In this document: positions 1-64,000 of the stretch, piece by piece
Layout of the letters: every line of letters begins with the position of its first letter
How positions within the stretch are numbered: position 1 is the first letter of the stretch
Assembly (NCBI GenBank): GCA_029907345.1
Contig: JARYMB010000011.1
Location: 1-64,000 of the forward strand
Reading direction: 5' to 3'
DNA length: 64,000 nt
Origin: Methanolinea sp.
GTDB taxonomy: Archaea > Halobacteriota > Methanomicrobia > Methanomicrobiales > Methanospirillaceae
Program-made: the position numbers and the translations under genes
Notes under the pieces: generated by a model
What the model saw: the letters and a program-made list of their open reading frames with translations, nothing else
The model's database searches: none
What the model was told of the DNA's origin: nothing

Positions 1-300
1 GGACCAGGGAACTTCCACGAGACGTATCCTGCATTTCTCGCATGTTACCCGCGGAACACGGCAATGAACGTAAGTCTTGTATTGGAAAAAGTCGAGATGT
101 CGCCATTCTTTCTCGACTGTATCATGGATCTCGCAGTTTTCTTCCCCGCAGTCAGGGCATGAAAATTTTGCTCCCCGTTCGAAGTCAACCCAGATATCCA
201 GGCGTTTTTCTTCCTGTTTGAACTCTATGCGTGAAATATACCACGGTTTTTGGATATTCAGTGCCTGACTGAATATCTGATTCTGGAATTCTGGTCCCAT
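1..300 (-). CDS. ISL3 family transposase, N-terminal part (truncated by window edge)
   Basis: The frame is open from an ATG at 298-300 to the window edge, 100 codons. The product would catalyse excision and insertion of the surrounding IS. The visible part matches the ISL3 N-terminal zinc finger: CPDC at residues 48-51 and CEKC at 87-90, with the WRHLDFFQ block at 66-73 between them, then the R-P-R-V-x-C segment. The DDE catalytic domain would lie beyond the window. Whether the gene is intact cannot be seen. The identification rests on these family motifs and on the ISL3-like end just upstream. Confidence 0.85.
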   Translation of the reverse strand, partial: MGPEFQNQIFSQALNIQKPWYISRIEFKQEEKRLDIWVDFERGAKFSCPDCGEENCEIHDTVEKEWRHLDFFQYKTYVHCRVPRVTCEKCRIRLVEVPWS

Positions 301-339
301 GGATGAGTGTGTGTGTTCCTGGTATTTTGAAAGATTGAG

Positions 340-370
340 CCGCCGCCGGGGCGCCCTTCGGGGGCGGCGG
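340..370. repeat. GC-rich inverted repeat in the IS leader
   Basis: CCGCCGCC at 340-347 pairs with GGCGGCGG at 363-370 around a 15-nt GC-rich loop. It lies between the IS end and the transposase start, so it would form a stable hairpin in any transcript entering from outside. A role in limiting read-through transposase expression is an inference. Confidence 0.6.
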
Positions 371-414
371 AATCATCCTCATGGGGGGTGTGGGGGCGAC
401 CAGTCCCCACATTG

Positions 415-448
415 GGTTCTCATTACCCACTCAGATTAGCGAAGAGCC
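415..448 (-). repeat. Outer terminal repeat of the ISL3 element
   Basis: On the minus strand the sequence starts GGCTCTTCGCTAATC at 448 and runs inward about 30 bp. The GG-C-TCTTCG start is typical of ISL3-family ends. The partner repeat is outside the window. Confidence 0.6.
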
Positions 449-572
449 AAAACTATTGAGTCCAGACGAAAGGAGTGTCTCCCAAAAAGTGCCTCCTGGT
501 CTTGCAAACCGTCGTGGAGAGACCTCATTAAACGATTTTAGGATGCGAAGGAAATCCTATCCAGAGATGAAA

Positions 573-597
573 TATAAACCATATGATGCTACATAAT
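573..597 (+). promoter_or_regulatory. Intergenic AT-rich motif, copy 1
   Basis: The core AAACCATATGATGCTA matches copies at 2083-2105 and 4991-5013. The shared core is AAACCATATRATGMTA. All three lie in plus-strand intergenic space upstream of plus-strand genes. It could be a TATA-containing promoter, a regulator site or a small dispersed repeat. The distance to the gene at 861 is large for a promoter. Confidence 0.45.
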
Positions 598-802
598 CAA
601 AAAACGAGAGATGTCCGAGAATTAACATTTTAAAGGGAGCAACGGCATGTCACTTTTGTATCGTTCCGCCCAAGAGAGACGATGTTTTAATCAATATGGG
701 AATACGCACAGTTATCAGGGTGCTGCCAGTCCGGAAAAACTGCCTGACATAAGAACCGGATTTCCTCATCCCTATAGGTTTAAAAAGAATCTACTCGAAG
801 TA

Positions 803-810
803 CTTATATG
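803..810 (+). promoter_or_regulatory. Probable TATA box for the REC-PAS regulator
   Basis: CTTATATG lies 50 bp upstream of the ATG at 861. This would give a leader of about 25-30 nt carrying the ribosome site at 844-849. No initiator could be confirmed. Confidence 0.4.
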
Positions 811-860
811 CCAATCCCGGTCATTATTCCCGATTGGTTGCCTGGAGGGCATTTTTTCCC

Positions 861-1997
861 ATGATAACGGTCCTGTTTGTAGATGATGAGCCCGCCCTCC
901 TGGACGTCTCGAAACTCTATCTCGAGAAGACCGGGGATATCAAGATCGATACCTGCTATTCCGCGGAGCAGGCATTGGAATGTCTTGGAAGCCGAACCTA
1001 CGATGCAATTGTCTCGGACTACGAGATGCCGGGAATGAACGGGATCGCATTTCTGAAAACCGTTCGGAATCTTGGTATTGAGACCCCTTTCATCATTTTT
1101 ACAGGCAGGGGAAGGGAACAGATCGTCATAGAAGCTCTCAACAGCGGTGCAGATTTTTATCTCCAGAAGGGAGGTGATCCCCGCTCGCAGTTTGCAGAAC
1201 TCGTCCACAAGATACGACTCGCAGTCGAGAGGTTCCGCAGGGAGGGGGCCCTGGAAGTCACACGTTACTCGGTTGAAAGGGCAGGTATTCCGATATTCTG
1301 GTTCGACAGCCGCGGCCGCGTGTTGTACGCAAACTCCTCAGGATGTGCACTCCTTGGATATTCCGTCCAGGAACTCTGCCTCCTCCACATCAGTGACATC
1401 GATCCTTTCTTTTCACTTCCCGAATGGTCACAGTTCATAGAAAGGCTTAAGTCACACGAAAAAATGGAGCTCCACCTCATCATGAGGACAAAGGGGCAAC
1501 AGAACCTGCCGCTGCCGGTCTCCTTTTCCCATGGTGAATTCAGAGGAAAAACCATCATCTTTGCCTATTCATATCCACAAACCGGAAAAGAAAGGAATGA
1601 TACCTGGAAGAAAAGGATGAGTTCTTACCAGTATATGCTTGCCGATGCAATAGCCGGGATTTACATGGAGGTTACGCCTGCTGGTGAAATTATCTTTCAA
1701 AACAGTGCTGCAAGAGCATTTTTTGGTTTCTGCAATCCCGTTGAAACCAGGACGCCTTGCACCCTTTTTGACCTCACCGTGAAGGGACAGCACAGGTCGC
1801 TTGCAGAGGTACTTTCACGTATCCGCGTGGCAGGTGAAGAGGAACTCGTTGAGCTCTCCCTTGTTCGCCATGATGGAACCCCCTGTACGTTTCTTTTCAA
1901 GACAGGAGTATGCCCGGGTCCCCGCGGGATCGATGGAACTTACTTTATTGAGTTCATCCCCCATACTACTATCCAGAAAGGTTCGCGCTCTTCTTAA
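861..1997 (+). CDS. Response regulator with REC and two PAS-like domains
   Basis: A soluble signalling protein of 378 residues. Residues 1-115 form a receiver: acidic pair D8-D9, phospho-acceptor D53 in SDYEMPGMNG, T81 and K103. Two PAS-like sensor segments follow (about 125-235 and 260-370). There is no histidine kinase, HATPase or HTH domain, so output is probably by protein contact. Such REC-PAS proteins are common in methanogens. The ATG at 861 is preferred over an in-frame TTG at 834 because GGAGGG at 844-849 sits 11 nt before it and the protein then begins right at the receiver. It is transcribed alone, with an inverted repeat after its stop. Confidence 0.85.
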   Translation: MITVLFVDDEPALLDVSKLYLEKTGDIKIDTCYSAEQALECLGSRTYDAIVSDYEMPGMNGIAFLKTVRNLGIETPFIIFTGRGREQIVIEALNSGADFYLQKGGDPRSQFAELVHKIRLAVERFRREGALEVTRYSVERAGIPIFWFDSRGRVLYANSSGCALLGYSVQELCLLHISDIDPFFSLPEWSQFIERLKSHEKMELHLIMRTKGQQNLPLPVSFSHGEFRGKTIIFAYSYPQTGKERNDTWKKRMSSYQYMLADAIAGIYMEVTPAGEIIFQNSAARAFFGFCNPVETRTPCTLFDLTVKGQHRSLAEVLSRIRVAGEEELVELSLVRHDGTPCTFLFKTGVCPGPRGIDGTYFIEFIPHTTIQKGSRSS

Positions 1998-2017
1998 AAA
2001 TCCCGAAATTCCGCTCT

Positions 2018-2042
2018 GATATTTATTATATGATGAAATATC
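2018..2042 (+). terminator. AT-rich hairpin after the REC-PAS gene
   Basis: GATATTT at 2018-2024 pairs exactly with AAATATC at 2036-2042 around an 11-nt loop, 20 bp after the regulator stop codon and followed by an A-rich stretch. It may be a weak terminator or an operator for the next gene. The fold is visible, the role is inferred. Confidence 0.3.
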
Positions 2043-2082
2043 GAAAAAAATGCGATTATATGATTATTAAAAAAATTGTTGA

Positions 2083-2105
2083 ATAAACCATATAATGCTA
2101 TATAT
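2083..2105 (+). promoter_or_regulatory. Intergenic AT-rich motif, copy 2
   Basis: The core AAACCATATAATGCTA is followed by TATATTA. It lies about 70-90 bp before the ATG at 2172, a sensible place for a promoter. It shares its core with 573-597 and 4991-5013. Confidence 0.5.
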
Positions 2106-2171
2106 TAGGAGCATAAACACTAACTGACCCCAATCAGTAAAATTAGGGGCTATGGGAGGTAAGACCCGGAA

Positions 2172-2843
2172 ATGCGAACACATTTCGGACAGGATGATGT
2201 GAACAAGTACCGCAAGTTCAAGAAAGTGGATGGAGCCACATACAATAAGGTGAACCAGTTCCTTCGGAAACGAACATACATCACTGCAAGGGAATGGGCA
2301 ATCGCTCGTCTCTGCACCGATTTCCGCACCCGGAGCGGCGCAGAGATGACTTTCATCGGGCAGAACCTTCCCAGGCTCGTGCCTTTCATGCAGGAGACCT
2401 ATTCTCCCCAGGCTGTAAACCAGGCCCGTAACTCATTCAAAAAGAAGGTCTACAAGTCCGGTGCAACGTTCTTCTATGGGGCAATGTGTGGCTTTTTTAC
2501 AAGTGAGGAGCTCGATGACCTCCTCTTCGAGGCGAGCGAAGTTGCCCGTTTCCTCCTCGAGGTTGAGAGGACTTCTCTCGAGATAGATGAGGAAATAGAG
2601 ATAGAAGACCGCATCACGGAGGTCATGAGAAGTGTCGGGAAAGCGGCAGCCCACATACTCAATACGCGAATGCAGGAATATGAGACTGGTTCACCAACGG
2701 AAGAAAGAGGGGCGGGGGCCCTCCCACAGGATACCAACGATAACAAGAACGCGGGGTCAACCCTTCAAGGTGAGAACGTCGACAGGGACGAGGTAAAATC
2801 CCCCCTGCAGGAAGGATACGACAAAGAGGGGGACCCTGCATGA
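2172..2843 (+). CDS. Conserved archaeal protein of unknown function (DUF5806-like)
   Basis: A 223-residue protein with a basic, helical N-terminal half and an acidic, low-complexity tail after about residue 165. From memory the segment running from the KFKK motif through the REWAIARLC and FTSEELDD motifs resembles the DUF5806 family of haloarchaea and methanogens, which has no known function. The GLPRL/QAVNQAR region looks compatible with a nucleic-acid-binding helical domain, but no catalytic motif is visible. A strong ribosome site GGGAGGT at 2154-2160 supports the ATG. The stop overlaps the mobB start as ATGA, so the two genes are translationally coupled, although nothing links their functions. 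Confidence 0.7.
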   Translation: MRTHFGQDDVNKYRKFKKVDGATYNKVNQFLRKRTYITAREWAIARLCTDFRTRSGAEMTFIGQNLPRLVPFMQETYSPQAVNQARNSFKKKVYKSGATFFYGAMCGFFTSEELDDLLFEASEVARFLLEVERTSLEIDEEIEIEDRITEVMRSVGKAAAHILNTRMQEYETGSPTEERGAGALPQDTNDNKNAGSTLQGENVDRDEVKSPLQEGYDKEGDPA

Positions 2844-3613
2844 AAGTTATCCATGTCTGCGGAGAGTCGGGTTCGGGGAAAACAACCCTTATCCGCAGCC
2901 TCATTCCTCTCCTCGCAGACAAAGGGACCGTGGCCGTGGTCAAACACCTCGGGCACCATTCGTTTTCACTTCCGGAAGGGAAGGATACGACATTCTATCT
3001 CGAATCAGGCGCTGCAATCTCTGCAGGAATTGATCCCGGAAAAACAGTTCTTGTCGCTGATACAGTTTCCCTCCGGACCGTTCTGGATATTCTTTCTTTT
3101 TCCGGCACTTCGTTTGCAATCGTGGAGGGTTTCAAGTCCCTCCCGTTACCCAAAGTTGTGATGGGGACATTAAACTCTGCCCAAAACGTTGTCCTCGATA
3201 ATCCCCGACCCGGGGATATCATCAATTCCCTGGGGAAATTTCCGGACTACATCACGTACTGCGACCTGGCAAGGGATCTCTGGGCTGACGGACTCATTGC
3301 GTTGACCGGTTCCCTCCCGGCTGATTCATCCCTGATGTCTCCCCGGGAAAGAAGAGAGTTTTATGACCGTTTTTTCCCAATGATACATGATATGACAGAG
3401 GAGGATTGGGGCGTTCCCAACGCATTCAGGGTGAGAGTCCATCTTTACCAGGGACTCTATTTTGGAGGGGATGACAGGGTGATCTACGCTGCGGGAGGTC
3501 CGACACCGGGTGGTGTCCAGTGTGTGGTTCCAAGAGTCCTTGAACGCATAGTACTCATGCTAAAAACTGCTCTGCATGGCGAAGGAGAGATTCATGCAAC
3601 TGAAAAAAATTGA
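2840..3613 (+). CDS. mobB: MobB-type P-loop GTPase with extended C-terminal part
   Basis: Residues 1-150 match molybdopterin-guanine dinucleotide biosynthesis protein MobB: Walker A GESGSGKTT at 8-16, then VVKHLGHH and an acidic VEGFK segment typical of the family. MobB assists attachment of the nucleotide to molybdopterin, which methanogens need for formylmethanofuran and formate dehydrogenases. The protein is about 100 residues longer than minimal MobB. The extra C-terminal domain ends in a FRVRVHLYQGLYFGG block that I do not recognise. The gene overlaps the upstream gene by 4 bp and glmM by 20 bp. Confidence 0.75.
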   Translation: MKVIHVCGESGSGKTTLIRSLIPLLADKGTVAVVKHLGHHSFSLPEGKDTTFYLESGAAISAGIDPGKTVLVADTVSLRTVLDILSFSGTSFAIVEGFKSLPLPKVVMGTLNSAQNVVLDNPRPGDIINSLGKFPDYITYCDLARDLWADGLIALTGSLPADSSLMSPRERREFYDRFFPMIHDMTEEDWGVPNAFRVRVHLYQGLYFGGDDRVIYAAGGPTPGGVQCVVPRVLERIVLMLKTALHGEGEIHATEKN

Positions 3614-4949
3614 AAAAAGGCTCTTTGGAACCAACGGTGTAAGGGGTATTGCAGGGACTGAAATGACCCCCGGGTTGGCCCTCAAAATCGGGCTTGCACT
3701 GGGAACGATGCGGCCTGGAACGGTTGCCGTTGGGAGGGACACCCGGATTTCCGGGCCGGCGCTTGTCAGTGCCTTGAAGGCAGGTATCCTTGCAGCAGGC
3801 TGCGACGTGGTCGACTGTGGTATCCTTCCGACCCCGGCTCTCCAATTCCTTGTCAGGAGACACTTTGATGCAGGAGCCGTCGTGACCGCATCCCACAACC
3901 CGCCTGAATACAACGGCATTAAGGTGGTGGAACCTGACGGGACTGAAATGGGCGATGAAGAGAGCATCGCTCTTGAAAAGCACATATTCGAGGAGACTTC
4001 ACGGATTGTCTCCTGGGAGAGAACCGGACGCGAGCGCTCTGCTCCCTCTCTCGTGGAAGAGTATGTTGACGCTATAGTCCGTGCTTTTCCCCCCTGCATC
4101 GGTGAAGGAATGCCCGTTGTTGCAGACCCGGGATGCGGTGCAGCAGCTGCCACTACACCGGAAATACTCAACCGTCTGGGCTGCAGGGTCTTTTCTCTCA
4201 ACTGCCAGATGGACGGGACATTTCCCGCAAGGCCTCCTGAACCTTCTGCCCAGGGTCTCCTGCCTCTTGCCGATCTCGTGAAAACAACGGGCGCATGTTT
4301 TGGTGTTGCCCATGACGGGGATGCAGACCGTGCTGTCTTTGTGGACGAGAAAGGGCGTTTTATCGAAGAGAATGTGGAATTTGGCCTTATTGCCGACCAC
4401 GTGTGCCAGGGGAGGAAGGGGGTCATTGTCACTCCCGTCAGCACATCCCGGATCATAGAAGTTATCGGAAAGAGACACGGGTGTCGGGTTGTCTACACGC
4501 CCGTGGGGAGCATTTACGTGGCAAGGACGATGATTTCCCTTGCTGCACAGGGGATCCCGGTCGTATTCGGAGGAGAGGGGAACGGGGGACTGATTTTTCC
4601 CGGTCACCAGCTCTGCAGGGACGGGGGGATGACTGCAGCGACCATGGTCACGCTCCTTGCCCGTAAAGGAGAGCCTCTGTCCTCGCTCGTGAATGCGATG
4701 CCGCATTTTGCCCTAATCAAGGACAAGTTCAGGGAAAAAGATCCACGGGGCCTGGTTGGACGACTTGTGGATCATTATTCCGGGGAGAACCTGGACCTGA
4801 CTGATGGCATAAGGATCAACAGGGGTGACTCATGGGCCCTTGTTCGTCCTTCAGGTACCGAGCCCCTGGTACGCGTGATGGTCGAGTCTGAATCTGAAGA
4901 GAGAGCAGAGCAGTTCTACAAGGAAATAATGAGCCTTATTCAGAGATAG
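3594..4949 (+). CDS. glmM: Phosphoglucosamine mutase
   Basis: Interconverts glucosamine-6- and -1-phosphate for UDP-GlcNAc, the precursor of surface glycans. The protein has 451 residues, normal for the alpha-D-phosphohexomutase family. Visible motifs are the phosphoserine loop TASHNP with catalytic S100, the metal loop DGDADR at 241-246, the sugar loop GGEGNGG near 322 and the phosphate loop RPSGTEP near 421. The ATG at 3594 is chosen over 3576 because GGAGAG at 3584-3589 sits just before it. Archaeal members can also act on other hexose phosphates. The overlap with mobB implies co-transcription. Confidence 0.9.
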   Translation: MQLKKIEKRLFGTNGVRGIAGTEMTPGLALKIGLALGTMRPGTVAVGRDTRISGPALVSALKAGILAAGCDVVDCGILPTPALQFLVRRHFDAGAVVTASHNPPEYNGIKVVEPDGTEMGDEESIALEKHIFEETSRIVSWERTGRERSAPSLVEEYVDAIVRAFPPCIGEGMPVVADPGCGAAAATTPEILNRLGCRVFSLNCQMDGTFPARPPEPSAQGLLPLADLVKTTGACFGVAHDGDADRAVFVDEKGRFIEENVEFGLIADHVCQGRKGVIVTPVSTSRIIEVIGKRHGCRVVYTPVGSIYVARTMISLAAQGIPVVFGGEGNGGLIFPGHQLCRDGGMTAATMVTLLARKGEPLSSLVNAMPHFALIKDKFREKDPRGLVGRLVDHYSGENLDLTDGIRINRGDSWALVRPSGTEPLVRVMVESESEERAEQFYKEIMSLIQR

Positions 4950-4990
4950 AGGCATTTTTTTCGCTTATCCGGAATACACTTATCTCTTCA

Positions 4991-5013
4991 TTATAAACCA
5001 TATAATGATATAC
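4991..5013 (+). promoter_or_regulatory. Intergenic AT-rich motif, copy 3
   Basis: The core AAACCATATAATGATA, preceded by TTAT, matches copies at 573-597 and 2083-2105. It lies about 100 bp upstream of the acylphosphatase-like gene. A 7-bp hairpin follows at 5064-5085. Confidence 0.5.
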
Positions 5014-5063
5014 TCCTAATGCTCATCTCGGATGGAAACGCAAATAAAAGATGGCGTGGCAGA

Positions 5064-5085
5064 TACACCAAAGGTCTCTGGTGTA
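5064..5085 (+). promoter_or_regulatory. Leader hairpin before the acylphosphatase-like gene
   Basis: TACACCA at 5064-5070 pairs exactly with TGGTGTA at 5079-5085 around an 8-nt loop. It lies between motif copy 3 and the start codon at 5109. A regulatory role is unproven. Confidence 0.3.
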
Positions 5086-5108
5086 ATCGTTCCGGGGAGC
5101 CAGCGGTA

Positions 5109-5384
5109 ATGAAGACCATCGAGATACGAATTACCGGAAGAGTTCAAAAAGTGGGTCTACGAAATTGCATCCGGCATATCGCCGGGAAACTCTGCATTAA
5201 GGGGGAGGTCATGAATCTTCCCGATGGATCCGTGAAGATCGTGGCAAGTGGCGATCCCCTGACCCTCGACAAGTTCTCTTCCATGATTTACGGGTGCCCG
5301 CGGGCCCTTGTCAGGGAGATGGAGATATGCGAGATACCCTTCAGGTCATTCGCTGACTTTTCTGTCGTGCGTTCCATTGAATGA
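5109..5384 (+). CDS. Acylphosphatase-like protein
   Basis: A 91-residue protein of acylphosphatase length and fold signature, a family that hydrolyses carboxyl-phosphate bonds. The GRVQKVGLRNC block corresponds to the family motif G-x-V-Q-G-V-x-F-R and keeps the phosphate-binding Arg, while the usual G and F are changed to K and L. The catalytic Asn is kept in VMNLPDGSV. The ATG at 5109 is preferred because the family fold starts there; the upstream in-frame ATG at 5019 adds an unrelated leader. Its 3' end overlaps the convergent cas1-like gene by 39 bp. Divergence at the active loop makes activity uncertain. Confidence 0.7.
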   Translation: MKTIEIRITGRVQKVGLRNCIRHIAGKLCIKGEVMNLPDGSVKIVASGDPLTLDKFSSMIYGCPRALVREMEICEIPFRSFADFSVVRSIE

Positions 5385-6350
5385 ATGCGGCTCTGGTATG
5401 TGGATGATAAAATCGGTCTTTTTCATCAGGGATTCCCTGAGAGAGAGAACATGAGAATCAATGATATCCTGTCTGATCGTCCGGACGAGCCTCTGCAGGA
5501 GAGAATGCACAAGTTCATCTGACAGGATGCACCGGTCCGGACCACACTCGAACCCCCCGGGTAAAAGCCCCTCCCTCACAAAGGAACAGACGGGGTCATC
5601 GATCATTGCCGGTCTGAAGGGGTCACAAAGATCGTGGACGAGTCCGGCCTTACCCCGCGTTAGAAAACCAATTTCGGGGTCGAGGTGTGCCCCGATTACC
5701 GCAACGCACATGTTTCCGAAGAGGAGCCCATACCCGAACGAAAGGAGGGTATTGACGACGTCCGTGTGAGGCCGGGATGTCCGGCGGCGGAAACCAAGGT
5801 CGGCAGGAATAGTACGGGCAAGGATCTCGTAATACATGTCAGAGATGAGCCTGTGCACCCTCCTGACCTCTTCGAGGCGGACGAGATAATCGAGTTCTGA
5901 AACGCTTTTTTCGAGGACTTCAAGCTCCCCCTCGTAAAAGAGGGGATGATCCAGGTCCTCCTGCAACCTGACGAGATAGAGAATCCTGGCATGGGCACTT
6001 CCCTTTGCAATTGCAAGTGCAGGAGAGTGAGGAAATGCCCTGACCTGGGCCTCACGGACGTTTTCGTCGTATTGAAAGCCATAAGGTCGGAGGAATCCAA
6101 GCGGTTCTCCATCTGCTTCGAAAAAGGAGACTGCACATCCTGCAGAGAGGAGACGGGAAACAACCGATGTATGGAGAGTATGGCCCCCCATGACAAGGAG
6201 GTGCCTGATTGCAGACAGAGGAATCTCTTCAGTACAGCCACGCTTCTGCACTATCAGGATCCGGGGCGTTGCCTTGATATGCGCCCCGAATCCAGATACC
6301 AGATACCAGGGAATGGTCTCTATAACACTCTTCTCCTTGCTGCTCTGCAT
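5346..6350 (-). CDS. Stand-alone divergent Cas1-like protein
   Basis: A 334-residue protein with the Cas1 two-part layout: a beta-rich N-terminal domain (about 1-95, with LVMGGHTLHTSVVSRLLSAG resembling the Cas1 dimer region) and a helical catalytic domain. Aligned by eye to Cas1, the metal ligands map to E160 in VRLEE and to D240 and D243 in LVHDLCDPFRP. The expected His in the GF-(L/V)-H motif is T231 (IGFLTRG). In CRISPR integrases that His is essential. No cas2, CRISPR repeat, polymerase or inverted repeat is visible nearby, so it is neither a CRISPR locus nor a casposon. Solo Cas1 groups are known from Methanomicrobiales. Function is unknown. Confidence 0.8.
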   Translation of the reverse strand: MQSSKEKSVIETIPWYLVSGFGAHIKATPRILIVQKRGCTEEIPLSAIRHLLVMGGHTLHTSVVSRLLSAGCAVSFFEADGEPLGFLRPYGFQYDENVREAQVRAFPHSPALAIAKGSAHARILYLVRLQEDLDHPLFYEGELEVLEKSVSELDYLVRLEEVRRVHRLISDMYYEILARTIPADLGFRRRTSRPHTDVVNTLLSFGYGLLFGNMCVAVIGAHLDPEIGFLTRGKAGLVHDLCDPFRPAMIDDPVCSFVREGLLPGGFECGPDRCILSDELVHSLLQRLVRTIRQDIIDSHVLSLRESLMKKTDFIIHIPEPHSFNGTHDRKVSE

Positions 6351-6616
6351 CCTGGGAAGACTCTCTATGTTACTCTCTTGCCGGACATAAATACATCAAT
6401 GCATCGTTTCTCCCAGGAAAAATAGGCGTGTCACCCACACGGGATCCAACCCTTTCCATGCCATGACACAACCTGGCAATATTTTTCATCCTTTGACGCA
6501 AGTTTATGAAAAAGGTACCTGGTATTCACCAGATATTACCTCTCGTGTTCATGATGGGGTGGATAAATTCGTGAAAAACGGTGAAAATATGAGAGAAAAA
6601 TGGGAGACTGTTAATC

Positions 6617-7909
6617 ATGTTTTGGGATGAGAAATACGAGACACTTCCCAAGAAAGACCTTGGACGTCTCCAGCTGAAACGTCTTAAAAAGACGCTCGCC
6701 CATGTCCAGAATGTGAATTTTTACAGGAGACTGTTCAAAGATACAGGTATCAGACCGGGGGATATAAAAAGCCTCGATGATGTCAGGAAATTACCCTTTA
6801 CAAGGAAACAGGACCTCCGCGACGGGTACCCTTTTGGTTTTTTTGCCGTTCCTCTCACCAAGGTTGTTCGCATCCATACCACATCCGGAACGACAGGGAA
6901 ACCGACCGTCGTCGGTTATACAAAGAAGGATCTCCGTACATGGGCAGGCCTGATAGCGCGGAACATGACCATGGTGGGGCTTTCTGACCAGGATATCTTC
7001 CAAAACATGGTCAATTACGGTATGTTCACGGGGGGGCTCGGCTTCCATTACGGTGCAGAACTTATCGGAATGACAGTGATACCAAGTGCCACCGGAAACA
7101 CCCGCCGGCAGATAGAGATGATCCAGGACTTTGGGGTCACTGTGATCCATTGCACCCCAAGTTATGCCCTTCATCTTGCAGAAGTTGCCGAGGAGATGAA
7201 TGCACGCCTCGACTCGCTAAAGACAGGATTATTTGGCGCTGAACCCTGGTCCGACTCGATGCGCAGGGAACTGGAGAACAAGCTCAACGTCACTGCATAC
7301 GACTCTTACGGGCTTTCTGAGTTATTCGGTCCGGGTGTCGCATTCGAGTGTAAAGAGAGGGATGGACTCCACATCTGGCATGATTGTTACCTTGTCGAGA
7401 TTATCGATCCTGCGACAGGAGAGGTTCTTGGAGAGGGTGAACGCGGGGAGATGGTCGTTACCCCGCTTGTCAAGGAGGCTATGCCACTCATCAGATACCG
7501 CACCGGCGATATTACAATGCTCTACGAGGATGGATGCATATGCGGGCGCGGGCAGAAGATCGCACGTATAATGGGAAGAAGTGATGACATGCTGGTTATC
7601 AGGGGGATCAATGTGTTTCCATCGCAGATAGAACATGTGCTTTTGGGAATTCCCGAGGTGGGTAACCAGTTCATGGTCTACGTGGACAGGGTTAACCACC
7701 TCGATGAGATGACGATAGACGTTGAGATCAACCGGGATTTCTTCTCGGGAGAACTCAAGGATCTTGCCAGAATCCAGAACAAGGTTGTCAAGGCACTTCG
7801 TGATGCCCTCGAACTCAGGACAACGGTCCGGCTCGTGGAACCCGGCTCTCTGCCCCGGTTCGAGGGCAAAGCAAAACGGGTTGTGGACAGGAGGAAAGAT
7901 TGCCTATGA
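6617..7909 (+). CDS. paaK: Phenylacetate-CoA ligase family protein (first of a pair)
   Basis: An adenylate-forming enzyme of 430 residues that activates an aryl acid, probably phenylacetate or indoleacetate, to its CoA thioester. The AMP-binding P-loop TSGTTGKP lies at 89-96. The YDSYGLSE and RYRTGD motifs and the C-terminal PRFEGKAKRV segment carry the usual family residues. Archaeal PaaK proteins often pair with 2-oxoacid:ferredoxin oxidoreductases of aromatic amino acid metabolism. It is the first gene of a three-gene operon, coupled by ATGA to a second homologue. It may work in salvage of aryl acids for amino acid synthesis; the substrate is an inference. Confidence 0.85.
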   Translation: MFWDEKYETLPKKDLGRLQLKRLKKTLAHVQNVNFYRRLFKDTGIRPGDIKSLDDVRKLPFTRKQDLRDGYPFGFFAVPLTKVVRIHTTSGTTGKPTVVGYTKKDLRTWAGLIARNMTMVGLSDQDIFQNMVNYGMFTGGLGFHYGAELIGMTVIPSATGNTRRQIEMIQDFGVTVIHCTPSYALHLAEVAEEMNARLDSLKTGLFGAEPWSDSMRRELENKLNVTAYDSYGLSELFGPGVAFECKERDGLHIWHDCYLVEIIDPATGEVLGEGERGEMVVTPLVKEAMPLIRYRTGDITMLYEDGCICGRGQKIARIMGRSDDMLVIRGINVFPSQIEHVLLGIPEVGNQFMVYVDRVNHLDEMTIDVEINRDFFSGELKDLARIQNKVVKALRDALELRTTVRLVEPGSLPRFEGKAKRVVDRRKDCL

Positions 7910-9210
7910 CAAGAGCGTGGGACCCGCGGATCGAGGAAATGCCTCTCGAAAACCTGAAAAAGCTCCAGTATACACTGCTTAAGACACTCGTTTACCGCCT
8001 GTACAGTTTCTCAGCGTTCTATCACCGGCGTATGGAGGAGGCAAAAGTCCATCCTGATGATATCCGGACGCTCGAAGATATCCAGAAGCTTCCTTTCATG
8101 TATAAACGGGATCTCAGGGACAACTACCCTGATAAGCTATTCATTGCATCCCAGGAAGATCTGGTCAGGTACCACGTCTCCTCGGGTACCACCGGAAAGC
8201 CCACGGTCGTTGGTTATACCGAACGGGATCTTGAAAACTGGACTGTCTCGCTTGCGCGCGCCCTCGTCTCGTGTGGCCTTGGAAGGGGTGACGTTATCCA
8301 GGTGAGCTATGGATATGGTCTTTTTACCGGGGGACTCGGACTCCATTACGGGGCTGAGCGTATCGGAGCAACGGTTCTTCCCACAAGCGTTGGAAACACG
8401 GAACGCCAGATCGAGCTCATGCAGGATCTCGGGGCCACGGCCATTGCCTGCACACCATCTTACCTCCTCCATATCGGAGAAGTTGCAGAGAAAATGGGGA
8501 TCAGCATCAGAAAGGACACGAAACTGAAAACCGGTATCCTGGGAGCAGAACCCTGGTCTGAGAACATGCGCCAGCGTATCCAGGACTGGCTCGGAATAAA
8601 GGCATATGACATATACGGAACAAGTGAGCTCTCCGGCCCGATGTTTTGTGAATGTACGGAGCAGAGAGGATTCCATGTCTGGGGAGACCTTGCGTATGTC
8701 GAAATCCTCGATACTCAAACACAGGAACCGCTACCGCCAGGAGAACGCGGTGAGATGGTCATCACCATGCTGCAGAAGGAAGCCATGCCTCTGATCAGGT
8801 ACAGGATCGGTGACATCAGCTCCATCGAGGAGGATGTGTGCCCCTGCGGCAGGACGCATCCCCGTGTCCAGAGGATAACAGGGAGGGTTGACGATATGCT
8901 GATTATCCGTGGGATCAACGTCTTCCCGTCCCAGATTGAATATGCCCTCATGACCATTCCCGAGGTCGGCCAGCACTTCCAGATAATCGTCGATCGGAAG
9001 GGGGCACTCGATGACATGCTCGTCCAGGTGGAGGTCGCCCAGGAGGCTTTCTCCGACAAGATTACAGATCTCATGGGGATACGGAAAAAGGTCGAGCACA
9101 AATTGCGCAACATTCTCAATGTTGGTGTGAACGTGGAACTGGTCGAACCGGGGTCACTCCCGCGGTTCGAAGGGAAAGCAAAGAGGGTTATTGACAGGAG
9201 AAAGATCTGA
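7906..9210 (+). CDS. paaK: Phenylacetate-CoA ligase family protein (second of a pair)
   Basis: A paralogue of the preceding enzyme, 434 residues, with the same signatures: SSGTTGKP near residue 88, YDIYGTSELSGP, RYRIGD and the C-terminal PRFEGKAKRV segment. The two probably arose by tandem duplication and differ most in the N-terminal third and in the acid-binding region, so they may use different aryl acids. The ATG at 7906 overlaps the stop of the first gene as ATGA and has AGGAGGA 10 nt upstream; an in-frame TTG at 7900 is possible. The ACT protein follows after 1 bp. Confidence 0.85.
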   Translation: MTRAWDPRIEEMPLENLKKLQYTLLKTLVYRLYSFSAFYHRRMEEAKVHPDDIRTLEDIQKLPFMYKRDLRDNYPDKLFIASQEDLVRYHVSSGTTGKPTVVGYTERDLENWTVSLARALVSCGLGRGDVIQVSYGYGLFTGGLGLHYGAERIGATVLPTSVGNTERQIELMQDLGATAIACTPSYLLHIGEVAEKMGISIRKDTKLKTGILGAEPWSENMRQRIQDWLGIKAYDIYGTSELSGPMFCECTEQRGFHVWGDLAYVEILDTQTQEPLPPGERGEMVITMLQKEAMPLIRYRIGDISSIEEDVCPCGRTHPRVQRITGRVDDMLIIRGINVFPSQIEYALMTIPEVGQHFQIIVDRKGALDDMLVQVEVAQEAFSDKITDLMGIRKKVEHKLRNILNVGVNVELVEPGSLPRFEGKAKRVIDRRKI

Positions 9211-9211
9211 C

Positions 9212-9646
9212 ATGGGAGTCAACAGGTTCGTCATCAAGCAGATATCGGTCTTTTCGGAGAACAAACCCGGAAGGTTGGCAGCAATCGCCCGGGCGCTGCA
9301 GGAAGAGCAGATTAATATCCTCGCCTTTTCAATTGCCGAGGCAGACGGGTTTGGTGTTGTGAGGGCACTCGTGGACAGCCCGCAGAAAGCACATGAAAAA
9401 CTTACAAAGATGGGGTTCAACGTCGCTTTCACCGACGTTATTGCCGTCCAGATGAAGGATGAACCCGGTGGTTTATACGAGATTGCAAAAATTCTCGGGC
9501 AGGGGGGAATAAACATCGAATATGCCTATGCATACTCAGGTAAGGAAGGCGCCGTTCTCATTCTGCGGGTCGACAATGTCGAGGCAGCAATCGCTGCAGT
9601 CCGGAAAGGTGGTGCTAAACTGCTCGAGAGTTCCCTCTTCCAGTAA
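9212..9646 (+). CDS. Tandem ACT-domain protein
   Basis: A 144-residue cytoplasmic protein made of two ACT domains (about 5-70 and 75-140), each starting with a strand and a P-G-x-L-type loop (NKPGRLAAIARAL; DEPGGLYEIAKIL). ACT domains bind amino acids. Without a fused enzyme this is likely an allosteric sensor or subunit for the two PaaK enzymes. Many archaeal paaK genes are followed by such a gene. The ATG at 9212 is 1 bp after the paaK stop; the longer in-frame start at 9191 would lie inside paaK. Confidence 0.85.
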   Translation: MGVNRFVIKQISVFSENKPGRLAAIARALQEEQINILAFSIAEADGFGVVRALVDSPQKAHEKLTKMGFNVAFTDVIAVQMKDEPGGLYEIAKILGQGGINIEYAYAYSGKEGAVLILRVDNVEAAIAAVRKGGAKLLESSLFQ

Positions 9647-9652
9647 TTTCTC

Positions 9653-10945
9653 CTATTTTTTTTCCCAGCGGATGAGGTCTGATACACGGGAGAGGGTACT
9701 TCCCCTCCGGATCTCCTCCCGGATCCTCTCCTCTGTCTTCTTTACCTCGAGTGCCCTTCGTGCGACCTCTGCGGCACGTTCGCGGGGGATGACGACAACC
9801 CCGCTCGCATCTCCCGCAATCCAGTCTCCCGGCCGCACGGTCTGGCCTCCGCACCTGACCTCTGCATTGATCTCCCCAAACCCTTTCGGCTCCCCGGCAT
9901 TTGGTGTTACTGCCCGCGCAAAAACCGGGAACCCAAGACGCCGGATATCATCGATATCCCGTGCCGCGCCGTCAATAACGACACCGGAAAGGCCGCGTTT
10001 CATCGCACTCATCGTGGCGAGTTCTCCCCAGCATGCAACGTGTATCGCGCCATCATTGTTGATTACCAGCACATCACCGGGTTCCGCGATGTCAATTGCT
10101 TCAACAGGTTTTGCCCAGTCTCCCGCAAACCCCTGAACCGTGACAGCCCGTCCGGCCATCCTTGCTTCACCGCAAAGGGGGATTATCCCGGCCATCGCCC
10201 CCTTCCTGTGCATGGCATCAGAGATGTTGGGGGTCGACACCGATGAGAGTATGTCCCGGACTGTACTTTCCGCCGGAGGTCTTCTCCTTCTGATGAGTGT
10301 GGGATCGTCCAGGGCTGCACGTACCTGCCGTGCTGATGCCGTTACATCGGCCGACTTGGTGATCGCACTCCCCACAATCACGATGTCCGCCCCTGCAGCA
10401 GCTGCCTGCGGTGCCGTTGTTGCATCGAGGCCCCCGGCTGCGGCAAGGGGTATTGCTATCTCATTTCGTATGGCTGACAGCACGTCCAGGGGGCTCTTTC
10501 CTCTCATCTGCTGGTCGATCCCGACATGGGCATTGACGATGTGAACACCCATCTGTTCCAGTTCCCGGGAACGGGCAACAGGGTCAGGTACGCTGATCAG
10601 GTCACCCATCAGCCTGACACCATAGAGATCCGCTGCCCTTACCGCTTCAGCTATCACGGCGTCATCCGAACCGGCAAGGATGCAAACAACAGACGCACCT
10701 GCTTTTGCTGCCATCTCCACCTCGAGCGCCCCCGTGTCAGCGATCTTCATATCGGCCACGATCTCGCGGCCGGGAAACATGGCGCGGAGAGTCCGGACCG
10801 CCGCCATACCTTCGCTTTTGATAAGTGGCGTTCCTGCCTCGAGCCAGTCAACACCTCCTGAAACTGCCTCTGCAGCGATCTGGACTGCCCGATCAATCTC
10901 TGTGATATCGAGTGCAACCTGCAGGATTGTCCTCTTCTCGCTCAT
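9653..10945 (-). CDS. Bifunctional 3-hexulose-6-phosphate synthase / RraA-like protein
   Basis: A two-domain fusion of about 430 residues. The N-terminal half (about 1-215) is an orotidine-decarboxylase-fold hexulose-phosphate synthase, with [12 protein letters not shown] and NAHVGID motifs and a phosphate-binding GGLDA/VGSAI region. It would make or use ribulose-5-phosphate and formaldehyde, the archaeal route to pentoses. The C-terminal half (about 225-425) is an RraA/dimethylmenaquinone-methyltransferase-like domain, whose relatives include aldolases and an RNase E inhibitor; archaea lack RNase E, so a metabolic role is more likely. The start is uncertain: ATGs at 10993 and 10969 extend the same frame. 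I chose 10945, next to the domain start. Confidence 0.85.
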
Positions 10946-11026
10946 AAGACTTTTTCCGGTCTCTGTCATTCCCGGTTCACCGGATGGCCCCATCGGAAAT
11001 TAGTCCCCTGTGCTGGCAGCCCCGCC

Positions 11027-11533
11027 TTAATCCTCACTGAAGGTGTCAAAAAATGTCACATCACCGAGTATCTTCTTCTTCTGCACTGCAACCTCGGCCG
11101 GGTAGCCCGCAGCCACGAGTGAGACAAGTGTATATTTCTCAGGTACGGAAAGGAGCTTCCGTATATCATCTGCATACGGCTTTTTATCACCGGCTACCCA
11201 GCAGCTCCCGATTCCATATGCCCACAATCCGAGGATAAGGTTCTCTGTTGCCGCACAACAATCCTCAAGGTAGTATTTTGCGCTCTTTTCTCCGAATATG
11301 GCAAAGCAGACCGCTGCATCAGCTATGAACTTCCCGTGATCTGCAATTCCGGCAATCTTTTCGAGAAGAGCCCTGTCGCGGACGACACCAAAAAGCCAGG
11401 GTTGCAGGTTCATCGCTGTCGGGGCCTGCCGGGCACACTCGAGTACGTCGCGAATCACGTTCTCCTCGACGGGGTCCGACTTGTATTTCCGCACACTGTG
11501 CCGTGACTTGATGATAGTGGTGCCGACGTTCAT
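11027..11533 (-). CDS. Nitroreductase family protein
   Basis: An FMN-dependent oxidoreductase of 168 residues. RHSVRKYKSDPV near the N-terminus and the LQPW segment are the usual FMN contacts, followed by GIGSCWVAG and a C-terminal GYPAE. The reductant and substrate are not predictable; methanogen members are often annotated only by family. The ATG at 11533 fits the family start, while an in-frame ATG at 11584 touches the upstream gene and lacks a ribosome site. It lies in a minus-strand run after the DUF3821 protein. Confidence 0.8.
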   Translation of the reverse strand: MNVGTTIIKSRHSVRKYKSDPVEENVIRDVLECARQAPTAMNLQPWLFGVVRDRALLEKIAGIADHGKFIADAAVCFAIFGEKSAKYYLEDCCAATENLILGLWAYGIGSCWVAGDKKPYADDIRKLLSVPEKYTLVSLVAAGYPAEVAVQKKKILGDVTFFDTFSED

Positions 11534-11584
11534 GGAAATCCCATCGGTGCCAGAGGAAAAAAAAGTGACTCTTCTTATGGCCAT

Positions 11585-12586
11585 CTAAGGGGGGTTGTTT
11601 CCCTGGTACTGCCTGCGTTGACGGAAAACGAGGCCCACGCATAATGCAAGGAAAAGGGTTGCCGGAAGGAGGCCGGGCGCCCGCGTTGGTGTCGTTGACT
11701 CCGTGGGGGGAACGGTTTCCGCAGTCGACGGAACTGTCGTCATGACTGACGTTTGGATAGCAGTTCCGGTCTCCAAAAGACCAGTCGGCCGAGGGGTTGC
11801 TATGACGGGTGTTGCAGTCTCCGTGACCGCCGTTGTTGTTACGGTCGTAATCAGGGGATTGACTTTCTGGAGAAGGAACCGGACCTGCTCGCTCTCCGAT
11901 TTTCCCTCCACGGGATAATTGTCATGCATCTCGTTTGCCTCGCACCGCACGGATACCGTGTAGTCTCCTGTGGGAAATTCCCCCGAACCCGTCGCCCAGA
12001 CCGGACCGCTCTCGAATGTGGGGGTGGAGACCACTACGTCTCCAAGTCTGTATTCACCGAGGGAAGAAAATGACAGGCCGCCGGGTCCGGTGATATCTAT
12101 TGTAAGGGGGACTCCCGCGCAACCCTGGCGGCGGGAGAAGACCCAGAGGTTTGAATCGATCCGAAAACCGATGGTATCACCCTTGGGAACCCAGGTAGCA
12201 TCCCTGCCGACCACAAACCCGGAGGTATAGTCAATGATACGCACCTGGATCGTGGGATCCCCGACGTAGAAAGCCAGGTTGTTTTCCGGAAGGATGAACC
12301 AGGGACCTGTTTTCCCCAAAAAGACAGATGGTGCAACGTAAAAAGAGGACGGATCCGCTATTGTCACCTGCGCGGCAGGCACACTGGATACACTGCCTCC
12401 CGGTCCGTAGTAAGCAATCTGCGATCCCGCGGTCAGTCCCGTTCCGGTTACATCGAGGCCCTCTTCACCGATGAAGACCCATTCCCCTGCCGGAATTGTC
12501 CCACATGCTGCCATCGCGGGTAATACAAGGGAGAGGAGAATAAGGACAGGAATGCCGGAAAGACGGGCAATATGTACTTTGTTCAT
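11585..12586 (-). CDS. Surface protein with DUF3821-like domain
   Basis: An exported protein of about 333 residues. It has an N-terminal signal peptide (hydrophobic segment ending LVLPAMAAC), a beta-rich ectodomain with an IPAGEWVFIGEEGLDVTG opening typical of the DUF3821 family found in Methanomicrobiales, a Thr/Pro-rich stalk (about 245-305, a likely glycosylation region), one membrane helix (LLPATLFLALCVGLVF) and a short basic tail. It is probably anchored in the cytoplasmic membrane below the S-layer. Ligand and function are unknown. The start could also be 12601. It directly precedes the nitroreductase frame with no gap. Confidence 0.8.
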   Translation of the reverse strand: MNKVHIARLSGIPVLILLSLVLPAMAACGTIPAGEWVFIGEEGLDVTGTGLTAGSQIAYYGPGGSVSSVPAAQVTIADPSSFYVAPSVFLGKTGPWFILPENNLAFYVGDPTIQVRIIDYTSGFVVGRDATWVPKGDTIGFRIDSNLWVFSRRQGCAGVPLTIDITGPGGLSFSSLGEYRLGDVVVSTPTFESGPVWATGSGEFPTGDYTVSVRCEANEMHDNYPVEGKSESEQVRFLLQKVNPLITTVTTTAVTETATPVIATPRPTGLLETGTAIQTSVMTTVPSTAETVPPTESTTPTRAPGLLPATLFLALCVGLVFRQRRQYQGNNPP

Positions 12587-12646
12587 ACGGTGGAATGGCA
12601 TGGGGCCTGATTAATACCTTTCTCCTGCTGCCTGGGTGGATGATGG

Positions 12647-13861
12647 TCATCCCGGGATGAGCCCCGTGATACCATTCCACATGTTCGAGAACCCCTGGGA
12701 TATGAGGATGGTAGGGTCAATTCCAAGAATCGGGAATATGAAGATGAAGTAGAGGATTGTCCCGAGTGTGCTGCCCAGGTTGGCAAGTGCGGCTACGAGT
12801 ACGACCCTGAAAATGGGGACCTTCATCATGGCCGAAAAACTTTCGGCCTCGAAAACCTTCCGGAAATCAGCGGGGGTCGGTTTCCGGATTTTCGCCTCCA
12901 CAATTGCGGCAAACCATCCAGCTGCAATGAGAGGATTCAAGGCCGTGAACCAGGATACCCCAAACCCGGTGAGAGCGGAGAGGGGATGGCCGCGCGCGGC
13001 GAGCGTGAAGACAGCGGTTAGAACACCATGGAGGAGAACCCAGTATATCAGAGCAGAAAAGAGGACCTCTATTCCTACGCCGGAAAATGCAATGGCAAGG
13101 AGAAGAAGGACGAAGAGTGCTGTCACCCCGGCGCCGAAGATCTTTCCCCATGGACGGGACCTGATATCCGCATCCAGTTCTTGCCTGGAGAGAATCTCCC
13201 CGGGAGATGCAAGCAGCCTTTCGACACCGGCCACGTGGCCTGCACCGAGGACAGCAAGTATCCTGGTGTGCCGTTCTTTCAGGATTGCGAGGTTGTGTGC
13301 GAGGTACGCGTCCCGTTCATCAATGAGGGCGCGGGCACCGTTGGGAGAAAATTTCCGGAACTCCTCCATCGCCATGCTGACTACATCCTCCTTTTTCAGC
13401 TCCTCGACGTCTATCTCCTCGGAATCAACTGTGGCCAGTGAGAGGACAAGGGCATACAGGAGTTTCAGTTTCTCGAAAAAGGAGAGTGTATTCCAGAACC
13501 TCCTCAGTGTAATACCGATATCCCTGTCAATGAGGGCAACGGGGATGTTCCTTTTTTCAGCCTCCTCGATTGCTGCCTTCATCTCTGCGCCGGGTTCAAC
13601 TCCCATATCAAGGCCGATCCGCCTCTGCAGGTATGCGAGTATCCACTGCACAAGGAGCTGGGTGAAGTTCTTTGCTTCGAGAACATCTTTGACAGACGGG
13701 TCACGTGCCTGTTTTTTGAGAGCGGCATACCTTGCAGGGTCGAGCTCGACTGCGACGACCTCCGGAGAGAACTCCTCTATTGCAGACCGGACTTCCTCAA
13801 CACTTTTCGCAGAAACGTGTGCCGTACCAACAATCCGCAGTGTTCCCGTCACTGCATGCAC
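12647..13861 (-). CDS. TraB/PrgY-family membrane protein
   Basis: A 404-residue protein. The N-terminal TraB domain (about 1-235) keeps GTAHVS at 12-17, VELDPARY near 39 and GAGHVAGV near 225, residues shared with pheromone-shutdown TraB/PrgY and Tiki proteases. The C-terminal part has about four membrane helices (about 240-395). Family members are thought to be metal-dependent membrane proteases or inhibitors of signalling peptides; the archaeal role is unknown. Translation starts on GTG at 13861, overlapping the upstream gene by 13 bp, with a GGAAGGG ribosome site inside that gene. Confidence 0.85.
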   Translation of the reverse strand: MHAVTGTLRIVGTAHVSAKSVEEVRSAIEEFSPEVVAVELDPARYAALKKQARDPSVKDVLEAKNFTQLLVQWILAYLQRRIGLDMGVEPGAEMKAAIEEAEKRNIPVALIDRDIGITLRRFWNTLSFFEKLKLLYALVLSLATVDSEEIDVEELKKEDVVSMAMEEFRKFSPNGARALIDERDAYLAHNLAILKERHTRILAVLGAGHVAGVERLLASPGEILSRQELDADIRSRPWGKIFGAGVTALFVLLLLAIAFSGVGIEVLFSALIYWVLLHGVLTAVFTLAARGHPLSALTGFGVSWFTALNPLIAAGWFAAIVEAKIRKPTPADFRKVFEAESFSAMMKVPIFRVVLVAALANLGSTLGTILYFIFIFPILGIDPTILISQGFSNMWNGITGLIPG

Positions 13862-14400
13862 ACCCCTTCCCCATCAACGAGATATCTTCCCGGTCCGGGA
13901 GGAATCGTGGGAAAAACAGCCTGGATCCGACGGATCTCCTCTTCCTCTTCGGCCCTCCTGGTAAGAAGGTCGCGGGCAATGCGGACGGCGTCCTCTCTTG
14001 AAATGGGTTTTCCCAGCCCTCTGCAGGGATAAATCCGCAACTCGCTTCCTTCAAGCATGAAGGGGTACGTCCTGCAGATCGAGGGTCTCACCGGGTAAAC
14101 CAGGCACGAAGAGCCGGATAAAAAGCGACAATCGCCATAAAAACGCCTCAATGCCCGCCCGAATGTAACGGTGCGGTCGCCCGGAAGCGTTACGGTGTCA
14201 GGGTACGGCTCAGCGATATCGGTGGCCTCAAGACCGGAGAATTCCGAAATGGCCCTTATTTCCCGGGGAAAGACCATCACGAGGTTGTCGTCCCCGGCAC
14301 CGGGCCTGCAGCAGTCCCCGCACCGGGTGCATGAGAAACCTATTCTTTTGATCTCTCTGGCAAGGTTACTCTCTTCATCCCGGCAATCCTCGCGCGTCAT
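13849..14400 (-). CDS. YkgJ-family cysteine-cluster protein
   Basis: A 183-residue protein with the YkgJ (UPF0153) arrangement: CTRCGDCC in the first 35 residues and CRFLSGSSCLVYPVRPSICRTYPF in the middle. The clustered cysteines probably hold zinc or an Fe-S centre. Biochemical function is unknown. The ATG at 14400 overlaps the stop of the GMP synthase subunit as ATGA, which favours it over the in-frame ATG at 14418. Its own 3' end overlaps the TraB gene. The three genes form a coupled run with no evident common pathway. Confidence 0.85.
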   Translation of the reverse strand: MTREDCRDEESNLAREIKRIGFSCTRCGDCCRPGAGDDNLVMVFPREIRAISEFSGLEATDIAEPYPDTVTLPGDRTVTFGRALRRFYGDCRFLSGSSCLVYPVRPSICRTYPFMLEGSELRIYPCRGLGKPISREDAVRIARDLLTRRAEEEEEIRRIQAVFPTIPPGPGRYLVDGEGVCMQ

Positions 14401-14960
14401 ATCCCGTACTCCCTGCAAATCATGTCAAAGTTCTGGTATACCCTTTTTCCGTCTTTCGTGTGACTGACTTCGGGGTGCCATTGCAAACCAAAAATATTCC
14501 TTTCCGGGCATGCTATGGCTTCATGCGCGCACACACCGGAGCGCGCGAGGAGACGGAATCCCGGGGGTATTTCTGTAACCTCATCGGCGTGCGAAGCCCA
14601 AACGAGTATTCTCTCGGGGTAGCCCTCGAGGATTCCCGATCTCTCCACCAGCTCCACCTCGACCGGTCCATATCCCCCCATGCGGCCCGGGGCAACCCGC
14701 CCCCCGAACTCCCTTGCAATGATATGAAGGCCAAGGCAAATCCCGAGGACAGGGATCCCAAGATGGAGGAAGAGGGGGGAATTACCGCACTTAGCGATGT
14801 CAGGACCACCCCCGAGAACAATGCCCCGGCACGAGCCTGCCACTTCCTCCGGGGAAAGTGTATTCTGGATCATCCGCGCATCGATGCCCAGGTCGCGGAA
14901 CATCCTCAGGATGAGGTGATTGAATTGCCCGAAATTATTGACGACGAAGATGGGGAGCAT
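14397..14960 (-). CDS. guaAA: GMP synthase, glutamine amidotransferase subunit A
   Basis: A class I glutamine amidotransferase of 187 residues that supplies ammonia for conversion of XMP to GMP. In archaea this subunit is separate from the synthetase. The catalytic triad is visible as C75 in LGICLG and the His and Glu of WHPEV near residue 162. The synthetase gene (guaAB) is not adjacent in this window. It is the first gene of a coupled minus-strand run (guaAA, ykgJ-like, traB-like). Confidence 0.9.
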   Translation of the reverse strand: MLPIFVVNNFGQFNHLILRMFRDLGIDARMIQNTLSPEEVAGSCRGIVLGGGPDIAKCGNSPLFLHLGIPVLGICLGLHIIAREFGGRVAPGRMGGYGPVEVELVERSGILEGYPERILVWASHADEVTEIPPGFRLLARSGVCAHEAIACPERNIFGLQWHPEVSHTKDGKRVYQNFDMICREYGI

Positions 14961-15062
14961 GATTCTTCACAAATGTGGCGCTTAATAGGTGAAAATGTCT
15001 CTGCTGCAAGTGTTGACCATCCGGAAAAAAGAGGTCAGCATTGCGGACCGAACCCTTGACTT

Positions 15063-16082
15063 TCACTGGTAGGAGGATACAGTCCCGAGGATCTTTTTCC
15101 TGATATCCTGGGGGGAATGACCCATGATAGCAGCAAGGAACATTGCGCCACCTGCCCCCATCCCCTCTTTTACTTCCCCGATGCAGTACCGTGCAAGGCC
15201 GGCATGTCCCAGATCCCCGAATCCCGGGTCAACATAGGCAACCGGGACGCCAATGCGATTGGCCACCTCGGAGAAATTGGCAGACGGGTCGTCCCTTACG
15301 TAGACAGTCGTGGCAATCACGGGAAGTGGAATTGAGAGAGATTTCATGAGGGCTGCAACGGCGAGCATCTGGGTGCCGCCCGCAAGCACAAGCCTGCTCC
15401 CCCTGTTCCCATATCCCATCCCGATACCGGCACAGAGGGGGATCATGGGGTCACCGCATAACCGGGCTGCATCGAGTTGGGAAAGAGGCATGTTGTCAGC
15501 TATCCGCCGAAATACTGCTTCCCAGACCGCTTCCTTCATCCCGACCGGGTTGTCCGCGTAACTCGAACTGACCCGGGCAGGATATCCCAGCGCACGGAGC
15601 ACACAGAGGGCAGTTGTTGTGCCTCCGGGGACGCACTCCCCGATAACGAGCACGTCACACATTCGCGAGAGCATTGCCCCGATGATGCGTCCCTCCTCAA
15701 AAAGGTCTGCGGTACGGGGAACGGCATCCGTTGAACGGGGATCCTGTCCTGGTTCCCCATAGACGTCCAGACAGGGCACGGTGGGCCGGTGAACAAGCCC
15801 TGCGTTAATAAAGAGGGGGATTATCCCGCACATGTCCATCATCGCCCGCGTGATGGATGCAGGAGTCGGGCATCCTGTCGGAGTATCCGGTCGTGAGGGC
15901 ATGCTCGTTATCTTTCCCCGGAGAACCAGTTCTGCGTCGAGGATCGGGGTAAAAAGGGTTTTTTCCGGGCTCGGACCTGCACCAGATATCCCGGGAACGA
16001 CGGAAAGCATTGTATTGGCTAGGACTACTGCGAAAAGAGGTTTTTTGGGTGAAAGTGAAAAGTTGTCTGAAATGAACGTCAT
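15063..16082 (-). CDS. cobT: Archaeal nicotinate-nucleotide-dimethylbenzimidazole phosphoribosyltransferase (CobT-like)
   Basis: Activates the lower-ligand base to an alpha-ribotide for corrinoid assembly. The 339-residue protein belongs to the archaeal CobT branch (TIGR00303-like), with VIGECVPGGTTTAL, the Gly-rich GAGIGMGYGNRGS and the LAGGTQM segment. Methanogens need the corrinoid for methyl-H4MPT:coenzyme M methyltransferase. The gene is divergent from cobZ-cobS on the other side of a 190 bp spacer, so the three corrinoid genes may share a control region. The start ATG at 16082 is the only good one. Confidence 0.85.
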   Translation of the reverse strand: MTFISDNFSLSPKKPLFAVVLANTMLSVVPGISGAGPSPEKTLFTPILDAELVLRGKITSMPSRPDTPTGCPTPASITRAMMDMCGIIPLFINAGLVHRPTVPCLDVYGEPGQDPRSTDAVPRTADLFEEGRIIGAMLSRMCDVLVIGECVPGGTTTALCVLRALGYPARVSSSYADNPVGMKEAVWEAVFRRIADNMPLSQLDAARLCGDPMIPLCAGIGMGYGNRGSRLVLAGGTQMLAVAALMKSLSIPLPVIATTVYVRDDPSANFSEVANRIGVPVAYVDPGFGDLGHAGLARYCIGEVKEGMGAGGAMFLAAIMGHSPQDIRKKILGTVSSYQ

Positions 16083-16272
16083 GGATAATCTCTCCCTCTT
16101 TTTATTTCCTGCGGAATTCCATCAATATAACTGCCGGTGCAGGGACGGTGACGCGGGACAACCATCATATCGGGAAAAAAACATATCAACCCTGCTGACA
16201 GGGCACGCCCCTTTATGCACACCCGGACTGGAGAGGATTTTTCCCAGGCCGGAGTGATGCGGGGCTACCGGA

Positions 16273-16719
16273 ATGGTGCAAAGTATGTTTGATATTGCTG
16301 ACAGATTGCAGGAAAAGGGCATCCGCATCGAGAACATGCTCGATGCCGCAATGGAACTCTACGTTCCGCACGGGCTGCCTCCGGAGGCTGCGCGACCAAG
16401 GATTGAACAGATGATGGCCCGATCCATGAAAGACCCCAATATCGCCTCCCTCCTCCTGGCGGCTGTTCTCCTCGAGGACGAACTCTATTGGAAGTTGAAA
16501 GATTCCCCGATAAAGGATGACCCCGTGTTCCTGCTCTCGGACGAGATCATTGGGATGGCAATTGCAGAATGCATAGGTGGGACTTATGCCCGGTTCGAGT
16601 TTACCCGGTATGACCAGAAGAAGCCGGGTGTGCTCCGATCCTTAGGCCCGTTCCTTGACGATGCCGTGGCCGGCCTCATCGCCGGCTGTACCTCGAGGTT
16701 CTACAGCGAATGTGTATAA
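16273..16719 (+). CDS. cobZ: Alpha-ribazole phosphatase, PgpA-like (CobZ)
   Basis: A PgpA-fold phosphatase of 148 residues. CobZ of Methanosarcina mazei, a non-orthologous replacement of CobC, removes the phosphate from alpha-ribazole-5'-phosphate in the last steps of cobamide assembly. The assignment rests on the family look (LLLAAVLLEDELYWKL, DEIIGMAIAECIGGTYARFE) and above all on the 10 bp overlap with cobS. A bacterial-type phosphatidylglycerophosphatase A role is the alternative. The start could also be the ATG at 16285. Confidence 0.8.
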   Translation: MVQSMFDIADRLQEKGIRIENMLDAAMELYVPHGLPPEAARPRIEQMMARSMKDPNIASLLLAAVLLEDELYWKLKDSPIKDDPVFLLSDEIIGMAIAECIGGTYARFEFTRYDQKKPGVLRSLGPFLDDAVAGLIAGCTSRFYSECV

Positions 16720-17429
16720 GCTCCGTTATCGCCCTCCTCCAGTTCACAACGGTTCTTCCCTTGGGCAGGATGAGGGATTTCGAGGATTTTGCGAGGCGAT
16801 CCTGGCTCTATCCTGTGGCGGGTTACGTTGTCGGAGGGATTGCCGCCGCCGGGGCGTTTTTTATCGGACCATCCCTGCTCGCGGCTGCTGTTGGAATCGG
16901 ACTTGTCTTCCTCATCTCGGGGTGTAACCACCTGGACGGTCTCATGGACCTTGGCGACGGTCTCATGGCACAAGGGGGATGCGAGAGACGGATTGCCGCC
17001 CTCACTGACCGGCAGGTCGGGACAGGCGCTTTTGCACTCGCTATTGTCGTCACGCTCGTTGCGTTTTCGTCGCTCGCGTCAGTGCCATCCGTTGCCATTG
17101 CACTCCTGATCGCAGAGGTCGGGGCAAAGTTCTCGATGGCATACCTCTCCACTTTCGGAAAACCCTTCCGGACTGGACTCCACGCGACGATCCAGTCGCA
17201 ATCAAGGCCCTATTTTCCCCTGCTCGCGGGCATTCTCTGTCTCCCTCTCGTCCTTCTCCCCGTATCCCTGCCAGCTCTTCTCGCGGTTGCTGCTGCCATG
17301 ATCCTGTGCCCCCTTATACTCCAGATCGTCGCTGGTAGGCTCTTTGGCGGGGTAAACGGCGACGTGGTCGGCTCTGCAAACGAGATTACGAGGGCTGTCA
17401 TCCTTGCGGTGCTCTGCCTTTCGGGGTAG
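16710..17429 (+). CDS. cobS: Adenosylcobinamide-GDP ribazoletransferase (CobS)
   Basis: A membrane enzyme of 239 residues that joins adenosylcobinamide-GDP to alpha-ribazole (or its phosphate). The family signature NHLDGLMDLGDG lies near residue 73, and about six hydrophobic helices follow. The C-terminal GGVNGDVVGSANEITR segment is also diagnostic. The ATG at 16710 overlaps cobZ by 10 bp. With cobT across the spacer this is the nucleotide-loop branch of B12 synthesis. Confidence 0.92.
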   Translation: MCISSVIALLQFTTVLPLGRMRDFEDFARRSWLYPVAGYVVGGIAAAGAFFIGPSLLAAAVGIGLVFLISGCNHLDGLMDLGDGLMAQGGCERRIAALTDRQVGTGAFALAIVVTLVAFSSLASVPSVAIALLIAEVGAKFSMAYLSTFGKPFRTGLHATIQSQSRPYFPLLAGILCLPLVLLPVSLPALLAVAAAMILCPLILQIVAGRLFGGVNGDVVGSANEITRAVILAVLCLSG

Positions 17430-17473
17430 CAGAACGCGCACATTTTTCCCCGGTCGCGGGAGAGGTATAGTAT

Positions 17474-18355
17474 ATGCCCAGGGAGATAGCCCTTCACATG
17501 CGCGGTGGTGTCATCACCGAGCGTGACCCCCAATACTGTACAATCCGTACCCGTATTCCGGCAGGTATAGTTAATTCACAGATGCTGAGGGGTCTTGCGG
17601 ATATTGCGGAAAAATACAGTGCTCCCGGCCTGCACCTCACAACGAGGCAGACTATTGAAATACCGGGTATCGATTCCCGGCACCTCCAGGAGATTGCTGC
17701 CGAACTGGACAGGAACGGGACACCCCTCGGTTCCGAGAGGGACGAGGTCGTCAACGTGACGGCGTGTCCCGGCCTTCCGCGTTGTGTTTTTGCTAATATA
17801 GATTCCATAAATCTCGCCAAGGCCATTGATAACCGTCTTTTCGGGCGGGAAATGCCTGTCAAGATACGGATATCGATTTCGGCCTGTCCGAATGCCTGCA
17901 CCAGTCCTATGCTCAACGAAATTGGCATTATAGGCAGGATTTCACCCATAAGAACTCCGGGGCTCTGCACGGGATGTGGCACGTGCGTTGAGTACTGCAA
18001 GGAAGGCGCTATTTCTATCAAGAAAGGGGTATCCGTGCTGGACCCGGCCCTTTGTGTCCAGTGCGGCACATGCATCCGTTCCTGTCCTTTCGCTCTCCTC
18101 AAGTCGTCCGGCGAACACTACATGATATCCGTCGGTGGGAGGAGGGGCAGGCATCCCCGTGTCGGACGGGAACTTATCGTCGTGCGGACGCCCGAGGCAG
18201 TCGTCGATGTCGTCGAGAAAGTTGTCCAGTGGGTATATAGAAGGGCATGGAGCGGCAGGCTTCTTTCAGAACAACTCGAAGATATCCGTTTCGAACAACT
18301 CAAAGATGAAATACGGAATATGCTCCCGGCATCTGTCCTTTACGAGGATGTCTGA
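17474..18355 (+). CDS. Small sulfite/nitrite-reductase-like siroheme Fe-S protein with ferredoxin domain
   Basis: A soluble redox protein of 293 residues resembling the small Dsr-like proteins of methanogens. The siroheme/[4Fe-4S] ligand pattern is Cx5C (C98, C104) then Cx3C (C138, C142). A bacterial-type ferredoxin segment follows with two CxxCxxCxxxC motifs (C165-C175 and C194-C204), and a basic C-terminal region ends it. The physiological substrate of these proteins is mostly unknown; sulfite or nitrite reduction is a family possibility. The gene stands alone between cobS and a convergent small gene that begins on the next base. Confidence 0.85.
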   Translation: MPREIALHMRGGVITERDPQYCTIRTRIPAGIVNSQMLRGLADIAEKYSAPGLHLTTRQTIEIPGIDSRHLQEIAAELDRNGTPLGSERDEVVNVTACPGLPRCVFANIDSINLAKAIDNRLFGREMPVKIRISISACPNACTSPMLNEIGIIGRISPIRTPGLCTGCGTCVEYCKEGAISIKKGVSVLDPALCVQCGTCIRSCPFALLKSSGEHYMISVGGRRGRHPRVGRELIVVRTPEAVVDVVEKVVQWVYRRAWSGRLLSEQLEDIRFEQLKDEIRNMLPASVLYEDV

Positions 18356-18661
18356 TTACCTGATACGGTACCGTGGAACGAATCCGGTGTTCTTCTCATC
18401 CCCACACTCGATGGATTCGCCGTCCCTGATGAGCTGGTTGAACTGGAGCTGTGCATTGAGAAGTGCTTCGTCAGGGACTGCACCCCGTTTCATCTCCTGG
18501 AGAACCTTCTCCTGCGGTGCCGGATAGAGCCGTGAACCAACCCTGATACCCTTGCAGTGCTCACAGAATGCACAGTAACGGTAAACTGAGACTTCACCTG
18601 TAAAACATGTAACGGTAGCGCGGTTCCCGGTCTTATCCTTATTTATCAGCAGGGTCTTCAT
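18356..18661 (-). CDS. Small conserved hypothetical protein with CxxC motifs
   Basis: A 101-residue protein with CAFCEHC near residue 30 and single cysteines at about 19 and 86, possibly a zinc site. The rest is soluble, with no signal or membrane segment. I do not recognise the family. Its stop abuts the end of the convergent siroheme protein gene, and its start faces EF-1 alpha across a 178 bp divergent spacer. It is accepted as real because the frame fills the space neatly and uses cysteine pairs. Confidence 0.65.
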   Translation of the reverse strand: MKTLLINKDKTGNRATVTCFTGEVSVYRYCAFCEHCKGIRVGSRLYPAPQEKVLQEMKRGAVPDEALLNAQLQFNQLIRDGESIECGDEKNTGFVPRYRIR

Positions 18662-18775
18662 GGTTCAGAAGTGGATTTATCCTCCGACAGATATGATTCT
18701 GTCGATAATAACCTCCTTTTTCCGTGAAATCTGTCTAAAAACCGTCAATCGAAATGATTAATAGGTATCCCTTTC

Positions 18776-18787
18776 AAATAAATTATA
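18776..18787 (+). promoter_or_regulatory. Probable TATA region of the EF-1 alpha operon
   Basis: An AAATAAATTATA stretch lies about 55-65 bp before the ATG at 18840, giving a leader of roughly 30 nt that contains the ribosome site GGAGG just before the start. It is the clearest AT-rich box in the spacer. Confidence 0.5.
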
Positions 18788-18839
18788 CTCGAATAAATGG
18801 GCTGAACTCTGACAGGCTCATTTTTATCGGAGGAATGAC

Positions 18840-20117
18840 ATGGCAGCAGAAAAGCCTCACATGAATCTGGCGGTCATCGGACACATCGACCATGGAAAGT
18901 CTACCACGGTCGGGAGGCTCATGTTCGAGACCGGGACCGTTCCCGCACACATCATCGAGGGATACCGCAAGGAGGCCGAGGCCAAGGGCAAGGCCACCTT
19001 CGAGTTTGCATGGGTCATGGACAACCTGAAAGAAGAGCGCGAGAGGGGCATTACCATCGATATCGCACACAAGCGCTTCGATACACCGAAGTACTACTTC
19101 ACGGTTGTCGACTGTCCCGGTCACAGGGACTTCGTCAAGAACATGATTACAGGCGCCTCCCAGGCAGATGCAGCAATCCTCGTTGTCGCTGCACCCGACG
19201 GTGTCATGGAACAGACGAAGGAACACGTATTCCTTGCAAGGACGCTGGGTATTGGCCAGCTCATTGTTGCAATCAACAAGATGGACATGGCCAAGTACGA
19301 CCAGAAAAGGTTCGAAGAGGTGAAAAAGGACCTCTCTGCCCTGCTCCAGATGGTTGGCTACAAACCGGCGGAGACCCTCTTCATCCCGATAAGTTCTCTT
19401 GCCGGTGTCAACGTCTCCAAGAAGAGTCCCGAAACCCCATGGTACACTGGCCCAACACTCCTCGAGGCACTGGATACCCTGAAAGAACCTGAAAAACCAG
19501 TTGACAAACCGTTACGCCTGCCTATCCAGGACGTGTACAGCATCAGTGGTATCGGGACAGTCCCTGTCGGCCGTGTCGAGACCGGTATCATGAAGAAGGG
19601 GATGAAAGTGAGCTTCATGCCGGCCAACAAGGAAGGCGAGGTCAAGTCAATCGAGATGCACCACGAGGAGATCCCCCAGGCCCTGCCGGGCGATAACGTT
19701 GGATTTAACGTGCGTGGTATTGCCAAGGGTGACCTCCGCCGTGGTGACGTGACCGGACCGGCAGATGCTCCCCCCACGGTTGCCGATGAGTTCACTGCCC
19801 AAATCGTTGTTCTCCAGCACCCGAGTGCAATCACGGTAGGTTACACCCCTGTCTTCCACTGTCACACGACCCAGACGGCATGCACGTTCATCGAACTCAA
19901 GAAGAAACTCGACCCGAGGACAGGTCAGACCAAGGAAGAGAACCCGACATTCATCAAGACCGGTGATGCGGCAATCGTTCAGGTCAAGCCCACGAAGCCA
20001 ATGGTCATTGAGAACGTCAAGGAGATTCCCCAGCTCGGCAGGTTTGCCATCCGTGACATGGGCTCCACCATCGCTGCGGGAATGTGCATTGCGATCACTC
20101 CCAAGCAGATGCGGTAA
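18840..20117 (+). CDS. tuf: Translation elongation factor EF-1 alpha
   Basis: The GTPase that delivers aminoacyl-tRNA to the ribosome, 425 residues. The G motifs are visible: GHIDHGKST near 14, DCPGH near 92, NKMD near 145, with the long switch I of archaeal/eukaryotic factors ([14 protein letters not shown]). Domains 2 and 3 are complete. It is followed after 38 bp by rps10, the usual archaeal end of the str operon. A strong ribosome site GGAGG precedes the ATG. Confidence 0.97.
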
Positions 20118-20155
20118 GGTAAAGGGGACCCCTCCATCCTTTTTGGTGAGAAAAC

Positions 20156-20464
20156 ATGCAAAAAGCCAGAATTCGCCTGACAGGAACTGATTTCAAGAAG
20201 ATCGAGATGGTCTGCGATCGCATCCGTGAGATAGCGGAGCGCACGGGCGTGAATCTGGCTGGTCCGATTCCGCTGCCGACGAAGCGCCTGGTCATCCCCA
20301 TTCGCAAGAGCCCTGACGGAGAAGGCACCGCTACGTGGGACCGCTGGCAGATGAGGGTTCACAAGAGACTCATCGATATCGATGCCGATGAGAGAGCACT
20401 CCGCCAGCTGATGCGTACACAGGTCCCCAAGGATATCGGTATCGAGATTGTTCTGGAAAGCTGA
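20156..20464 (+). CDS. rps10: 30S ribosomal protein S10 (uS10)
   Basis: A 102-residue ribosomal protein of the small-subunit head, full length for archaea. The [10 protein letters not shown] opening and the [10 protein letters not shown] and [10 protein letters not shown] segments are diagnostic. It lies directly downstream of EF-1 alpha, an arrangement conserved in archaea. The next gene starts 9 bp later and could be co-transcribed. Confidence 0.97.
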
Positions 20465-20473
20465 GGGAGCGGC

Positions 20474-22174
20474 TTGACCGCAGCCGGCGTTATCCAGAAA
20501 ATCCGGCCGGTTTTTTCTTTTAACGGACTATTTTTATTGGTTTTTATCATCGCCCTTCTCCTGCGTCTCTTATTTCTTGACTTCAAACTGCTGCACCATG
20601 ACGAGGCGATCCACGCCTGGTTTTCCTACGAGCTTCTGACAAAGGGGACATATATCTACGACCCGATGTACCATGGTCCTTTGCTCTATTATATTACGGC
20701 AGGGATGTTCTTTCTTTTAGGAGGATCAGACACCGTCGCCCGGCTCCTTCCGGCATTCTTCGGAGCTGCAGTCGTCCCGCTTGTCTATGCGATCCATCGC
20801 CTGGGTTATCTGGACATGCGGCAGGCACTTGTAGCCGCACTTTTCATTGCCATATCTCCAGACCTCGTTTACTTCTCCCGTTTCCTGCGGCACGATATCT
20901 TCCAGCTCTTCTTTTCGGTTCTTCTCCTTGTCGCCCTGCTTGCGTATCTGGAACGGGGTAAAACCGGTTACGCTGTCCTCGCCGGCCTTGCTGCCGGAGG
21001 AGGGATGTGTCTCAAGGAGGACATGCCATTGTTCCTTGTCGTTATCATCGTGTTTGGAATCTTCGTCCTCTGGAGACGGGACGTTGCATTCCCCCGCACG
21101 TGGATACGGGACGGCTTCGTGGCGATCCTTGTCTCCATCGGCGTCATGGCCCTCTTTTACTCTTCATTCGGGGTTCATCCCGAGATCCTCGAGACAGGCG
21201 TGATCAAGGCCTACACACACTGGGCTGCAATGCACGGACAGTGCCGTATCTGTGGTCCATGGTTTTTTTATATCGTGCTTTTCCTTCTCTACGAAGTACC
21301 CATCTTCATCCTTGCGCTCTTTGCCATAGTCCAGTTCACTGACCGCCACAACCCGTTCCCCGGTCTGGTCGCATGCGTGAAAAATCATATCAATGACTGG
21401 AAAATGCATCGTTTGGGAAATGAACGCTCCAGAGAAGAATTTCATGCCCGGATGACCGGTTTATTCTGGAAAAGATCAAATGATGCTTGCAAAGGCAGAC
21501 AATTACAAACGGAAAATCACCAACGTATTTTTAACACTAAAAAGGAACTCTTCTTTCTCTTCTGCATTACCTGGTTCGTTGCATCGGTGGCCGCTTATGC
21601 CTATATCGGAGAAAAGGTGCCATGGCTTATCATTCACCAGCTCCTGCCTGCTATCCTTGTCTCCACGTACCTGATGAGCGAAAAGAAAGCTGTCTTTGCC
21701 CTCGCCGGGTGCGCCTTCCTGATCCTGATGACCCTCCACGTCTCCTTCACCCCCGGAAATATCAACGAGCCCATCGTCCAGGTGCAAAACTCTGAGGACC
21801 TCCGCACCGTGATGAAGCTTATCGATGCCTCTGATTCTGTCGTGATCGCTTCTGAAAATTACTGGCCGCTCCCCTGGTATTACCGGGGAGACAGGTGGAA
21901 CAAGATGCATTTCTACGGAAAGATCGTGGATGAGGCAACGATAGTCAGTGTGGACCCTGACATGGTGATCACCCATGACCAGGCAAGTTATCCAGCCCTC
22001 CCGGGCTATGAAAAGAAGACCTACAAACTCTGTTACTGGTTCTCTATCTATGATAACGAGAACCGGATCTTCGAATATTATGTGAAACGTGACGGAAAAA
22101 TCGGGAGCATCAATATTGACGTTTTCACAAAACCAGGTCTCTATATAAAAGCAGGTCTCCCCGCCCCTGTCTAA
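20474..22174 (+). CDS. Multi-membrane-span glycosyltransferase-like protein, Agl23/TIGR03663 family
   Basis: An integral membrane protein of 566 residues with about ten helices. The LLHHDEAIHAW motif near residue 42 is the acidic loop of GT39/PMT-like enzymes; FLRHDIFQL and a C-terminal soluble domain follow. From memory it fits the TIGR03663 family (flippase activity-associated Agl23), linked to archaeal surface glycan assembly using lipid-linked sugars. Translation seems to start on TTG at 20474 with GGGAGCGG upstream; no better start keeps the first helix. It sits behind rps10 in the same direction, an odd partner that suggests read-through from the translation operon. Confidence 0.75.
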   Translation: MTAAGVIQKIRPVFSFNGLFLLVFIIALLLRLLFLDFKLLHHDEAIHAWFSYELLTKGTYIYDPMYHGPLLYYITAGMFFLLGGSDTVARLLPAFFGAAVVPLVYAIHRLGYLDMRQALVAALFIAISPDLVYFSRFLRHDIFQLFFSVLLLVALLAYLERGKTGYAVLAGLAAGGGMCLKEDMPLFLVVIIVFGIFVLWRRDVAFPRTWIRDGFVAILVSIGVMALFYSSFGVHPEILETGVIKAYTHWAAMHGQCRICGPWFFYIVLFLLYEVPIFILALFAIVQFTDRHNPFPGLVACVKNHINDWKMHRLGNERSREEFHARMTGLFWKRSNDACKGRQLQTENHQRIFNTKKELFFLFCITWFVASVAAYAYIGEKVPWLIIHQLLPAILVSTYLMSEKKAVFALAGCAFLILMTLHVSFTPGNINEPIVQVQNSEDLRTVMKLIDASDSVVIASENYWPLPWYYRGDRWNKMHFYGKIVDEATIVSVDPDMVITHDQASYPALPGYEKKTYKLCYWFSIYDNENRIFEYYVKRDGKIGSINIDVFTKPGLYIKAGLPAPV

Positions 22175-22342
22175 CAGCCTTGAACTCCTCTTTTCTGACG
22201 CATCCAGAGAAGTCTGGAAAGATTTTATCCCGTCTGTGCGGGATGAAAAATCTTACAGTTAAACTCATAAAAGAGACAATTTTCTTCGATCTGATATCAC
22301 GAAGAAAATAAAAAACGGTCAGTTGAAAAAGAAAAAAGGAGT

Positions 22343-23476
22343 TCAGCCCAGTTCGTCCCATTTTCGCCGCCTGCGGAAGAGCAGGTATCCCACTATGGCA
22401 ACAATGGCGATAACGGCAACGGCAACAATAATGACCATGCCACCCACGAGGATTCCTGCTGCCATCGACGCAGCTCCGCCCAGAGGATTGGATTCGACCT
22501 GTTGCTTCAGTTCGAGTGCCTCTGCAAGAGCCTCGTCGGCTTTGGCTGCAGCATCGGTGGCTTTGGTACGGGCCTGATCATAATTCTTTGCGGAGAGGGC
22601 ATCCCTTGCTTCCGACACAAGGCCTGCTGCATTGTCATGAGCCAGCAGGATGGGCGTAAGACGGGGGTCTGACCCCATGCTTTTGTTAACCCGGAAATCC
22701 GTGATTAGTGAACTGATCTCACCTATCTTGGCATCAACATCATTGAGAGTCTTCTGGATGGTGAATTCTGAAAGGAGGGTCTGTGCATCCGAAATAGCAC
22801 TACTCGCTGTATTCAGATAACTCTGAGCCCGGGAATAATCGCTGGTGCTGTCTGCATTCTGGATGGCTGTGTTCGCCTCATTGTATTTTGCCTCAACAGC
22901 CGATAAGTCAAGTCCTGGGATCATTGCTGCATCAATCTCGGAACGTAACGAGGCCAGTTTTTCCCTGGCCTGCTGGATTGATTCCTTGACCTGCGACGGG
23001 TTGATGACCAGAGCTTTCTTGATTACCTCGGAAGAGGCTATCGCCTTCCCCTTGCTGTCGAGCTCCCTTACCGCGATGACGATTTTCTCGCTCGTTCCGT
23101 CCACTACCGGAGCGGTCCCCTCCATCGTCACCTTCATGGACAGTTCCCTTTTTGCCGGGTAAGAGAGAAGCCATCCGTTGATATTGACGTTCTGGCCGAC
23201 CTCTGTCTTCGAGGGATTTTCAACTTCATCGAGGACCAGTGAATAGGTCCATGTGGGGTTATCCATCTCACTGGACAGCTGGAGAGAATTCGTATCATCG
23301 AATGTCTTTCCCCCGCTGGCCGGGAATTCAATGATAAATGTTGACCTGACCTGAGTCTGGCCTGAAATGAGGCTCCCGGATGGAGTAATGGCAATATTTC
23401 CCACAGATATGGCTGCTATACCCTGAACAAGGAGGCACAGGAAAAGAACAATAACACACGTCCACACATTCCGCAT
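22343..23476 (-). CDS. Membrane-anchored coiled-coil surface protein linked to CetZ
   Basis: A 377-residue protein with a signal peptide (about 1-22), a beta-rich domain (about 25-155), a long alpha-helical, probably coiled-coil region (about 160-325, rich in A, K, E, Q and heptad-like), one membrane helix (about 340-367) and a short basic cytoplasmic tail FRRRRKWDELG. This topology would put the helical rod outside and the tail inside. The gene starts 4 bp after the stop of the CetZ gene, so both are surely on one transcript. I do not recognise the ectodomain family. It is a good candidate for a membrane anchor or receptor working with the tubulin-like filament. Confidence 0.75.
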   Translation of the reverse strand: MRNVWTCVIVLFLCLLVQGIAAISVGNIAITPSGSLISGQTQVRSTFIIEFPASGGKTFDDTNSLQLSSEMDNPTWTYSLVLDEVENPSKTEVGQNVNINGWLLSYPAKRELSMKVTMEGTAPVVDGTSEKIVIAVRELDSKGKAIASSEVIKKALVINPSQVKESIQQAREKLASLRSEIDAAMIPGLDLSAVEAKYNEANTAIQNADSTSDYSRAQSYLNTASSAISDAQTLLSEFTIQKTLNDVDAKIGEISSLITDFRVNKSMGSDPRLTPILLAHDNAAGLVSEARDALSAKNYDQARTKATDAAAKADEALAEALELKQQVESNPLGGAASMAAGILVGGMVIIVAVAVIAIVAIVGYLLFRRRRKWDELG

Positions 23477-23480
23477 ACTA

Positions 23481-24659
23481 TCACTCGAACAATGGTTCTA
23501 TCTCTTCATCAAGTGTTATGGGCTTTCTCTCCTGGGACTTTGCCACGTCTTCCTTTGTTGTCCGGGCAATATCCATCAGTTCCCGGATCCTCGGGGCATT
23601 GGCAATCGTGGCAAGAACAACAACTGCAGCAACGTAACTGCTGTTGACAGGGTAATCACCTCCCCTGACTTCCACACCCGCGATGTTCTCTTCGACCCAG
23701 CTCTTTGCTTTCTCGATTCCCTTCCGGTCGAGTTCATCGGGCGGGCCTGCAACGAGGACGAGTGCTCTCTCGGCAGTGCTGTAATCACAGGGGAGAGTGA
23801 GTCTCCCGAGCATGGCTCTTCGCACAAGGGAGATTATCTTTGCCGTCCGATCCTCCCCGAGGAGAACCTCTTCTGTCGCTTCTCTCTTCCGGAGGGTTCC
23901 CTTTATCCCCCCGATGAGGCTGCTCACGGATGGTTTTGACTTCTTGGTGACCACTTCGGTGATTGCGTACCCGACCGACGTTATCCCGCCACCCCGGAGC
24001 GTGTTGATGATTTCGCTCGAGTCCACGACCATCTCTCCGACGCCCGCGGATCCCACTTCGCCGGCACGGAAGAGGACTCCGAAACGGCGGACAATTTCAT
24101 CGTTAAGACGGGAGAATGCTGATTTTATACTCTCCCCCTCGTTCTTCCATGCGCTGTTGTCAAAGATGAACGTGTTGTCCGCTTCCTTGATCAGGGTCGT
24201 GAGACTCCTGGCGGCATTGTAGGAATAGAGCCGCCCTTCCTCAGGGGCAGGAAGGATCCCAAGGACATAGACAGGTTCCCGGTAAATCTTCTTCAATGCA
24301 CGGGCAAGAACCGGTGTCCCTCCTGACCCCGTTCCTCCACCGAGACCTGCGACAATCATGAAGGCATCCACGTCATGTGTTCCTCTCCTGTCGATACCAC
24401 TCACAATGCTGTCGATCTCGTCCAGCGTAATCCGTGCACCGGCGGCATTGTCTGTCCCGACACCATGTCCCTTAACAACGGTCTGACCGATGAGGATACG
24501 ATCTTTCATATCAATGTGCTTTAACCCCATGAGATCAGTCCGGGCAGTATTAACTGCAATACCCCTGAAACTGTTCCTCCCTATCTTCCTGTCCTGTTCA
24601 AGGAACATATCCACAATCTTGCCGCCTGCCTGGCCAAACCCGATGAAAAACATTTTCAT
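23481..24659 (-). CDS. cetZ: CetZ-like tubulin/FtsZ superfamily GTPase
   Basis: A cytoskeletal GTPase of 392 residues. The nucleotide T-loops are visible: GFGQAGGKIVD at 7-17 and the signature GGGTGSG at 107-113. NTARTDL, and the GVGTDNAAGA segment of the CetZ branch, distinguish it from FtsZ. CetZ proteins of haloarchaea control cell shape and motility; methanogen roles are little studied. The gene leads a two-gene operon with a single-span coiled-coil protein and is divergent from the glycan genes at 24843. Confidence 0.88.
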   Translation of the reverse strand: MKMFFIGFGQAGGKIVDMFLEQDRKIGRNSFRGIAVNTARTDLMGLKHIDMKDRILIGQTVVKGHGVGTDNAAGARITLDEIDSIVSGIDRRGTHDVDAFMIVAGLGGGTGSGGTPVLARALKKIYREPVYVLGILPAPEEGRLYSYNAARSLTTLIKEADNTFIFDNSAWKNEGESIKSAFSRLNDEIVRRFGVLFRAGEVGSAGVGEMVVDSSEIINTLRGGGITSVGYAITEVVTKKSKPSVSSLIGGIKGTLRKREATEEVLLGEDRTAKIISLVRRAMLGRLTLPCDYSTAERALVLVAGPPDELDRKGIEKAKSWVEENIAGVEVRGGDYPVNSSYVAAVVVLATIANAPRIRELMDIARTTKEDVAKSQERKPITLDEEIEPLFE

Positions 24660-24842
24660 GGAACTGAAACACCAGCCCGGTTATAATGAAGGGACCTTTA
24701 TTTTCTCCAATTATTATGATTTTCTCTCGGAAGTTCAAATACTTTCCTTATTTCGGACAAACCCCAAAACGGATTTAAGAAGATTATTTTCAATGCGGAG
24801 CCTTTTTCATCCCCCTTTTCCAAACAGTATCTGGAACCGCAC

Positions 24843-26069
24843 ATGAAGATATGTATCGTCGGGGGCGGGCTGACCGGCCTCTGTGCTGCCCTGTTCCTCG
24901 GGAGGGAGCATGAGGTTGACATATACGAGAAACGGAGTCACCTTGGTGGGTGCGTCTCCTCCTACGAGGTAGGGAACACGCATATAGAGTCGTTCTATCA
25001 CCACTGTTTCGCAGGGGACAGCCACCTCTTTTCCCTTCTGGACACACTCGGAATACGCGACAGGCTGGAATGGCTCAGGGGATCTACCGGCTATTACGTT
25101 GATGGCAGCATTTATCCCCTCAACACTCCACGTGAAATCCTCTCTTATCCCCACCTCTCATTTCAGGACAAGGCAAAACTTGCACTCCTCACCCTGCGGT
25201 CCAGACGAATGGATACCGCGTCCCTCGACGGGATTACCGCCCGTGATTTCATCATCAGTGAACTGGGTGAACGGGCATATACCTCTTTCTTCGAACCACT
25301 CCTCGCGAGCAAGTTCGGTAACTTCCGGGACAGGATCTCGGCGGCCTGGCTTGTCAGCAGAATTGCGATCCGATCCAACAGGGGTATCTCGGGCGAGCGT
25401 CTCGGATACCTGAAAGGAGGTTTCTATACCCTGATAAAAGCCCTCTCTGATCAGGTCGGAAGGGATTGTGTTGTCCGTCTCGGAGACTCTGTCACGAGAA
25501 TCACACGTGAAAACTGGGGCTGGAGGGTTAACGAACAGAGATACGATGTTGTCATCTCAACCATCCCTCCCCAGGCATTCCCTGCAGGAACTGTGACGGG
25601 AATCGATCCCGTGCCTTACCAGGGAGCCGCCTGCATGCTTCTTGGAATTGAAAGGGACGTGACGGGGGGTATCTACTGGCTGAATATGAAAGACACCGCA
25701 CCCTATGGTGCGGTCATAAGCCACACGAATTTTGTTCCGCGTGACCGGTATGGCGATCATCTCGTATACTTGGCTTCATATTTCCACGATGATCTCCCCC
25801 CAAAGGCAGACGAAAGGATGCTGTCAGACTTCTGCCAGAGATTCGGGGTGAAACAGAACGAGGTGCACTGGCACAGGATGGCAGTCGATCCCTGGGCCGG
25901 TCCGCTCTATACCACCGGTTTTGCCAAAAAGATCGTACCTTACAGGGCACGGGGCTTGTACTTTGCAGGAATGTTCTCGGCACCGAACTACCCCGAAAGG
26001 AGCATGAACGGTGCCGTTGCCGCCGGGTGGGAAGTCGCTGACCTTGTCAGGAGGGACGCGACCGGATGA
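24843..26069 (+). CDS. FAD-dependent amine-oxidase-type oxidoreductase
   Basis: A flavoprotein of 408 residues with the dinucleotide-binding GGGLTG at 7-12, an acidic partner in IYEKR, a second LGGCVSSY box, and a C-terminal YFAGMFSAPNYPERSMNGAVAAGWE region that contacts FAD. It resembles UDP-galactopyranose-mutase/protoporphyrinogen-oxidase-like enzymes. Given the following glycosyltransferase and flippase, a role in modifying a polyprenyl or sugar component of the envelope is plausible. It overlaps the next gene as ATGA (4 bp). Substrate unknown. Confidence 0.8.
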   Translation: MKICIVGGGLTGLCAALFLGREHEVDIYEKRSHLGGCVSSYEVGNTHIESFYHHCFAGDSHLFSLLDTLGIRDRLEWLRGSTGYYVDGSIYPLNTPREILSYPHLSFQDKAKLALLTLRSRRMDTASLDGITARDFIISELGERAYTSFFEPLLASKFGNFRDRISAAWLVSRIAIRSNRGISGERLGYLKGGFYTLIKALSDQVGRDCVVRLGDSVTRITRENWGWRVNEQRYDVVISTIPPQAFPAGTVTGIDPVPYQGAACMLLGIERDVTGGIYWLNMKDTAPYGAVISHTNFVPRDRYGDHLVYLASYFHDDLPPKADERMLSDFCQRFGVKQNEVHWHRMAVDPWAGPLYTTGFAKKIVPYRARGLYFAGMFSAPNYPERSMNGAVAAGWEVADLVRRDATG

Positions 26070-26788
26070 ATGGGGCAGAAGACATCGTCACCGTGGTCAT
26101 ACCTGTCTACAATGACAGGGAAAGCCTGAGTGTGGCAATCCCCCGGTCCCTAAAAGCAATGGGGTCTGTCGCTTCCACTTTCGAGCTCATCGTTGCAGAA
26201 GACGGGAGCACGGACGGGAGTGCCCTTGTCGTGAGGGAATGGGAGAGCCGGGACAACCGCGTCCGCCTCCTCCACAACGATGAGCGCCTCGGCCGTGGAA
26301 AAGCACTTTCCCGGGCATTCTCGGCCGCCAGGGGAGACATTGTCTGCTACTATGATGTCGACCTTGCCACAGATCTTGCCCACCTTCCCGACCTGGTCAG
26401 GGCCATCAGGGAAGGTTATGACATCGCAACCGGTTCACGGCTCCTTCCGGAAAGCAGGATCGACAGGAGCGGGAGCCGTGAACTGGCAAGCAGGACCTAT
26501 AATTTTCTCGTCCGGACCATCCTTGGTTCACGGGTGTATGATCACCAGTGCGGTTTCAAAGCGTTCCGGAAAGCGAGGCTGCTCTCTCTCCTCCCCGAGG
26601 TGAGGGATACCCACTGGTTCTGGGATACTGAAGTTCTTGTCAGGGCACAAAGAAGAGGATACACGGTCAAGGAATTCCCTGTCAGGTGGCGGGAGGGCAG
26701 GGGCACAACTGTGAAACGGAAGGACGTTTACCAGATGGGGAAGGCGATTCTCCGGTTATGGTGGCAGTTGCATGTGGAAAAAGGCTAG
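26066..26788 (+). CDS. Family 2 glycosyltransferase, dolichyl-phosphate glucosyltransferase-like
   Basis: A GT-A enzyme of 240 residues. The nucleotide-sugar motifs are VVIPVYND at 10-17, AEDGSTDGS near 45, and YYDVDLATD with the DxD metal site near 95. The C-terminal CGFKAFRK and FPVRWREG motifs resemble Alg5/DPM-type enzymes that load a sugar on dolichyl phosphate. It lies between the FAD enzyme (4 bp overlap) and the flippase (17 bp overlap), forming an envelope glycan operon. The donor sugar is unknown. Confidence 0.88.
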   Translation: MNGAEDIVTVVIPVYNDRESLSVAIPRSLKAMGSVASTFELIVAEDGSTDGSALVVREWESRDNRVRLLHNDERLGRGKALSRAFSAARGDIVCYYDVDLATDLAHLPDLVRAIREGYDIATGSRLLPESRIDRSGSRELASRTYNFLVRTILGSRVYDHQCGFKAFRKARLLSLLPEVRDTHWFWDTEVLVRAQRRGYTVKEFPVRWREGRGTTVKRKDVYQMGKAILRLWWQLHVEKG

Positions 26789-27737
26789 CACCATCCTGGT
26801 CTCGACCCTGCTTGCCGTGGGTATCGTGGCTTTCATGCTCTACACGATATGGGATGAACTCCTCGTTGCCGCAGAGCATGCTGTGTGGTACTTTCTCGTT
26901 CTCGCCGCAGGAGTATGCCTTGCTGCCTGGTGGTTGAGGGGACTCCGTTACAGGAGTATCCTCTCGTCACTGGGAATACCTGCAGGAGTCAGTTTTTCCA
27001 TTGCCTGCATTTTTGTGAGCCAGACGGCAAACCTGATCGTGCCCGCGCGGCTGGGAGATCTCGTACGGATTTTCATCCTCCGCCATGAGTGTGGGGCAAC
27101 CGCCTCGCAGGGGGTTTCATCGCTCGTCGTAGAACGTGTCTTTGACATCCTGATGGTGGCCGTCCTCGGGGCTGTTTCGCTCCTGTTCGTGCTCAACGTT
27201 CCGGACTGGTTCTACACGATTATCCTCGTCCCCATCGTTGCGGGAATCGTCTTCTTTTTCTTCCTTCTCCTGGCCGGAAAGTTCTCTTCGGAGAACCGCG
27301 TAATGCAGGTGGTTCTCGCCGTCATCGGGCAGGTGAGAGAGGCATCCCTCTCCCTTAAGGCTCTCTTTTTCCTTTCGACAAGTTCTATCGTGATTTGGTT
27401 GATGGATGTCCTGGTCTGCGTCTTTGTGGTGATGATGTTCCAGGAACAGGTGCCTCTGGCCGTGGTCGTCCTTGCCATCGTGATCGGAAATCTTGTCAAG
27501 GCGGTTCCCCTGACACCGGGAGGAGTTGGCACATACGAACTCGCACTGGCACTCACCTTCACCCTTGCGGGTGTTACGGCACCGGATGCAGCAATGATCG
27601 CGGTCATTGACCACCTCATCAAAAATCTCATCACACTTGGAGGGGGGATCGTATCCATCTATTTCTTTGGAGGATGGGTCCTCGACAGCATCAGGAATGC
27701 AATCCAGGACAGGTTCGGGGGAATGAACTCTGGTTGA
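26772..27737 (+). CDS. LPG-synthase-type membrane protein (flippase-like, UPF0104)
   Basis: An integral membrane protein of 321 residues with about eight helices, resembling the membrane domain of lysylphosphatidylglycerol synthases. The LIVPARLGDLVR and TPGGVGTYE motifs are the conserved loops of the family. In archaea such genes lie with glycosyltransferases and are thought to flip lipid-linked sugars or lipids. The start lies inside the glycosyltransferase gene. Its last codons overlap the proposed start of the DUF2298 gene. Confidence 0.82.
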   Translation: MWKKASTILVSTLLAVGIVAFMLYTIWDELLVAAEHAVWYFLVLAAGVCLAAWWLRGLRYRSILSSLGIPAGVSFSIACIFVSQTANLIVPARLGDLVRIFILRHECGATASQGVSSLVVERVFDILMVAVLGAVSLLFVLNVPDWFYTIILVPIVAGIVFFFFLLLAGKFSSENRVMQVVLAVIGQVREASLSLKALFFLSTSSIVIWLMDVLVCVFVVMMFQEQVPLAVVVLAIVIGNLVKAVPLTPGGVGTYELALALTFTLAGVTAPDAAMIAVIDHLIKNLITLGGGIVSIYFFGGWVLDSIRNAIQDRFGGMNSG

Positions 27738-29859
27738 TTATACATTTCAGATCCTGTCGATTCTCTCCTGGCTGCTCCTCCTTTTCTTCCTCCAGGTCTC
27801 GGTCTGGCCCTACTTAAGACGCGCCTTTGCCCGGTATGCCTACCCTGTTTCGTTCCCCGTTTCCCTCCTCCTCTTTTCTCTCATCAGCTGGTACTGCGGT
27901 CTCTTCCGGCTCCCCGTTTTCCTTGCTCTCGTGCCTTTCGCGGCCCTTTTTCTCCTTGCGGCTTCCCGGAACGGGTATGCAGGGAGGTTCTGGTCGGCAC
28001 AGTGGATGTATGCCGCCACTTTCCTCCTCTTCTTTTTCTCGATGGTAAGTGTTCGTTTCACTAATCCAAGCATCTCATATGCTGAAAAGTTCATGGACCA
28101 TGCATTTCTTGCATCCGTTATGCGGGTCCCGATTGTGCCGCCTCTGGACCCATGGTTTTCTTCCGGCTACCTCAACGTCTATTACTATCTCGGATACTGG
28201 ATGTTCGGGACACTCTCCCTTATGAGCGGTGTACCGTCACAGGTCGCCTTCAACCTCGTCCTCCCGACCGTTTTTGGACTCTCCGCCGTGTCGCTCTATG
28301 CTCTCGGAAAATTGATAGCCCCCCGGTTCCCATGGATGGTTCCCGCAACTCTCCTCATCGTGAACCCCTCCTTCATCCTCCAGGTCATCCAGGGAAAGGC
28401 AGCAGGCTCGATACTCTGGGACAGCACGCGGACAATTCCCAACACAATCAATGAATATCCTCTCTTTTCATTCCTGTGGGGTGATGTCCATCCCCACGTT
28501 ATCGGCATGTTCAATCAGGTTCTCTTTATCTTCCTGCTCGTCTACTCCTTCCTCCGGTTCAAAGATCTGGATGCAGGGAGCCGTGCACTCCTCATCCTTA
28601 TTTGTGGGTTGTCCCTTGGATCGATGCCGCCCATCAATACATGGGATATTATTGTCTATGCCCCGATCACACTCATCTTTGGCCTCATGATCTGGCATCA
28701 GGCAAAGGAATCCCCCCCCTGTGCCGGTCTTTGCAGGGATCTTACCGGGTTCATCCGACGTCTTGGAAAAACTGCAGAATCGGGACTTCATTTCATGCGT
28801 CTGCGGTCCGGAAGCGGGATCAGGAGTGTGCCTGCCATGATTCCTGCGGCACCCTGGTCTTTCTTTTTCCTTGTTCCGGTAACAGCGGTATTCTGCTATC
28901 TCCCCTTTTACCTCCAGATGAATACAGGAGGCATTCTGGGAGTTGGTCTCGTCCATACACCCACTGCACCTGTCGAGTTCCTGCTCGTCCACGGATTTTT
29001 CATCCTCGTGATGGTACTCTACCTGGCCCGTGACATCTGGAAAAGGCCCCTGTTTCTCATCGGTCCCGCAGCCATTGCACTAGCAGGATTCCCTGCAGCA
29101 GCCATTGCCACTGTGCCCTTTGTTTACCTGCTGGCAGGAAAGAGGCGTACTCCTGCAGAGATACTTGCCATGCTCGGCCTTGCAATTGTTATCCTCTGCG
29201 AATTCCTCTACCTGAAAGACAACATGGGTGAGACCTATTACCGGATGAACACCGTCTTTAAGTTCTACATTGCAGCATGGCTGCTGATGGGGACTGCCTC
29301 CTTCTCAATGCTCTCCACATTGGCAGCCAGACGGTTCCCCGCCGGATACTTCCCTGCGTGGTCCGGGAAACTGGCACTGGCAGTCGTATCAGTCATTTTG
29401 ATTGTTACACCGCTCGCCGTCCCCCTCGATCCCCCGTACACGGGCGGGACTCTGGACGGCCTGGCATACCTCGAGACGGCGCACCCCTGCGATGCTTCTG
29501 CCGTCGCTTTTCTCCGGTCTCTCCCGGGGGTGAGAGGTGTTGTCGAGGCAGAGGGTGGGGATTATACCTACTTCGGGAGGGTATCCTCCTTCACCGGGAT
29601 ACCAACGATAATCGGGTGGCCTTTCCACGAGTACATGTGGCGAACAGATACTGACGGGTGGTACGGAAAACGCCTGTCGGACGTAAGGACAATTTACGAG
29701 GATCCGGCAATGACAACTGCCCTTATGCGGAAATATAACATGACGCACATCTACGTTGGCGATTCCGAACGGGAGAGGTATATTATCCGCGTGGAAGAGG
29801 CCGGTCTTGCCACCATATACAATAACAGCGGTGTCCTGATTTACGCTCTCGATGGTTGA
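27730..29859 (+). CDS. DUF2298 multi-span membrane protein, apparent CTG start
   Basis: A very hydrophobic protein, about 709 residues if it starts at CTG 27730, with a dozen or more helices. Family features are the YYLGYWMFG, the WGDVHPHVIGMF and the NTVFKFYIAAW segments. From memory this is DUF2298 (Chlor_Arch_YYY), associated with Agl23-type proteins and surface glycans. No ATG, GTG or TTG occurs in frame until GTG 27931, which would remove the first two helices (VDYTFQILSILSWLLLL and after). The open frame starts at 27727. A GGGGG tract at 27717-27721 lies 8 nt before CTG. Internal start, reinitiation or a sequence error are alternatives. Confidence 0.75.
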   Translation: MVDYTFQILSILSWLLLLFFLQVSVWPYLRRAFARYAYPVSFPVSLLLFSLISWYCGLFRLPVFLALVPFAALFLLAASRNGYAGRFWSAQWMYAATFLLFFFSMVSVRFTNPSISYAEKFMDHAFLASVMRVPIVPPLDPWFSSGYLNVYYYLGYWMFGTLSLMSGVPSQVAFNLVLPTVFGLSAVSLYALGKLIAPRFPWMVPATLLIVNPSFILQVIQGKAAGSILWDSTRTIPNTINEYPLFSFLWGDVHPHVIGMFNQVLFIFLLVYSFLRFKDLDAGSRALLILICGLSLGSMPPINTWDIIVYAPITLIFGLMIWHQAKESPPCAGLCRDLTGFIRRLGKTAESGLHFMRLRSGSGIRSVPAMIPAAPWSFFFLVPVTAVFCYLPFYLQMNTGGILGVGLVHTPTAPVEFLLVHGFFILVMVLYLARDIWKRPLFLIGPAAIALAGFPAAAIATVPFVYLLAGKRRTPAEILAMLGLAIVILCEFLYLKDNMGETYYRMNTVFKFYIAAWLLMGTASFSMLSTLAARRFPAGYFPAWSGKLALAVVSVILIVTPLAVPLDPPYTGGTLDGLAYLETAHPCDASAVAFLRSLPGVRGVVEAEGGDYTYFGRVSSFTGIPTIIGWPFHEYMWRTDTDGWYGKRLSDVRTIYEDPAMTTALMRKYNMTHIYVGDSERERYIIRVEEAGLATIYNNSGVLIYALDG

Positions 29860-29947
29860 AATTTTCCTGAAAAACCCGTCGGGAGTTGAGGTCTTCCAAA
29901 CCTTTATGCCTGCATCTGTCGAATTGATATGGCTACATCGTCGATAC

Positions 29948-29999
29948 TGACTGATGAGTGATGAGGGAGAACTACGCAACTCCTGAATGAGGTGAGTCA
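29948..29999 (+). promoter_or_regulatory. Structured L7Ae leader with kink-turn-like element
   Basis: In the 50 nt before the L7Ae ATG, GGAG (29966-29969) pairs with CTCC (29980-29983). On the 5' side are GA then G; on the 3' side U then GA, giving a possible G.U pair and tandem G.A/A.G pairs as in C/D-box kink-turns (TGATGA and CTGA are both present). TGACT (29948-29952) pairs with AGTCA (29995-29999) and would enclose the ribosome site. L7Ae binds kink-turns, and archaeal L7Ae has been reported to repress its own mRNA this way. The inner canonical stem next to the kink is weak, so this is a candidate only. Confidence 0.4.
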
Positions 30000-30367
30000 T
30001 GGCAAAGTCGTATGTCAAATTTCAGGTTTCTGAAGAGATCCAGAACAAAGCACTTGAGGCTCTGGAGATAGCGAGGGAGACGGGGAAGATAAAGAAGGGG
30101 TCGAACGAGGCAACAAAGGCAATTGAACGCAGTATTGCTGCACTCGTTCTCATCGGGGCCGACGTGGAGCCCGAAGAGATCGTCATGCACCTTCCCCCTC
30201 TCTGCGAAGAGAAAAAGATACCATTCCTTTTCATCAACAAGCAGAACGATATCGGGACTGCCAGCGGGCTTGACGTGGGATCGGCTGCTGCAGCGATTGT
30301 CAAGCCGGGTAAGGCAAAGGAACTGGTTGACGAGATCATCAAGCAGGTCAGTGAACTGAGAGCGTGA
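29999..30367 (+). CDS. rpl7ae: Ribosomal protein L7Ae
   Basis: A kink-turn-binding protein of 122 residues, part of the 50S subunit, C/D and H/ACA sRNPs and RNase P in archaea. The RNA-binding [14 protein letters not shown] segment (about 32-45) and the [11 protein letters not shown] segment are diagnostic. It is the first gene of the L7Ae-S28e-L24e-Ndk cluster typical of Euryarchaeota. GAGGTGAG lies just before the ATG. Its leader may be self-regulated (see the entry at 29948). Confidence 0.97.
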
Positions 30368-30374
30368 GGCGACA

Positions 30375-30584
30375 ATGGCCGATGAAGGAACGCCCGCGGA
30401 GGTAATCGAGGTGATCGGCTCCACCGGGATGCATGGAGAGGCCATGCAGGTCAAGTGCAGGATCCTCGACGGGCCGAACAAGGGGCGCATCATCACGCGG
30501 AACACGGTCGGTCCCATTCGGGAGGGTGACGTCCTGATGCTCCTCGAGACCGAGCGTGAAGCAAAGAAACTCTCCAGACGGTGA
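30375..30584 (+). CDS. rps28e: 30S ribosomal protein S28e
   Basis: A 69-residue small-subunit protein with no bacterial counterpart. The [30 protein letters not shown] and [10 protein letters not shown] segments are those of S28e. It starts 7 bp after rpl7ae and its end overlaps an in-frame GTG of the L24e frame. Confidence 0.96.
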
Positions 30585-30592
30585 GTGAAACC

Positions 30593-30784
30593 ATGGTCGA
30601 ACAGAGAAACTGCAGTTTCTGCGGGGATAATATCGAACCTGGCACCGGTAAGATGTTCGTGCGCAAGGACGGGTCTGTCTTTTACTTCTGTAGTACAAAA
30701 TGCCAGAATAATTTTCGTCTCGGGAGGGCCCCAAGGCGGGTCTCATGGACACAGGCCGGGAGGAAAGCTGCCGGAAAGGAGTGA
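30593..30784 (+). CDS. rpl24e: 50S ribosomal protein L24e
   Basis: A 63-residue zinc protein of the large subunit, absent from bacteria. Zinc ligands are visible as CSFCG and CSTKC. The [11 protein letters not shown] and [10 protein letters not shown] segments are typical. The ATG at 30593 is chosen, with a GGTGA ribosome site; a GTG four codons upstream (30581) is the alternative. Ndk follows directly. Confidence 0.95.
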
Positions 30785-31240
30785 GTGTCGGTGGAGCGCA
30801 CGTTCGTAATGGTCAAGCCGGACGGGGTTGCCCGGGGGCTGATCGGCGGTATTGTCCAGAGGTTCGAGAGAAAAGGTCTCAAGCTCGTTGCGGCGCGTTT
30901 CGAGAGGATCCCGGAAAAGAGGGTTCTGGAGCAGTACAGGGAACACATCGAGAAGCCGTTCTTTCCTTCACTGCGTCATTTTATTGAGAGCGGTCCCTGT
31001 CTCCTGATGGTCTGGGAAGGGAAGAATGCGGTCAGCGTGGTCCGGAAGATGATCGGAACAACAAATCCTGCGGAAGCCGAACCGGGAACCATCCGTGGTG
31101 ACCTGGCGATTGATACCGGCAGAAACGTCATCCATGCTTCAGATTCCCCTGCCAGTGCAGCCCGCGAGATATCGCTCCATTTCTCTCCAGACGAGATCGT
31201 CACCTACAAGCGCGTTGATGAATCCTCGATCTACGAATAG
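30785..31240 (+). CDS. ndk: Nucleoside diphosphate kinase
   Basis: Transfers phosphate between NTPs and NDPs. The 151-residue protein has the [14 protein letters not shown] opening and the active-site histidine in RNVIHASDS near residue 118. The start is GTG at 30785 directly after the L24e stop; GTG at 30791 is possible. It is the last gene of the cluster, followed by a T-rich terminator. In many euryarchaea infB comes next; here it does not. Confidence 0.96.
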
Positions 31241-31248
31241 CATTTCCC

Positions 31249-31263
31249 AAAAAAGACTTTTTT
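31249..31263 (+). terminator. T-rich terminator after ndk
   Basis: AAAAAAGACTTTTTT lies 9 bp after the ndk stop: a short A/T arm pair ending in six T residues, as seen at archaeal transcript ends. Confidence 0.55.
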
Positions 31264-31387
31264 ATTCAAAAACATAATTTCAAGCATTTCTGCTCGTCTT
31301 CCTGTAACCCGATATTTCTACCGATATAGATCGCCATCCGGATGATCAGGAAACATGATGGTGTTTCCGTGCATTAGTTCCATAAGC

Positions 31388-32179
31388 ATGATCCTGTGCT
31401 GCGCACAGATACGGAGTTCGTGGGAAGACCCCGAGGCTACCCTTGCCCGTGCCGAACGCTGCATCGGCCGAGCATCCCGGAATGGTGGAGACCTCATATG
31501 TTTTCCCGAACAGTTCGCTACCGGGTGGGATCCTTCCTCACTGCAACACGTCCAGGGCCTGGATGGACCTCTTGTTGCTCACCTCCAGTCCCTCGCAGAA
31601 GAGTATTCCATTGCAATCCTCGGATCCCTGCGGAAGAATTCAGTTCCGCGCCCGGAAAACACCTGTATCGCTATCTCTCCGCAGGGCAGAATACTCGCGG
31701 AATACTCGAAGTGCCACCTTTTTTCCCCCGCTGGCGAGGATCGCGTCTACCAGAGGGGCGATTCCATTGCATCATTCACTCTCGCTGGAATGACGCTGGG
31801 AATTGCCATCTGCTACGATCTCCGGTTTGCATCACTCTTTGCCCTGTATGCCGATGCCGGCGTGGACGCCATTCTCGTCCCGGCGGCCTGGCCTGCATCC
31901 CGCCTCTCTCACTGGGAACTCTTCATCAGGGCCCGTGCGGTTGAATACCAAATATACGTTGCCGGTATCAATACAACAGGGATAACACCTGTCGATACCT
32001 ACGAGGGGGGAACGATGGTTGCAGATCCAACGGGTGCCCCGCTCTTTGCAGCCGGGGCAGGTGAAGGTGTCTATTCCTGTGAAATAAACAGGGAGTTTAT
32101 CGAGAGAGTGCGCAATGCTCTCCCGGTCAAGAAGGACCGCAATCCGGATCTCGTCCTTTCGGACAAAACGCGCCCGTGA
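31388..32179 (+). CDS. Carbon-nitrogen hydrolase (nitrilase superfamily)
   Basis: A 263-residue amidase with the complete nitrilase-superfamily triad: E41 in CFPEQF, K107 in YSKCHLF and C141 in AICYDLRF. The family hydrolyses amide or nitrile bonds; close relatives act as omega-amidase (2-oxoglutaramate) or N-carbamoyl hydrolases. The ATG at 31388 is preferred to 31355, since the family fold begins MILCCAQI. It is a single gene between ndk and thrC, with a possible promoter CCGATATA near 31340. Confidence 0.85.
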   Translation: MILCCAQIRSSWEDPEATLARAERCIGRASRNGGDLICFPEQFATGWDPSSLQHVQGLDGPLVAHLQSLAEEYSIAILGSLRKNSVPRPENTCIAISPQGRILAEYSKCHLFSPAGEDRVYQRGDSIASFTLAGMTLGIAICYDLRFASLFALYADAGVDAILVPAAWPASRLSHWELFIRARAVEYQIYVAGINTTGITPVDTYEGGTMVADPTGAPLFAAGAGEGVYSCEINREFIERVRNALPVKKDRNPDLVLSDKTRP

Positions 32180-32273
32180 GCCCTTTGGAGGCCGGGAATA
32201 AGAGAGGGGACCTCTTTTCCCCCCCTTGACCGGCCACCTCCTATTTACACTTGGAGGGCGATTATCATGGTAC

Positions 32274-33485
32274 ATGTACCGTCTCGTGTGCGTCGGGTGT
32301 GGAACCAGATACCCCCCCGACGAGGTCATCTACAACTGCACGGTCTGCGGTCACCTGCTGGCAGTCGAGTACGATCTCGATTCCATCACAATCGAGAGGC
32401 AGGCATGGGAGAGGAGGCCGCTTTCCGTCTGGCGATACCGCGAGCTCCTTCCCGTCTCAATCCCTCCCGTCACCCTGCAGGAAGGTGGTACCCCGCTCTA
32501 CCATCTCACCCGTATCGGGGAAGAGATTGGTCTCCCGAACCTCTATGCAAAGCATGAGGGCATGAACCCAACAGGTTCCTTCAAGGACAGGGGAATGACA
32601 GTTGGCGTGAGCATGGCACTCCAGCTCAAAAAGACGTCCGTTGCCTGTGCCAGTACGGGGAACACCTCTGCGAGCCTTGCAGCCTATGCAGCAAGGGCAG
32701 GAATCCCTGCCGTTGTCCTCCTGCCTGCAGGCAAGGTAGCCCTCGGCAAAGTCGCCCAGGCACTGATGCACGGTGCGCGAGTGCTTTCCATCAGGGGCAA
32801 CTTCGACCGGGCACTCGAGATGGTCCACGAACTGTGTCTCTCCCATGGCCTTTACCTCCTCAATTCCGTAAACCCGTTCCGGCTCGAGGGACAGAAGACT
32901 ATCGGGTTCGAGGTCCTCGATCAGCTTGGGAAATCGCCGGACCGCATGGTGCTTCCGGTCGGGAATGCCGGGAACATTTCTGCTGTGTACAAGGGGTTCG
33001 TGGAACTTGCGCATCTTGGGGTTCTTGACGGAATGCCCATGATGACCGGAATTCAGGCGGCAGGTTCCGCCCCGGTCGTCCGGGCCATTCAACAGGGACT
33101 CGCCGAAGTTGAACCTGAACCACGACCAGAGACGGTTGCGACAGCAATCCGGATCGGGGCACCTGTCAACGCTGAGAAGGCGCTTGCTGCAATCCGGAAG
33201 ACGGGGGGCTGTGCCGAAGCCGTGACCGATGACGAGATACTGGCGATGCAGCGCGATCTTGCTCAAAAAGAGGGGATCGGCGTGGAACCCGCATCAGCAG
33301 CCTCGGTCGCAGGAGTGAAGAAGCTCGTCGAGACCGGTGTTATCGACAGGAATGAGACGATCGTGTGCGTGGTGACCGGGCACCTCCTCAAGGACCCGGA
33401 AACGGTGATACGGCAATGCAAAGCACCGCTGGAGATCGACGCGGACCTGCCCTCGTTACTCTCTGCATTGCAGTCCTGCTCGTGA
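32274..33485 (+). CDS. thrC: Threonine synthase
   Basis: A PLP enzyme of 403 residues that converts O-phosphohomoserine to threonine. An N-terminal zinc ribbon (C6, C9, C22, C25) precedes the fold-type II catalytic domain. The PLP lysine is K104 in NPTGSFKDRG; ACASTGNTSAS and the GNAGNISA phosphate loop follow. ATG 32274 matches the zinc-ribbon start, though the ribosome site GGAGGG at 32253-32258 is rather far. Its 3' end overlaps the following membrane protein gene by 70 bp in another frame. Confidence 0.93.
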   Translation: MYRLVCVGCGTRYPPDEVIYNCTVCGHLLAVEYDLDSITIERQAWERRPLSVWRYRELLPVSIPPVTLQEGGTPLYHLTRIGEEIGLPNLYAKHEGMNPTGSFKDRGMTVGVSMALQLKKTSVACASTGNTSASLAAYAARAGIPAVVLLPAGKVALGKVAQALMHGARVLSIRGNFDRALEMVHELCLSHGLYLLNSVNPFRLEGQKTIGFEVLDQLGKSPDRMVLPVGNAGNISAVYKGFVELAHLGVLDGMPMMTGIQAAGSAPVVRAIQQGLAEVEPEPRPETVATAIRIGAPVNAEKALAAIRKTGGCAEAVTDDEILAMQRDLAQKEGIGVEPASAASVAGVKKLVETGVIDRNETIVCVVTGHLLKDPETVIRQCKAPLEIDADLPSLLSALQSCS

Positions 33486-34039
33486 TTCTGCCCTGTGCCG
33501 CGAGCCGGGCCGATTACCGTATTCTCCCTAATGGAACTGCCTATTCCGCATCCCTCGATCTCACTGATGCCACGGGGTACGGGTTTTTCGAAGCGGGTAT
33601 CCTCGGGGATCAGGTCCCCGTGAAAGTCGTGGATGTAACGCTTTCAGGAGACTGTTCTCCCTGCACGTTTTCCTGGACAGGAGAGAATACACTAATTTTT
33701 CCAAGGGGTAACTATACACTCACCTTCCAGGGACCCGTCCGCGACAACCATTTCATTGCGGTCTATGACAGCCCCCAACGTGTGACCATCGTTCTTCCGG
33801 CCGGTTTTGACGTCCGGAACCCCGCACTTGGCATGGTCAGCAGCGGGGCCGCCGTCACAGACCTCCCGGAAGGTTTGACGGAAATCTCGTGGAATGCGAC
33901 ACGTATCGCAGAGATCAGGTTCTACGAGAAGGGGCGCGAGGACCTCCTGTATCTCTTTGCAAATATCTGGGTCATCATTGCAATCGTGATGCTTGTCCCG
34001 TTCCTCCTCACCTGGCGGAAAGACGATAGGTCCCTGTGA
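33416..34039 (+). CDS. Exported membrane-anchored protein of unknown function
   Basis: A 207-residue protein with a signal peptide (hydrophobic LVTLCIAVLLVILPCAAS, about 14-31), a beta-rich ectodomain with two close cysteines (CSPC), and one C-terminal helix (about 175-198) with a short charged tail TWRKDDRSL. It may belong to the DUF5803-like archaeal proteins, but I am not sure. The ATG at 33416 lies within the end of thrC (70 bp overlap), with GGTGAT upstream. In-frame starts further inside thrC are less likely. Confidence 0.7.
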   Translation: MQSTAGDRRGPALVTLCIAVLLVILPCAASRADYRILPNGTAYSASLDLTDATGYGFFEAGILGDQVPVKVVDVTLSGDCSPCTFSWTGENTLIFPRGNYTLTFQGPVRDNHFIAVYDSPQRVTIVLPAGFDVRNPALGMVSSGAAVTDLPEGLTEISWNATRIAEIRFYEKGREDLLYLFANIWVIIAIVMLVPFLLTWRKDDRSL

Positions 34040-34045
34040 TGCGTC

Positions 34046-34432
34046 TCACGAGAGGATTTCACGGAGGGTCTCATCCAGTTGCCTGATGTGGAACGGTTTT
34101 GGTATTGCCGCAACAAAACCCTGTGCCCGGAAACCTGAAAAAGTTGGATCATCGGTAAAACCCGTCGTGATGACGGCCTTTACCCCGGGATCGATGGATT
34201 TCAGCTCCCGGAGTGTCTCGATACCCCCTTTTCCCGTATGTACAGTGAGGTCAAGGATGACGACACGGAAGGGATCCCCTTCCTCCAGTGCATTCCTATA
34301 GGATTCTATCACGGTTTCGCCGTCTGCTACGACCTCCACTCGGTATCCGAGACCGGACAGGAACACCCTGACAACATCACGTATACCCTCGTCATCATCC
34401 ATGAAAAGGACCCGGTGGCCTGCAGGTCGCAT
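34046..34432 (-). CDS. Single-domain response regulator
   Basis: A 128-residue stand-alone receiver. D12-D14 form the acidic pocket, D61 is the phospho-acceptor in VVILDLTVHTGKGG, T90 and K112 complete the switch. The DLT-x-x-x-G-x-GG form resembles receivers of hybrid kinases rather than CheY. No kinase is adjacent. It lies 67 bp downstream of porB in the same direction and may be separately expressed. Confidence 0.88.
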   Translation of the reverse strand: MRPAGHRVLFMDDDEGIRDVVRVFLSGLGYRVEVVADGETVIESYRNALEEGDPFRVVILDLTVHTGKGGIETLRELKSIDPGVKAVITTGFTDDPTFSGFRAQGFVAAIPKPFHIRQLDETLREILS

Positions 34433-34499
34433 CGTTTCTCCTGGATTAAAGTAGATTTACAGGAAAATAAAAAATGTACTTTTTGTTCAAAAATGGATT

Positions 34500-35393
34500 C
34501 TATTTCTTCAGATTGATGTCAATCCCGAATTTTTCCGCGTTCCTGTCCGCTATGGCCTGGATTTTAGCAATCTCTGCATCGTTCCTCTTCGGGCGAAACA
34601 GGTGGCGGAACCGGCGTTGTTCTTTCAGATATTCCTCAACAGGTTTTCTGACAACTTTCTTGACCCGGGTAACCACCCCGTTCTCCATCTCGTAGCTGAC
34701 GAAGAGACCTGTCTCCACTGCAAGCCTTGCGATAGCAAGGGTCTTCTCACCCTCAAAACCCCAGCCCGTGCAACAGGGTGCATGCACCTGCACGTAGCAG
34801 GGTCCCTCCGTGTCGAGGGCTTTCCTGACCTTCTTTTTCAGGTCGGGAAGGTAGGCAATTGTAGCGGTGGCGACATAGGGTGCCCCATGGGCTGCAAGGA
34901 TTGCCGGGAGATCCTTCTTGGGCCGGCGGTTTCCTGTGGAACATTTCCCCGCCGGGCTCGTCGTCGTGCTCGCGTCGTACGGAGTTGCTCCGGAACGCTG
35001 GATGCCTGTATTCATGTAGGCTTCGTTGTCGTAACAGATATACACGAAATCGTGGCCACGTTCGAATGCCCCGGATAGGCAGAGCATCCCGATGTCGAAA
35101 GTTGCCCCGTCTCCCCCCAGGGCTATTACCTTTTCTTTCCGCCCCTGCTTTTTGAGCGCAGCAGTGATCCCGGATGCAACCGCCGAGTTATTCTCAAAAA
35201 GCGAGTGTATCCAGGGGACTTTCCATGCAGTCTCCGGATAAGGCGTCGAAAAGACCTCCATGCACCCCGTAGCAGAGACGATGATCGTGTCCGGTCCGGC
35301 GGCATCGAGAATGGCTCGTGCAGCAAGTGCCGCCGCGCAGCCACCGCATGCCCGGTGCCCGGGTTCGAAGAGTGAACACTGCTCATCTGTCAT
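34500..35393 (-). CDS. porB: Pyruvate:ferredoxin oxidoreductase (pyruvate synthase), beta subunit
   Basis: The thiamine-diphosphate and [4Fe-4S] subunit, 297 residues. Cysteines C16, C19, C43 and one in HAPCCTGW near 205 bind the cluster. [10 protein letters not shown] followed by [10 protein letters not shown] is the TPP/Mg site. In methanogens the enzyme carboxylates acetyl-CoA to pyruvate with reduced ferredoxin. It is the last of porCDAB and overlaps porA as ATGA. Confidence 0.95.
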
Positions 35394-36547
35394 CCCAGCA
35401 CCTCCCCGCGCAGACCGTAGAACAGGTCACCATTCCCGGCCATTGCCATCTTTACGACTGATTTAATGTCCTTCTTTGCCACGTCTCTGCCCCCGAGTGC
35501 AATGATGTAATCGAGGACCGGGATCCCGCTCCCGTACAGGGCATCCCTGACCTCGAGTGCAACTGCACCTTTTGCGCCCAGAGAGATGTTCTTGTCAAGG
35601 ACAGCAACGCTCGAGACCCCCGCGAGGGCTTTTTTGATTTCGTCTCCAGGGAACGGCCGGAATGTTCTTATCCGGAGGAGTCCGGCCTTCTGCCCATCTC
35701 TCCTCATCTCGTCGATGGCATCTTTTACCGTCCCGCAGATGGATCCCATGGCAACAATTGCACATTCTGCATCGTCCATCCGGTACTCCTCCACGAGGTT
35801 GGAGTAATCCCTGCCAAACATCTCCCCGAACCGGCGGCCTGCTTCCCTGATCACCTGCGACGAAGCCTTCATCGCACGGTCAATCTCGTACCGGAACTCC
35901 ATGTAGTAATCAGGTGATGCAAAGAGCCCGATCGAGATGGGATTCTTACTGTCGAGTCGCTGGACAGGACTATAGGGGGGCAGGTAGCTGTCAACCTGTT
36001 CCTGCGTGAGCATTTCCACCGGTTCATAGGTATGGGAGAGGATGAATCCATCGAAGCAGACGAATGCCGGGAGGAGGACGCCCTTATCCTCCGCGACCCG
36101 GTAGGCGATATAGTGGAGGTCGGTTGCCTCCTGGTTATCCTCGGCATAGAACTGGAGCCACCCGGAGTCACGCAGGGAGATCGAGTCCTGCTGGTCGTTC
36201 CAGATGGAAAGCGGGGCACCCAGAGCCCTGTTGACGATGGACATTACAACCGGGAGGCGCATTCCGGCAGTGTTGAAGCACACCTCAAACATCAGGGCGA
36301 GACCCTGTGATGTTGTCGCTGAATAGACGCGTGATCCTGCCGCAGACGCCCCAAGGCACGCAGAAAGGGCGGAAAATTCGCTCTCGACCGTGATGTATTC
36401 TGCATCCAGGCTGCAGTTGGCAACCATCTCGGCAAGAGCCTCCACGATATGTGTCTGTGGGGTAATCGGGTACGCTGCAATGACCTCAGGCCTGCACATG
36501 CGCACCGCGTGGGCCACAGCATGCGATCCCTCCATGATCTCCATCAT
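35390..36547 (-). CDS. porA: Pyruvate:ferredoxin oxidoreductase, alpha subunit
   Basis: A 385-residue subunit with the pyrimidine-binding and CoA-domain parts. [17 protein letters not shown] and [19 protein letters not shown] are diagnostic, as is [10 protein letters not shown] near 300. The gene begins with two consecutive ATG codons (36547, 36544). It follows porD by 1 bp and overlaps porB by 4 bp. Confidence 0.95.
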
Positions 36548-36548
36548 C

Positions 36549-36815
36549 CTATTTCTCCTCCTTCTGCATCTCTATGACCTCCGCTGGACATTCCTCCGCG
36601 CAGAGCCCGCATCCTTTGCAATAGGTATAATCAGGCACGGGAAAACCCTCACTTTCCTCCATGATGCACCCCTCAGGGCACAACTGGATGCATAACCTGC
36701 ATTTCGTGCACTTGTCACGCAGGAAGACGGGACGGAACGTCCGCCAGCTTCCCGTCCTGTTCACCCGTGACGTCCCCGGTCGCGATGAACATCCCAGACC
36801 AAGGGGCATGATCAT
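36549..36815 (-). CDS. porD: Pyruvate:ferredoxin oxidoreductase, delta (ferredoxin) subunit
   Basis: An 88-residue two-cluster ferredoxin: CTKCRLCIQLC and CKGCGLCAEEC each bind a [4Fe-4S] centre and pass electrons between ferredoxin and PorB. The start overlaps porC as ATGA. The order porC-porD-porA-porB is typical of four-subunit archaeal enzymes. Confidence 0.95.
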   Translation of the reverse strand: MIMPLGLGCSSRPGTSRVNRTGSWRTFRPVFLRDKCTKCRLCIQLCPEGCIMEESEGFPVPDYTYCKGCGLCAEECPAEVIEMQKEEK

Positions 36816-37363
36816 GACACCCCCCTGACGAGGGCATATGCCTCGCGTGCTGCTGCCACGTTCTTTTCTGCCATTTCGCCCGTGAACCTTCCGCGGATTG
36901 CCTCTTCGAGCGCAGTGAGGTCGATCTCTCCACTGGCAGCGGCAAAAGCCCCCATCAGGGTGGTATTGGTGATGGGGACACCGAGGTGCTTCAGTGCGAT
37001 ACTGGTTGCATCCAGTGTAATGACCTTGACACCGGCCGGGATCTGTGCCGCGAGTGGTTTTTCTGTGTTTACGATAACGACTCCTCCCGGTTTGACACCG
37101 TGGAAGACGTTGACATCGCTGATGAGCGTGCTGTCCTGGACAATGATGTAGTCAGGCTCGTAAACCTGGCTTCTCAACCGGATCTTCCTGTCGTCAAACC
37201 TGACAAATGCCTGGACGGGCGCACCCCTCCTCTCCACACCGAACGCCGGGAAAGCCTGGGAGTACACACCCCCCGCAAAGGCTGCCACGGCGATCAATTC
37301 TGCGGCCGTGACAGAACCCTGCCCGCCTCGACCATGAATGCGCAGCTCACGCAAGGAAATCAC
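36812..37363 (-). CDS. porC: Pyruvate:ferredoxin oxidoreductase, gamma subunit
   Basis: The 183-residue first gene of the por operon. RIHGRGGQGSVTAAELIA at the N-terminus and PAFGVERRGAPVQAF are family signatures. Translation appears to begin on GTG at 37363; no ribosome site precedes it. An AT-rich box (TTTATTAT on the minus strand, near 37391) lies about 28 bp upstream, so the transcript may be leaderless. A later in-frame start would cut into the conserved N-terminus. Confidence 0.93.
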   Translation of the reverse strand: MISLRELRIHGRGGQGSVTAAELIAVAAFAGGVYSQAFPAFGVERRGAPVQAFVRFDDRKIRLRSQVYEPDYIIVQDSTLISDVNVFHGVKPGGVVIVNTEKPLAAQIPAGVKVITLDATSIALKHLGVPITNTTLMGAFAAASGEIDLTALEEAIRGRFTGEMAEKNVAAAREAYALVRGVS

Positions 37364-37412
37364 GGTATAATTTTACATTATTAATCATAATAAAATGGTG
37401 CGATACGAACCT

Positions 37413-38291
37413 TCACCTGTTCACTGAAAGCCCAAGAATTGTGCCGGCACGCCGGGAGAAAACTTCACGGGCAATGAGGGAGAGCCCGTCTGCAGCGCAC
37501 CACTCGTCGTAAACCGTTATCTCCCTCCCAAGCAGGGACTGGATGGTCTCCCCCACGGATGCCGCCATACTTCCGGAGAGAGCCACGCGGGCCTGGGGTG
37601 CAAGGACAAGAAGCGCAGCGCATTCCATGGCGGCAAAGAGCGCGAGTGCAGACAACCTCTCTCCAGGGGGAAGCGTGTGATTCACACCCGCTGACAGAAA
37701 TGCCTGGTTTGCGGTGATCTCCCCGCGATCAATCTTCCGGATGGCATCCACATCCAGCGCGCCATGTTCCGTCCCCGGGGCAAAGATGCAGGCATCAAGG
37801 GCTCCTGCAAGCCGTCCGTCCTTCACTAGGAGGGTGACCGTGTTCGAACTGATATCAGAAATCACAACGTTCTGCCCGAGGTCCTGTGTTACTTTCAGGG
37901 CAATGCCAATCTTTTCAGGACTTGCCTGGTGTGAGTAAACACGGAAGCGGGGGTCCGTGGGTGATCCGCGGTGAAGGCCGGGGACAGCGACAGCAGGTAT
38001 CGGACTCTCTGCTACCCGGTCAAAGACCCGCGTTCCTCCTCCTATGTGCTTGCCGGCACCTTCCCTGCTTACGAGTCCCCTGTTTGAGAGTTTGCGTACA
38101 GGGGTGATTGCCGAGAAATTGTCCCCCATCGAGTAGGAGAGAGCGATACCCTCGATTTCTTCAAGGGGACAGATTTCTTCGAGATCTTCCATCTCGAAAC
38201 TGACGGCGTCTTCCCTCCGGATTTTAAACCTGTGACCCGGCCCGCCAGAGAACCGCATCGCGGTAGTCCCGTGGTCAATCCCGATGAACAT
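37413..38291 (-). CDS. Methanogenesis marker protein 12
   Basis: A 292-residue protein of the ASKHA ATPase superfamily, beginning MFIGIDHGTTAMRF, which matches the methanogenesis-marker 12 family (TIGR03281-like), found in methanogens. Function is unproven, with suggested links to maturation of methanogenesis enzymes. The ATG at 38291 is taken because the phosphate-1 loop follows at once; an in-frame ATG at 38318 would add nine residues. A TATATT box near 38320 would give a very short leader. Confidence 0.85.
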   Translation of the reverse strand: MFIGIDHGTTAMRFSGGPGHRFKIRREDAVSFEMEDLEEICPLEEIEGIALSYSMGDNFSAITPVRKLSNRGLVSREGAGKHIGGGTRVFDRVAESPIPAVAVPGLHRGSPTDPRFRVYSHQASPEKIGIALKVTQDLGQNVVISDISSNTVTLLVKDGRLAGALDACIFAPGTEHGALDVDAIRKIDRGEITANQAFLSAGVNHTLPPGERLSALALFAAMECAALLVLAPQARVALSGSMAASVGETIQSLLGREITVYDEWCAADGLSLIAREVFSRRAGTILGLSVNR

Positions 38292-38330
38292 AACACTATT
38301 CCTATACATGAACGGCACATATATTAGGGT

Positions 38331-39263
38331 ATGATGGCCTGCGTAGTGACAGGGGGTGCGGGGTTCATCGGCTCACACCTCGTGGACGCGCTCGTGGCAC
38401 GAGGGAAGACGGTCGTTGTCGTAGATTCCCTACGGAGCGGTTCGGAACAGAACCTGTCCGCCCACCTCTCCCGGGACAGGATCCGATTCATAAGGGCCGA
38501 CCTTCTTGAAGACGGCTGGCAGGACTCTCTCTCCGGAGCGGGAAGGGTATGGCACCTTGCTGCCGATCCCGACGTCAGGCAGGGAGCGCTCACCCCCGCG
38601 TCCCAGGTCCGGCAAAACATCCTCGCAACCTGGCGTGTCCTGGAGGCGATGAGGGCGGCAGGAGTCCCGGAGATCGTCTTCACATCGACCTCTACTGTAT
38701 ACGGTGATGCAAAGGTCATTCCCACGCCAGAAGACTATTCCCCCCTCGAACCCGTCTCGGTCTATGGCGCAACCAAGCTTTCCTGCGAGGCTCTCATTTC
38801 TGCGTACTGCCACAGCTACGGGCTGAAGGCCTGGATATTCCGTTTTGCAAATATCATAGGAAAAAGGAGCAACCATGGTGTTATCTGGGACTTCATCCGG
38901 AAGCTCTCTGATAATCCGCACAGGCTCGAGATCCTCGGCGACGGGCGCCAGTCCAAGTCGTACCTGGAGGTCGGTGCATGCGTGGACGCCATGCTCTACG
39001 CAGCGGACCATGCATCTGGCAGGGTCAATACCTTTAATATCGGGTCAGAGGACTGGATAGATGTCCGATCCATCGCAGACCTCGTTGTGGAGGAGATGGG
39101 CCTGTCCGGCGTGAAATACACTTTCACTGGCGGTGAACGCGGCTGGGTCGGCGATGTCCCGAGAATGCAGCTCTCGGTTCAGAAACTGAAGTCGCTTGGA
39201 TGGAAACCCCCCGTTGGGTCGCGGGAGAGCGTTAAGATGGCGATTGCAGCGATGCTGGGGTAG
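38331..39263 (+). CDS. NAD-dependent sugar epimerase/dehydratase
   Basis: A short-chain dehydrogenase of 310 residues, UDP-glucose 4-epimerase-like. The NAD motif GGAGFIGSH is at 8-16, the catalytic YGATK (Tyr-x3-Lys) near 145 follows STSTVYGDA. The substrate is probably a UDP- or dTDP-hexose for surface glycans. Two ATG codons occur at the start (38331, 38334). It is divergent from marker 12 and 3 bp ahead of the small membrane protein gene. Confidence 0.88.
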   Translation: MMACVVTGGAGFIGSHLVDALVARGKTVVVVDSLRSGSEQNLSAHLSRDRIRFIRADLLEDGWQDSLSGAGRVWHLAADPDVRQGALTPASQVRQNILATWRVLEAMRAAGVPEIVFTSTSTVYGDAKVIPTPEDYSPLEPVSVYGATKLSCEALISAYCHSYGLKAWIFRFANIIGKRSNHGVIWDFIRKLSDNPHRLEILGDGRQSKSYLEVGACVDAMLYAADHASGRVNTFNIGSEDWIDVRSIADLVVEEMGLSGVKYTFTGGERGWVGDVPRMQLSVQKLKSLGWKPPVGSRESVKMAIAAMLG

Positions 39264-39266
39264 GCA

Positions 39267-39734
39267 ATGGACATTCCGGCTGCCCTCACTGTAGTCATAC
39301 TCGGAGCACTCCCGTTCTTCGAGGCGCGGTATGCCATCCCCGCGGCGATTCTCTATGGGTTTCCTCCATTAACGGCGTTCGGACTCGGTATTATCGGGAA
39401 CCTTCTCCCTGTGATTCCCCTCCTCCTTCTTCTCGAACCCGTTTCAGGCTGGCTCCGGGTCCGATCATCAACCATGGACCGGTTCTTCTCCTGGCTCTTC
39501 GAGAGGACAGGGCGGCACGAAGAGCAGATACGGCGATACGGGGCACCTGCGCTCTTCCTCTTCGTCGCAATGCCCATCCCTGTAACAGGGACATGGAGCG
39601 GGTGCGCAGCGGCCTTTGTATTCCGGATACGGTTCCGGGAGGCGTTCCTGGCGATCGCATGCGGGGCTTTCGTGGCTGCACTCATCACCACCCTGCCCCT
39701 GCTGGGACTGATGAAACTGTTTGGAGGACCATGA
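39267..39734 (+). CDS. Small multi-drug export-like membrane protein (COG2426 type)
   Basis: A 155-residue protein with about four helices and PFFEARYAIPAAI near the N-terminus, typical of the family named small multidrug export protein in many genomes, though function is not proven. AMPIPVTGTWSG is a second family signature. It overlaps the ApgM gene by 4 bp (ATGA). Confidence 0.8.
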   Translation: MDIPAALTVVILGALPFFEARYAIPAAILYGFPPLTAFGLGIIGNLLPVIPLLLLLEPVSGWLRVRSSTMDRFFSWLFERTGRHEEQIRRYGAPALFLFVAMPIPVTGTWSGCAAAFVFRIRFREAFLAIACGAFVAALITTLPLLGLMKLFGGP

Positions 39735-40903
39735 AAGAGAGAAAGTTTGTCCTGATCCTGGGTGACGGAATGGCAGATGAGCCCCTCGATGAACTCGGGG
39801 GTCAAACACCCCTTGAATATGCAGAAACCCCGAACATGGACCGCATCGCACGCGAAGGGTGCTGCGGCCTCCTCCGCACCATCCCTCCGGGGTGTGAGGC
39901 GGGCTCCGACATCGCAAATCTCTCGATCCTCGGGTATGATCCGCGAAAATATTACACCGGAAGGGGACCACTCGAGGCGGCGAGCATGGGGATTGACCTT
40001 GCAGAAACAGAGATGGCGTACCGCTGCAACCTGGTGACCATCCGGGACAGGACAATGGCTGATTTCTCTGCTGGGCATATCACAAGTGCTGAAGGGGCGG
40101 CGCTCTTATCCGACCTCCAGAAAGTGGTCTTCCCTGTCCGTGTCTTTCCCGGTGTGAGCTACAGGAACGTCCTCGTTCTCCCGGATGCCGGGGGGGCAAA
40201 AACGGTTCCGCCCCACGACATCGTGGGCCGGGAGATCGATCGGTACCTTCCGGACGGGAAAGATGCAGAGGTCCTTTCTTCCTGCATCGAGGCGTCCGGA
40301 CGGGTGTTTGACCACCATCCTGTCAACCTGGCCAGGGTTTCCCGGGGTCTTGTCCCCGCAACCCATGTCTGGCCCTGGAGCGGGGGAAAAACCCCTGCAC
40401 TCACGCCGTTTGCCGAGAAATATGGAATATCGGGAGGTATGATATCCGCCGTCGATCTCCTCCGCGGCATTGGTCGGTGTGCACGGATGGAGGTGATCAA
40501 CGTCCCCGGTGCCACCGGTTACCTGGATACTAATTACCAGGCCAAGGCCCGTTATGCCCTGGAGGCGCTTCGTCACCTCGATTTCGTGTATATTCACGTT
40601 GAAGCACCCGACGAAGCTGGTCACCTTGGCAGCCTCGTCGAGAAGGTCAGGGCCATCGAGCGTATTGACGGCATGGTCGGGACGATCCTCGATGGGTGCC
40701 GGGCCTGTATCGCAGTCCTTCCCGACCACCCTACACCCCTCCGCATTCGCACTCATTCGCATGATCCCGTTCCGTTCGCCATCCTCGGTGGCACCAAAGA
40801 CGGGTGCAGGTCTTTTTGCGAGCGTGAGGCAGCAGAAGGGTCGCTCGGTGTCCTTGACGGGACACAATTCATGCCCCTTTTCCTGGGTGTTGCACCCGGC
40901 TGA
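39731..40903 (+). CDS. apgM: Cofactor-independent phosphoglycerate mutase, archaeal type
   Basis: Interconverts 3- and 2-phosphoglycerate in gluconeogenesis. The 390-residue protein is in the alkaline-phosphatase superfamily: LILGDGMAD with the metal Asp near 11, the catalytic-serine region GSDIANLSILGYDPRKYYTG near 57, HVEAPDEAGH near 290 and LPDHPTP near 330. The ATG at 39731 overlaps the previous stop as ATGA and has GGAGG upstream. Confidence 0.93.
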   Translation: MKERKFVLILGDGMADEPLDELGGQTPLEYAETPNMDRIAREGCCGLLRTIPPGCEAGSDIANLSILGYDPRKYYTGRGPLEAASMGIDLAETEMAYRCNLVTIRDRTMADFSAGHITSAEGAALLSDLQKVVFPVRVFPGVSYRNVLVLPDAGGAKTVPPHDIVGREIDRYLPDGKDAEVLSSCIEASGRVFDHHPVNLARVSRGLVPATHVWPWSGGKTPALTPFAEKYGISGGMISAVDLLRGIGRCARMEVINVPGATGYLDTNYQAKARYALEALRHLDFVYIHVEAPDEAGHLGSLVEKVRAIERIDGMVGTILDGCRACIAVLPDHPTPLRIRTHSHDPVPFAILGGTKDGCRSFCEREAAEGSLGVLDGTQFMPLFLGVAPG

Positions 40904-40953
40904 TGCCATAGGAAAAGGATTGTATGGAGAGAGCACTATGTCCACCTAGGAAC

Positions 40954-42486
40954 ATGAAAGAATTCTTCCCGTGCGATGATCTCGAACGGACGGCAGGTCC
41001 CCTCTCGCCCCTCCAGCGTGTCCTCCTCGGGACCGATGGTTCCGTAACGCGTATCCTTGAACTTGCATGCGGCGCGCCGGTCGCCGTCACCACGCGGGTG
41101 CAGGAAGTTGAAAAAGCTGACCCGTCGGTGGCAGAGAAACTTTCGGTCCAGCCCGGCGAAGAAGTCAACCACAGGATTGTCGAGCTGAAGAATATGCGGT
41201 CCGGAGAGACCCTTATTTATGCCGAGTCGTATACTCCACTCTCAAGGCTTTCCCCTTCTTTCCGTGATGACCTCATGCGGGCCGATATTCCTATTGGAAA
41301 GATCCTCGAATACCACAGGCTGGAGACCAGGCGGGAGATACTCGGGATGTCGGCCGGGACCCGCGGACCCGATATCGTCCGTGCCTTTGGGCTTTCCGGA
41401 AACCCTCTCTTCCTCTCGCGCAGGTACCGGATTATCCACGGTGATTCCCCCCTCATGCATATCGAGGAGGTGTTCCCTGCAGTATCCTTTACAGGCGAAC
41501 GGCGGGTGCTTGTCCGGGCACCGTCCCGCATTCACCTTGGGCTCCTCGACATGAACGGGAGCCTCGGACGCGTGGACGGGGGGATTGGACTTGCACTCAG
41601 GGAGCCCCAAATCGTTCTCTCCGCCCGCCGTAGTGAAGGGTTCACAGTTCATGGGGGTGATGCTGATGCCCGGGAGCGTGTTCTTGCGGCTGCACAGTCT
41701 GTTGCCGGGGCACTGTGCCTGCCCGGCGGAGCCGAGTTCACCCTCCAGTCTGTTTACCCGGGTCACGTTGGTCTCGGACGCGGGACCCAGCTTGCCCTCT
41801 CGACAGCAACAGCACTCTGCCATCTCTACGGGCAGGCTCAGAACCCCCGTGACCTCGCCCGGATAACGGGTCGGGGCGGGACATCGGGGATTGGTACCGC
41901 AACCTTTGCGACCGGCGGATTCATCTGCGATGCAGGCCACTCCTTCGGCGATTCGAAAGACAAGCCCGGATTTCTCCCCTCCTCGGCATCTCGTGGCGTC
42001 CGCCCACCCGAAGTTATCCTGCGCCACCCGTTCCCTGTGGGGTGGAAGATTCTCCTTGCTATGCCGAAGACATGCATCGGGGCGAGTGGCACAGGGGAAA
42101 AGGACCTCTTTTCCAGCCATTGCCCAGTCCCCCTTGACGAGGTCCGGGAACTCTCCCACCTTGTCCTCGTCTCCCTCCTCCCTGCCCTCATGGAGGAAGA
42201 CCTTGATCTCTTCGGGCGAGCCGTGAACAAGATGCAGAGCCTCGGGTTCAAGAAAGTCGAGAACATGCTTGCACCTCCCATCACCCAGGAACTCATGGAG
42301 ACCATGCGGAACGAGGGTGCAGCAGGTGCAGGCCTGAGCTCCTTTGGCCCCGTCGTCTTTGCTTTCAGCGAGCGTGAAACGGGGGATATTGAAAGGGCCT
42401 GCAGGAAGACCATGGATCGGGCCGGGGGAGGCGATGTGATTTGTACAACCGCGAGCAACGCGGGTGCGCGTGTAACCATGACCTGA
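40954..42486 (+). CDS. Chorismate pyruvate-lyase-like / beta-RFAP synthase fusion (methanopterin biosynthesis)
   Basis: A 510-residue two-domain enzyme. Residues 1 to about 175 resemble the chorismate-lyase/UTRA-like fold (DUF98 type: RILELACGAPV, then HRIVELKN and a C-terminal FPAVSF). The rest (about 180-510) is a GHMP-kinase-fold beta-ribofuranosylaminobenzene 5'-phosphate synthase with APSRIHLGLLDMNGSLGRVDGG and GLGRGTQLAL motifs. RFAP synthase joins PRPP to 4-aminobenzoate or 4-hydroxybenzoate at the start of methanopterin synthesis. The fused lyase could make the aryl acid and hand it over. ATG 40924 is an alternative start. A terminator follows. Confidence 0.85.
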   Translation: MKEFFPCDDLERTAGPLSPLQRVLLGTDGSVTRILELACGAPVAVTTRVQEVEKADPSVAEKLSVQPGEEVNHRIVELKNMRSGETLIYAESYTPLSRLSPSFRDDLMRADIPIGKILEYHRLETRREILGMSAGTRGPDIVRAFGLSGNPLFLSRRYRIIHGDSPLMHIEEVFPAVSFTGERRVLVRAPSRIHLGLLDMNGSLGRVDGGIGLALREPQIVLSARRSEGFTVHGGDADARERVLAAAQSVAGALCLPGGAEFTLQSVYPGHVGLGRGTQLALSTATALCHLYGQAQNPRDLARITGRGGTSGIGTATFATGGFICDAGHSFGDSKDKPGFLPSSASRGVRPPEVILRHPFPVGWKILLAMPKTCIGASGTGEKDLFSSHCPVPLDEVRELSHLVLVSLLPALMEEDLDLFGRAVNKMQSLGFKKVENMLAPPITQELMETMRNEGAAGAGLSSFGPVVFAFSERETGDIERACRKTMDRAGGGDVICTTASNAGARVTMT

Positions 42487-42499
42487 TGAATGGAGCCTC

Positions 42500-42539
42500 C
42501 TTCCTGCCCTGATGGCTTGAAGCAGGGAAGACGGTTTTT
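42500..42539 (+). terminator. Hairpin terminator after the RFAP-synthase fusion
   Basis: CTTCCTGC at 42500-42507 pairs with GCAGGGAAG at 42522-42530 (one bulged G), followed by a T run near 42534-42539. It lies 14 bp after the stop codon. Confidence 0.5.
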
Positions 42540-42603
42540 ACATGTTTCTTCCAGGGATTTGTGAGGGGCACTTTCATTAGAAATACATGCTGAATATGAT
42601 ACA

Positions 42604-43074
42604 ATGGAAGGGCAGAGGACACTTGCGATTGGGATCACGGTGAACCTTGAAAACTATGAGAATCTCCGCCTGGAAGTGAACGGCCCTGTCCAAAACGAGG
42701 ACGATGCAGACGAACTCATCAGTTTCCTCGATTCCATCCTGCAAAAGTTCGGGCAGGGGGATCCCGCCTCGAAAGAGAGTGTGGAGGCATTCCGCCGACG
42801 CATCCTCCCCGCAGGACCGGAGAGGGCCAAAAAAGAGACGGTGGTAACACAGGCACGGATGCCTGGTGGACTGGAGGAACAGGCTCCAGTGGTCGCGCAG
42901 CGGGTTGCCCCACAACAGGTCGATGGTGGAAAAACATCTCCGGCAGATGCAGGGGATACGGACAGGGTCCCGACGTGCGAGGCGTGCGGTGTTCCCGTCA
43001 AACCGGCAGAGCAAAAGATGAGCATGCTCTTTGCAAGCAGGACGCTGTGCAGGAAATGCCTCAAAAACGTGTAG
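42604..43074 (+). CDS. Hypothetical protein with C-terminal zinc-ribbon
   Basis: A 156-residue protein. The N-terminal 60 residues form a compact acidic domain (ITVNLENYENLRLEV then DADELISFLDSIL), followed by a flexible linker (about 75-118) and a CxxC...CxxC zinc knuckle (CEACG and CRKC). I do not recognise the family. It lies 40 bp upstream of orc1 in the same direction and might be co-expressed with it, but no functional link can be shown. Confidence 0.65.
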   Translation: MEGQRTLAIGITVNLENYENLRLEVNGPVQNEDDADELISFLDSILQKFGQGDPASKESVEAFRRRILPAGPERAKKETVVTQARMPGGLEEQAPVVAQRVAPQQVDGGKTSPADAGDTDRVPTCEACGVPVKPAEQKMSMLFASRTLCRKCLKNV

Positions 43075-43114
43075 ACCTCCCGGAAACAAAGTCCTGGGGA
43101 GCCGTGACAGGCAA

Positions 43115-44248
43115 ATGAGCGGGATCAAGAAAGACATTCTCATGTGGGATGAGACTATCTTTCGTGACCCGGAAGTCTTTGAAATAGATTACGTACCTGA
43201 ACAGTTCAACTTCCGCGAAACCCAGATGAGAGAACTCGCGTTCCAGATCAAACCGGGTATCAAGGGCGGGCGACCACTCAACACGGTCTGCAGGGGACTT
43301 CCCGGGACCGGGAAAACAACGAGTGTCAGGAAGCTTTTCGCCGAAATTGAAGATACTACAAAGAAACTGGTCCCCATCCACGTCAACTGCCAGATTGACA
43401 ATACCAAGTTTGCAGTTTTTACACAGATATACCGGAGACTTGCAGGACACCTTCCCCCCTCTTCAGGAACGTCTTTCAAGCAGGTCTTTGATGCGATCGC
43501 AAGGATCCTCCAGAAGGAGGAGCAGGTTCTCCTTGTGGCACTCGACGATGCGAATTATCTTCTCTATGAGAATGAGCTCAACAGGGTCCTCTACATCCTC
43601 CTCCGCTCCCACGAGGCTTATCCAGGCACGCGGATTGGCGTAATCGTCATCATCAGCGACATGGATGTTGACATCGCGCGTGTCGTGGATGCCCGTGTGG
43701 CCTCTGTTTTCCGGCCAACTGAGATCTACTTTCCGCCTTATACTCACGAGGAGGTGAGGAAAATCATCGGGGAACGCGTCCAGCAGGGCCTGTACATGGG
43801 CTGCCTTTCCCCCGAGATGTTTGACCTCGTGGTAGAGCAGACACAAAAGAGCGGAGATCTCCGGGTCGGGATCGATCTGCTCAAGCGCGCAGGGCTCAAT
43901 GCCGAAAAGAGAGCCAGCCGGAAGATTGAACGGGAAGACATCTGTGGTGCTTACGAAGTTTCCCGCTATCTCCACCTCGCATCGTCCGTAAAGTCTCTCA
44001 GGCCGGAAGAAAGGACTGTTCTTGGGATCATCGCAAATCATGCAGAAAACAGGGGAGAGATGAACGCGGGGGACGTGTACAAGGTGGTCAAGGAGAAGAC
44101 CGAACTCGGATATACACGGTTCTATGAAATTATCAGAAAACTCGATGCCATGCGCCTCTTAAACCTCGAATACCGTGACGGGAAAGGTCGTTCAAGGATG
44201 ATTTCCCTCCGCTATAACCCTGCCAAAATCTGTGAGTATATCTCCTGA
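43115..44248 (+). CDS. orc1: Orc1/Cdc6-type replication initiator
   Basis: A AAA+ ATPase of 377 residues. Walker A GLPGTGKTT is at 61-69 and Walker B LLVALDDANYLL near 145; an arginine-finger region and lid follow. The C-terminal winged helix (about 285-377) would bind origin repeats. It has the usual length of archaeal Cdc6/Orc1. No clear origin-recognition-box cluster is visible in the flanking spacers, so this copy may not sit at an active origin. The ATG at 43115 is chosen; an in-frame upstream frame runs back into the preceding gene. Confidence 0.9.
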   Translation: MSGIKKDILMWDETIFRDPEVFEIDYVPEQFNFRETQMRELAFQIKPGIKGGRPLNTVCRGLPGTGKTTSVRKLFAEIEDTTKKLVPIHVNCQIDNTKFAVFTQIYRRLAGHLPPSSGTSFKQVFDAIARILQKEEQVLLVALDDANYLLYENELNRVLYILLRSHEAYPGTRIGVIVIISDMDVDIARVVDARVASVFRPTEIYFPPYTHEEVRKIIGERVQQGLYMGCLSPEMFDLVVEQTQKSGDLRVGIDLLKRAGLNAEKRASRKIEREDICGAYEVSRYLHLASSVKSLRPEERTVLGIIANHAENRGEMNAGDVYKVVKEKTELGYTRFYEIIRKLDAMRLLNLEYRDGKGRSRMISLRYNPAKICEYIS

Positions 44249-44252
44249 ATCC

Positions 44253-44263
44253 TTTTTATAAAA
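44253..44263 (+). promoter_or_regulatory. Probable TATA box of mch
   Basis: TTTTTATAAAA lies about 45 bp before the mch ATG, with a GGGGT ribosome site nearer the start. It is the strongest TATA-like element in the spacer after orc1. Confidence 0.6.
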
Positions 44264-44304
44264 CAATAATTTGGTAACTCTTATCTCTTATTGGGGTATG
44301 TTCT

Positions 44305-45270
44305 ATGGTAAAGGGGGTACTCCACGTGCTCAGTGTCAATGAACTTGCCCTTGAAATATTTGAGAATCTGGCGGAATACGCCGAAGAATTCAATGCCACG
44401 TACCATGAACTCGATAACGGGGCCCGGATTATCGATTGCGGAGTCAGTACACGCGGCGGGTACGCAGCGGGTCGTGCCTTTACAGAGATTTGCATGGGGG
44501 GTCTGGGAGAGGTCAATTTCCGGATGGGATCCATCAGGGACTACCCTCTCCCGTTCATCGATGTGTTCACCGACTTTCCTTCCATAGCCTGTCTCGGTTC
44601 GCAAAAGGCGGGGTGGACCATCAAGCATAACAACTACTTTGCAATGGGAAGCGGACCCGCAAGGGCATTGTCACTCAAGCCAAAGCATACGTTCGAGGTC
44701 ATCGAGTACGAGGATGACTTCGATTCTGCAGTTATTGCCCTCGAGAGCGATCACCTCCCCAATGCGCAGGTCATGGAAAAGATAGCAGAGGACTGTCACG
44801 TGGACGTGGCAAACGTCTGTGCCGTGGTCGCCCCCACATCATCAATCGTGGGCTCAATCCAGGTTTCCGGCCGGTGTGTAGAGACAGCAGTATACAAATT
44901 GAACGAACTCCACTTTGATACCCGGAAAATTACCGCTGCCATCGGGACTGCCCCGGTACCCCCGGTTCGTGGCCCCAAAATGGCAATGGGTGTCACAAAC
45001 GATGCAACCATCTATCATGGCCGGATCATGCTGACGATGAAAGCACCCGAGATCCGGGATTACCTCGAAAAAATACCGAGCAACAAGTCAAAGGGTTACG
45101 GTAAACCCTTTAACGATATCTTCAAGGAAGCGGGGTACGACTTCTACAAGATCGATACATCGCTGTTTTCTCCTGCAGAAGTCGTCATCAATGAGATCTC
45201 CGAGGGAGCAGTCTATCACTGCGGTGCAGTCAACCCGGAAGTGACGCTGAAATCATTCGGCCTCCTCTGA
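44305..45270 (+). CDS. mch: Methenyltetrahydromethanopterin cyclohydrolase
   Basis: Catalyses reversible hydrolysis of methenyl-H4MPT, a step of the CO2-reducing methanogenesis pathway. The 321-residue protein has the family length. CGVSTRGGYAAGRAFTEICMGGLG and KAGWTIKHNNYFAMGSGPARAL are diagnostic segments. It appears as a single gene with its own TATA box. It is one of the strongest markers that the organism is a methanogen. Confidence 0.97.
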   Translation: MVKGVLHVLSVNELALEIFENLAEYAEEFNATYHELDNGARIIDCGVSTRGGYAAGRAFTEICMGGLGEVNFRMGSIRDYPLPFIDVFTDFPSIACLGSQKAGWTIKHNNYFAMGSGPARALSLKPKHTFEVIEYEDDFDSAVIALESDHLPNAQVMEKIAEDCHVDVANVCAVVAPTSSIVGSIQVSGRCVETAVYKLNELHFDTRKITAAIGTAPVPPVRGPKMAMGVTNDATIYHGRIMLTMKAPEIRDYLEKIPSNKSKGYGKPFNDIFKEAGYDFYKIDTSLFSPAEVVINEISEGAVYHCGAVNPEVTLKSFGLL

Positions 45271-45408
45271 TCCATTCCCGGAAGGATTGATCCTTCCTCC
45301 CCCTTGCTGGTCTTCTGTTCCATCCATTTTATATGATTATTTTCCCCATCTTTTTTGGTCATTCTCCCGGGGGTTCACCTCGCTTTCGCAGCAGAAATAA
45401 CTGATATT

Positions 45409-46059
45409 ATGGAAAACCGGTTCCGTCATGCCTGGGACAGGGAATACACGCGGAAAGGGCGCATCTTCGGCAGGACCACACAGGATTATCCCGAAATTTT
45501 ACCCGGTGAACGTTTCCTTGACGTCGGATGCGGGGACTGCAGGGCATTCCGGGCACTTTGTTCGGCAAAAAGACCCAATATATCCGCGTACTATATTGGT
45601 TTGGACCATTCCCGGCCGGCTCTCTCCATCTGCCGTCCTCTCGTTTCCCTGATGCATAACATGCACATTGTCTGCGCTGATGCAACGTCGATGCCATTTC
45701 CTGATGAATCGTTTGACATAGTTTTCCTCGTCCACGTTCTCGGCCATGTTCTGCTGAAGGACCGGAAAAGGATGGTACGCGAGGCCGTCCGTGTCGTCAG
45801 GCGTGGCGGAAGAATCTACATCCGTGTCTTTTCTCTGTCCGATTTCAGGGCAGGAGACGGGATAGAAGTGGAAGATGGCACATTCATACGGAAAACAGGT
45901 ATCTGTACCCATTTCTTCTCTCAAGGGGAGGTCCGTGACCTTTTCTCCCCTCTCGAACCCGTTTTTCTGGATACTATCTCCTGGACGATGGGGGCCGGGA
46001 ATAAACGCCTGATCAGGGAGGAGATACAGGGAATGTTTAAGCCAGGAAAGATTACGTGA
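45409..46059 (+). CDS. Class I SAM-dependent methyltransferase
   Basis: A 216-residue Rossmann methyltransferase. SAM motif I FLDVGCGDCRAF and the GLDHS acidic loop bind the cofactor; ADATSMPFPDESFDIVFLVHVLGH covers motifs II-III. The substrate is unknown. The ATG at 45409 is taken as the start because the conserved ENRFRHAWDREY begins there; the longer frame from 45355 starts in the spacer. No operon partner; tRNA-Val follows in the same direction. Confidence 0.82.
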   Translation: MENRFRHAWDREYTRKGRIFGRTTQDYPEILPGERFLDVGCGDCRAFRALCSAKRPNISAYYIGLDHSRPALSICRPLVSLMHNMHIVCADATSMPFPDESFDIVFLVHVLGHVLLKDRKRMVREAVRVVRRGGRIYIRVFSLSDFRAGDGIEVEDGTFIRKTGICTHFFSQGEVRDLFSPLEPVFLDTISWTMGAGNKRLIREEIQGMFKPGKIT

Positions 46060-46128
46060 CGCGGAAACCCCCCTGGAAAGGACTTCCTCCTCTCACTTCC
46101 AGTTTTTCCATGGAATCTGATAGGTGCC

Positions 46129-46136
46129 TTTAATAC
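46129..46136 (+). promoter_or_regulatory. Probable TATA box of tRNA-Val
   Basis: TTTAATAC lies 29-36 bp upstream of the mature tRNA 5' end, a normal distance for an archaeal tRNA promoter. Confidence 0.45.
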
Positions 46137-46164
46137 TCTCACAGCTGAATTTTTCTGGCTGTCC

Positions 46165-46238
46165 GGGCCCGTGGTCTAGTCGGTCATGACGTCGCCCTTA
46201 CACGGCGGAGGTCGCCGGTTCGAATCCGGCCGGGCCCA
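46165..46238 (+). tRNA. tRNA-Val (anticodon UAC)
   Basis: A complete cloverleaf of 74 nt. Acceptor stem GGGCCCG pairs with CGGGCCC. The anticodon stem TCGCC/GGCGG (one T-G pair) closes a seven-base loop CTTACAC with anticodon TAC. The T arm is GCCGG-TTCGAAT-CCGGC. No intron is present, and the CCA end is not encoded; the discriminator is A. The 625 bp downstream hold no convincing gene. Confidence 0.95.
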
Positions 46239-46863
46239 TATTGGCTTTAGCACCGGAAAAACCGGACGGAATTGTCAAAAATTATTTAAAGATGTACCTG
46301 CGGCACCCCCGTCCCTGGAGGCACGGATTTTACCTTCCATTATGCGATCTCTGTCAGACAGACTGTATCTCTGTTTGTAAAGATGGTATCGGGCAGTTTT
46401 CGGGAGGAACTCTTCAATATCCATAATTTTTTAGTATTTTTTCATTTTGAGAGATTATGTCAATTATTCAGAGAGAGATTACTATTATTGTTCCGATTGA
46501 AAATTCCGTTCCAGAATGTCTGACGCATGCCAAAATAGACCTGAAAAAACCACTTTCGACCACGGCATTTATATACAAGGAGGTAAAATGGATTTTTTGG
46601 TGCACCGTTCAGCGGGCGACGCCTGCCTGAAAAAGCACTATACAATCAAGGTGGCATCAATATAGGCAGTACTCCAGGCTTTGGAAGTGGCGACGCTTCC
46701 CGGTACACCAGAATGAGATATCACATTGTGATAAAAAAAGTATCGGATCGCATCGGGAGGCACAACCCCGGTGCCTCCCTCAAACAATTGATAATTGTCT
46801 CATTTCCTTAAAATACAAAAAAGGGAAGAATTCTGAAACTTTTGCGCCTTATCATGCACGCTT
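46239..46863. other. Long intergenic region after tRNA-Val
   Basis: These 625 bp are more AT-rich than the neighbourhood and contain only short frames. One (46457-46630, 57 codons) and another (46588-46665, 25 codons) overlap in different frames. A TTTATATAC box at 46568-46576 is followed by a perfect AAGGAGGT. No second tRNA 3' end, integrase or direct repeat marking an integrated element is visible. It could hold a small RNA, a small protein or decayed foreign DNA. Confidence 0.5.
46588..46665 (+). CDS. Possible small protein (25 residues)
   Basis: An ATG with an ideal ribosome site (AAGGAGGT at 46577-46584, 3 nt spacing) opens a 25-codon frame ending in TAG. The peptide has one cysteine and several basic residues. 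The TATA-like box is too close to serve this start, since transcription would begin inside the frame. There is no family evidence; it may be chance or a remnant. Confidence 0.2.
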   Translation: MDFLVHRSAGDACLKKHYTIKVASI

Positions 46864-47466
46864 TCATGCCTTCCTCGTTATCCCAAGGAGCGTGATGGTT
46901 GCCTGAAGCTCATGTCCGGCGAGAGGATGGTTCTGGTCGACGGTTGTGGTCTCCGGAGATATATTCGTGAACGTATAGTAAACGACCCTGTTATCATTCA
47001 GTTTATACCTGTAAATGACGCCATCAAGGCCTGGAAATGTAATCTGCGTAAAAGTCCCATTCTTTTCAAGGTCATCCAGGATCTTCATGAGGATGGGCGT
47101 GCTGACTGACCCCACCATTTTTTCGTCACGCTGACCGTACCCAAGTTCCGGGGGGATGATTACAGTTTTGGTCTCTCCCGGTTTCATCCCTACGATTGCT
47201 TGGTCAAAGCCCCTGATCATGACACCGGAGCCGAGGACAAATTCGAGGGGCGTGCTGTTTTCGTTGCTCTCGAAGGGTTCTCCTCCGGGGAATGCCATCC
47301 GGTACGTGACCCTGACCGTATCCCCGATTGCAGCTCCCTGCGAGGTTTCGGGCTGGGATGTCGTGCACCCCGTGGCAATAATGCATACGATGATAGCGAT
47401 ACTCATCACCGGAACAAAAAACCGTTCCTTCCCTCTTGAATTTTCTTTCCCTTCAGGTGCCCTCAT
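46864..47466 (-). CDS. FKBP-type peptidyl-prolyl isomerase, lipoprotein-like
   Basis: A 200-residue exported isomerase. A hydrophobic segment ends in ATGC, a lipobox-like site near residue 34. The FKBP domain follows (GDTVRVTYRMAFPGGEPFESNENSTPLEFVLGSG...GMKPGETKTVIIPPELGYG) with an inserted flap, SlyD/archaeal long-type. It would help fold proteins at the outer face of the membrane. The ATG at 47466 has no clear ribosome site; M21 (47406) is an alternative that leaves the signal intact. Confidence 0.85.
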   Translation of the reverse strand: MRAPEGKENSRGKERFFVPVMSIAIIVCIIATGCTTSQPETSQGAAIGDTVRVTYRMAFPGGEPFESNENSTPLEFVLGSGVMIRGFDQAIVGMKPGETKTVIIPPELGYGQRDEKMVGSVSTPILMKILDDLEKNGTFTQITFPGLDGVIYRYKLNDNRVVYYTFTNISPETTTVDQNHPLAGHELQATITLLGITRKA

Positions 47467-47650
47467 GGGGAAAAGATGTGTTACTGCCCGGCAATAACCC
47501 CTCCGGAACTATTTTTATATCCCGTCCTCCAATGAAGGGAACTGACTCCCAAAAAAACCAATATCCCGTTCCTGAATCGAATTCTATTTAATATCTCAGC
47601 TTCTACATTTCCCAGCAGCAGGATAACAATCCCGCTCCGGGGCGAAACTC

Positions 47651-48544
47651 ATGCCGGAAAACGAATACAAGGTAGCCGATGTCGGTGGCAAGAAGGTCCA
47701 GTGGGACCCTGAACAGCTTCGCAAGATACGGGAACATCCATGCTTTTCAGAAAAAGCCTGCCATGCTTTCGGGCGCTGCCATTTACCTGTTGCTCCCAGG
47801 TGCAACATCCAGTGCAACTATTGTATCAGGGACTTTGACTGCGTCAACGAAAGCCGCCCCGGGGTGACAACCAAGGTCCTCTCCCCCCGTGAAGCCGTCG
47901 AGATGGTCAGGAAAGCAATCGATAAGTATCCCTATATTAAAGTCATCGGTATTGCAGGACCCGGGGAGCCCCTTGCAAACGAAGAGACCTTCGAGACCCT
48001 CCGACTCCTGCACGAGGAGTTTCCCAATGTCATCAAGTGCATCAGTACAAACGGGCTCCTCCTGCCGGACAAGATTGATCTCCTCCACAAATACGATGTT
48101 GGAAATATCACGGTCACACTCAATGCCATCGACCCCGATATCGGGGCAAAGATCTACCAGTTCGTTGATTACAAAGGAAAACGGTACGAGGGGCGGGAAG
48201 GAGCGGAAATCCTCCTCAAAAACCAGCTCGAGGGGATTCGGATGGCCGTGGAACGCAAGATGATTGTGAAAGTCAACACGGTCTATATACCAGGAATTAA
48301 CGAGGACCATATCCCTGAAATAGCAAAAAAAGTCGGAGAGATGGGGGTTTACACTTTCAACGTCATCCCGCTGATTGCCCAGTACCGGTTTTCGCATATT
48401 GCCCCTCCCACACCGGAGATGAAACGGAAGATGCAGGACGAATGTGCCAAATATGTCCGCCAGATGCGGCACTGCCAGCGGTGCAGGGCCGATGCAATCG
48501 GGAGGCTCGGGCAGGACGTGCAGTCCTGCCTTTACTCCGAATAA
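47651..48544 (+). CDS. nifB: NifB-type radical SAM protein (short archaeal form)
   Basis: A radical SAM enzyme of 297 residues that builds the NifB-co precursor of the nitrogenase cofactor. The SAM cluster motif Cx3Cx2C is C51, C55, C58 (RCNIQCNYC), and extra cysteines near the N-terminus (CFSEKACHAFGRCH) and C-terminus (CQRC, SCLYSE) bind the other Fe-S clusters. It lacks the C-terminal NafY-like domain of bacterial NifB, as in other methanogens. No nifHDK or other nif gene is in the window. The gene stands alone. Confidence 0.88.
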   Translation: MPENEYKVADVGGKKVQWDPEQLRKIREHPCFSEKACHAFGRCHLPVAPRCNIQCNYCIRDFDCVNESRPGVTTKVLSPREAVEMVRKAIDKYPYIKVIGIAGPGEPLANEETFETLRLLHEEFPNVIKCISTNGLLLPDKIDLLHKYDVGNITVTLNAIDPDIGAKIYQFVDYKGKRYEGREGAEILLKNQLEGIRMAVERKMIVKVNTVYIPGINEDHIPEIAKKVGEMGVYTFNVIPLIAQYRFSHIAPPTPEMKRKMQDECAKYVRQMRHCQRCRADAIGRLGQDVQSCLYSE

Positions 48545-48741
48545 GGAAAAGACCCTCCTTTCTTTGGCAGGCATTCAGGGGTGGGAACGGTTTTTTTCAA
48601 GAATCTTTCGGAATCGCTCTCTCCACGCCCTTTTTTATGCCCACATTCCATGGTATCATGGTGGAGAGTCAAGAGTCCAAAAAATATGAATGGATTTTTG
48701 GGTTCCCTGCCAGGTTTTTGTCTTTCCCGGTTCGGAAAAAA

Positions 48742-49230
48742 TTACAAGTTGTCCCTGTTTGCAGCCAGGATCTCGTCGAGAAAAGAGAGAAGTGGTGCCA
48801 GGTCGTCCGGGACGCCGGTAGTCTCTGTCATGATGGTCCGGTTACCAAAGATCAGCGCATAGGAGAAATAATCTGCACCCTGCGATGTGGCCGGGTATGT
48901 CCCGTTCAGACCCGAGGCCTCGACGTCGCGGATGAGTCTCTTCAACCTCTCCATGTCCTCCTGGCCAAGGGTGAAGGCTCCGGATTTCTGCCGGGTCTGG
49001 TAGACAACCCCCCCGTCACTGTAAATCACCATCCGGTCAGAAAATCCCGCAATACCTCCATTCCGCGAATAATCCATGAGGAGCGCGGGTGGTTCCGTAA
49101 CAGGTCCCTTGGGCCCGCGTTCATCCGTGCAGCCGGCAGAGAGAACCAGGGCAAGAGTCAGTATACAGAGGATTACAAGCGGGGCATAAATATCGCCTTT
49201 TGCATGGAACCGCAGTGAGATCGACCACAT
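48742..49230 (-). CDS. Predicted lipoprotein of unknown function
   Basis: A 162-residue exported protein. An N-terminal hydrophobic segment (PLVILCILTLALVLSAGC) ends in a lipobox-like LSAGC near residue 34. The mature part is mostly beta and acidic, with no enzyme motif (SDRMVIYSDGGVVYQTR, YALIFGNRTIM). I do not recognise the family. The gene is convergent to nifB and is preceded by a TATA-like GATATATC on the minus strand near 49274. Confidence 0.7.
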   Translation of the reverse strand: MWSISLRFHAKGDIYAPLVILCILTLALVLSAGCTDERGPKGPVTEPPALLMDYSRNGGIAGFSDRMVIYSDGGVVYQTRQKSGAFTLGQEDMERLKRLIRDVEASGLNGTYPATSQGADYFSYALIFGNRTIMTETTGVPDDLAPLLSFLDEILAANRDNL

Positions 49231-49396
49231 AATGATTGCTGCCTTCCAGTTCTACTTTTTCTTCCGCTTGCGATATATCCTTATCCTTCCCAACGTGAAC
49301 CCATCCAATCAGGACGGGAACATGAGGGGATCGCAAAAATTGGCAATGAAGAAAGGATTGAGGAGTTGTGGTTTTAAAAGACCCGGCCTTTTTCTT

Positions 49397-49723
49397 TCAG
49401 ATTACAAGCACGTCGCCTGCACCGCCCTTCTGGTCCTTTTTCCCGGGTGCGACCTCTTCGATGGTCCGGACAAGGGAATCGACCTTTGGGTTTGAGAACA
49501 GTTCGCGGAACGCAGAGAGTTCTGTCGCGTTCATGATCATGACTCCCTTCTTCTTCATGGGAGTGCCCTTCTGGTTGACGGGGTTGATCTCGATGGCGAG
49601 CGAGGGGGGGCGTGTCCTGGTACCAGGAAGTTTGATGATGGAAACGCCATTCAGGGAAGTATTTTTCCTTTCCCAATCCTCCCCGGTCTCGAGGAATGCC
49701 CGCAGGACTTCATTCAGTTCCAT
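49397..49723 (-). CDS. Conserved hypothetical protein
   Basis: A 108-residue soluble protein starting MELNEVLRAFLETGEDWERK. It has a beta segment VSIIKLPG, a basic TRPPSLAIEINP region, and a helix rich in acidic and basic residues. It has no membrane segment and no cysteines. From memory similar short proteins occur in other Methanomicrobiales, but no function is known to me. The ATG at 49723 is chosen; a longer frame upstream to 49834 looks unlike coding sequence. It is divergent from the glycosylase gene. Confidence 0.6.
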   Translation of the reverse strand: MELNEVLRAFLETGEDWERKNTSLNGVSIIKLPGTRTRPPSLAIEINPVNQKGTPMKKKGVMIMNATELSAFRELFSNPKVDSLVRTIEEVAPGKKDQKGGAGDVLVI

Positions 49724-49856
49724 GGTGTACCTATCAGAAGGCTTTTGTAGAAAAAACATGTGGTATGAAATGTGAACTGTCTGCGTTTTCCCACCCTTCC
49801 CTCTCCGGCATGCTGATATCCCACCAGATCGCATGAATCCTGAGACCTGACCTGCT

Positions 49857-50765
49857 ATGCCATCCGTTATTCTCGAACCGGACCAGCCCTTCGACCTTGA
49901 TCTCTCCCTCTCGTGCGGGCAGGTCTTTGGCTGGGAGAGGGAGGGGGCTGCATGGTGGGGCGTTGTTGGTCAAAACCTGATTCGAATCGTCCAGAAGGAA
50001 GACCGGCTTTCCTTTTCCGGTGCGGACGCCGGATTCATCCGAAATTACTTCGCCCTCGATGTCGACCTCCCGGAGATACTCTCTTCCATCGACCGGGACC
50101 CGGTGATCCATTACGCTGTCTCCAGCTGTTCCGGCCTCCGGATTATCCGGCAGCCCCCCTGGGAGTGCCTTGCTTCCTTCATCTGCGCAACGTATTCGAA
50201 CATTCCCGGGATCAAAAGGAGGGTCTGTCAGCTGTGCCGGAACCTGGGTGAACCTCTTTCCCCAAAATATCCCGGAATCTTCTCATTTCCCTCGTCAACA
50301 GCAATTGCAGGAGCGGAAACGTCCATGCTCACCGGCTGCAGCCTCGGGTACAGGGCAGGATATCTCAGGGAGACTGCCCGGGTCCTCGCAGCAGACCCGG
50401 GATGGGAGAAAAGGATCGATGCCCTCCCCTTCCGCAAAGCAAGGGCGGACCTTCTGCGACTCAAAGGTGTGGGAAAAAAAGTTGCTGACTGCGTACTCCT
50501 CTTTGCATTCGGAAAATGGGAATCTTTTCCTGTTGATGTCTGGATAGAGAGGATCATGACCCGCTGTTACCCGGAATGCAGGGATTTTCGGACTTACGAC
50601 CAGATCAGCGACTTTGGACGGGCATACTTCGGAAAATACGCAGGATATGCACAGGAGTACCTCTATTGCTGCAGGAATGTCCTTGCGGGAAGGGTTACTG
50701 TGGAAAAGGGGAGGAGAAAGGGTAGTTTAAACAATCAGGTCCCGGATTCCCAGCCCGAGAGGTAA
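49857..50765 (+). CDS. ogg: 8-oxoguanine DNA glycosylase (OGG1-type)
   Basis: A base-excision repair glycosylase/lyase of 302 residues. The N-terminal OGG domain (about 1-100) opens with FDLDLSLSCGQVFGW. The helix-hairpin-helix motif LKGVGKKVADC contains the catalytic lysine K208, and D227 of FPVDVW is the conserved acid. Length and order match archaeal/eukaryotic OGG1. Its 3' end overlaps the convergent hydrolase gene by 31 bp. It is divergent from the small protein gene at 49723. Confidence 0.92.
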   Translation: MPSVILEPDQPFDLDLSLSCGQVFGWEREGAAWWGVVGQNLIRIVQKEDRLSFSGADAGFIRNYFALDVDLPEILSSIDRDPVIHYAVSSCSGLRIIRQPPWECLASFICATYSNIPGIKRRVCQLCRNLGEPLSPKYPGIFSFPSSTAIAGAETSMLTGCSLGYRAGYLRETARVLAADPGWEKRIDALPFRKARADLLRLKGVGKKVADCVLLFAFGKWESFPVDVWIERIMTRCYPECRDFRTYDQISDFGRAYFGKYAGYAQEYLYCCRNVLAGRVTVEKGRRKGSLNNQVPDSQPER

Positions 50766-51961
50766 TTCTTCTGGGACTCGGTCAACTTGTCGATGGAGAG
50801 ACCAAGCGAGGCAAGTTTTCTTTCTGCAACGGTCTCATCGATTTCGGGGGGAACCTCGTGGACGCCGGGTTCCATTGTCCGGCCCTGGCGGGCAATGTGG
50901 AGTGCACAGAGTGCCTGCAGGGAGAAACTCAGGTCCATCACCTCGATGGGATGCCCCATCCCTTTCGGAACGGCGAGGTTGACGAGGCGCCCTTCCGCAA
51001 GGACATGGATGTCCTTTCCATCCACCGTATAGGTATCGATACCGTCCCGGCGGGTGATTGCGGTCGCGTTCTTCTCGAGCCACCCAATATCTATTTCCAC
51101 GTTAAAGTGCCCTGCGTTTGCCAGAACCACACCGGATCTCATACGTGAAAAGTGGGGTGCCGCGATTACGGACGTGTTTCCTGTCGCCGTGATGAATATC
51201 TCCCCGGCCCCTGCCGCCTCCTCCATGGGCATGACAGAAAACCCGTCCATGTAGGCCTCAAGAGCCCTCCTTGGGTCGATCTCGGTCACGATTACCCTTG
51301 CCCCGAGTCCATGCAGTTTCCGTGCCAGTCCCCGGCCACAAAACCCGTAACCGGCAACGACAACAACCTTTCCGGCCACGAGCATGTTCGTCGTGAGCAT
51401 GATGCCTGCGATGGCGCTCTCACCCGTCCCATGGACGTTGTCGAAGTGTCGTTTCATGGGAGTGTCATTGACGGCTATCACAGGAAACGCGAGTTTTCCT
51501 TCTCGTGCCATCGCCCGCAACCTGTGAACGCCGGTCGTCGTCTCCTCACAGCCACCCACGACGTGGGGGAGGAGCTCTCTTCGCACCGTGTGGAGCCTGT
51601 GGATGAGATCCATGCCGTCATCGATGACAACCTGGGGATGCGAGTCAAGCACCCTGTCAATGGCAGCATAGTATTCACCGGCCGTAACTCCCCTCCGGGC
51701 ATAGCAGTGGACACCCGGTACCTCATTCAGGGCACGCGCCACGTCATCCTGAGTGCTGAGCGGATTGCAACCCGTGATATGCACGTCTGCACCCCCTGCT
51801 GCAAGTGTCTCCACGAGGCATGCCGTCTTGGCCTCCACATGGAGTGCCATACCGATGCGGGTTCCCTTCAGCGGCTGGTTCTGCCGGAACTCCCCTCCAA
51901 TGGAGGCGAGGACCGGCATGTACTGCCGCGCCCACGTGATTTTTTTCTTCCCGGTATCCAT
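50735..51961 (-). CDS. ahcY: S-adenosylhomocysteine / S-inosylhomocysteine hydrolase
   Basis: An NAD-dependent hydrolase of about 408 residues that recycles the product of methyltransferases. In methanogens a relative acts on S-inosylhomocysteine after deamination, so either substrate is possible. NAD is bound by VVVAGYGFCGRGLA near 215, and the family motif EETTTGVHRL, NDTPMKRHFDN and the C-terminal HPIEVMDLSFSLQALC are present. The ATG at 51961 is preferred to 52027, as the family N-terminus begins there. It is divergent from hisF. Confidence 0.9.
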   Translation of the reverse strand: MDTGKKKITWARQYMPVLASIGGEFRQNQPLKGTRIGMALHVEAKTACLVETLAAGGADVHITGCNPLSTQDDVARALNEVPGVHCYARRGVTAGEYYAAIDRVLDSHPQVVIDDGMDLIHRLHTVRRELLPHVVGGCEETTTGVHRLRAMAREGKLAFPVIAVNDTPMKRHFDNVHGTGESAIAGIMLTTNMLVAGKVVVVAGYGFCGRGLARKLHGLGARVIVTEIDPRRALEAYMDGFSVMPMEEAAGAGEIFITATGNTSVIAAPHFSRMRSGVVLANAGHFNVEIDIGWLEKNATAITRRDGIDTYTVDGKDIHVLAEGRLVNLAVPKGMGHPIEVMDLSFSLQALCALHIARQGRTMEPGVHEVPPEIDETVAERKLASLGLSIDKLTESQKNYLSGWESGT

Positions 51962-52093
51962 GGCAACACATCCCGCCCTGGGACATATGCTGTGTCCCCG
52001 GCATTCCCTTATGGAATCAACCGGCAACCATCTTAAAACCCGGCGTAATCATCGTGCATAAGCATGATAATCCCTCCAATCACATCTTCTCTC

Positions 52094-52900
52094 ATGACAC
52101 TGACCCGCCGGATCATCCCCTGCCTTGATCTCAAGGACGGAAGGGTGGTTAAGGGAACGCATTTCGTCGGCCTCCGCGATGCCGGCGACCCTGTTGCACT
52201 TGCCCAGCGTTATAACGAGCAGGGAGCAGACGAGGTCGTCTTCCTGGATATCACGGCATCAGTCGAGGCCCGCGGTACAATCCTCGATGTCATCACACGC
52301 GCTGCAGACCAGCTCTTCCTCCCGCTCACCGTCGGCGGTGGTATCCGGTCGGTGGACGACATCCAGCAGATACTCCGTGCCGGCGCAGACAAGGTGAGTA
52401 TCAACACGAGCGCCGTCAATGACCCCGCTCTCATCAACAGGGGAGCCGAAAAATTCGGGACACAATGTATCGTTCTTGCCGAAGACGTCCGGTGTAATTT
52501 CACGCCGAATCCCGATGCGACAATGGTCGCGCTCCCGGACGGCAGGGAGTGCTGGTACGAGGTTGTGACCTATGGCGGGAGCCGCCCGACCGGGATCGAT
52601 GCTGTCCGGTGGGCCATCGAGGCAGAGGAACGGGGTGCCGGTGAGATCCTCCTGACCAGCATGGAAACTGATGGAACGAAAAACGGGTTTGATATCCCCA
52701 TTACTGCGGCGATTTCTGACGCAGTCGGCATCCCGGTGATCGCGAGCGGGGGAGTGGGAACCCTTGAACACTTCTACGAGGGGTTCGCGCTGGGCAGGGC
52801 AGATGCCTGCCTTGCAGCCAGCGTCTTTCACTACGGGGAGATGACCGTCCGGCAGGTCAAGGAGTACCTTGCTGCCCGGGGTATCCCGGTACGGCTGTAA
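52094..52900 (+). CDS. hisF: Imidazole glycerol phosphate synthase subunit HisF
   Basis: The cyclase of histidine synthesis, 268 residues, a (beta/alpha)8 barrel. D12 in PCLDL and D131 in LAEDV are the catalytic acids. The phosphate-binding TVGGGIR and ASGGVG loops are intact. hisH is not in the window. The ATG at 52094 is preferred to 52064 by family length. Its last 44 bp overlap the convergent pheT gene. Confidence 0.95.
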
Positions 52901-54497
52901 GGTCAATTTCAACTGCCGCAACAGGGTGCTCAAGCTCCCACGCGTTCAGGACGGCAGGGTGTATTTCTCCAAAGACACCCACGTTCTTCCCCCCGCTGAC
53001 AAGAGCCCCCCTTCGCCCCGGGATAAACGCGGGGTCGTCCGATTCCTCAACCGACACCGCAACGGCAAGTTCCCGGCAGAGTGCGTCCGCGATGGCATAG
53101 GCTTCCGAGAAGTCTGCGGCTGCATGGGTACTGACGCATGCTGCCCTTGGAAGGGTCTGCGTTCCCCCGACAACGTCACCCACGGCATAGAGCCGCTGGG
53201 GGAGTTCCCGGTGCCTGTTGAGCTGGCACATCTCCAGGAGGAGGGGGAGAAGGTCGGTCCGGACCATGGTCTGTTCCTCCGAAATGGGATGCATAACCCG
53301 GAGAACCGAGTCCTTGAGGGGCCTCTGCATCTTCGTTGCAAGGACTTTCTCGTTCGTGAGTGTGAACGGGAGAACTTCCTGGAACCCGAGACCGGACATA
53401 ACCTCTCTTGCAACGGCATAGATCGCCATCACCGGATGGGGTGCCCCGACGGTGAACGTCCGCGGCATCTCCGCATCGAAGTTTCCGTATCCGTGTGCAA
53501 TTGCCGCGTCCTCGAAGATGTCCCAGTCATGCATGATATCTGCCCTGTAGCAGGGAATAAGGACCCTGACGTGGGATGTCCCTGCGGGTTCGGCGCCGTA
53601 CCTCATTTTTTCCAGCAGTGATGAGAGAGACGGAGGGTCAAGTGATACGCCAAGCAGGGCTGATGCATCGTCTGAACTCACAATCCTCTCGGAGGGAGCG
53701 AGGGAGGGGCACTCCCTCTCCCCGATTGTGACACTCTGGACCGTTGCCCCGGTATCGGCAAGGGCTGTACAGATTATGTTGACTGCGGTTGCAACAGCAC
53801 GCTCGTCTGTTCCGGTTGTATCGAGAAGGAGGTTTCTTGTCTCCTGCGTGACACGTGTGAGTTCCCCGTTGATGATGGGCGGGAAGGAGAGAACCCTGCC
53901 CCTGGCATCGATGATCAGGGGGTACCGGGGGAAATCGCTGACGATGTGGGCATAGGCCTTTCCTTTCGGGTGTTCATCCAGGATCTGGTCGAGCGTCATC
54001 TCTCGGTCAAAGTCCAGTGGAACGAACGCACGTGACTTCTCAGCGGCAATGTACCGGAACGGAGGGGTCACAGCGTCCAGGTCATGGATACCGATAGCAA
54101 CCTTGCTCCGGCCCCTGCCGACTGCCCAGTGAAGTGCCTCCTGAAGCCCCATGAGCGACAATATTGACTCCTCGTCGAGATTGACATTCCTTATTACCGC
54201 AGAGCCGAGGTATGGCCGGATCGTCGCAAGACCCGGATCGACAGAGAATCCTATCCCTGATGGTGAAACGCTGTACCGCGGAAGTCCTGTCTCCATCCCG
54301 AGGAATCCCCTCATGGCACGGGCAACGCCCTCGACAGAGAAAAGGTCAGGGCGATTCGGGAAGAACTCAACGTCCACGTGGTCATCCTCGACCCGTTCGA
54401 TATCAGAGCCTATCATGGGGAGATTTGCAAGGATGGTCTCCTTATCGGTGCCGACCATCTTCTCCAGGTACCGGTAGTGAAGCCTGATTACCGGCAT
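52857..54497 (-). CDS. pheT: Phenylalanyl-tRNA synthetase, beta subunit
   Basis: The structural beta subunit of the heterotetrameric enzyme, 546 residues, archaeal type without the bacterial N-terminal EMAP domain. The B3/B4 editing region, a B5 domain with the DDASALLGV and [24 protein letters not shown] segments, and the catalytic-like C-terminal half are present. It starts 10 bp inside the end of pheS, so the two subunits are coupled. The 3' end overlaps hisF. Confidence 0.95.
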
Positions 54498-55948
54498 TGC
54501 TGAACCCCCGCATTTTTATCCAGCCCGTGCAGCCAGGATGGTGTCTCCCGGACCCATCCGATATCGCTCTTGTAAAGGAGCCGGAGGTCAGAGAGTCCCA
54601 GCCGGAGCATCGCGATGCGGCTTACGCCGAGACCCCACGCGAGCACGGGATGCGTGATGCCAAACGGGGCCGTTACCTCCTGGCGGAAGATGCCCGCGCC
54701 CCCCATTTCCACCCATCCAAGGGACGGGACGTAGACTTCCGGTTCAACGCTCGGTTCCGTATACGGGAAGTAGCCGGGGCGGAATCGGACGCCTGAGAAT
54801 CCCATCCTGTGGTAAAACTCCTTTAAAAACCCGAGGAGATGGCGGAAGGTGACATCCCTATCCATCACGATACCCTCGAGCTGCTCGAACTCGGGCAGGT
54901 GAGTAGGATCGATTGCCTCACGACGGTACACCCGGTTGATGCAGAATGCCTTAACCGGCGGTTCCGGGTGTGTCGCGAGGTGCTGGATGGAGAGGCAGGT
55001 CGTATGGGTACGGAGAACGCATTGTTCAGCCTTCTCCCGTGACCACCGGCCCCCCCACCCTGTCGAGGATGTGTTTCCCCCAAAGAGGTGCATGTCCCTC
55101 ACGCGTTCATATCCTTCCGGCAGGGGCAATGTCTCTTTCAGGTAAAACGTGTCCTGCATCTCGCGAGCGGGGTGGTCCTGTGGCTGGAAGAGGGCATCGA
55201 AGTTCCAGAACGCGCTCTGGACGATGCCCCCGTAGATCTCTGTAAATCCCATGCAGAGGAGGATTTCCCGCATCTCCTCGATTACGCGCTGGTATGGGTG
55301 AATCTTTCCCGGATATACCTTTCTTGGAGGTGCCTTCAGGCTGTACCTGCGTAACTTCAGGCCTTTCCACGAACCAGAGACTATTTGCTCCCGGGTCAGC
55401 GTGCCGGCCTCTTCTGACATGTCGAGGCCGCGACGTGCACACTCGAGGCCTTCTGGCGTCACAGAGATTCTGTACTGCGTTTCCAGGTTCTCGGTAACGA
55501 GGTTCCTCCTGCGCAGTTCCGCAAGGCCCGGTCCACCCCGCGAAAGATCCCGGAGTGCCAGTTCGTCTTCTCCCGGTGCATCGTTCCCTGTTTTTTCCAC
55601 CATCCCCCCGCGGACAACCACCCAGCCCTTCCTCTTCATCTGTCCTATTCCGATCCGGGCGAGGGGGTGACGGGTGAGTTCCTGCATGGGTATCTTTTCA
55701 TTAAAACTCCCGAGGAGCTGCCGCTCGGGGAGCCCCTCGCTTGCGTACCGCTGTCCCTCTTCCGTGAGGGCATAAGTCGTTCTCACTTCTTTTTCTACCC
55801 TGCAGAGCCCGCGATCTGCAAGCAGGTAAGCATACTGGATGACTGATTCGGGGGATACACCCATTTCTGTTGCCAGACCTGACGGATCTGCTGTCTTTAC
55901 CTTCTCGAGGAGAACCAGGAGTCTCTTTTCATTCGGGGAGAGGTCCAT
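54488..55948 (-). CDS. pheS: Phenylalanyl-tRNA synthetase, alpha subunit
   Basis: The catalytic class II subunit, 486 residues. An N-terminal winged-helix extension (about 1-130) with a helical region precedes the catalytic domain. Motif 2 is [25 protein letters not shown] and motif 3 is [15 protein letters not shown]. It starts 1 bp after trpS and overlaps pheT by 10 bp, within the endA-trpS-pheS-pheT run. Confidence 0.95.
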
Positions 55949-55949
55949 C

Positions 55950-57206
55950 TCATTCCACCTTTACCATGTGCGCTGATGCTTCCATCCTTTCACGGAAGTC
56001 ACGGATGAAGGCAAGCACACGTTCTGTTGTCTCTTTCTTGCACTGGCCGCACATCAGTTCGCCTCCACGGCAGCGCCGGTGAATCCCGGCCAGTTCAGCG
56101 TCGTCTTCCACCATGTGGAAGAGGTTGAGGAGGAAGACCGGGCACTTTTCCGGTTCACCCCCCAGTTCTTTCTGCTCGGCCAGCGTTGCCCGCCCACCCG
56201 TAAAGGCTCCCATTACCTTTTTCCTTACCACCTCGTCAGGCTCAAAAAACGTGATCGTGCTCTCTGGTATGCTGCTTGACATCTTCCCTCCCTGGAGACC
56301 GGGGATGAACCTGTGGTATGTGGACGAAGGGGTATAGAATCCGTAGCCGCCATGGGCTATCTCTATCCTGCGCACCTCGGCACTCACTTCTGCACAGCCT
56401 GCGCGGGGAATGTCAACGTGCCCCTGGTATTTCCGGGAGCCCGGGAACTTCCGGTGCACCTCGGCAAGGGCTTCTTCGGGTGCATTCTTTGACCTGACGC
56501 TGATGTAGCCATCCCTTTCCTCGACTGTGAACATCCGGAGCTTATGGGCTATTCCCCTTGTCAGGCGGATGTGCGGATCCTGGTCGATACCCACCGGGAC
56601 CAGTGTCGGCGCCGGATAACTGTCCACCTGGGGGAAGAGGATGTCGGCAACCTGCGTGATCACGCTCTCCGCGTGTGCAAGGGAGGTCTCGTCCGAAAAC
56701 CCGTATATTGCCTGGAGTTCGGAGAAGTTCACCCTCGTTGCAGCTTCAAAGGCAAGGTCCTTGAGGGCGTTGTTCCTGCTCTGAAAATAGGTACGTCCCC
56801 TGTATCCCAGGGCAAAGAGGCACTGGAGGTACTCCTTGCCAAAATGCTCGCATTGTTGCCATGAAATGTCCCTGACAGCATGAGCTTCCCTGTCGGCAAT
56901 GGTAATGTACCCCGAACCGCCCTGCTGCACGTGCCAGACCACTTCCTTCATGACCATGAGGTGACCGAGGTGTGGGTGACCCGATGGCATGAACCCCGTC
57001 AGGATATGGAAGGGCCTTTTGTCCCTGATGGCCTCGGCAATGACCCTGTAGTCCCGGTGACCGACCACCACACCGCGGGAGATAAACGACGGAACCTTTG
57101 GGAGTATTCCTTCGATGGTGCTTATATGTTCGATTCCAAAGAGAGAGAAGAGTTTCTCGATATCATCTGTCTGCTGGGAGGACCAGGGGTTTATCGGTGT
57201 TTCCAT
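55950..57206 (-). CDS. trpS: Tryptophanyl-tRNA synthetase
   Basis: A class I synthetase of 418 residues. The HIGH-type motif is PSGHPHLGH near 75, and the KMSSS loop is complete near 305. An N-terminal extension and a C-terminal Cys pair in CGQCKKETT match the archaeal/eukaryotic form. It lies 12 bp after the splicing endonuclease gene and 1 bp before pheS. Confidence 0.95.
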   Translation of the reverse strand: METPINPWSSQQTDDIEKLFSLFGIEHISTIEGILPKVPSFISRGVVVGHRDYRVIAEAIRDKRPFHILTGFMPSGHPHLGHLMVMKEVVWHVQQGGSGYITIADREAHAVRDISWQQCEHFGKEYLQCLFALGYRGRTYFQSRNNALKDLAFEAATRVNFSELQAIYGFSDETSLAHAESVITQVADILFPQVDSYPAPTLVPVGIDQDPHIRLTRGIAHKLRMFTVEERDGYISVRSKNAPEEALAEVHRKFPGSRKYQGHVDIPRAGCAEVSAEVRRIEIAHGGYGFYTPSSTYHRFIPGLQGGKMSSSIPESTITFFEPDEVVRKKVMGAFTGGRATLAEQKELGGEPEKCPVFLLNLFHMVEDDAELAGIHRRCRGGELMCGQCKKETTERVLAFIRDFRERMEASAHMVKVE

Positions 57207-57218
57207 TATCTTCCTGCC

Positions 57219-58232
57219 CTAGAGCTTGATGCGGGCAAATTCCACGTAGCGGATTCCCCCGTTATGTATGCATGCAAACAACATCTTCTTTTTGACACTG
57301 TGGGCCAGCCGGACTGACCTTGATATACTGCTCATGGGAAGCGCTGCGCTGCCGGGAAGAGCCTGGACGAGCATCTCGGAATGGATCTTTCTCCCGGTGT
57401 AGACCCTGAAATGGTGCCCGAACTTGTAACCCGTCCTTGGGACGAGTCCCTTCCTCCTCAGATCTTCGTAGACCTCCATTTTTTCAGGGAACTCAACATC
57501 GGACTCCCGGACGGTCCTGGCGAAGGTGTCCGGATCCATCCCCGCGCCCCCGCCCGTGAGCACAAGGTTTCCTGACCTCATCAGGCAGAGGATTTCGAGA
57601 GGTGAGAGGACAAGCCTGTCCGCATCCAGCTGCATCCCCCAGCCACCCATGCTGGCTGACCCGTCTGTGTGGACGATTGCATTTCTGCCGACTAGTTCTC
57701 CCACCAGATGCGGTATGGTGCCACCTACCATTCCCCCCTCCGGGACCTGGATCTTCACCTCGTAGTAGGTGAGTTCATTCTCATCGTCGACTGCGGCAAG
57801 TACATGCTGTTTCCGTATGTTCCGGGAGGCGGAAACTTCTTCGATGACCTTTTGAAAAACGATGAGGTCTCTCTCCGAAACGACGGAGATGCTGTACTGA
57901 GACGGTCCCCTTCCAGGCTTCTGGCCCCGGCGGAACACCCGGAAGTCATGGGGGCCTGTCTGGACAGCATACCCGCGTTCCCGGATGTCGCGATAGACGA
58001 GAAAAGATCGCATAAAGTTCGTGTTTGCCGCAAATAGTGCGAGCAGGCTGTCGAACGTATGGCCAGGAACCTCGATCCGTCCCCTGTGGAGGAGGTAGAG
58101 CGCTTCCTCGGGCGCGAGCCGGAGCCCGTCCCTCTCCGGCCGGCCATATCCGCTCTGCTCATAGAGGCTCTTTCCCTCCGCTCCCAGGCGGACATGCATA
58201 CCGTCGAAAGTGGCTTTCACGCATGTACCCAT
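57219..58232 (-). CDS. endA: tRNA-splicing endonuclease, two-repeat form
   Basis: Cuts pre-tRNAs at bulge-helix-bulge sites. At 337 residues it is the long form with two endA repeats. The C-terminal repeat holds the catalytic Tyr in YKFGHHFRVY, His in GRKIHSEMLV and Lys in SVKKKML. It would form the homodimeric alpha2 enzyme. The ATG at 58232 has no ribosome site, but an ATGATATTAAG box lies about 15-25 bp upstream, so the mRNA may be leaderless. It heads the endA-trpS-pheS-pheT operon. Confidence 0.92.
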   Translation of the reverse strand: MGTCVKATFDGMHVRLGAEGKSLYEQSGYGRPERDGLRLAPEEALYLLHRGRIEVPGHTFDSLLALFAANTNFMRSFLVYRDIRERGYAVQTGPHDFRVFRRGQKPGRGPSQYSISVVSERDLIVFQKVIEEVSASRNIRKQHVLAAVDDENELTYYEVKIQVPEGGMVGGTIPHLVGELVGRNAIVHTDGSASMGGWGMQLDADRLVLSPLEILCLMRSGNLVLTGGGAGMDPDTFARTVRESDVEFPEKMEVYEDLRRKGLVPRTGYKFGHHFRVYTGRKIHSEMLVQALPGSAALPMSSISRSVRLAHSVKKKMLFACIHNGGIRYVEFARIKL

Positions 58233-58311
58233 GGGCGGGTTTTACTCTTAATATCATGCGGCGAAAAAGGAAACGCACGAATGGTGAGGGGTATGAATAC
58301 CACGAATCATC

Positions 58312-59154
58312 CTATCCCGCAAGTTCCCTGACCTTCGCGATATTGCCGCGGTCGTCCCTCCGATCATCGACCGGCGTCTCGCAAATCAAAGGTCGGTTCC
58401 GGAAAAAGTCAGTGTGGAGCATGAGAAAAAAGCCTTCCTCGCCTATCGAACCAAGGCCGATGTGCTCGTGGCGGTCGATGCCCGACCCTTTCTCCCCGCG
58501 GGAGTCGTTGAGATGAATGAGGCGGACGAGTGGGTGCCCGATGACCTCGTCCAGCATGGCAAGAGTCTCTTCGATGCCTTCCGGCGACCGAAGCTCGTAT
58601 CCTGCCCCGAATGCATGGCATGTATCGAAACAGACTCCCACATGCGAAGGATACTCAATACCGTCGAGAACGACCCTGATGTCCTCAAAAATGCTTCCAA
58701 CGCCGTTTTTTTCCCCTGCCGTATTCTCGAGGAGGAGCATGACCCCCGACGGTGCACCGGAAAGGGCGTTGTTAATCGCTTCAACAACCCTCCTTCTCCC
58801 GGCATCGGCACCCTCCCCGAGGTGGTGGCCAAGGTGCGTCACGAGGAAGGGAATGGAGAGCTGTCCGCACCGTTCAAGCTCGGCGGTGAGGGCTGCACAT
58901 GACTTTTCGTAAATATCCTTCTTCGGGGTTGCAAGGTTCGGCAGGTAGGGCATGTGATCAAAGACAGGTTCGATTCCTGACGCGGCAAGGGCCGATCGGA
59001 ATGCTTCGGCCTCTCCCACCGGGATCTCCTTATACCCCCAGCCTCTCGGGTTCCTCGAGAATATCTGGAAAGTGTCACAGGAGATTGCCTGTGCCCTTCC
59101 GACCGACTGTGCAATCGATCCTGCAATTGATATGTGAACGCCGACCCTGACCAC
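58312..59154 (-). CDS. nfo: Endonuclease IV (AP endonuclease)
   Basis: A zinc-dependent apurinic/apyrimidinic endonuclease of 280 residues. The TIM-barrel metal motifs are visible: VGVHISIAG, FLVTHLGHHLGEG, LLENTAGEKNGVG, VGVCFDTCHAFGAGY and HLNDSRGEKGSGIDRHEHIG. It completes base-excision repair together with glycosylases such as the Ogg upstream at 49857. Translation starts on GTG at 59154 with AGGTGATG upstream. Confidence 0.94.
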   Translation of the reverse strand: MVRVGVHISIAGSIAQSVGRAQAISCDTFQIFSRNPRGWGYKEIPVGEAEAFRSALAASGIEPVFDHMPYLPNLATPKKDIYEKSCAALTAELERCGQLSIPFLVTHLGHHLGEGADAGRRRVVEAINNALSGAPSGVMLLLENTAGEKNGVGSIFEDIRVVLDGIEYPSHVGVCFDTCHAFGAGYELRSPEGIEETLAMLDEVIGHPLVRLIHLNDSRGEKGSGIDRHEHIGLGSIGEEGFFLMLHTDFFRNRPLICETPVDDRRDDRGNIAKVRELAG

Positions 59155-59225
59155 CTTGCATCACCTGCCGTATCTCCGGGCTGGAGATTTATCCTGTAAA
59201 ATATCAATACCCGAAACGGAAATAC

Positions 59226-59248
59226 CCTCCCGTCTAAAGGACGGGAGG
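59226..59248 (-). repeat. IS200/IS605-type end hairpin, solo remnant
   Basis: CCTCCCGTC (59226-59234) pairs perfectly with GACGGGAGG (59240-59248) around TAAAG. The flanks (AATCGC on the right) and the TAAAGGACGGG core closely resemble the hairpins at IS200/IS605 ends in archaea. No tnpA or tnpB is nearby. It may be a scar of an excised or decayed element, or a recruited terminator between the receiver gene and nfo. Confidence 0.45.
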
Positions 59249-59320
59249 AATCGCAAGGCCGGGTAAAAACAGGTCTGTTTCTTTTGGAGGTTTCTTGCGG
59301 GGAACGGCCACTTCGCGGGG

Positions 59321-59692
59321 TCAGGGCTGTTTCCCGGCAAGAACGGTGTTAATCTCATCGAGGACGATATCCTTGTCAAAAGGCTTGATGATGAATCCGG
59401 ATGCCCCTTTCCTGACAGCCTCCCTGACGGTATACTCCTGGTGGTCGCCCGTGCAGATAACGACGCTTGTCTTCGGGCTCACCTTCTTGATCTCCTCGAG
59501 GGTCTGGATACCTTTCATCTGGGGCATGATGAGGTCAAGGATGACGAGATCGGGAGCAGTCTCCCTGACCTTCTCGATTGCTTCGATTCCGTTTGCTGCT
59601 TCCCCGACGATCTCGTGCCCTCCTCCGGTAAGGAACCGGGCCAGAAGGAACCGCGCCATCTCTGAGTCATCGACGAGGAGTATTCTGCCCAT
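59321..59692 (-). CDS. Single-domain response regulator (CheY-like)
   Basis: A 123-residue stand-alone receiver of the CheY kind. D8-D9, phospho-acceptor D53 in ILDLIMPQMKG, T81 and K103 are all present, so it should be phosphorylatable. It could be a chemotaxis or two-component shuttle; no kinase is adjacent. The ATG at 59692 is used rather than 59707, which adds five residues only. Confidence 0.9.
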   Translation of the reverse strand: MGRILLVDDSEMARFLLARFLTGGGHEIVGEAANGIEAIEKVRETAPDLVILDLIMPQMKGIQTLEEIKKVSPKTSVVICTGDHQEYTVREAVRKGASGFIIKPFDKDIVLDEINTVLAGKQP

Positions 59693-59773
59693 ATGCATCA
59701 CTTGCAATTATTGAATGCAGTATATATAAAATACCCATATACCCCTGTTGGAAGAAAACAGAAAGGGAACTTA

Positions 59774-60745
59774 TCATGTCCGGTTCATGGACTCCAGTTC
59801 CCGGATGACGTGATCCCCAAACTCTGTTGTTGTCGCATTTCCGCCAAGGTCCCGCGTTCGAATCCCCTGCGCAAGGACCCGCACGATCGCATCCTCGATC
59901 AACTGCGCGGATACAGGGTCGCGGGCACTGTATGAGAGGAGCATGCCGGCACTCCGGAGTGCTGCAATGGGGTTTGCAACATTTTTTCCGGCAATATCGG
60001 GGGCGCTCCCATGCACGGGCTCGAATAGCGCGTGCTGGTCACCGATGTTCCCGCTTGGCAACATACCGAGGCCGCCAACGAGGAATGCAGCAACATCCGA
60101 GATAATGTCACCAAACATGTTCTCAGTCAGGATGACGTCGTACCTCTCCGGGTGCTGGAGGACGTCGAGGCAGAGTGCGTCGATGTAACACTCACGGAAC
60201 GGTACACCAGCCTTCCGGGCCTCTGCCGTGCAGATGTCCCTGAAGAAAGCATCTGCCTTGAGAACATTTGCCTTGTGACCGATGGTGAGCTCCCTGCGTT
60301 TTTTTGCGAGCCGGCACGCGCACCGTGCGATCCGCTCGCTCCCCTTCCGCGTGATACAGCGGACCGTGCACGCTGAGTCCTCCTCGATCTTCTCCACGCC
60401 GGAGTAGAGCCCCTCCGTATTCTCCCGGACGATGATGATATCGAAACCTTTCCCGGAGACCGGCCTGATGTTTGCATAGAGGTCGAGATTCTTCCTGATC
60501 TGCACAATGACACTTCGGTATCCCGGGTCAGGGGGTGTGGTGATCGCACCAAAAAGGATTGCGTCTGCAGAGGAGAGGTCCTCCATGTCCTGTGCCGACA
60601 TTGCCTCGCCGCAGCGCTGCCACTTCCCGAAACCCACCTCAACGGAGAAGAACTCGAAGTCCGGGCGAAGGACCTCGAGCGCCCTTTTTGCAACCGGGAT
60701 GACCTCGTGGCCGATCCCGTCCCCTTCGACGACTGCAATTCTCAT
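59774..60745 (-). CDS. aksF: Isocitrate/isopropylmalate dehydrogenase family (homoisocitrate dehydrogenase-like)
   Basis: A beta-decarboxylating dehydrogenase of 323 residues. EGDGIGHEVIP opens it; the VRENTEGLYSG substrate loop, ENMFGDIISD and GSAPDIAGKN NAD-binding regions are present. The substrate may be isopropylmalate or homoisocitrate; the operon suggests the coenzyme B chain-elongation route. The ATG at 60745 overlaps the stop of the unrecognised gene as ATGA. It is the last gene of the operon. Confidence 0.85.
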   Translation of the reverse strand: MRIAVVEGDGIGHEVIPVAKRALEVLRPDFEFFSVEVGFGKWQRCGEAMSAQDMEDLSSADAILFGAITTPPDPGYRSVIVQIRKNLDLYANIRPVSGKGFDIIIVRENTEGLYSGVEKIEEDSACTVRCITRKGSERIARCACRLAKKRRELTIGHKANVLKADAFFRDICTAEARKAGVPFRECYIDALCLDVLQHPERYDVILTENMFGDIISDVAAFLVGGLGMLPSGNIGDQHALFEPVHGSAPDIAGKNVANPIAALRSAGMLLSYSARDPVSAQLIEDAIVRVLAQGIRTRDLGGNATTTEFGDHVIRELESMNRT

Positions 60746-61542
60746 TCTTCCCCTTTCCCCTGTACCAGGCTGACAACTGCCCCGTATATCTCGGCAGGCC
60801 CGGCACCCCAGTGGACAACGATCCCCTTCTTTCCATTGACCGTCCGGAAACCTTCCCTCTCTTTCCTGCAGCAACGCGTAATAAAAGGTTCTTCACGGAC
60901 CATCCGGAGGGGGCATATATCGATGATCTCTCTCTCTTCGCCGTAGCACTCCCGAACGAGTTGCGACCCGGTCAGGCAACCGGCGACCCTCTCGTGGCGG
61001 GTGACCGGGTCCGCGTCAAGTGTCCGCGAAAAACCTGCTGCCCTGCAGGGAAAGACGTCTGCATCGACCTGCGAGATATCCTGGAGGGTATGGATGAAGG
61101 TAATATCGAGTTGCCCGAACATCCCTGCCTCCTCGAGTTCGCGGATGGTGGAAGAGAGACTCGGGCGTGGCGGGAGGATATCATATACATGTATCTTCAG
61201 GAACGCCGATGGATCAGGGTCAAGAACGAACGTCATGTGCTCGTCGTGCCCGATAAAAACGGTGCATCGTTTCCCGCTTTTGAGCGCAAGCTCAACAAGG
61301 CGTGCCCTGTTATGAATCTGGACGCGTTGGGGGTATACGGTCACCTCTTCCGGGACCGCAAGGATGCGTGTCTCCGACACGGGCCGCATCATGCCGGTCG
61401 CCAGGGGGTCTGTCGTGACCCCGAGGAGTTCCATACCCCCGTTTGTCTCCCGGAGAAGGTATTTCGTGAGGAAATAGACCCTCTCACCGCAGGGTCTGCC
61501 CTTTGCATGACCTACCACCTTGCACTCGGGGGGAAAGATCAC
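60742..61542 (-). CDS. Unrecognised protein embedded in the 2-oxoacid-elongation operon
   Basis: A soluble protein of 266 residues. It starts on GTG at 61542 overlapping the previous stop as GTGA, with GGAGG 9 nt upstream, and ends as ATGA in the next gene, so it is fully coupled on both sides. Cysteines occur at CKVVGHAKGRPCGERV and in DICPLRM...TRCCRKE. It has no membrane segment, no P-loop and no recognisable cofactor motif. A phrase such as DEHMTFVLDPDPSAFLKIHVYDI suggests an alpha/beta fold. I do not know the family; its job probably serves the surrounding pathway. Confidence 0.75.
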   Translation of the reverse strand: MIFPPECKVVGHAKGRPCGERVYFLTKYLLRETNGGMELLGVTTDPLATGMMRPVSETRILAVPEEVTVYPQRVQIHNRARLVELALKSGKRCTVFIGHDEHMTFVLDPDPSAFLKIHVYDILPPRPSLSSTIRELEEAGMFGQLDITFIHTLQDISQVDADVFPCRAAGFSRTLDADPVTRHERVAGCLTGSQLVRECYGEEREIIDICPLRMVREEPFITRCCRKEREGFRTVNGKKGIVVHWGAGPAEIYGAVVSLVQGKGEE

Positions 61543-62009
61543 CGTTTTTTCCTCCAGTATTCTACAAGACCCCCTGCAGAAAGAATCTCGAGCATCCGCG
61601 GGGAAAGGGGGCGTGCAAAGAATACCTGGTCCCCAATTTCTATCCTCCCGGAAGCGGGATCTGCAACGACTTCTTTTCCTTCCATGCAGGGACATTCGCA
61701 TTCCATGACCGGAAGGCCGGTATTGATGGCGTTTCGGAAGAATATCCTCGCAAAGGATGGTGCAATCACGCACCGGACCCCTGCTTCCCGGAGCGCTATT
61801 GCCGCCTGCTCCCGCGATGAGCCACAACCAAAGTTTTTTCCCGCAACGATGACAGTCCCGCGAAGGCGCAGGGCGAGTGCCGGGTCCATGTCCTCGAAGA
61901 CATGGGTCGCCCATACCGAACGGTCCTTCGTGCGCAGGTACCGGCCTGCGATGATGATGTCTGTGTCGATGTCCGCCCCAAGGCAGACGGCAGGTCCCTC
62001 CACCTTCAC
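61539..62009 (-). CDS. leuD: 3-isopropylmalate/homoaconitate dehydratase, small subunit
   Basis: The swivelling subunit of the aconitase-type enzyme, 156 residues. GADIDTDIIIAGRYL at the N-terminus and the FGCGSSREQAAIALREAGV motif are diagnostic. It starts on GTG at 62009, overlapping the large-subunit stop as GTGA. It may serve leucine synthesis or homoaconitase (AksE) activity in coenzyme B synthesis. Confidence 0.92.
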   Translation of the reverse strand: MKVEGPAVCLGADIDTDIIIAGRYLRTKDRSVWATHVFEDMDPALALRLRGTVIVAGKNFGCGSSREQAAIALREAGVRCVIAPSFARIFFRNAINTGLPVMECECPCMEGKEVVADPASGRIEIGDQVFFARPLSPRMLEILSAGGLVEYWRKKR

Positions 62010-63220
62010 CGCGGCACCTCCGGGACTGCAAGGGCTCCAGCGAGGGCGCTTGCGGCAGCGGTTGCAGGTGAGGCAAGGTAGATCTCCCCTCCGACACCCA
62101 TCCTGTTCCTGAAGTTGCGGTTCGCCGTCGAGAGGCATACCTCTCCCTCGCCAAGAACGCCCTGGTGGGCACCAAGACACGGGCCGCAGCCAGGCGGCAG
62201 GATGGTACACCCTGCCTCGACCAGCCAGGAAAGAACACCCGTTACGGATGCACGGGCAAGGACGCGCCGGGAGGCAGGTGCAACAAGGGTGCGGACCCTG
62301 ACCTTTTTTCCCCGCACGATCCGGGCGAACCGCTCCAGGTCACTATACCTGCCGTTCGTGCACGTCCCGACAAAGACCTGGTCGAGCGGGAGGCCTTCCA
62401 GGGCCTCTACAGGACGGATGGTATCGACCCGGGGCGGGACTGCCACGACCGGAATGATGTCTGACATATCGATCTCGAGACTCTGCTGGTACGAAGTTTC
62501 ATCGGGGATTTGCGGGCTGACGGAATGGCCAAAGTCCCTTAAGTATGAGCACGTCGTTCTGTCGGCGTAGAAAAGTCCGGCCTTTGCCCCCGTCTCCACG
62601 GCAAGATTCGCCAGTGTCATCCGGGAATCCATGGAGAGTGCCTGCACACCGTCCCCCAGGAACTCGAGGGCCTTGTACGTGGCCCCGTCCATGGAAAGGC
62701 GGCTGACGTATGTGAGGGCAAGATCTTTTGCCTCTGCCGGCTCCTTCAGCGAGCCCGAGAAAAAGATCCCGATGGTCTCCGGAACGCGGAACCACGTGCC
62801 ACCGTCTGCCCATATGGCGGCCATGTCCGTTGCACCGACTCCTGTCGCAAATGCCCCGAACGCACCCAGCGTGCACGTATGCGAGTCTGCGCCCACAATG
62901 ATCTCGCCAGGCAGTGCGATCCCTTCTCCCATGACCTGGTGGCAGATTCCCTCGCCTATGTCCGTGAAGGGAAGCCCCTGTTCCCGGGCAAACCTGCGCA
63001 GCTCCGCCTGGAGTCCTGCGGTCACCGAGTTATTTGCAGGGACGATGTGGTCAAAAAGGACGTATGTTTGATCCTTTCGGGCGATTCTCCCTGCCTGCAT
63101 GGCTTTATAAGCATCGAGGGTAAGGACACCTGTCCCGTCGTGGACGTAACACCTGTCGACACTGCAGTCCACGTAACTTCCTGCCGGTGCACCGAGGATT
63201 CGTTCCGAAAGCGTTGTCAC
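62006..63220 (-). CDS. leuC: 3-isopropylmalate/homoaconitate dehydratase, large subunit
   Basis: The [4Fe-4S] catalytic subunit, 404 residues, short archaeal type. VGADSHTCTLGAFG, the VGTCTNGRYSDL and LPPGCGPCLGAHQGV segments hold the cluster cysteines and the active-site residues. It starts on GTG at 63220, overlapping the upstream gene as GTGA. In methanogens two related large subunits exist, for isopropylmalate and for homoaconitate (AksD); sequence by eye does not settle which. Confidence 0.92.
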   Translation of the reverse strand: MTTLSERILGAPAGSYVDCSVDRCYVHDGTGVLTLDAYKAMQAGRIARKDQTYVLFDHIVPANNSVTAGLQAELRRFAREQGLPFTDIGEGICHQVMGEGIALPGEIIVGADSHTCTLGAFGAFATGVGATDMAAIWADGGTWFRVPETIGIFFSGSLKEPAEAKDLALTYVSRLSMDGATYKALEFLGDGVQALSMDSRMTLANLAVETGAKAGLFYADRTTCSYLRDFGHSVSPQIPDETSYQQSLEIDMSDIIPVVAVPPRVDTIRPVEALEGLPLDQVFVGTCTNGRYSDLERFARIVRGKKVRVRTLVAPASRRVLARASVTGVLSWLVEAGCTILPPGCGPCLGAHQGVLGEGEVCLSTANRNFRNRMGVGGEIYLASPATAAASALAGALAVPEVPR

Positions 63221-64000
63221 AGCGGTGGCCCCCCCATGACCATCTTGATCAGATCGATCAGGGTCTCGTCCGTGAGATCGACCTTCTTCTCCCCCATGTC
63301 CTTGACAAGCTCAAGCACACGGCAGAGATCCTTTTCCGGGAGCGAGTATCCGAGCCGTGCAACTTCGTGCTCAAGCGCTTTCTTCCCGGTATGCTTGCCG
63401 AGAGTGAACTTCCGGGTCGCACCGACGAGTCCCGGCGGAAAATACTCATACGTGGAAGGGTCCTCCAGGATCGCGGCGATGTGGATGCCACTCTCGTGGC
63501 GGAATGCATGCTCGCCCACGACAGGTTTGAGCTTGTCGACCGGAATCCCCGAGTACTGGGCGACCATGGTCGAGAGTGTCGCAAGGTGCGAAAGGTCGTA
63601 GCGCCTGACATTTCCCTTCATGTAAAGGGCGACCAGGACTTCCTCGAGGGCTGCATTCCCTGCCCGTTCGCCGATGCCATTAACCGTTGTGTGGAGCTGG
63701 AATGCGCCTGCCTGGGCGGCTGCAATCGTGTTTGCCGTCGCCATTCCCATGTCGTTATGGCAGTGGGCACAGAGTGGCTTTTTCACAGCCCTGACTATTT
63801 TTCTCATCGTCCTGTACATTTCGAGGGGGGAAAGGGCTCCCACCGTGTCGGCAAACGAGAGGAGGTCTGCACCATGCTCCTCTCCCTGCCTGTAGACCTC
63901 GAGAAGGAAGGGGAGATCTGTCCGCGATGCGTCTTCTGCTGCAAACCGGACCTGGAGACCGTGGTCGCGTGTGTAGTCCACCATCTCGAGGGCATCGGCA
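63217..64000 (-). CDS. aksA: Homocitrate synthase / isopropylmalate synthase family protein, partial (cut by window edge)
   Basis: The C-terminal part (260 codons seen) of a DRE-TIM acetyl-CoA-dependent condensing enzyme. The metal-binding HCHNDMGMATAN and GIGERAGNAALEEV motifs lie in the barrel, and KHTGKKALEHEV in the subdomain. The protein ends soon after the subdomain, without the leucine-sensing regulatory domain of LeuA. This favours AksA-type homocitrate synthase for coenzyme B, or a citramalate synthase, over isopropylmalate synthase. It is the first visible gene of the operon. Confidence 0.85.
   Translation of the reverse strand, partial: ADALEMVDYTRDHGLQVRFAAEDASRTDLPFLLEVYRQGEEHGADLLSFADTVGALSPLEMYRTMRKIVRAVKKPLCAHCHNDMGMATANTIAAAQAGAFQLHTTVNGIGERAGNAALEEVLVALYMKGNVRRYDLSHLATLSTMVAQYSGIPVDKLKPVVGEHAFRHESGIHIAAILEDPSTYEYFPPGLVGATRKFTLGKHTGKKALEHEVARLGYSLPEKDLCRVLELVKDMGEKKVDLTDETLIDLIKMVMGGPPL

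Follow-up and report, generated by a model that had tools for sequence, protein, structure and literature searches.

The 64-kb stretch of Methanolinea sp. DNA analysed here (the window) carries a gene, cas1-solo, whose product we consider, with a probability of roughly 60%, to be a vertically inherited, domesticated and non-catalytic Cas1 of the Methanomicrobiales acting outside CRISPR. This reading is based on homology, the predicted fold, the loss of the Glu and His ligands, the presence of the gene throughout the order, purifying selection and its occurrence in genomes devoid of Cas2. A dead CRISPR integrase would in that case be kept as a core gene by a whole methanogen order, and given such retention a role of Cas1 beyond immunity and transposition seems likely.

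Pfam, NCBIfam and PADLOC each identify the cas1-solo ORF of the window as a homologue of Cas1 over its full length. Its match to PF01867 (Cas_Cas1; E 2.9e-50, 171.5 bits for a cut-off of 22.3) lies far beyond chance, and the Cas1-like protein proposed by an earlier, sequence-only reading is thus a real homologue. The protein also passes TIGR00287 ('CRISPR-associated endonuclease Cas1') with 135 bits for a cut-off of 71.7, so that automated annotation can give it this name in a genome without CRISPR; counts of CRISPR based on Cas1 in the Methanomicrobiales may be inflated by cas1-solo. Structure prediction, which had been suggested as a check, retrieved the Cas1 fold. The AlphaFold model, built with 58 orthologues as input, has a mean pLDDT of 90.3 and a pTM of 0.88, and all 50 Foldseek matches listed are Cas1 structures or complexes containing Cas1, among them 2yzs, deposited as uncharacterised, which we take to be a Cas1. 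The best fold match is A. fulgidus Cas1 (4n06, E 2e-19, TM 0.78), and the casposase 6opm reaches a TM of up to 0.81.

Table 1. The cas1-solo gene, the parts of its product and the neighbouring genes (nucleotide positions in the window; residue numbers for protein parts).
Feature	Position	Strand	Remarks
cas1-solo gene, 334 aa	5346..6350	-	ORF call, Pfam, NCBIfam, alignments, AlphaFold
Cas1-solo protein, beta domain	residues ~16-95		
Cas1-solo protein, helical domain	residues ~96-310		
Cas1-solo protein, degraded active site	H166/T231/D240/D243		
Acylphosphatase (PF00708)	5019..5384	+	convergent to cas1-solo, with a 39-bp overlap of the 3' ends
PaaK-like phenylacetate-CoA ligase 1	6617..7909	+	divergent neighbour of cas1-solo
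PaaK-like phenylacetate-CoA ligase 2	7900..9210	+	tandem with ligase 1
Archaeal GlmM phosphoglucosamine mutase	3576..4949	+	flank conserved in 76/119 loci

To locate the active site, the protein was aligned pairwise with solved Cas1 structures, and 73 orthologues were aligned together with 12 Cas1 paralogues. In both cases the canonical catalytic Glu corresponds to H166, the canonical His to T231 and the acidic pair to D240 and D243. The His-to-Thr change and the two retained Asp ligands, first noticed by eye, are borne out by these alignments, but the catalytic Glu had been placed at E160, a residue that is D, P, S or Q in many orthologues and lies six residues upstream of H166. Since the Glu aligns to H166, two of the four ligands are lost and not a single one as had been claimed. 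The EHD(D/E) quartet is found in 0/73 solo orthologues; it is intact in all 12 paralogues and in each of the 78 CRISPR or casposase-like Cas1 of the phylum. The active site of the M. mazei casposase consists of E162/H232/E247 (PMC6977970).

Constraint in the solo proteins is found at other residues: H57, E142, R164, Y174, E175, R179, R273 and C274 are present in 73/73 solos and mostly differ in other Cas1, which makes this list a direct target for mutagenesis. R164 stands two residues before the old Glu position, where most other Cas1 have Gly, and one may speculate from the sequences that a salt bridge with D240 takes the place of the metal; such a bridge, if present, could explain why D240 stays invariant. 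The mean net charge of the solos is also shifted, being -4.6 (30 proteins), whereas 33 other Cas1 from this order average +2.7 (p about 1e-8 in a Mann-Whitney test, a value only indicative because the compared sequences are related). This acidic charge argues against simple non-specific DNA binding; plain DNA coating is less likely, and the binding of a specific nucleic acid, a protein or a small ligand remain options. A more far-reaching reading, less likely than not, is that the Cas1 fold was exapted in an ancestor of the Methanomicrobiales to become a near-universal housekeeping protein, in which H57/E142/R164/YYE173-175/R179/RC273-274 would form a new site for non-nuclease chemistry or specific partner binding. 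It appears unlikely that the protein is a re-engineered enzyme proper, having abandoned the metal site for a new catalytic or ligand pocket made of H57, E142, R164, Y173/Y174, E175, R179, R273 and C274. A 73/73 invariant set of His, Glu, Arg, Tyr and Cys is unusual for a pure scaffold and the charge shift fits a non-DNA substrate, but no known catalytic motif was recognised among the solo-specific invariant residues, these are scattered across both domains, and structural or interface roles account equally well for their invariance.

At the old metal site the four positions behave differently among the 73 solos. D240 is present in all of them and D or E at 243 in 67, and this pair may still bind a metal, a possibility drawn from the sequences which weighs against a dead site. 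H166 is shared by 44/73, and S, F, Y, N and Q also occur there; position 231 holds H in 37/73, with R, S, N, Y, T and more elsewhere and H, S or T inside the window's own genus. Both positions are above the median entropy of the alignment columns (57th percentile for 166, 69th for 231) and have changed at least 14 and at least 21 times, respectively, on the orthologue tree. The Thr at 231 is thus not fixed across orthologues, as it had been proposed to verify, and a fixed Thr as signature of the solo family is ruled out. Such free drift indicates relaxed constraint rather than a retuned active or metal site. A metal-dependent nuclease of altered specificity, in which D240, D/E243 and substitute ligands such as H166 would hold the metal, agrees with the frequencies of these residues; the drift at 166 and 231, the lack of any new fixed quartet in the solos and the inactivity of E. 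coli Cas1 nuclease with alanine at any quartet residue (cited in PMC4046053) make it improbable. The changed nuclease specificity offered by the sequence-only reading is therefore not supported, and its alternative of a structural, non-nuclease role fares better.

The window protein lacks the intact E-H-D-(D/E) site of a CRISPR Cas1 integrase, and its gene, the sole Cas1 match in the assembly, has neither cas2 nor an array at its locus. As had been reported, the window holds no cas2, the single Cas2 match of the genome being on another contig, nor was a CRISPR array seen in the 64 kb. The reported absence of CRISPR repeats is true of the window only: elsewhere in the genome an array (L002, G000:C15:20542-22235; repeat containing CATTTCAATCCTATTTTAGTCC, 8 exact copies of the 22-mer) adjoins the Cas2 match at the end of contig C15. 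Outside the window, the source genome consequently possesses a CRISPR system, whose own Cas1 is probably absent from the 88%-complete assembly. In related genomes, a crude repeat scan of 122 loci gave no confirmed array beside cas1-solo, and the adjacent CRISPR locus that would have spoken against a stand-alone gene was not confirmed. Besides L002, four loci were flagged, of which L065 and L134 were inspected: in L148 and L172 the repeats lie more than 4 kb from cas1-solo, the repeat in L065 measures 48 bp, lies upstream of the gene and was read as coding, and in L134 (3200-3440) the repeat is a 52-bp tandem duplication giving several repeats of the 3' end of the gene. Among 21 good genomes carrying cas1-solo, chosen for having one match, Cas2 is present in none and 19 have no other Cas1, which indicates that cas1-solo does not need CRISPR. 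A subunit that regulates CRISPR adaptation or acts as a decoy in it, for example through heterodimers with CRISPR Cas1, would suit the retained fold and the CRISPR-type Cas1 that many Methanomicrobiales genomes additionally carry, but the retention of the gene where Cas2 and mostly any other Cas1 are missing, away from any confirmed array, makes it very improbable.

The gene was found in 194/199 Methanomicrobiales genomes (131/132 of those of good quality), always with E 2.2e-38 or better. In a sample of the phylum, the 45 Methanomicrobiales genomes all scored at least 326 bits and the 202 genomes outside the order at most 121 bits, none of the latter reaching the solo range; of the three strongest matches outside the order, the two that were read (L236, L246) have an intact active site. 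In one genome without a match (G151) true absence is doubted, since the acylphosphatase lies 285 bp from a contig end and loss of cas1-solo in the assembly is likely. No relative was found in a viral contig collection, and viral carriage was dropped. The ORF is open in 80/80 named loci, so that the frame breaks expected of decay, which were looked for, are lacking, and dN/dS is about 0.07-0.30, indicating purifying selection. Decay into a pseudogene is dismissed by the intact frames and by dN/dS values well under 1, and the earlier proposal of a fold kept by selection is upheld. In the Cas1 tree, 23/23 solos form a single clade (SH-aLRT 100, stem of 2.05 changes per column), separate from the casposase-like clade. 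One MAG (PtaB.Bin056; G163, contigs C67 and C101) has two copies (L100, L118), each sharing about 67% identity with the window protein, and is possibly a mixed bin.

The conservation of the acylphosphatase and paaK flanks, another point raised for verification, was seen across 119 loci, which are mostly syntenic: acylphosphatase lies on one side of cas1-solo, with GlmM beyond, and the paaK genes on the other side. Acylphosphatase directly adjoins cas1-solo in convergent orientation in 84/119, and the 3' ends of the two genes often overlap; in the window its true start may be an internal ATG near 5109, the PF00708 domain beginning at about residue 31. The flanking genes are housekeeping genes without obvious mechanistic link to cas1-solo, and the synteny is mainly evidence of vertical inheritance. 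Within the conserved flank, a DUF5806 protein (2172-2843, +) is encoded directly upstream of MobB and GlmM. Further along, an ORF (9653-10993, -) encodes an orotidine-phosphate-decarboxylase/HUMPS domain fused to an RraA-like domain.

As a domesticated Cas1, the solo protein would retain the two-domain fold and probably the dimer, and would have lost the metal-dependent nuclease and integrase chemistry. Its part would be that of a non-catalytic chromosomal factor unconnected with CRISPR, whose solo-specific residues most likely make up a surface for binding a nucleic acid or a protein. With CRISPR Cas1 (A. fulgidus 4n06, Synechocystis 7cr6) it shares the two-domain fold and the R190/N200/D240/D251 framework. 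In contrast to these, the Glu is lost, the His variable and the cas2 partner missing, and the protein is acidic with its own invariant residues.

Among stand-alone Cas1, Krupovic et al. 2014 (PMC4046053), with reference to Makarova 2013, describe a Cas1-solo group 1, restricted to Methanomicrobiales without horizontal transfer, none of whose members has a complete active site; it was set aside as probably inactive (PMC4046053; 2023 review PMC9939771). The window gene fits this description by its host order, its lack of CRISPR linkage among housekeeping neighbours, its distribution and synteny without sign of horizontal transfer, the lack of a full quartet and a clade of its own in a tree that does not include the published members by accession, and nothing in it contradicts membership. 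No later functional work on the group was found in a literature search outside which most subscription papers lay, and we regard the gene as a further member of a known group. The active-site assignment, the relocated constraint, the independence from CRISPR, the acidic charge shift and the orthologue numbers are new relative to the published description.

The casposase of M. mazei (6opm, Cas1-solo group 2) resembles the window protein in its Cas1 fold and in being encoded away from CRISPR. The casposase-like Cas1 differ from the solos in retaining EHDE, in falling into a clade apart and in their length of about 400 aa. The window gene has neither the intact site nor the casposon setting: no polB or HNH gene was identified among the flanking genes, and positions 1-16000 gave no clear terminal inverted repeats, only short, imperfect and scattered inverted pairs. 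A casposon is therefore rejected, in agreement with the stand-alone, non-casposon Cas1 first described. Methanomicrobiales genomes that also carry cas1-solo encode, at L223 and L224, a Cas1 measuring about 420 aa in which EHDE is intact and which groups with casposase-like proteins from another family of the phylum.
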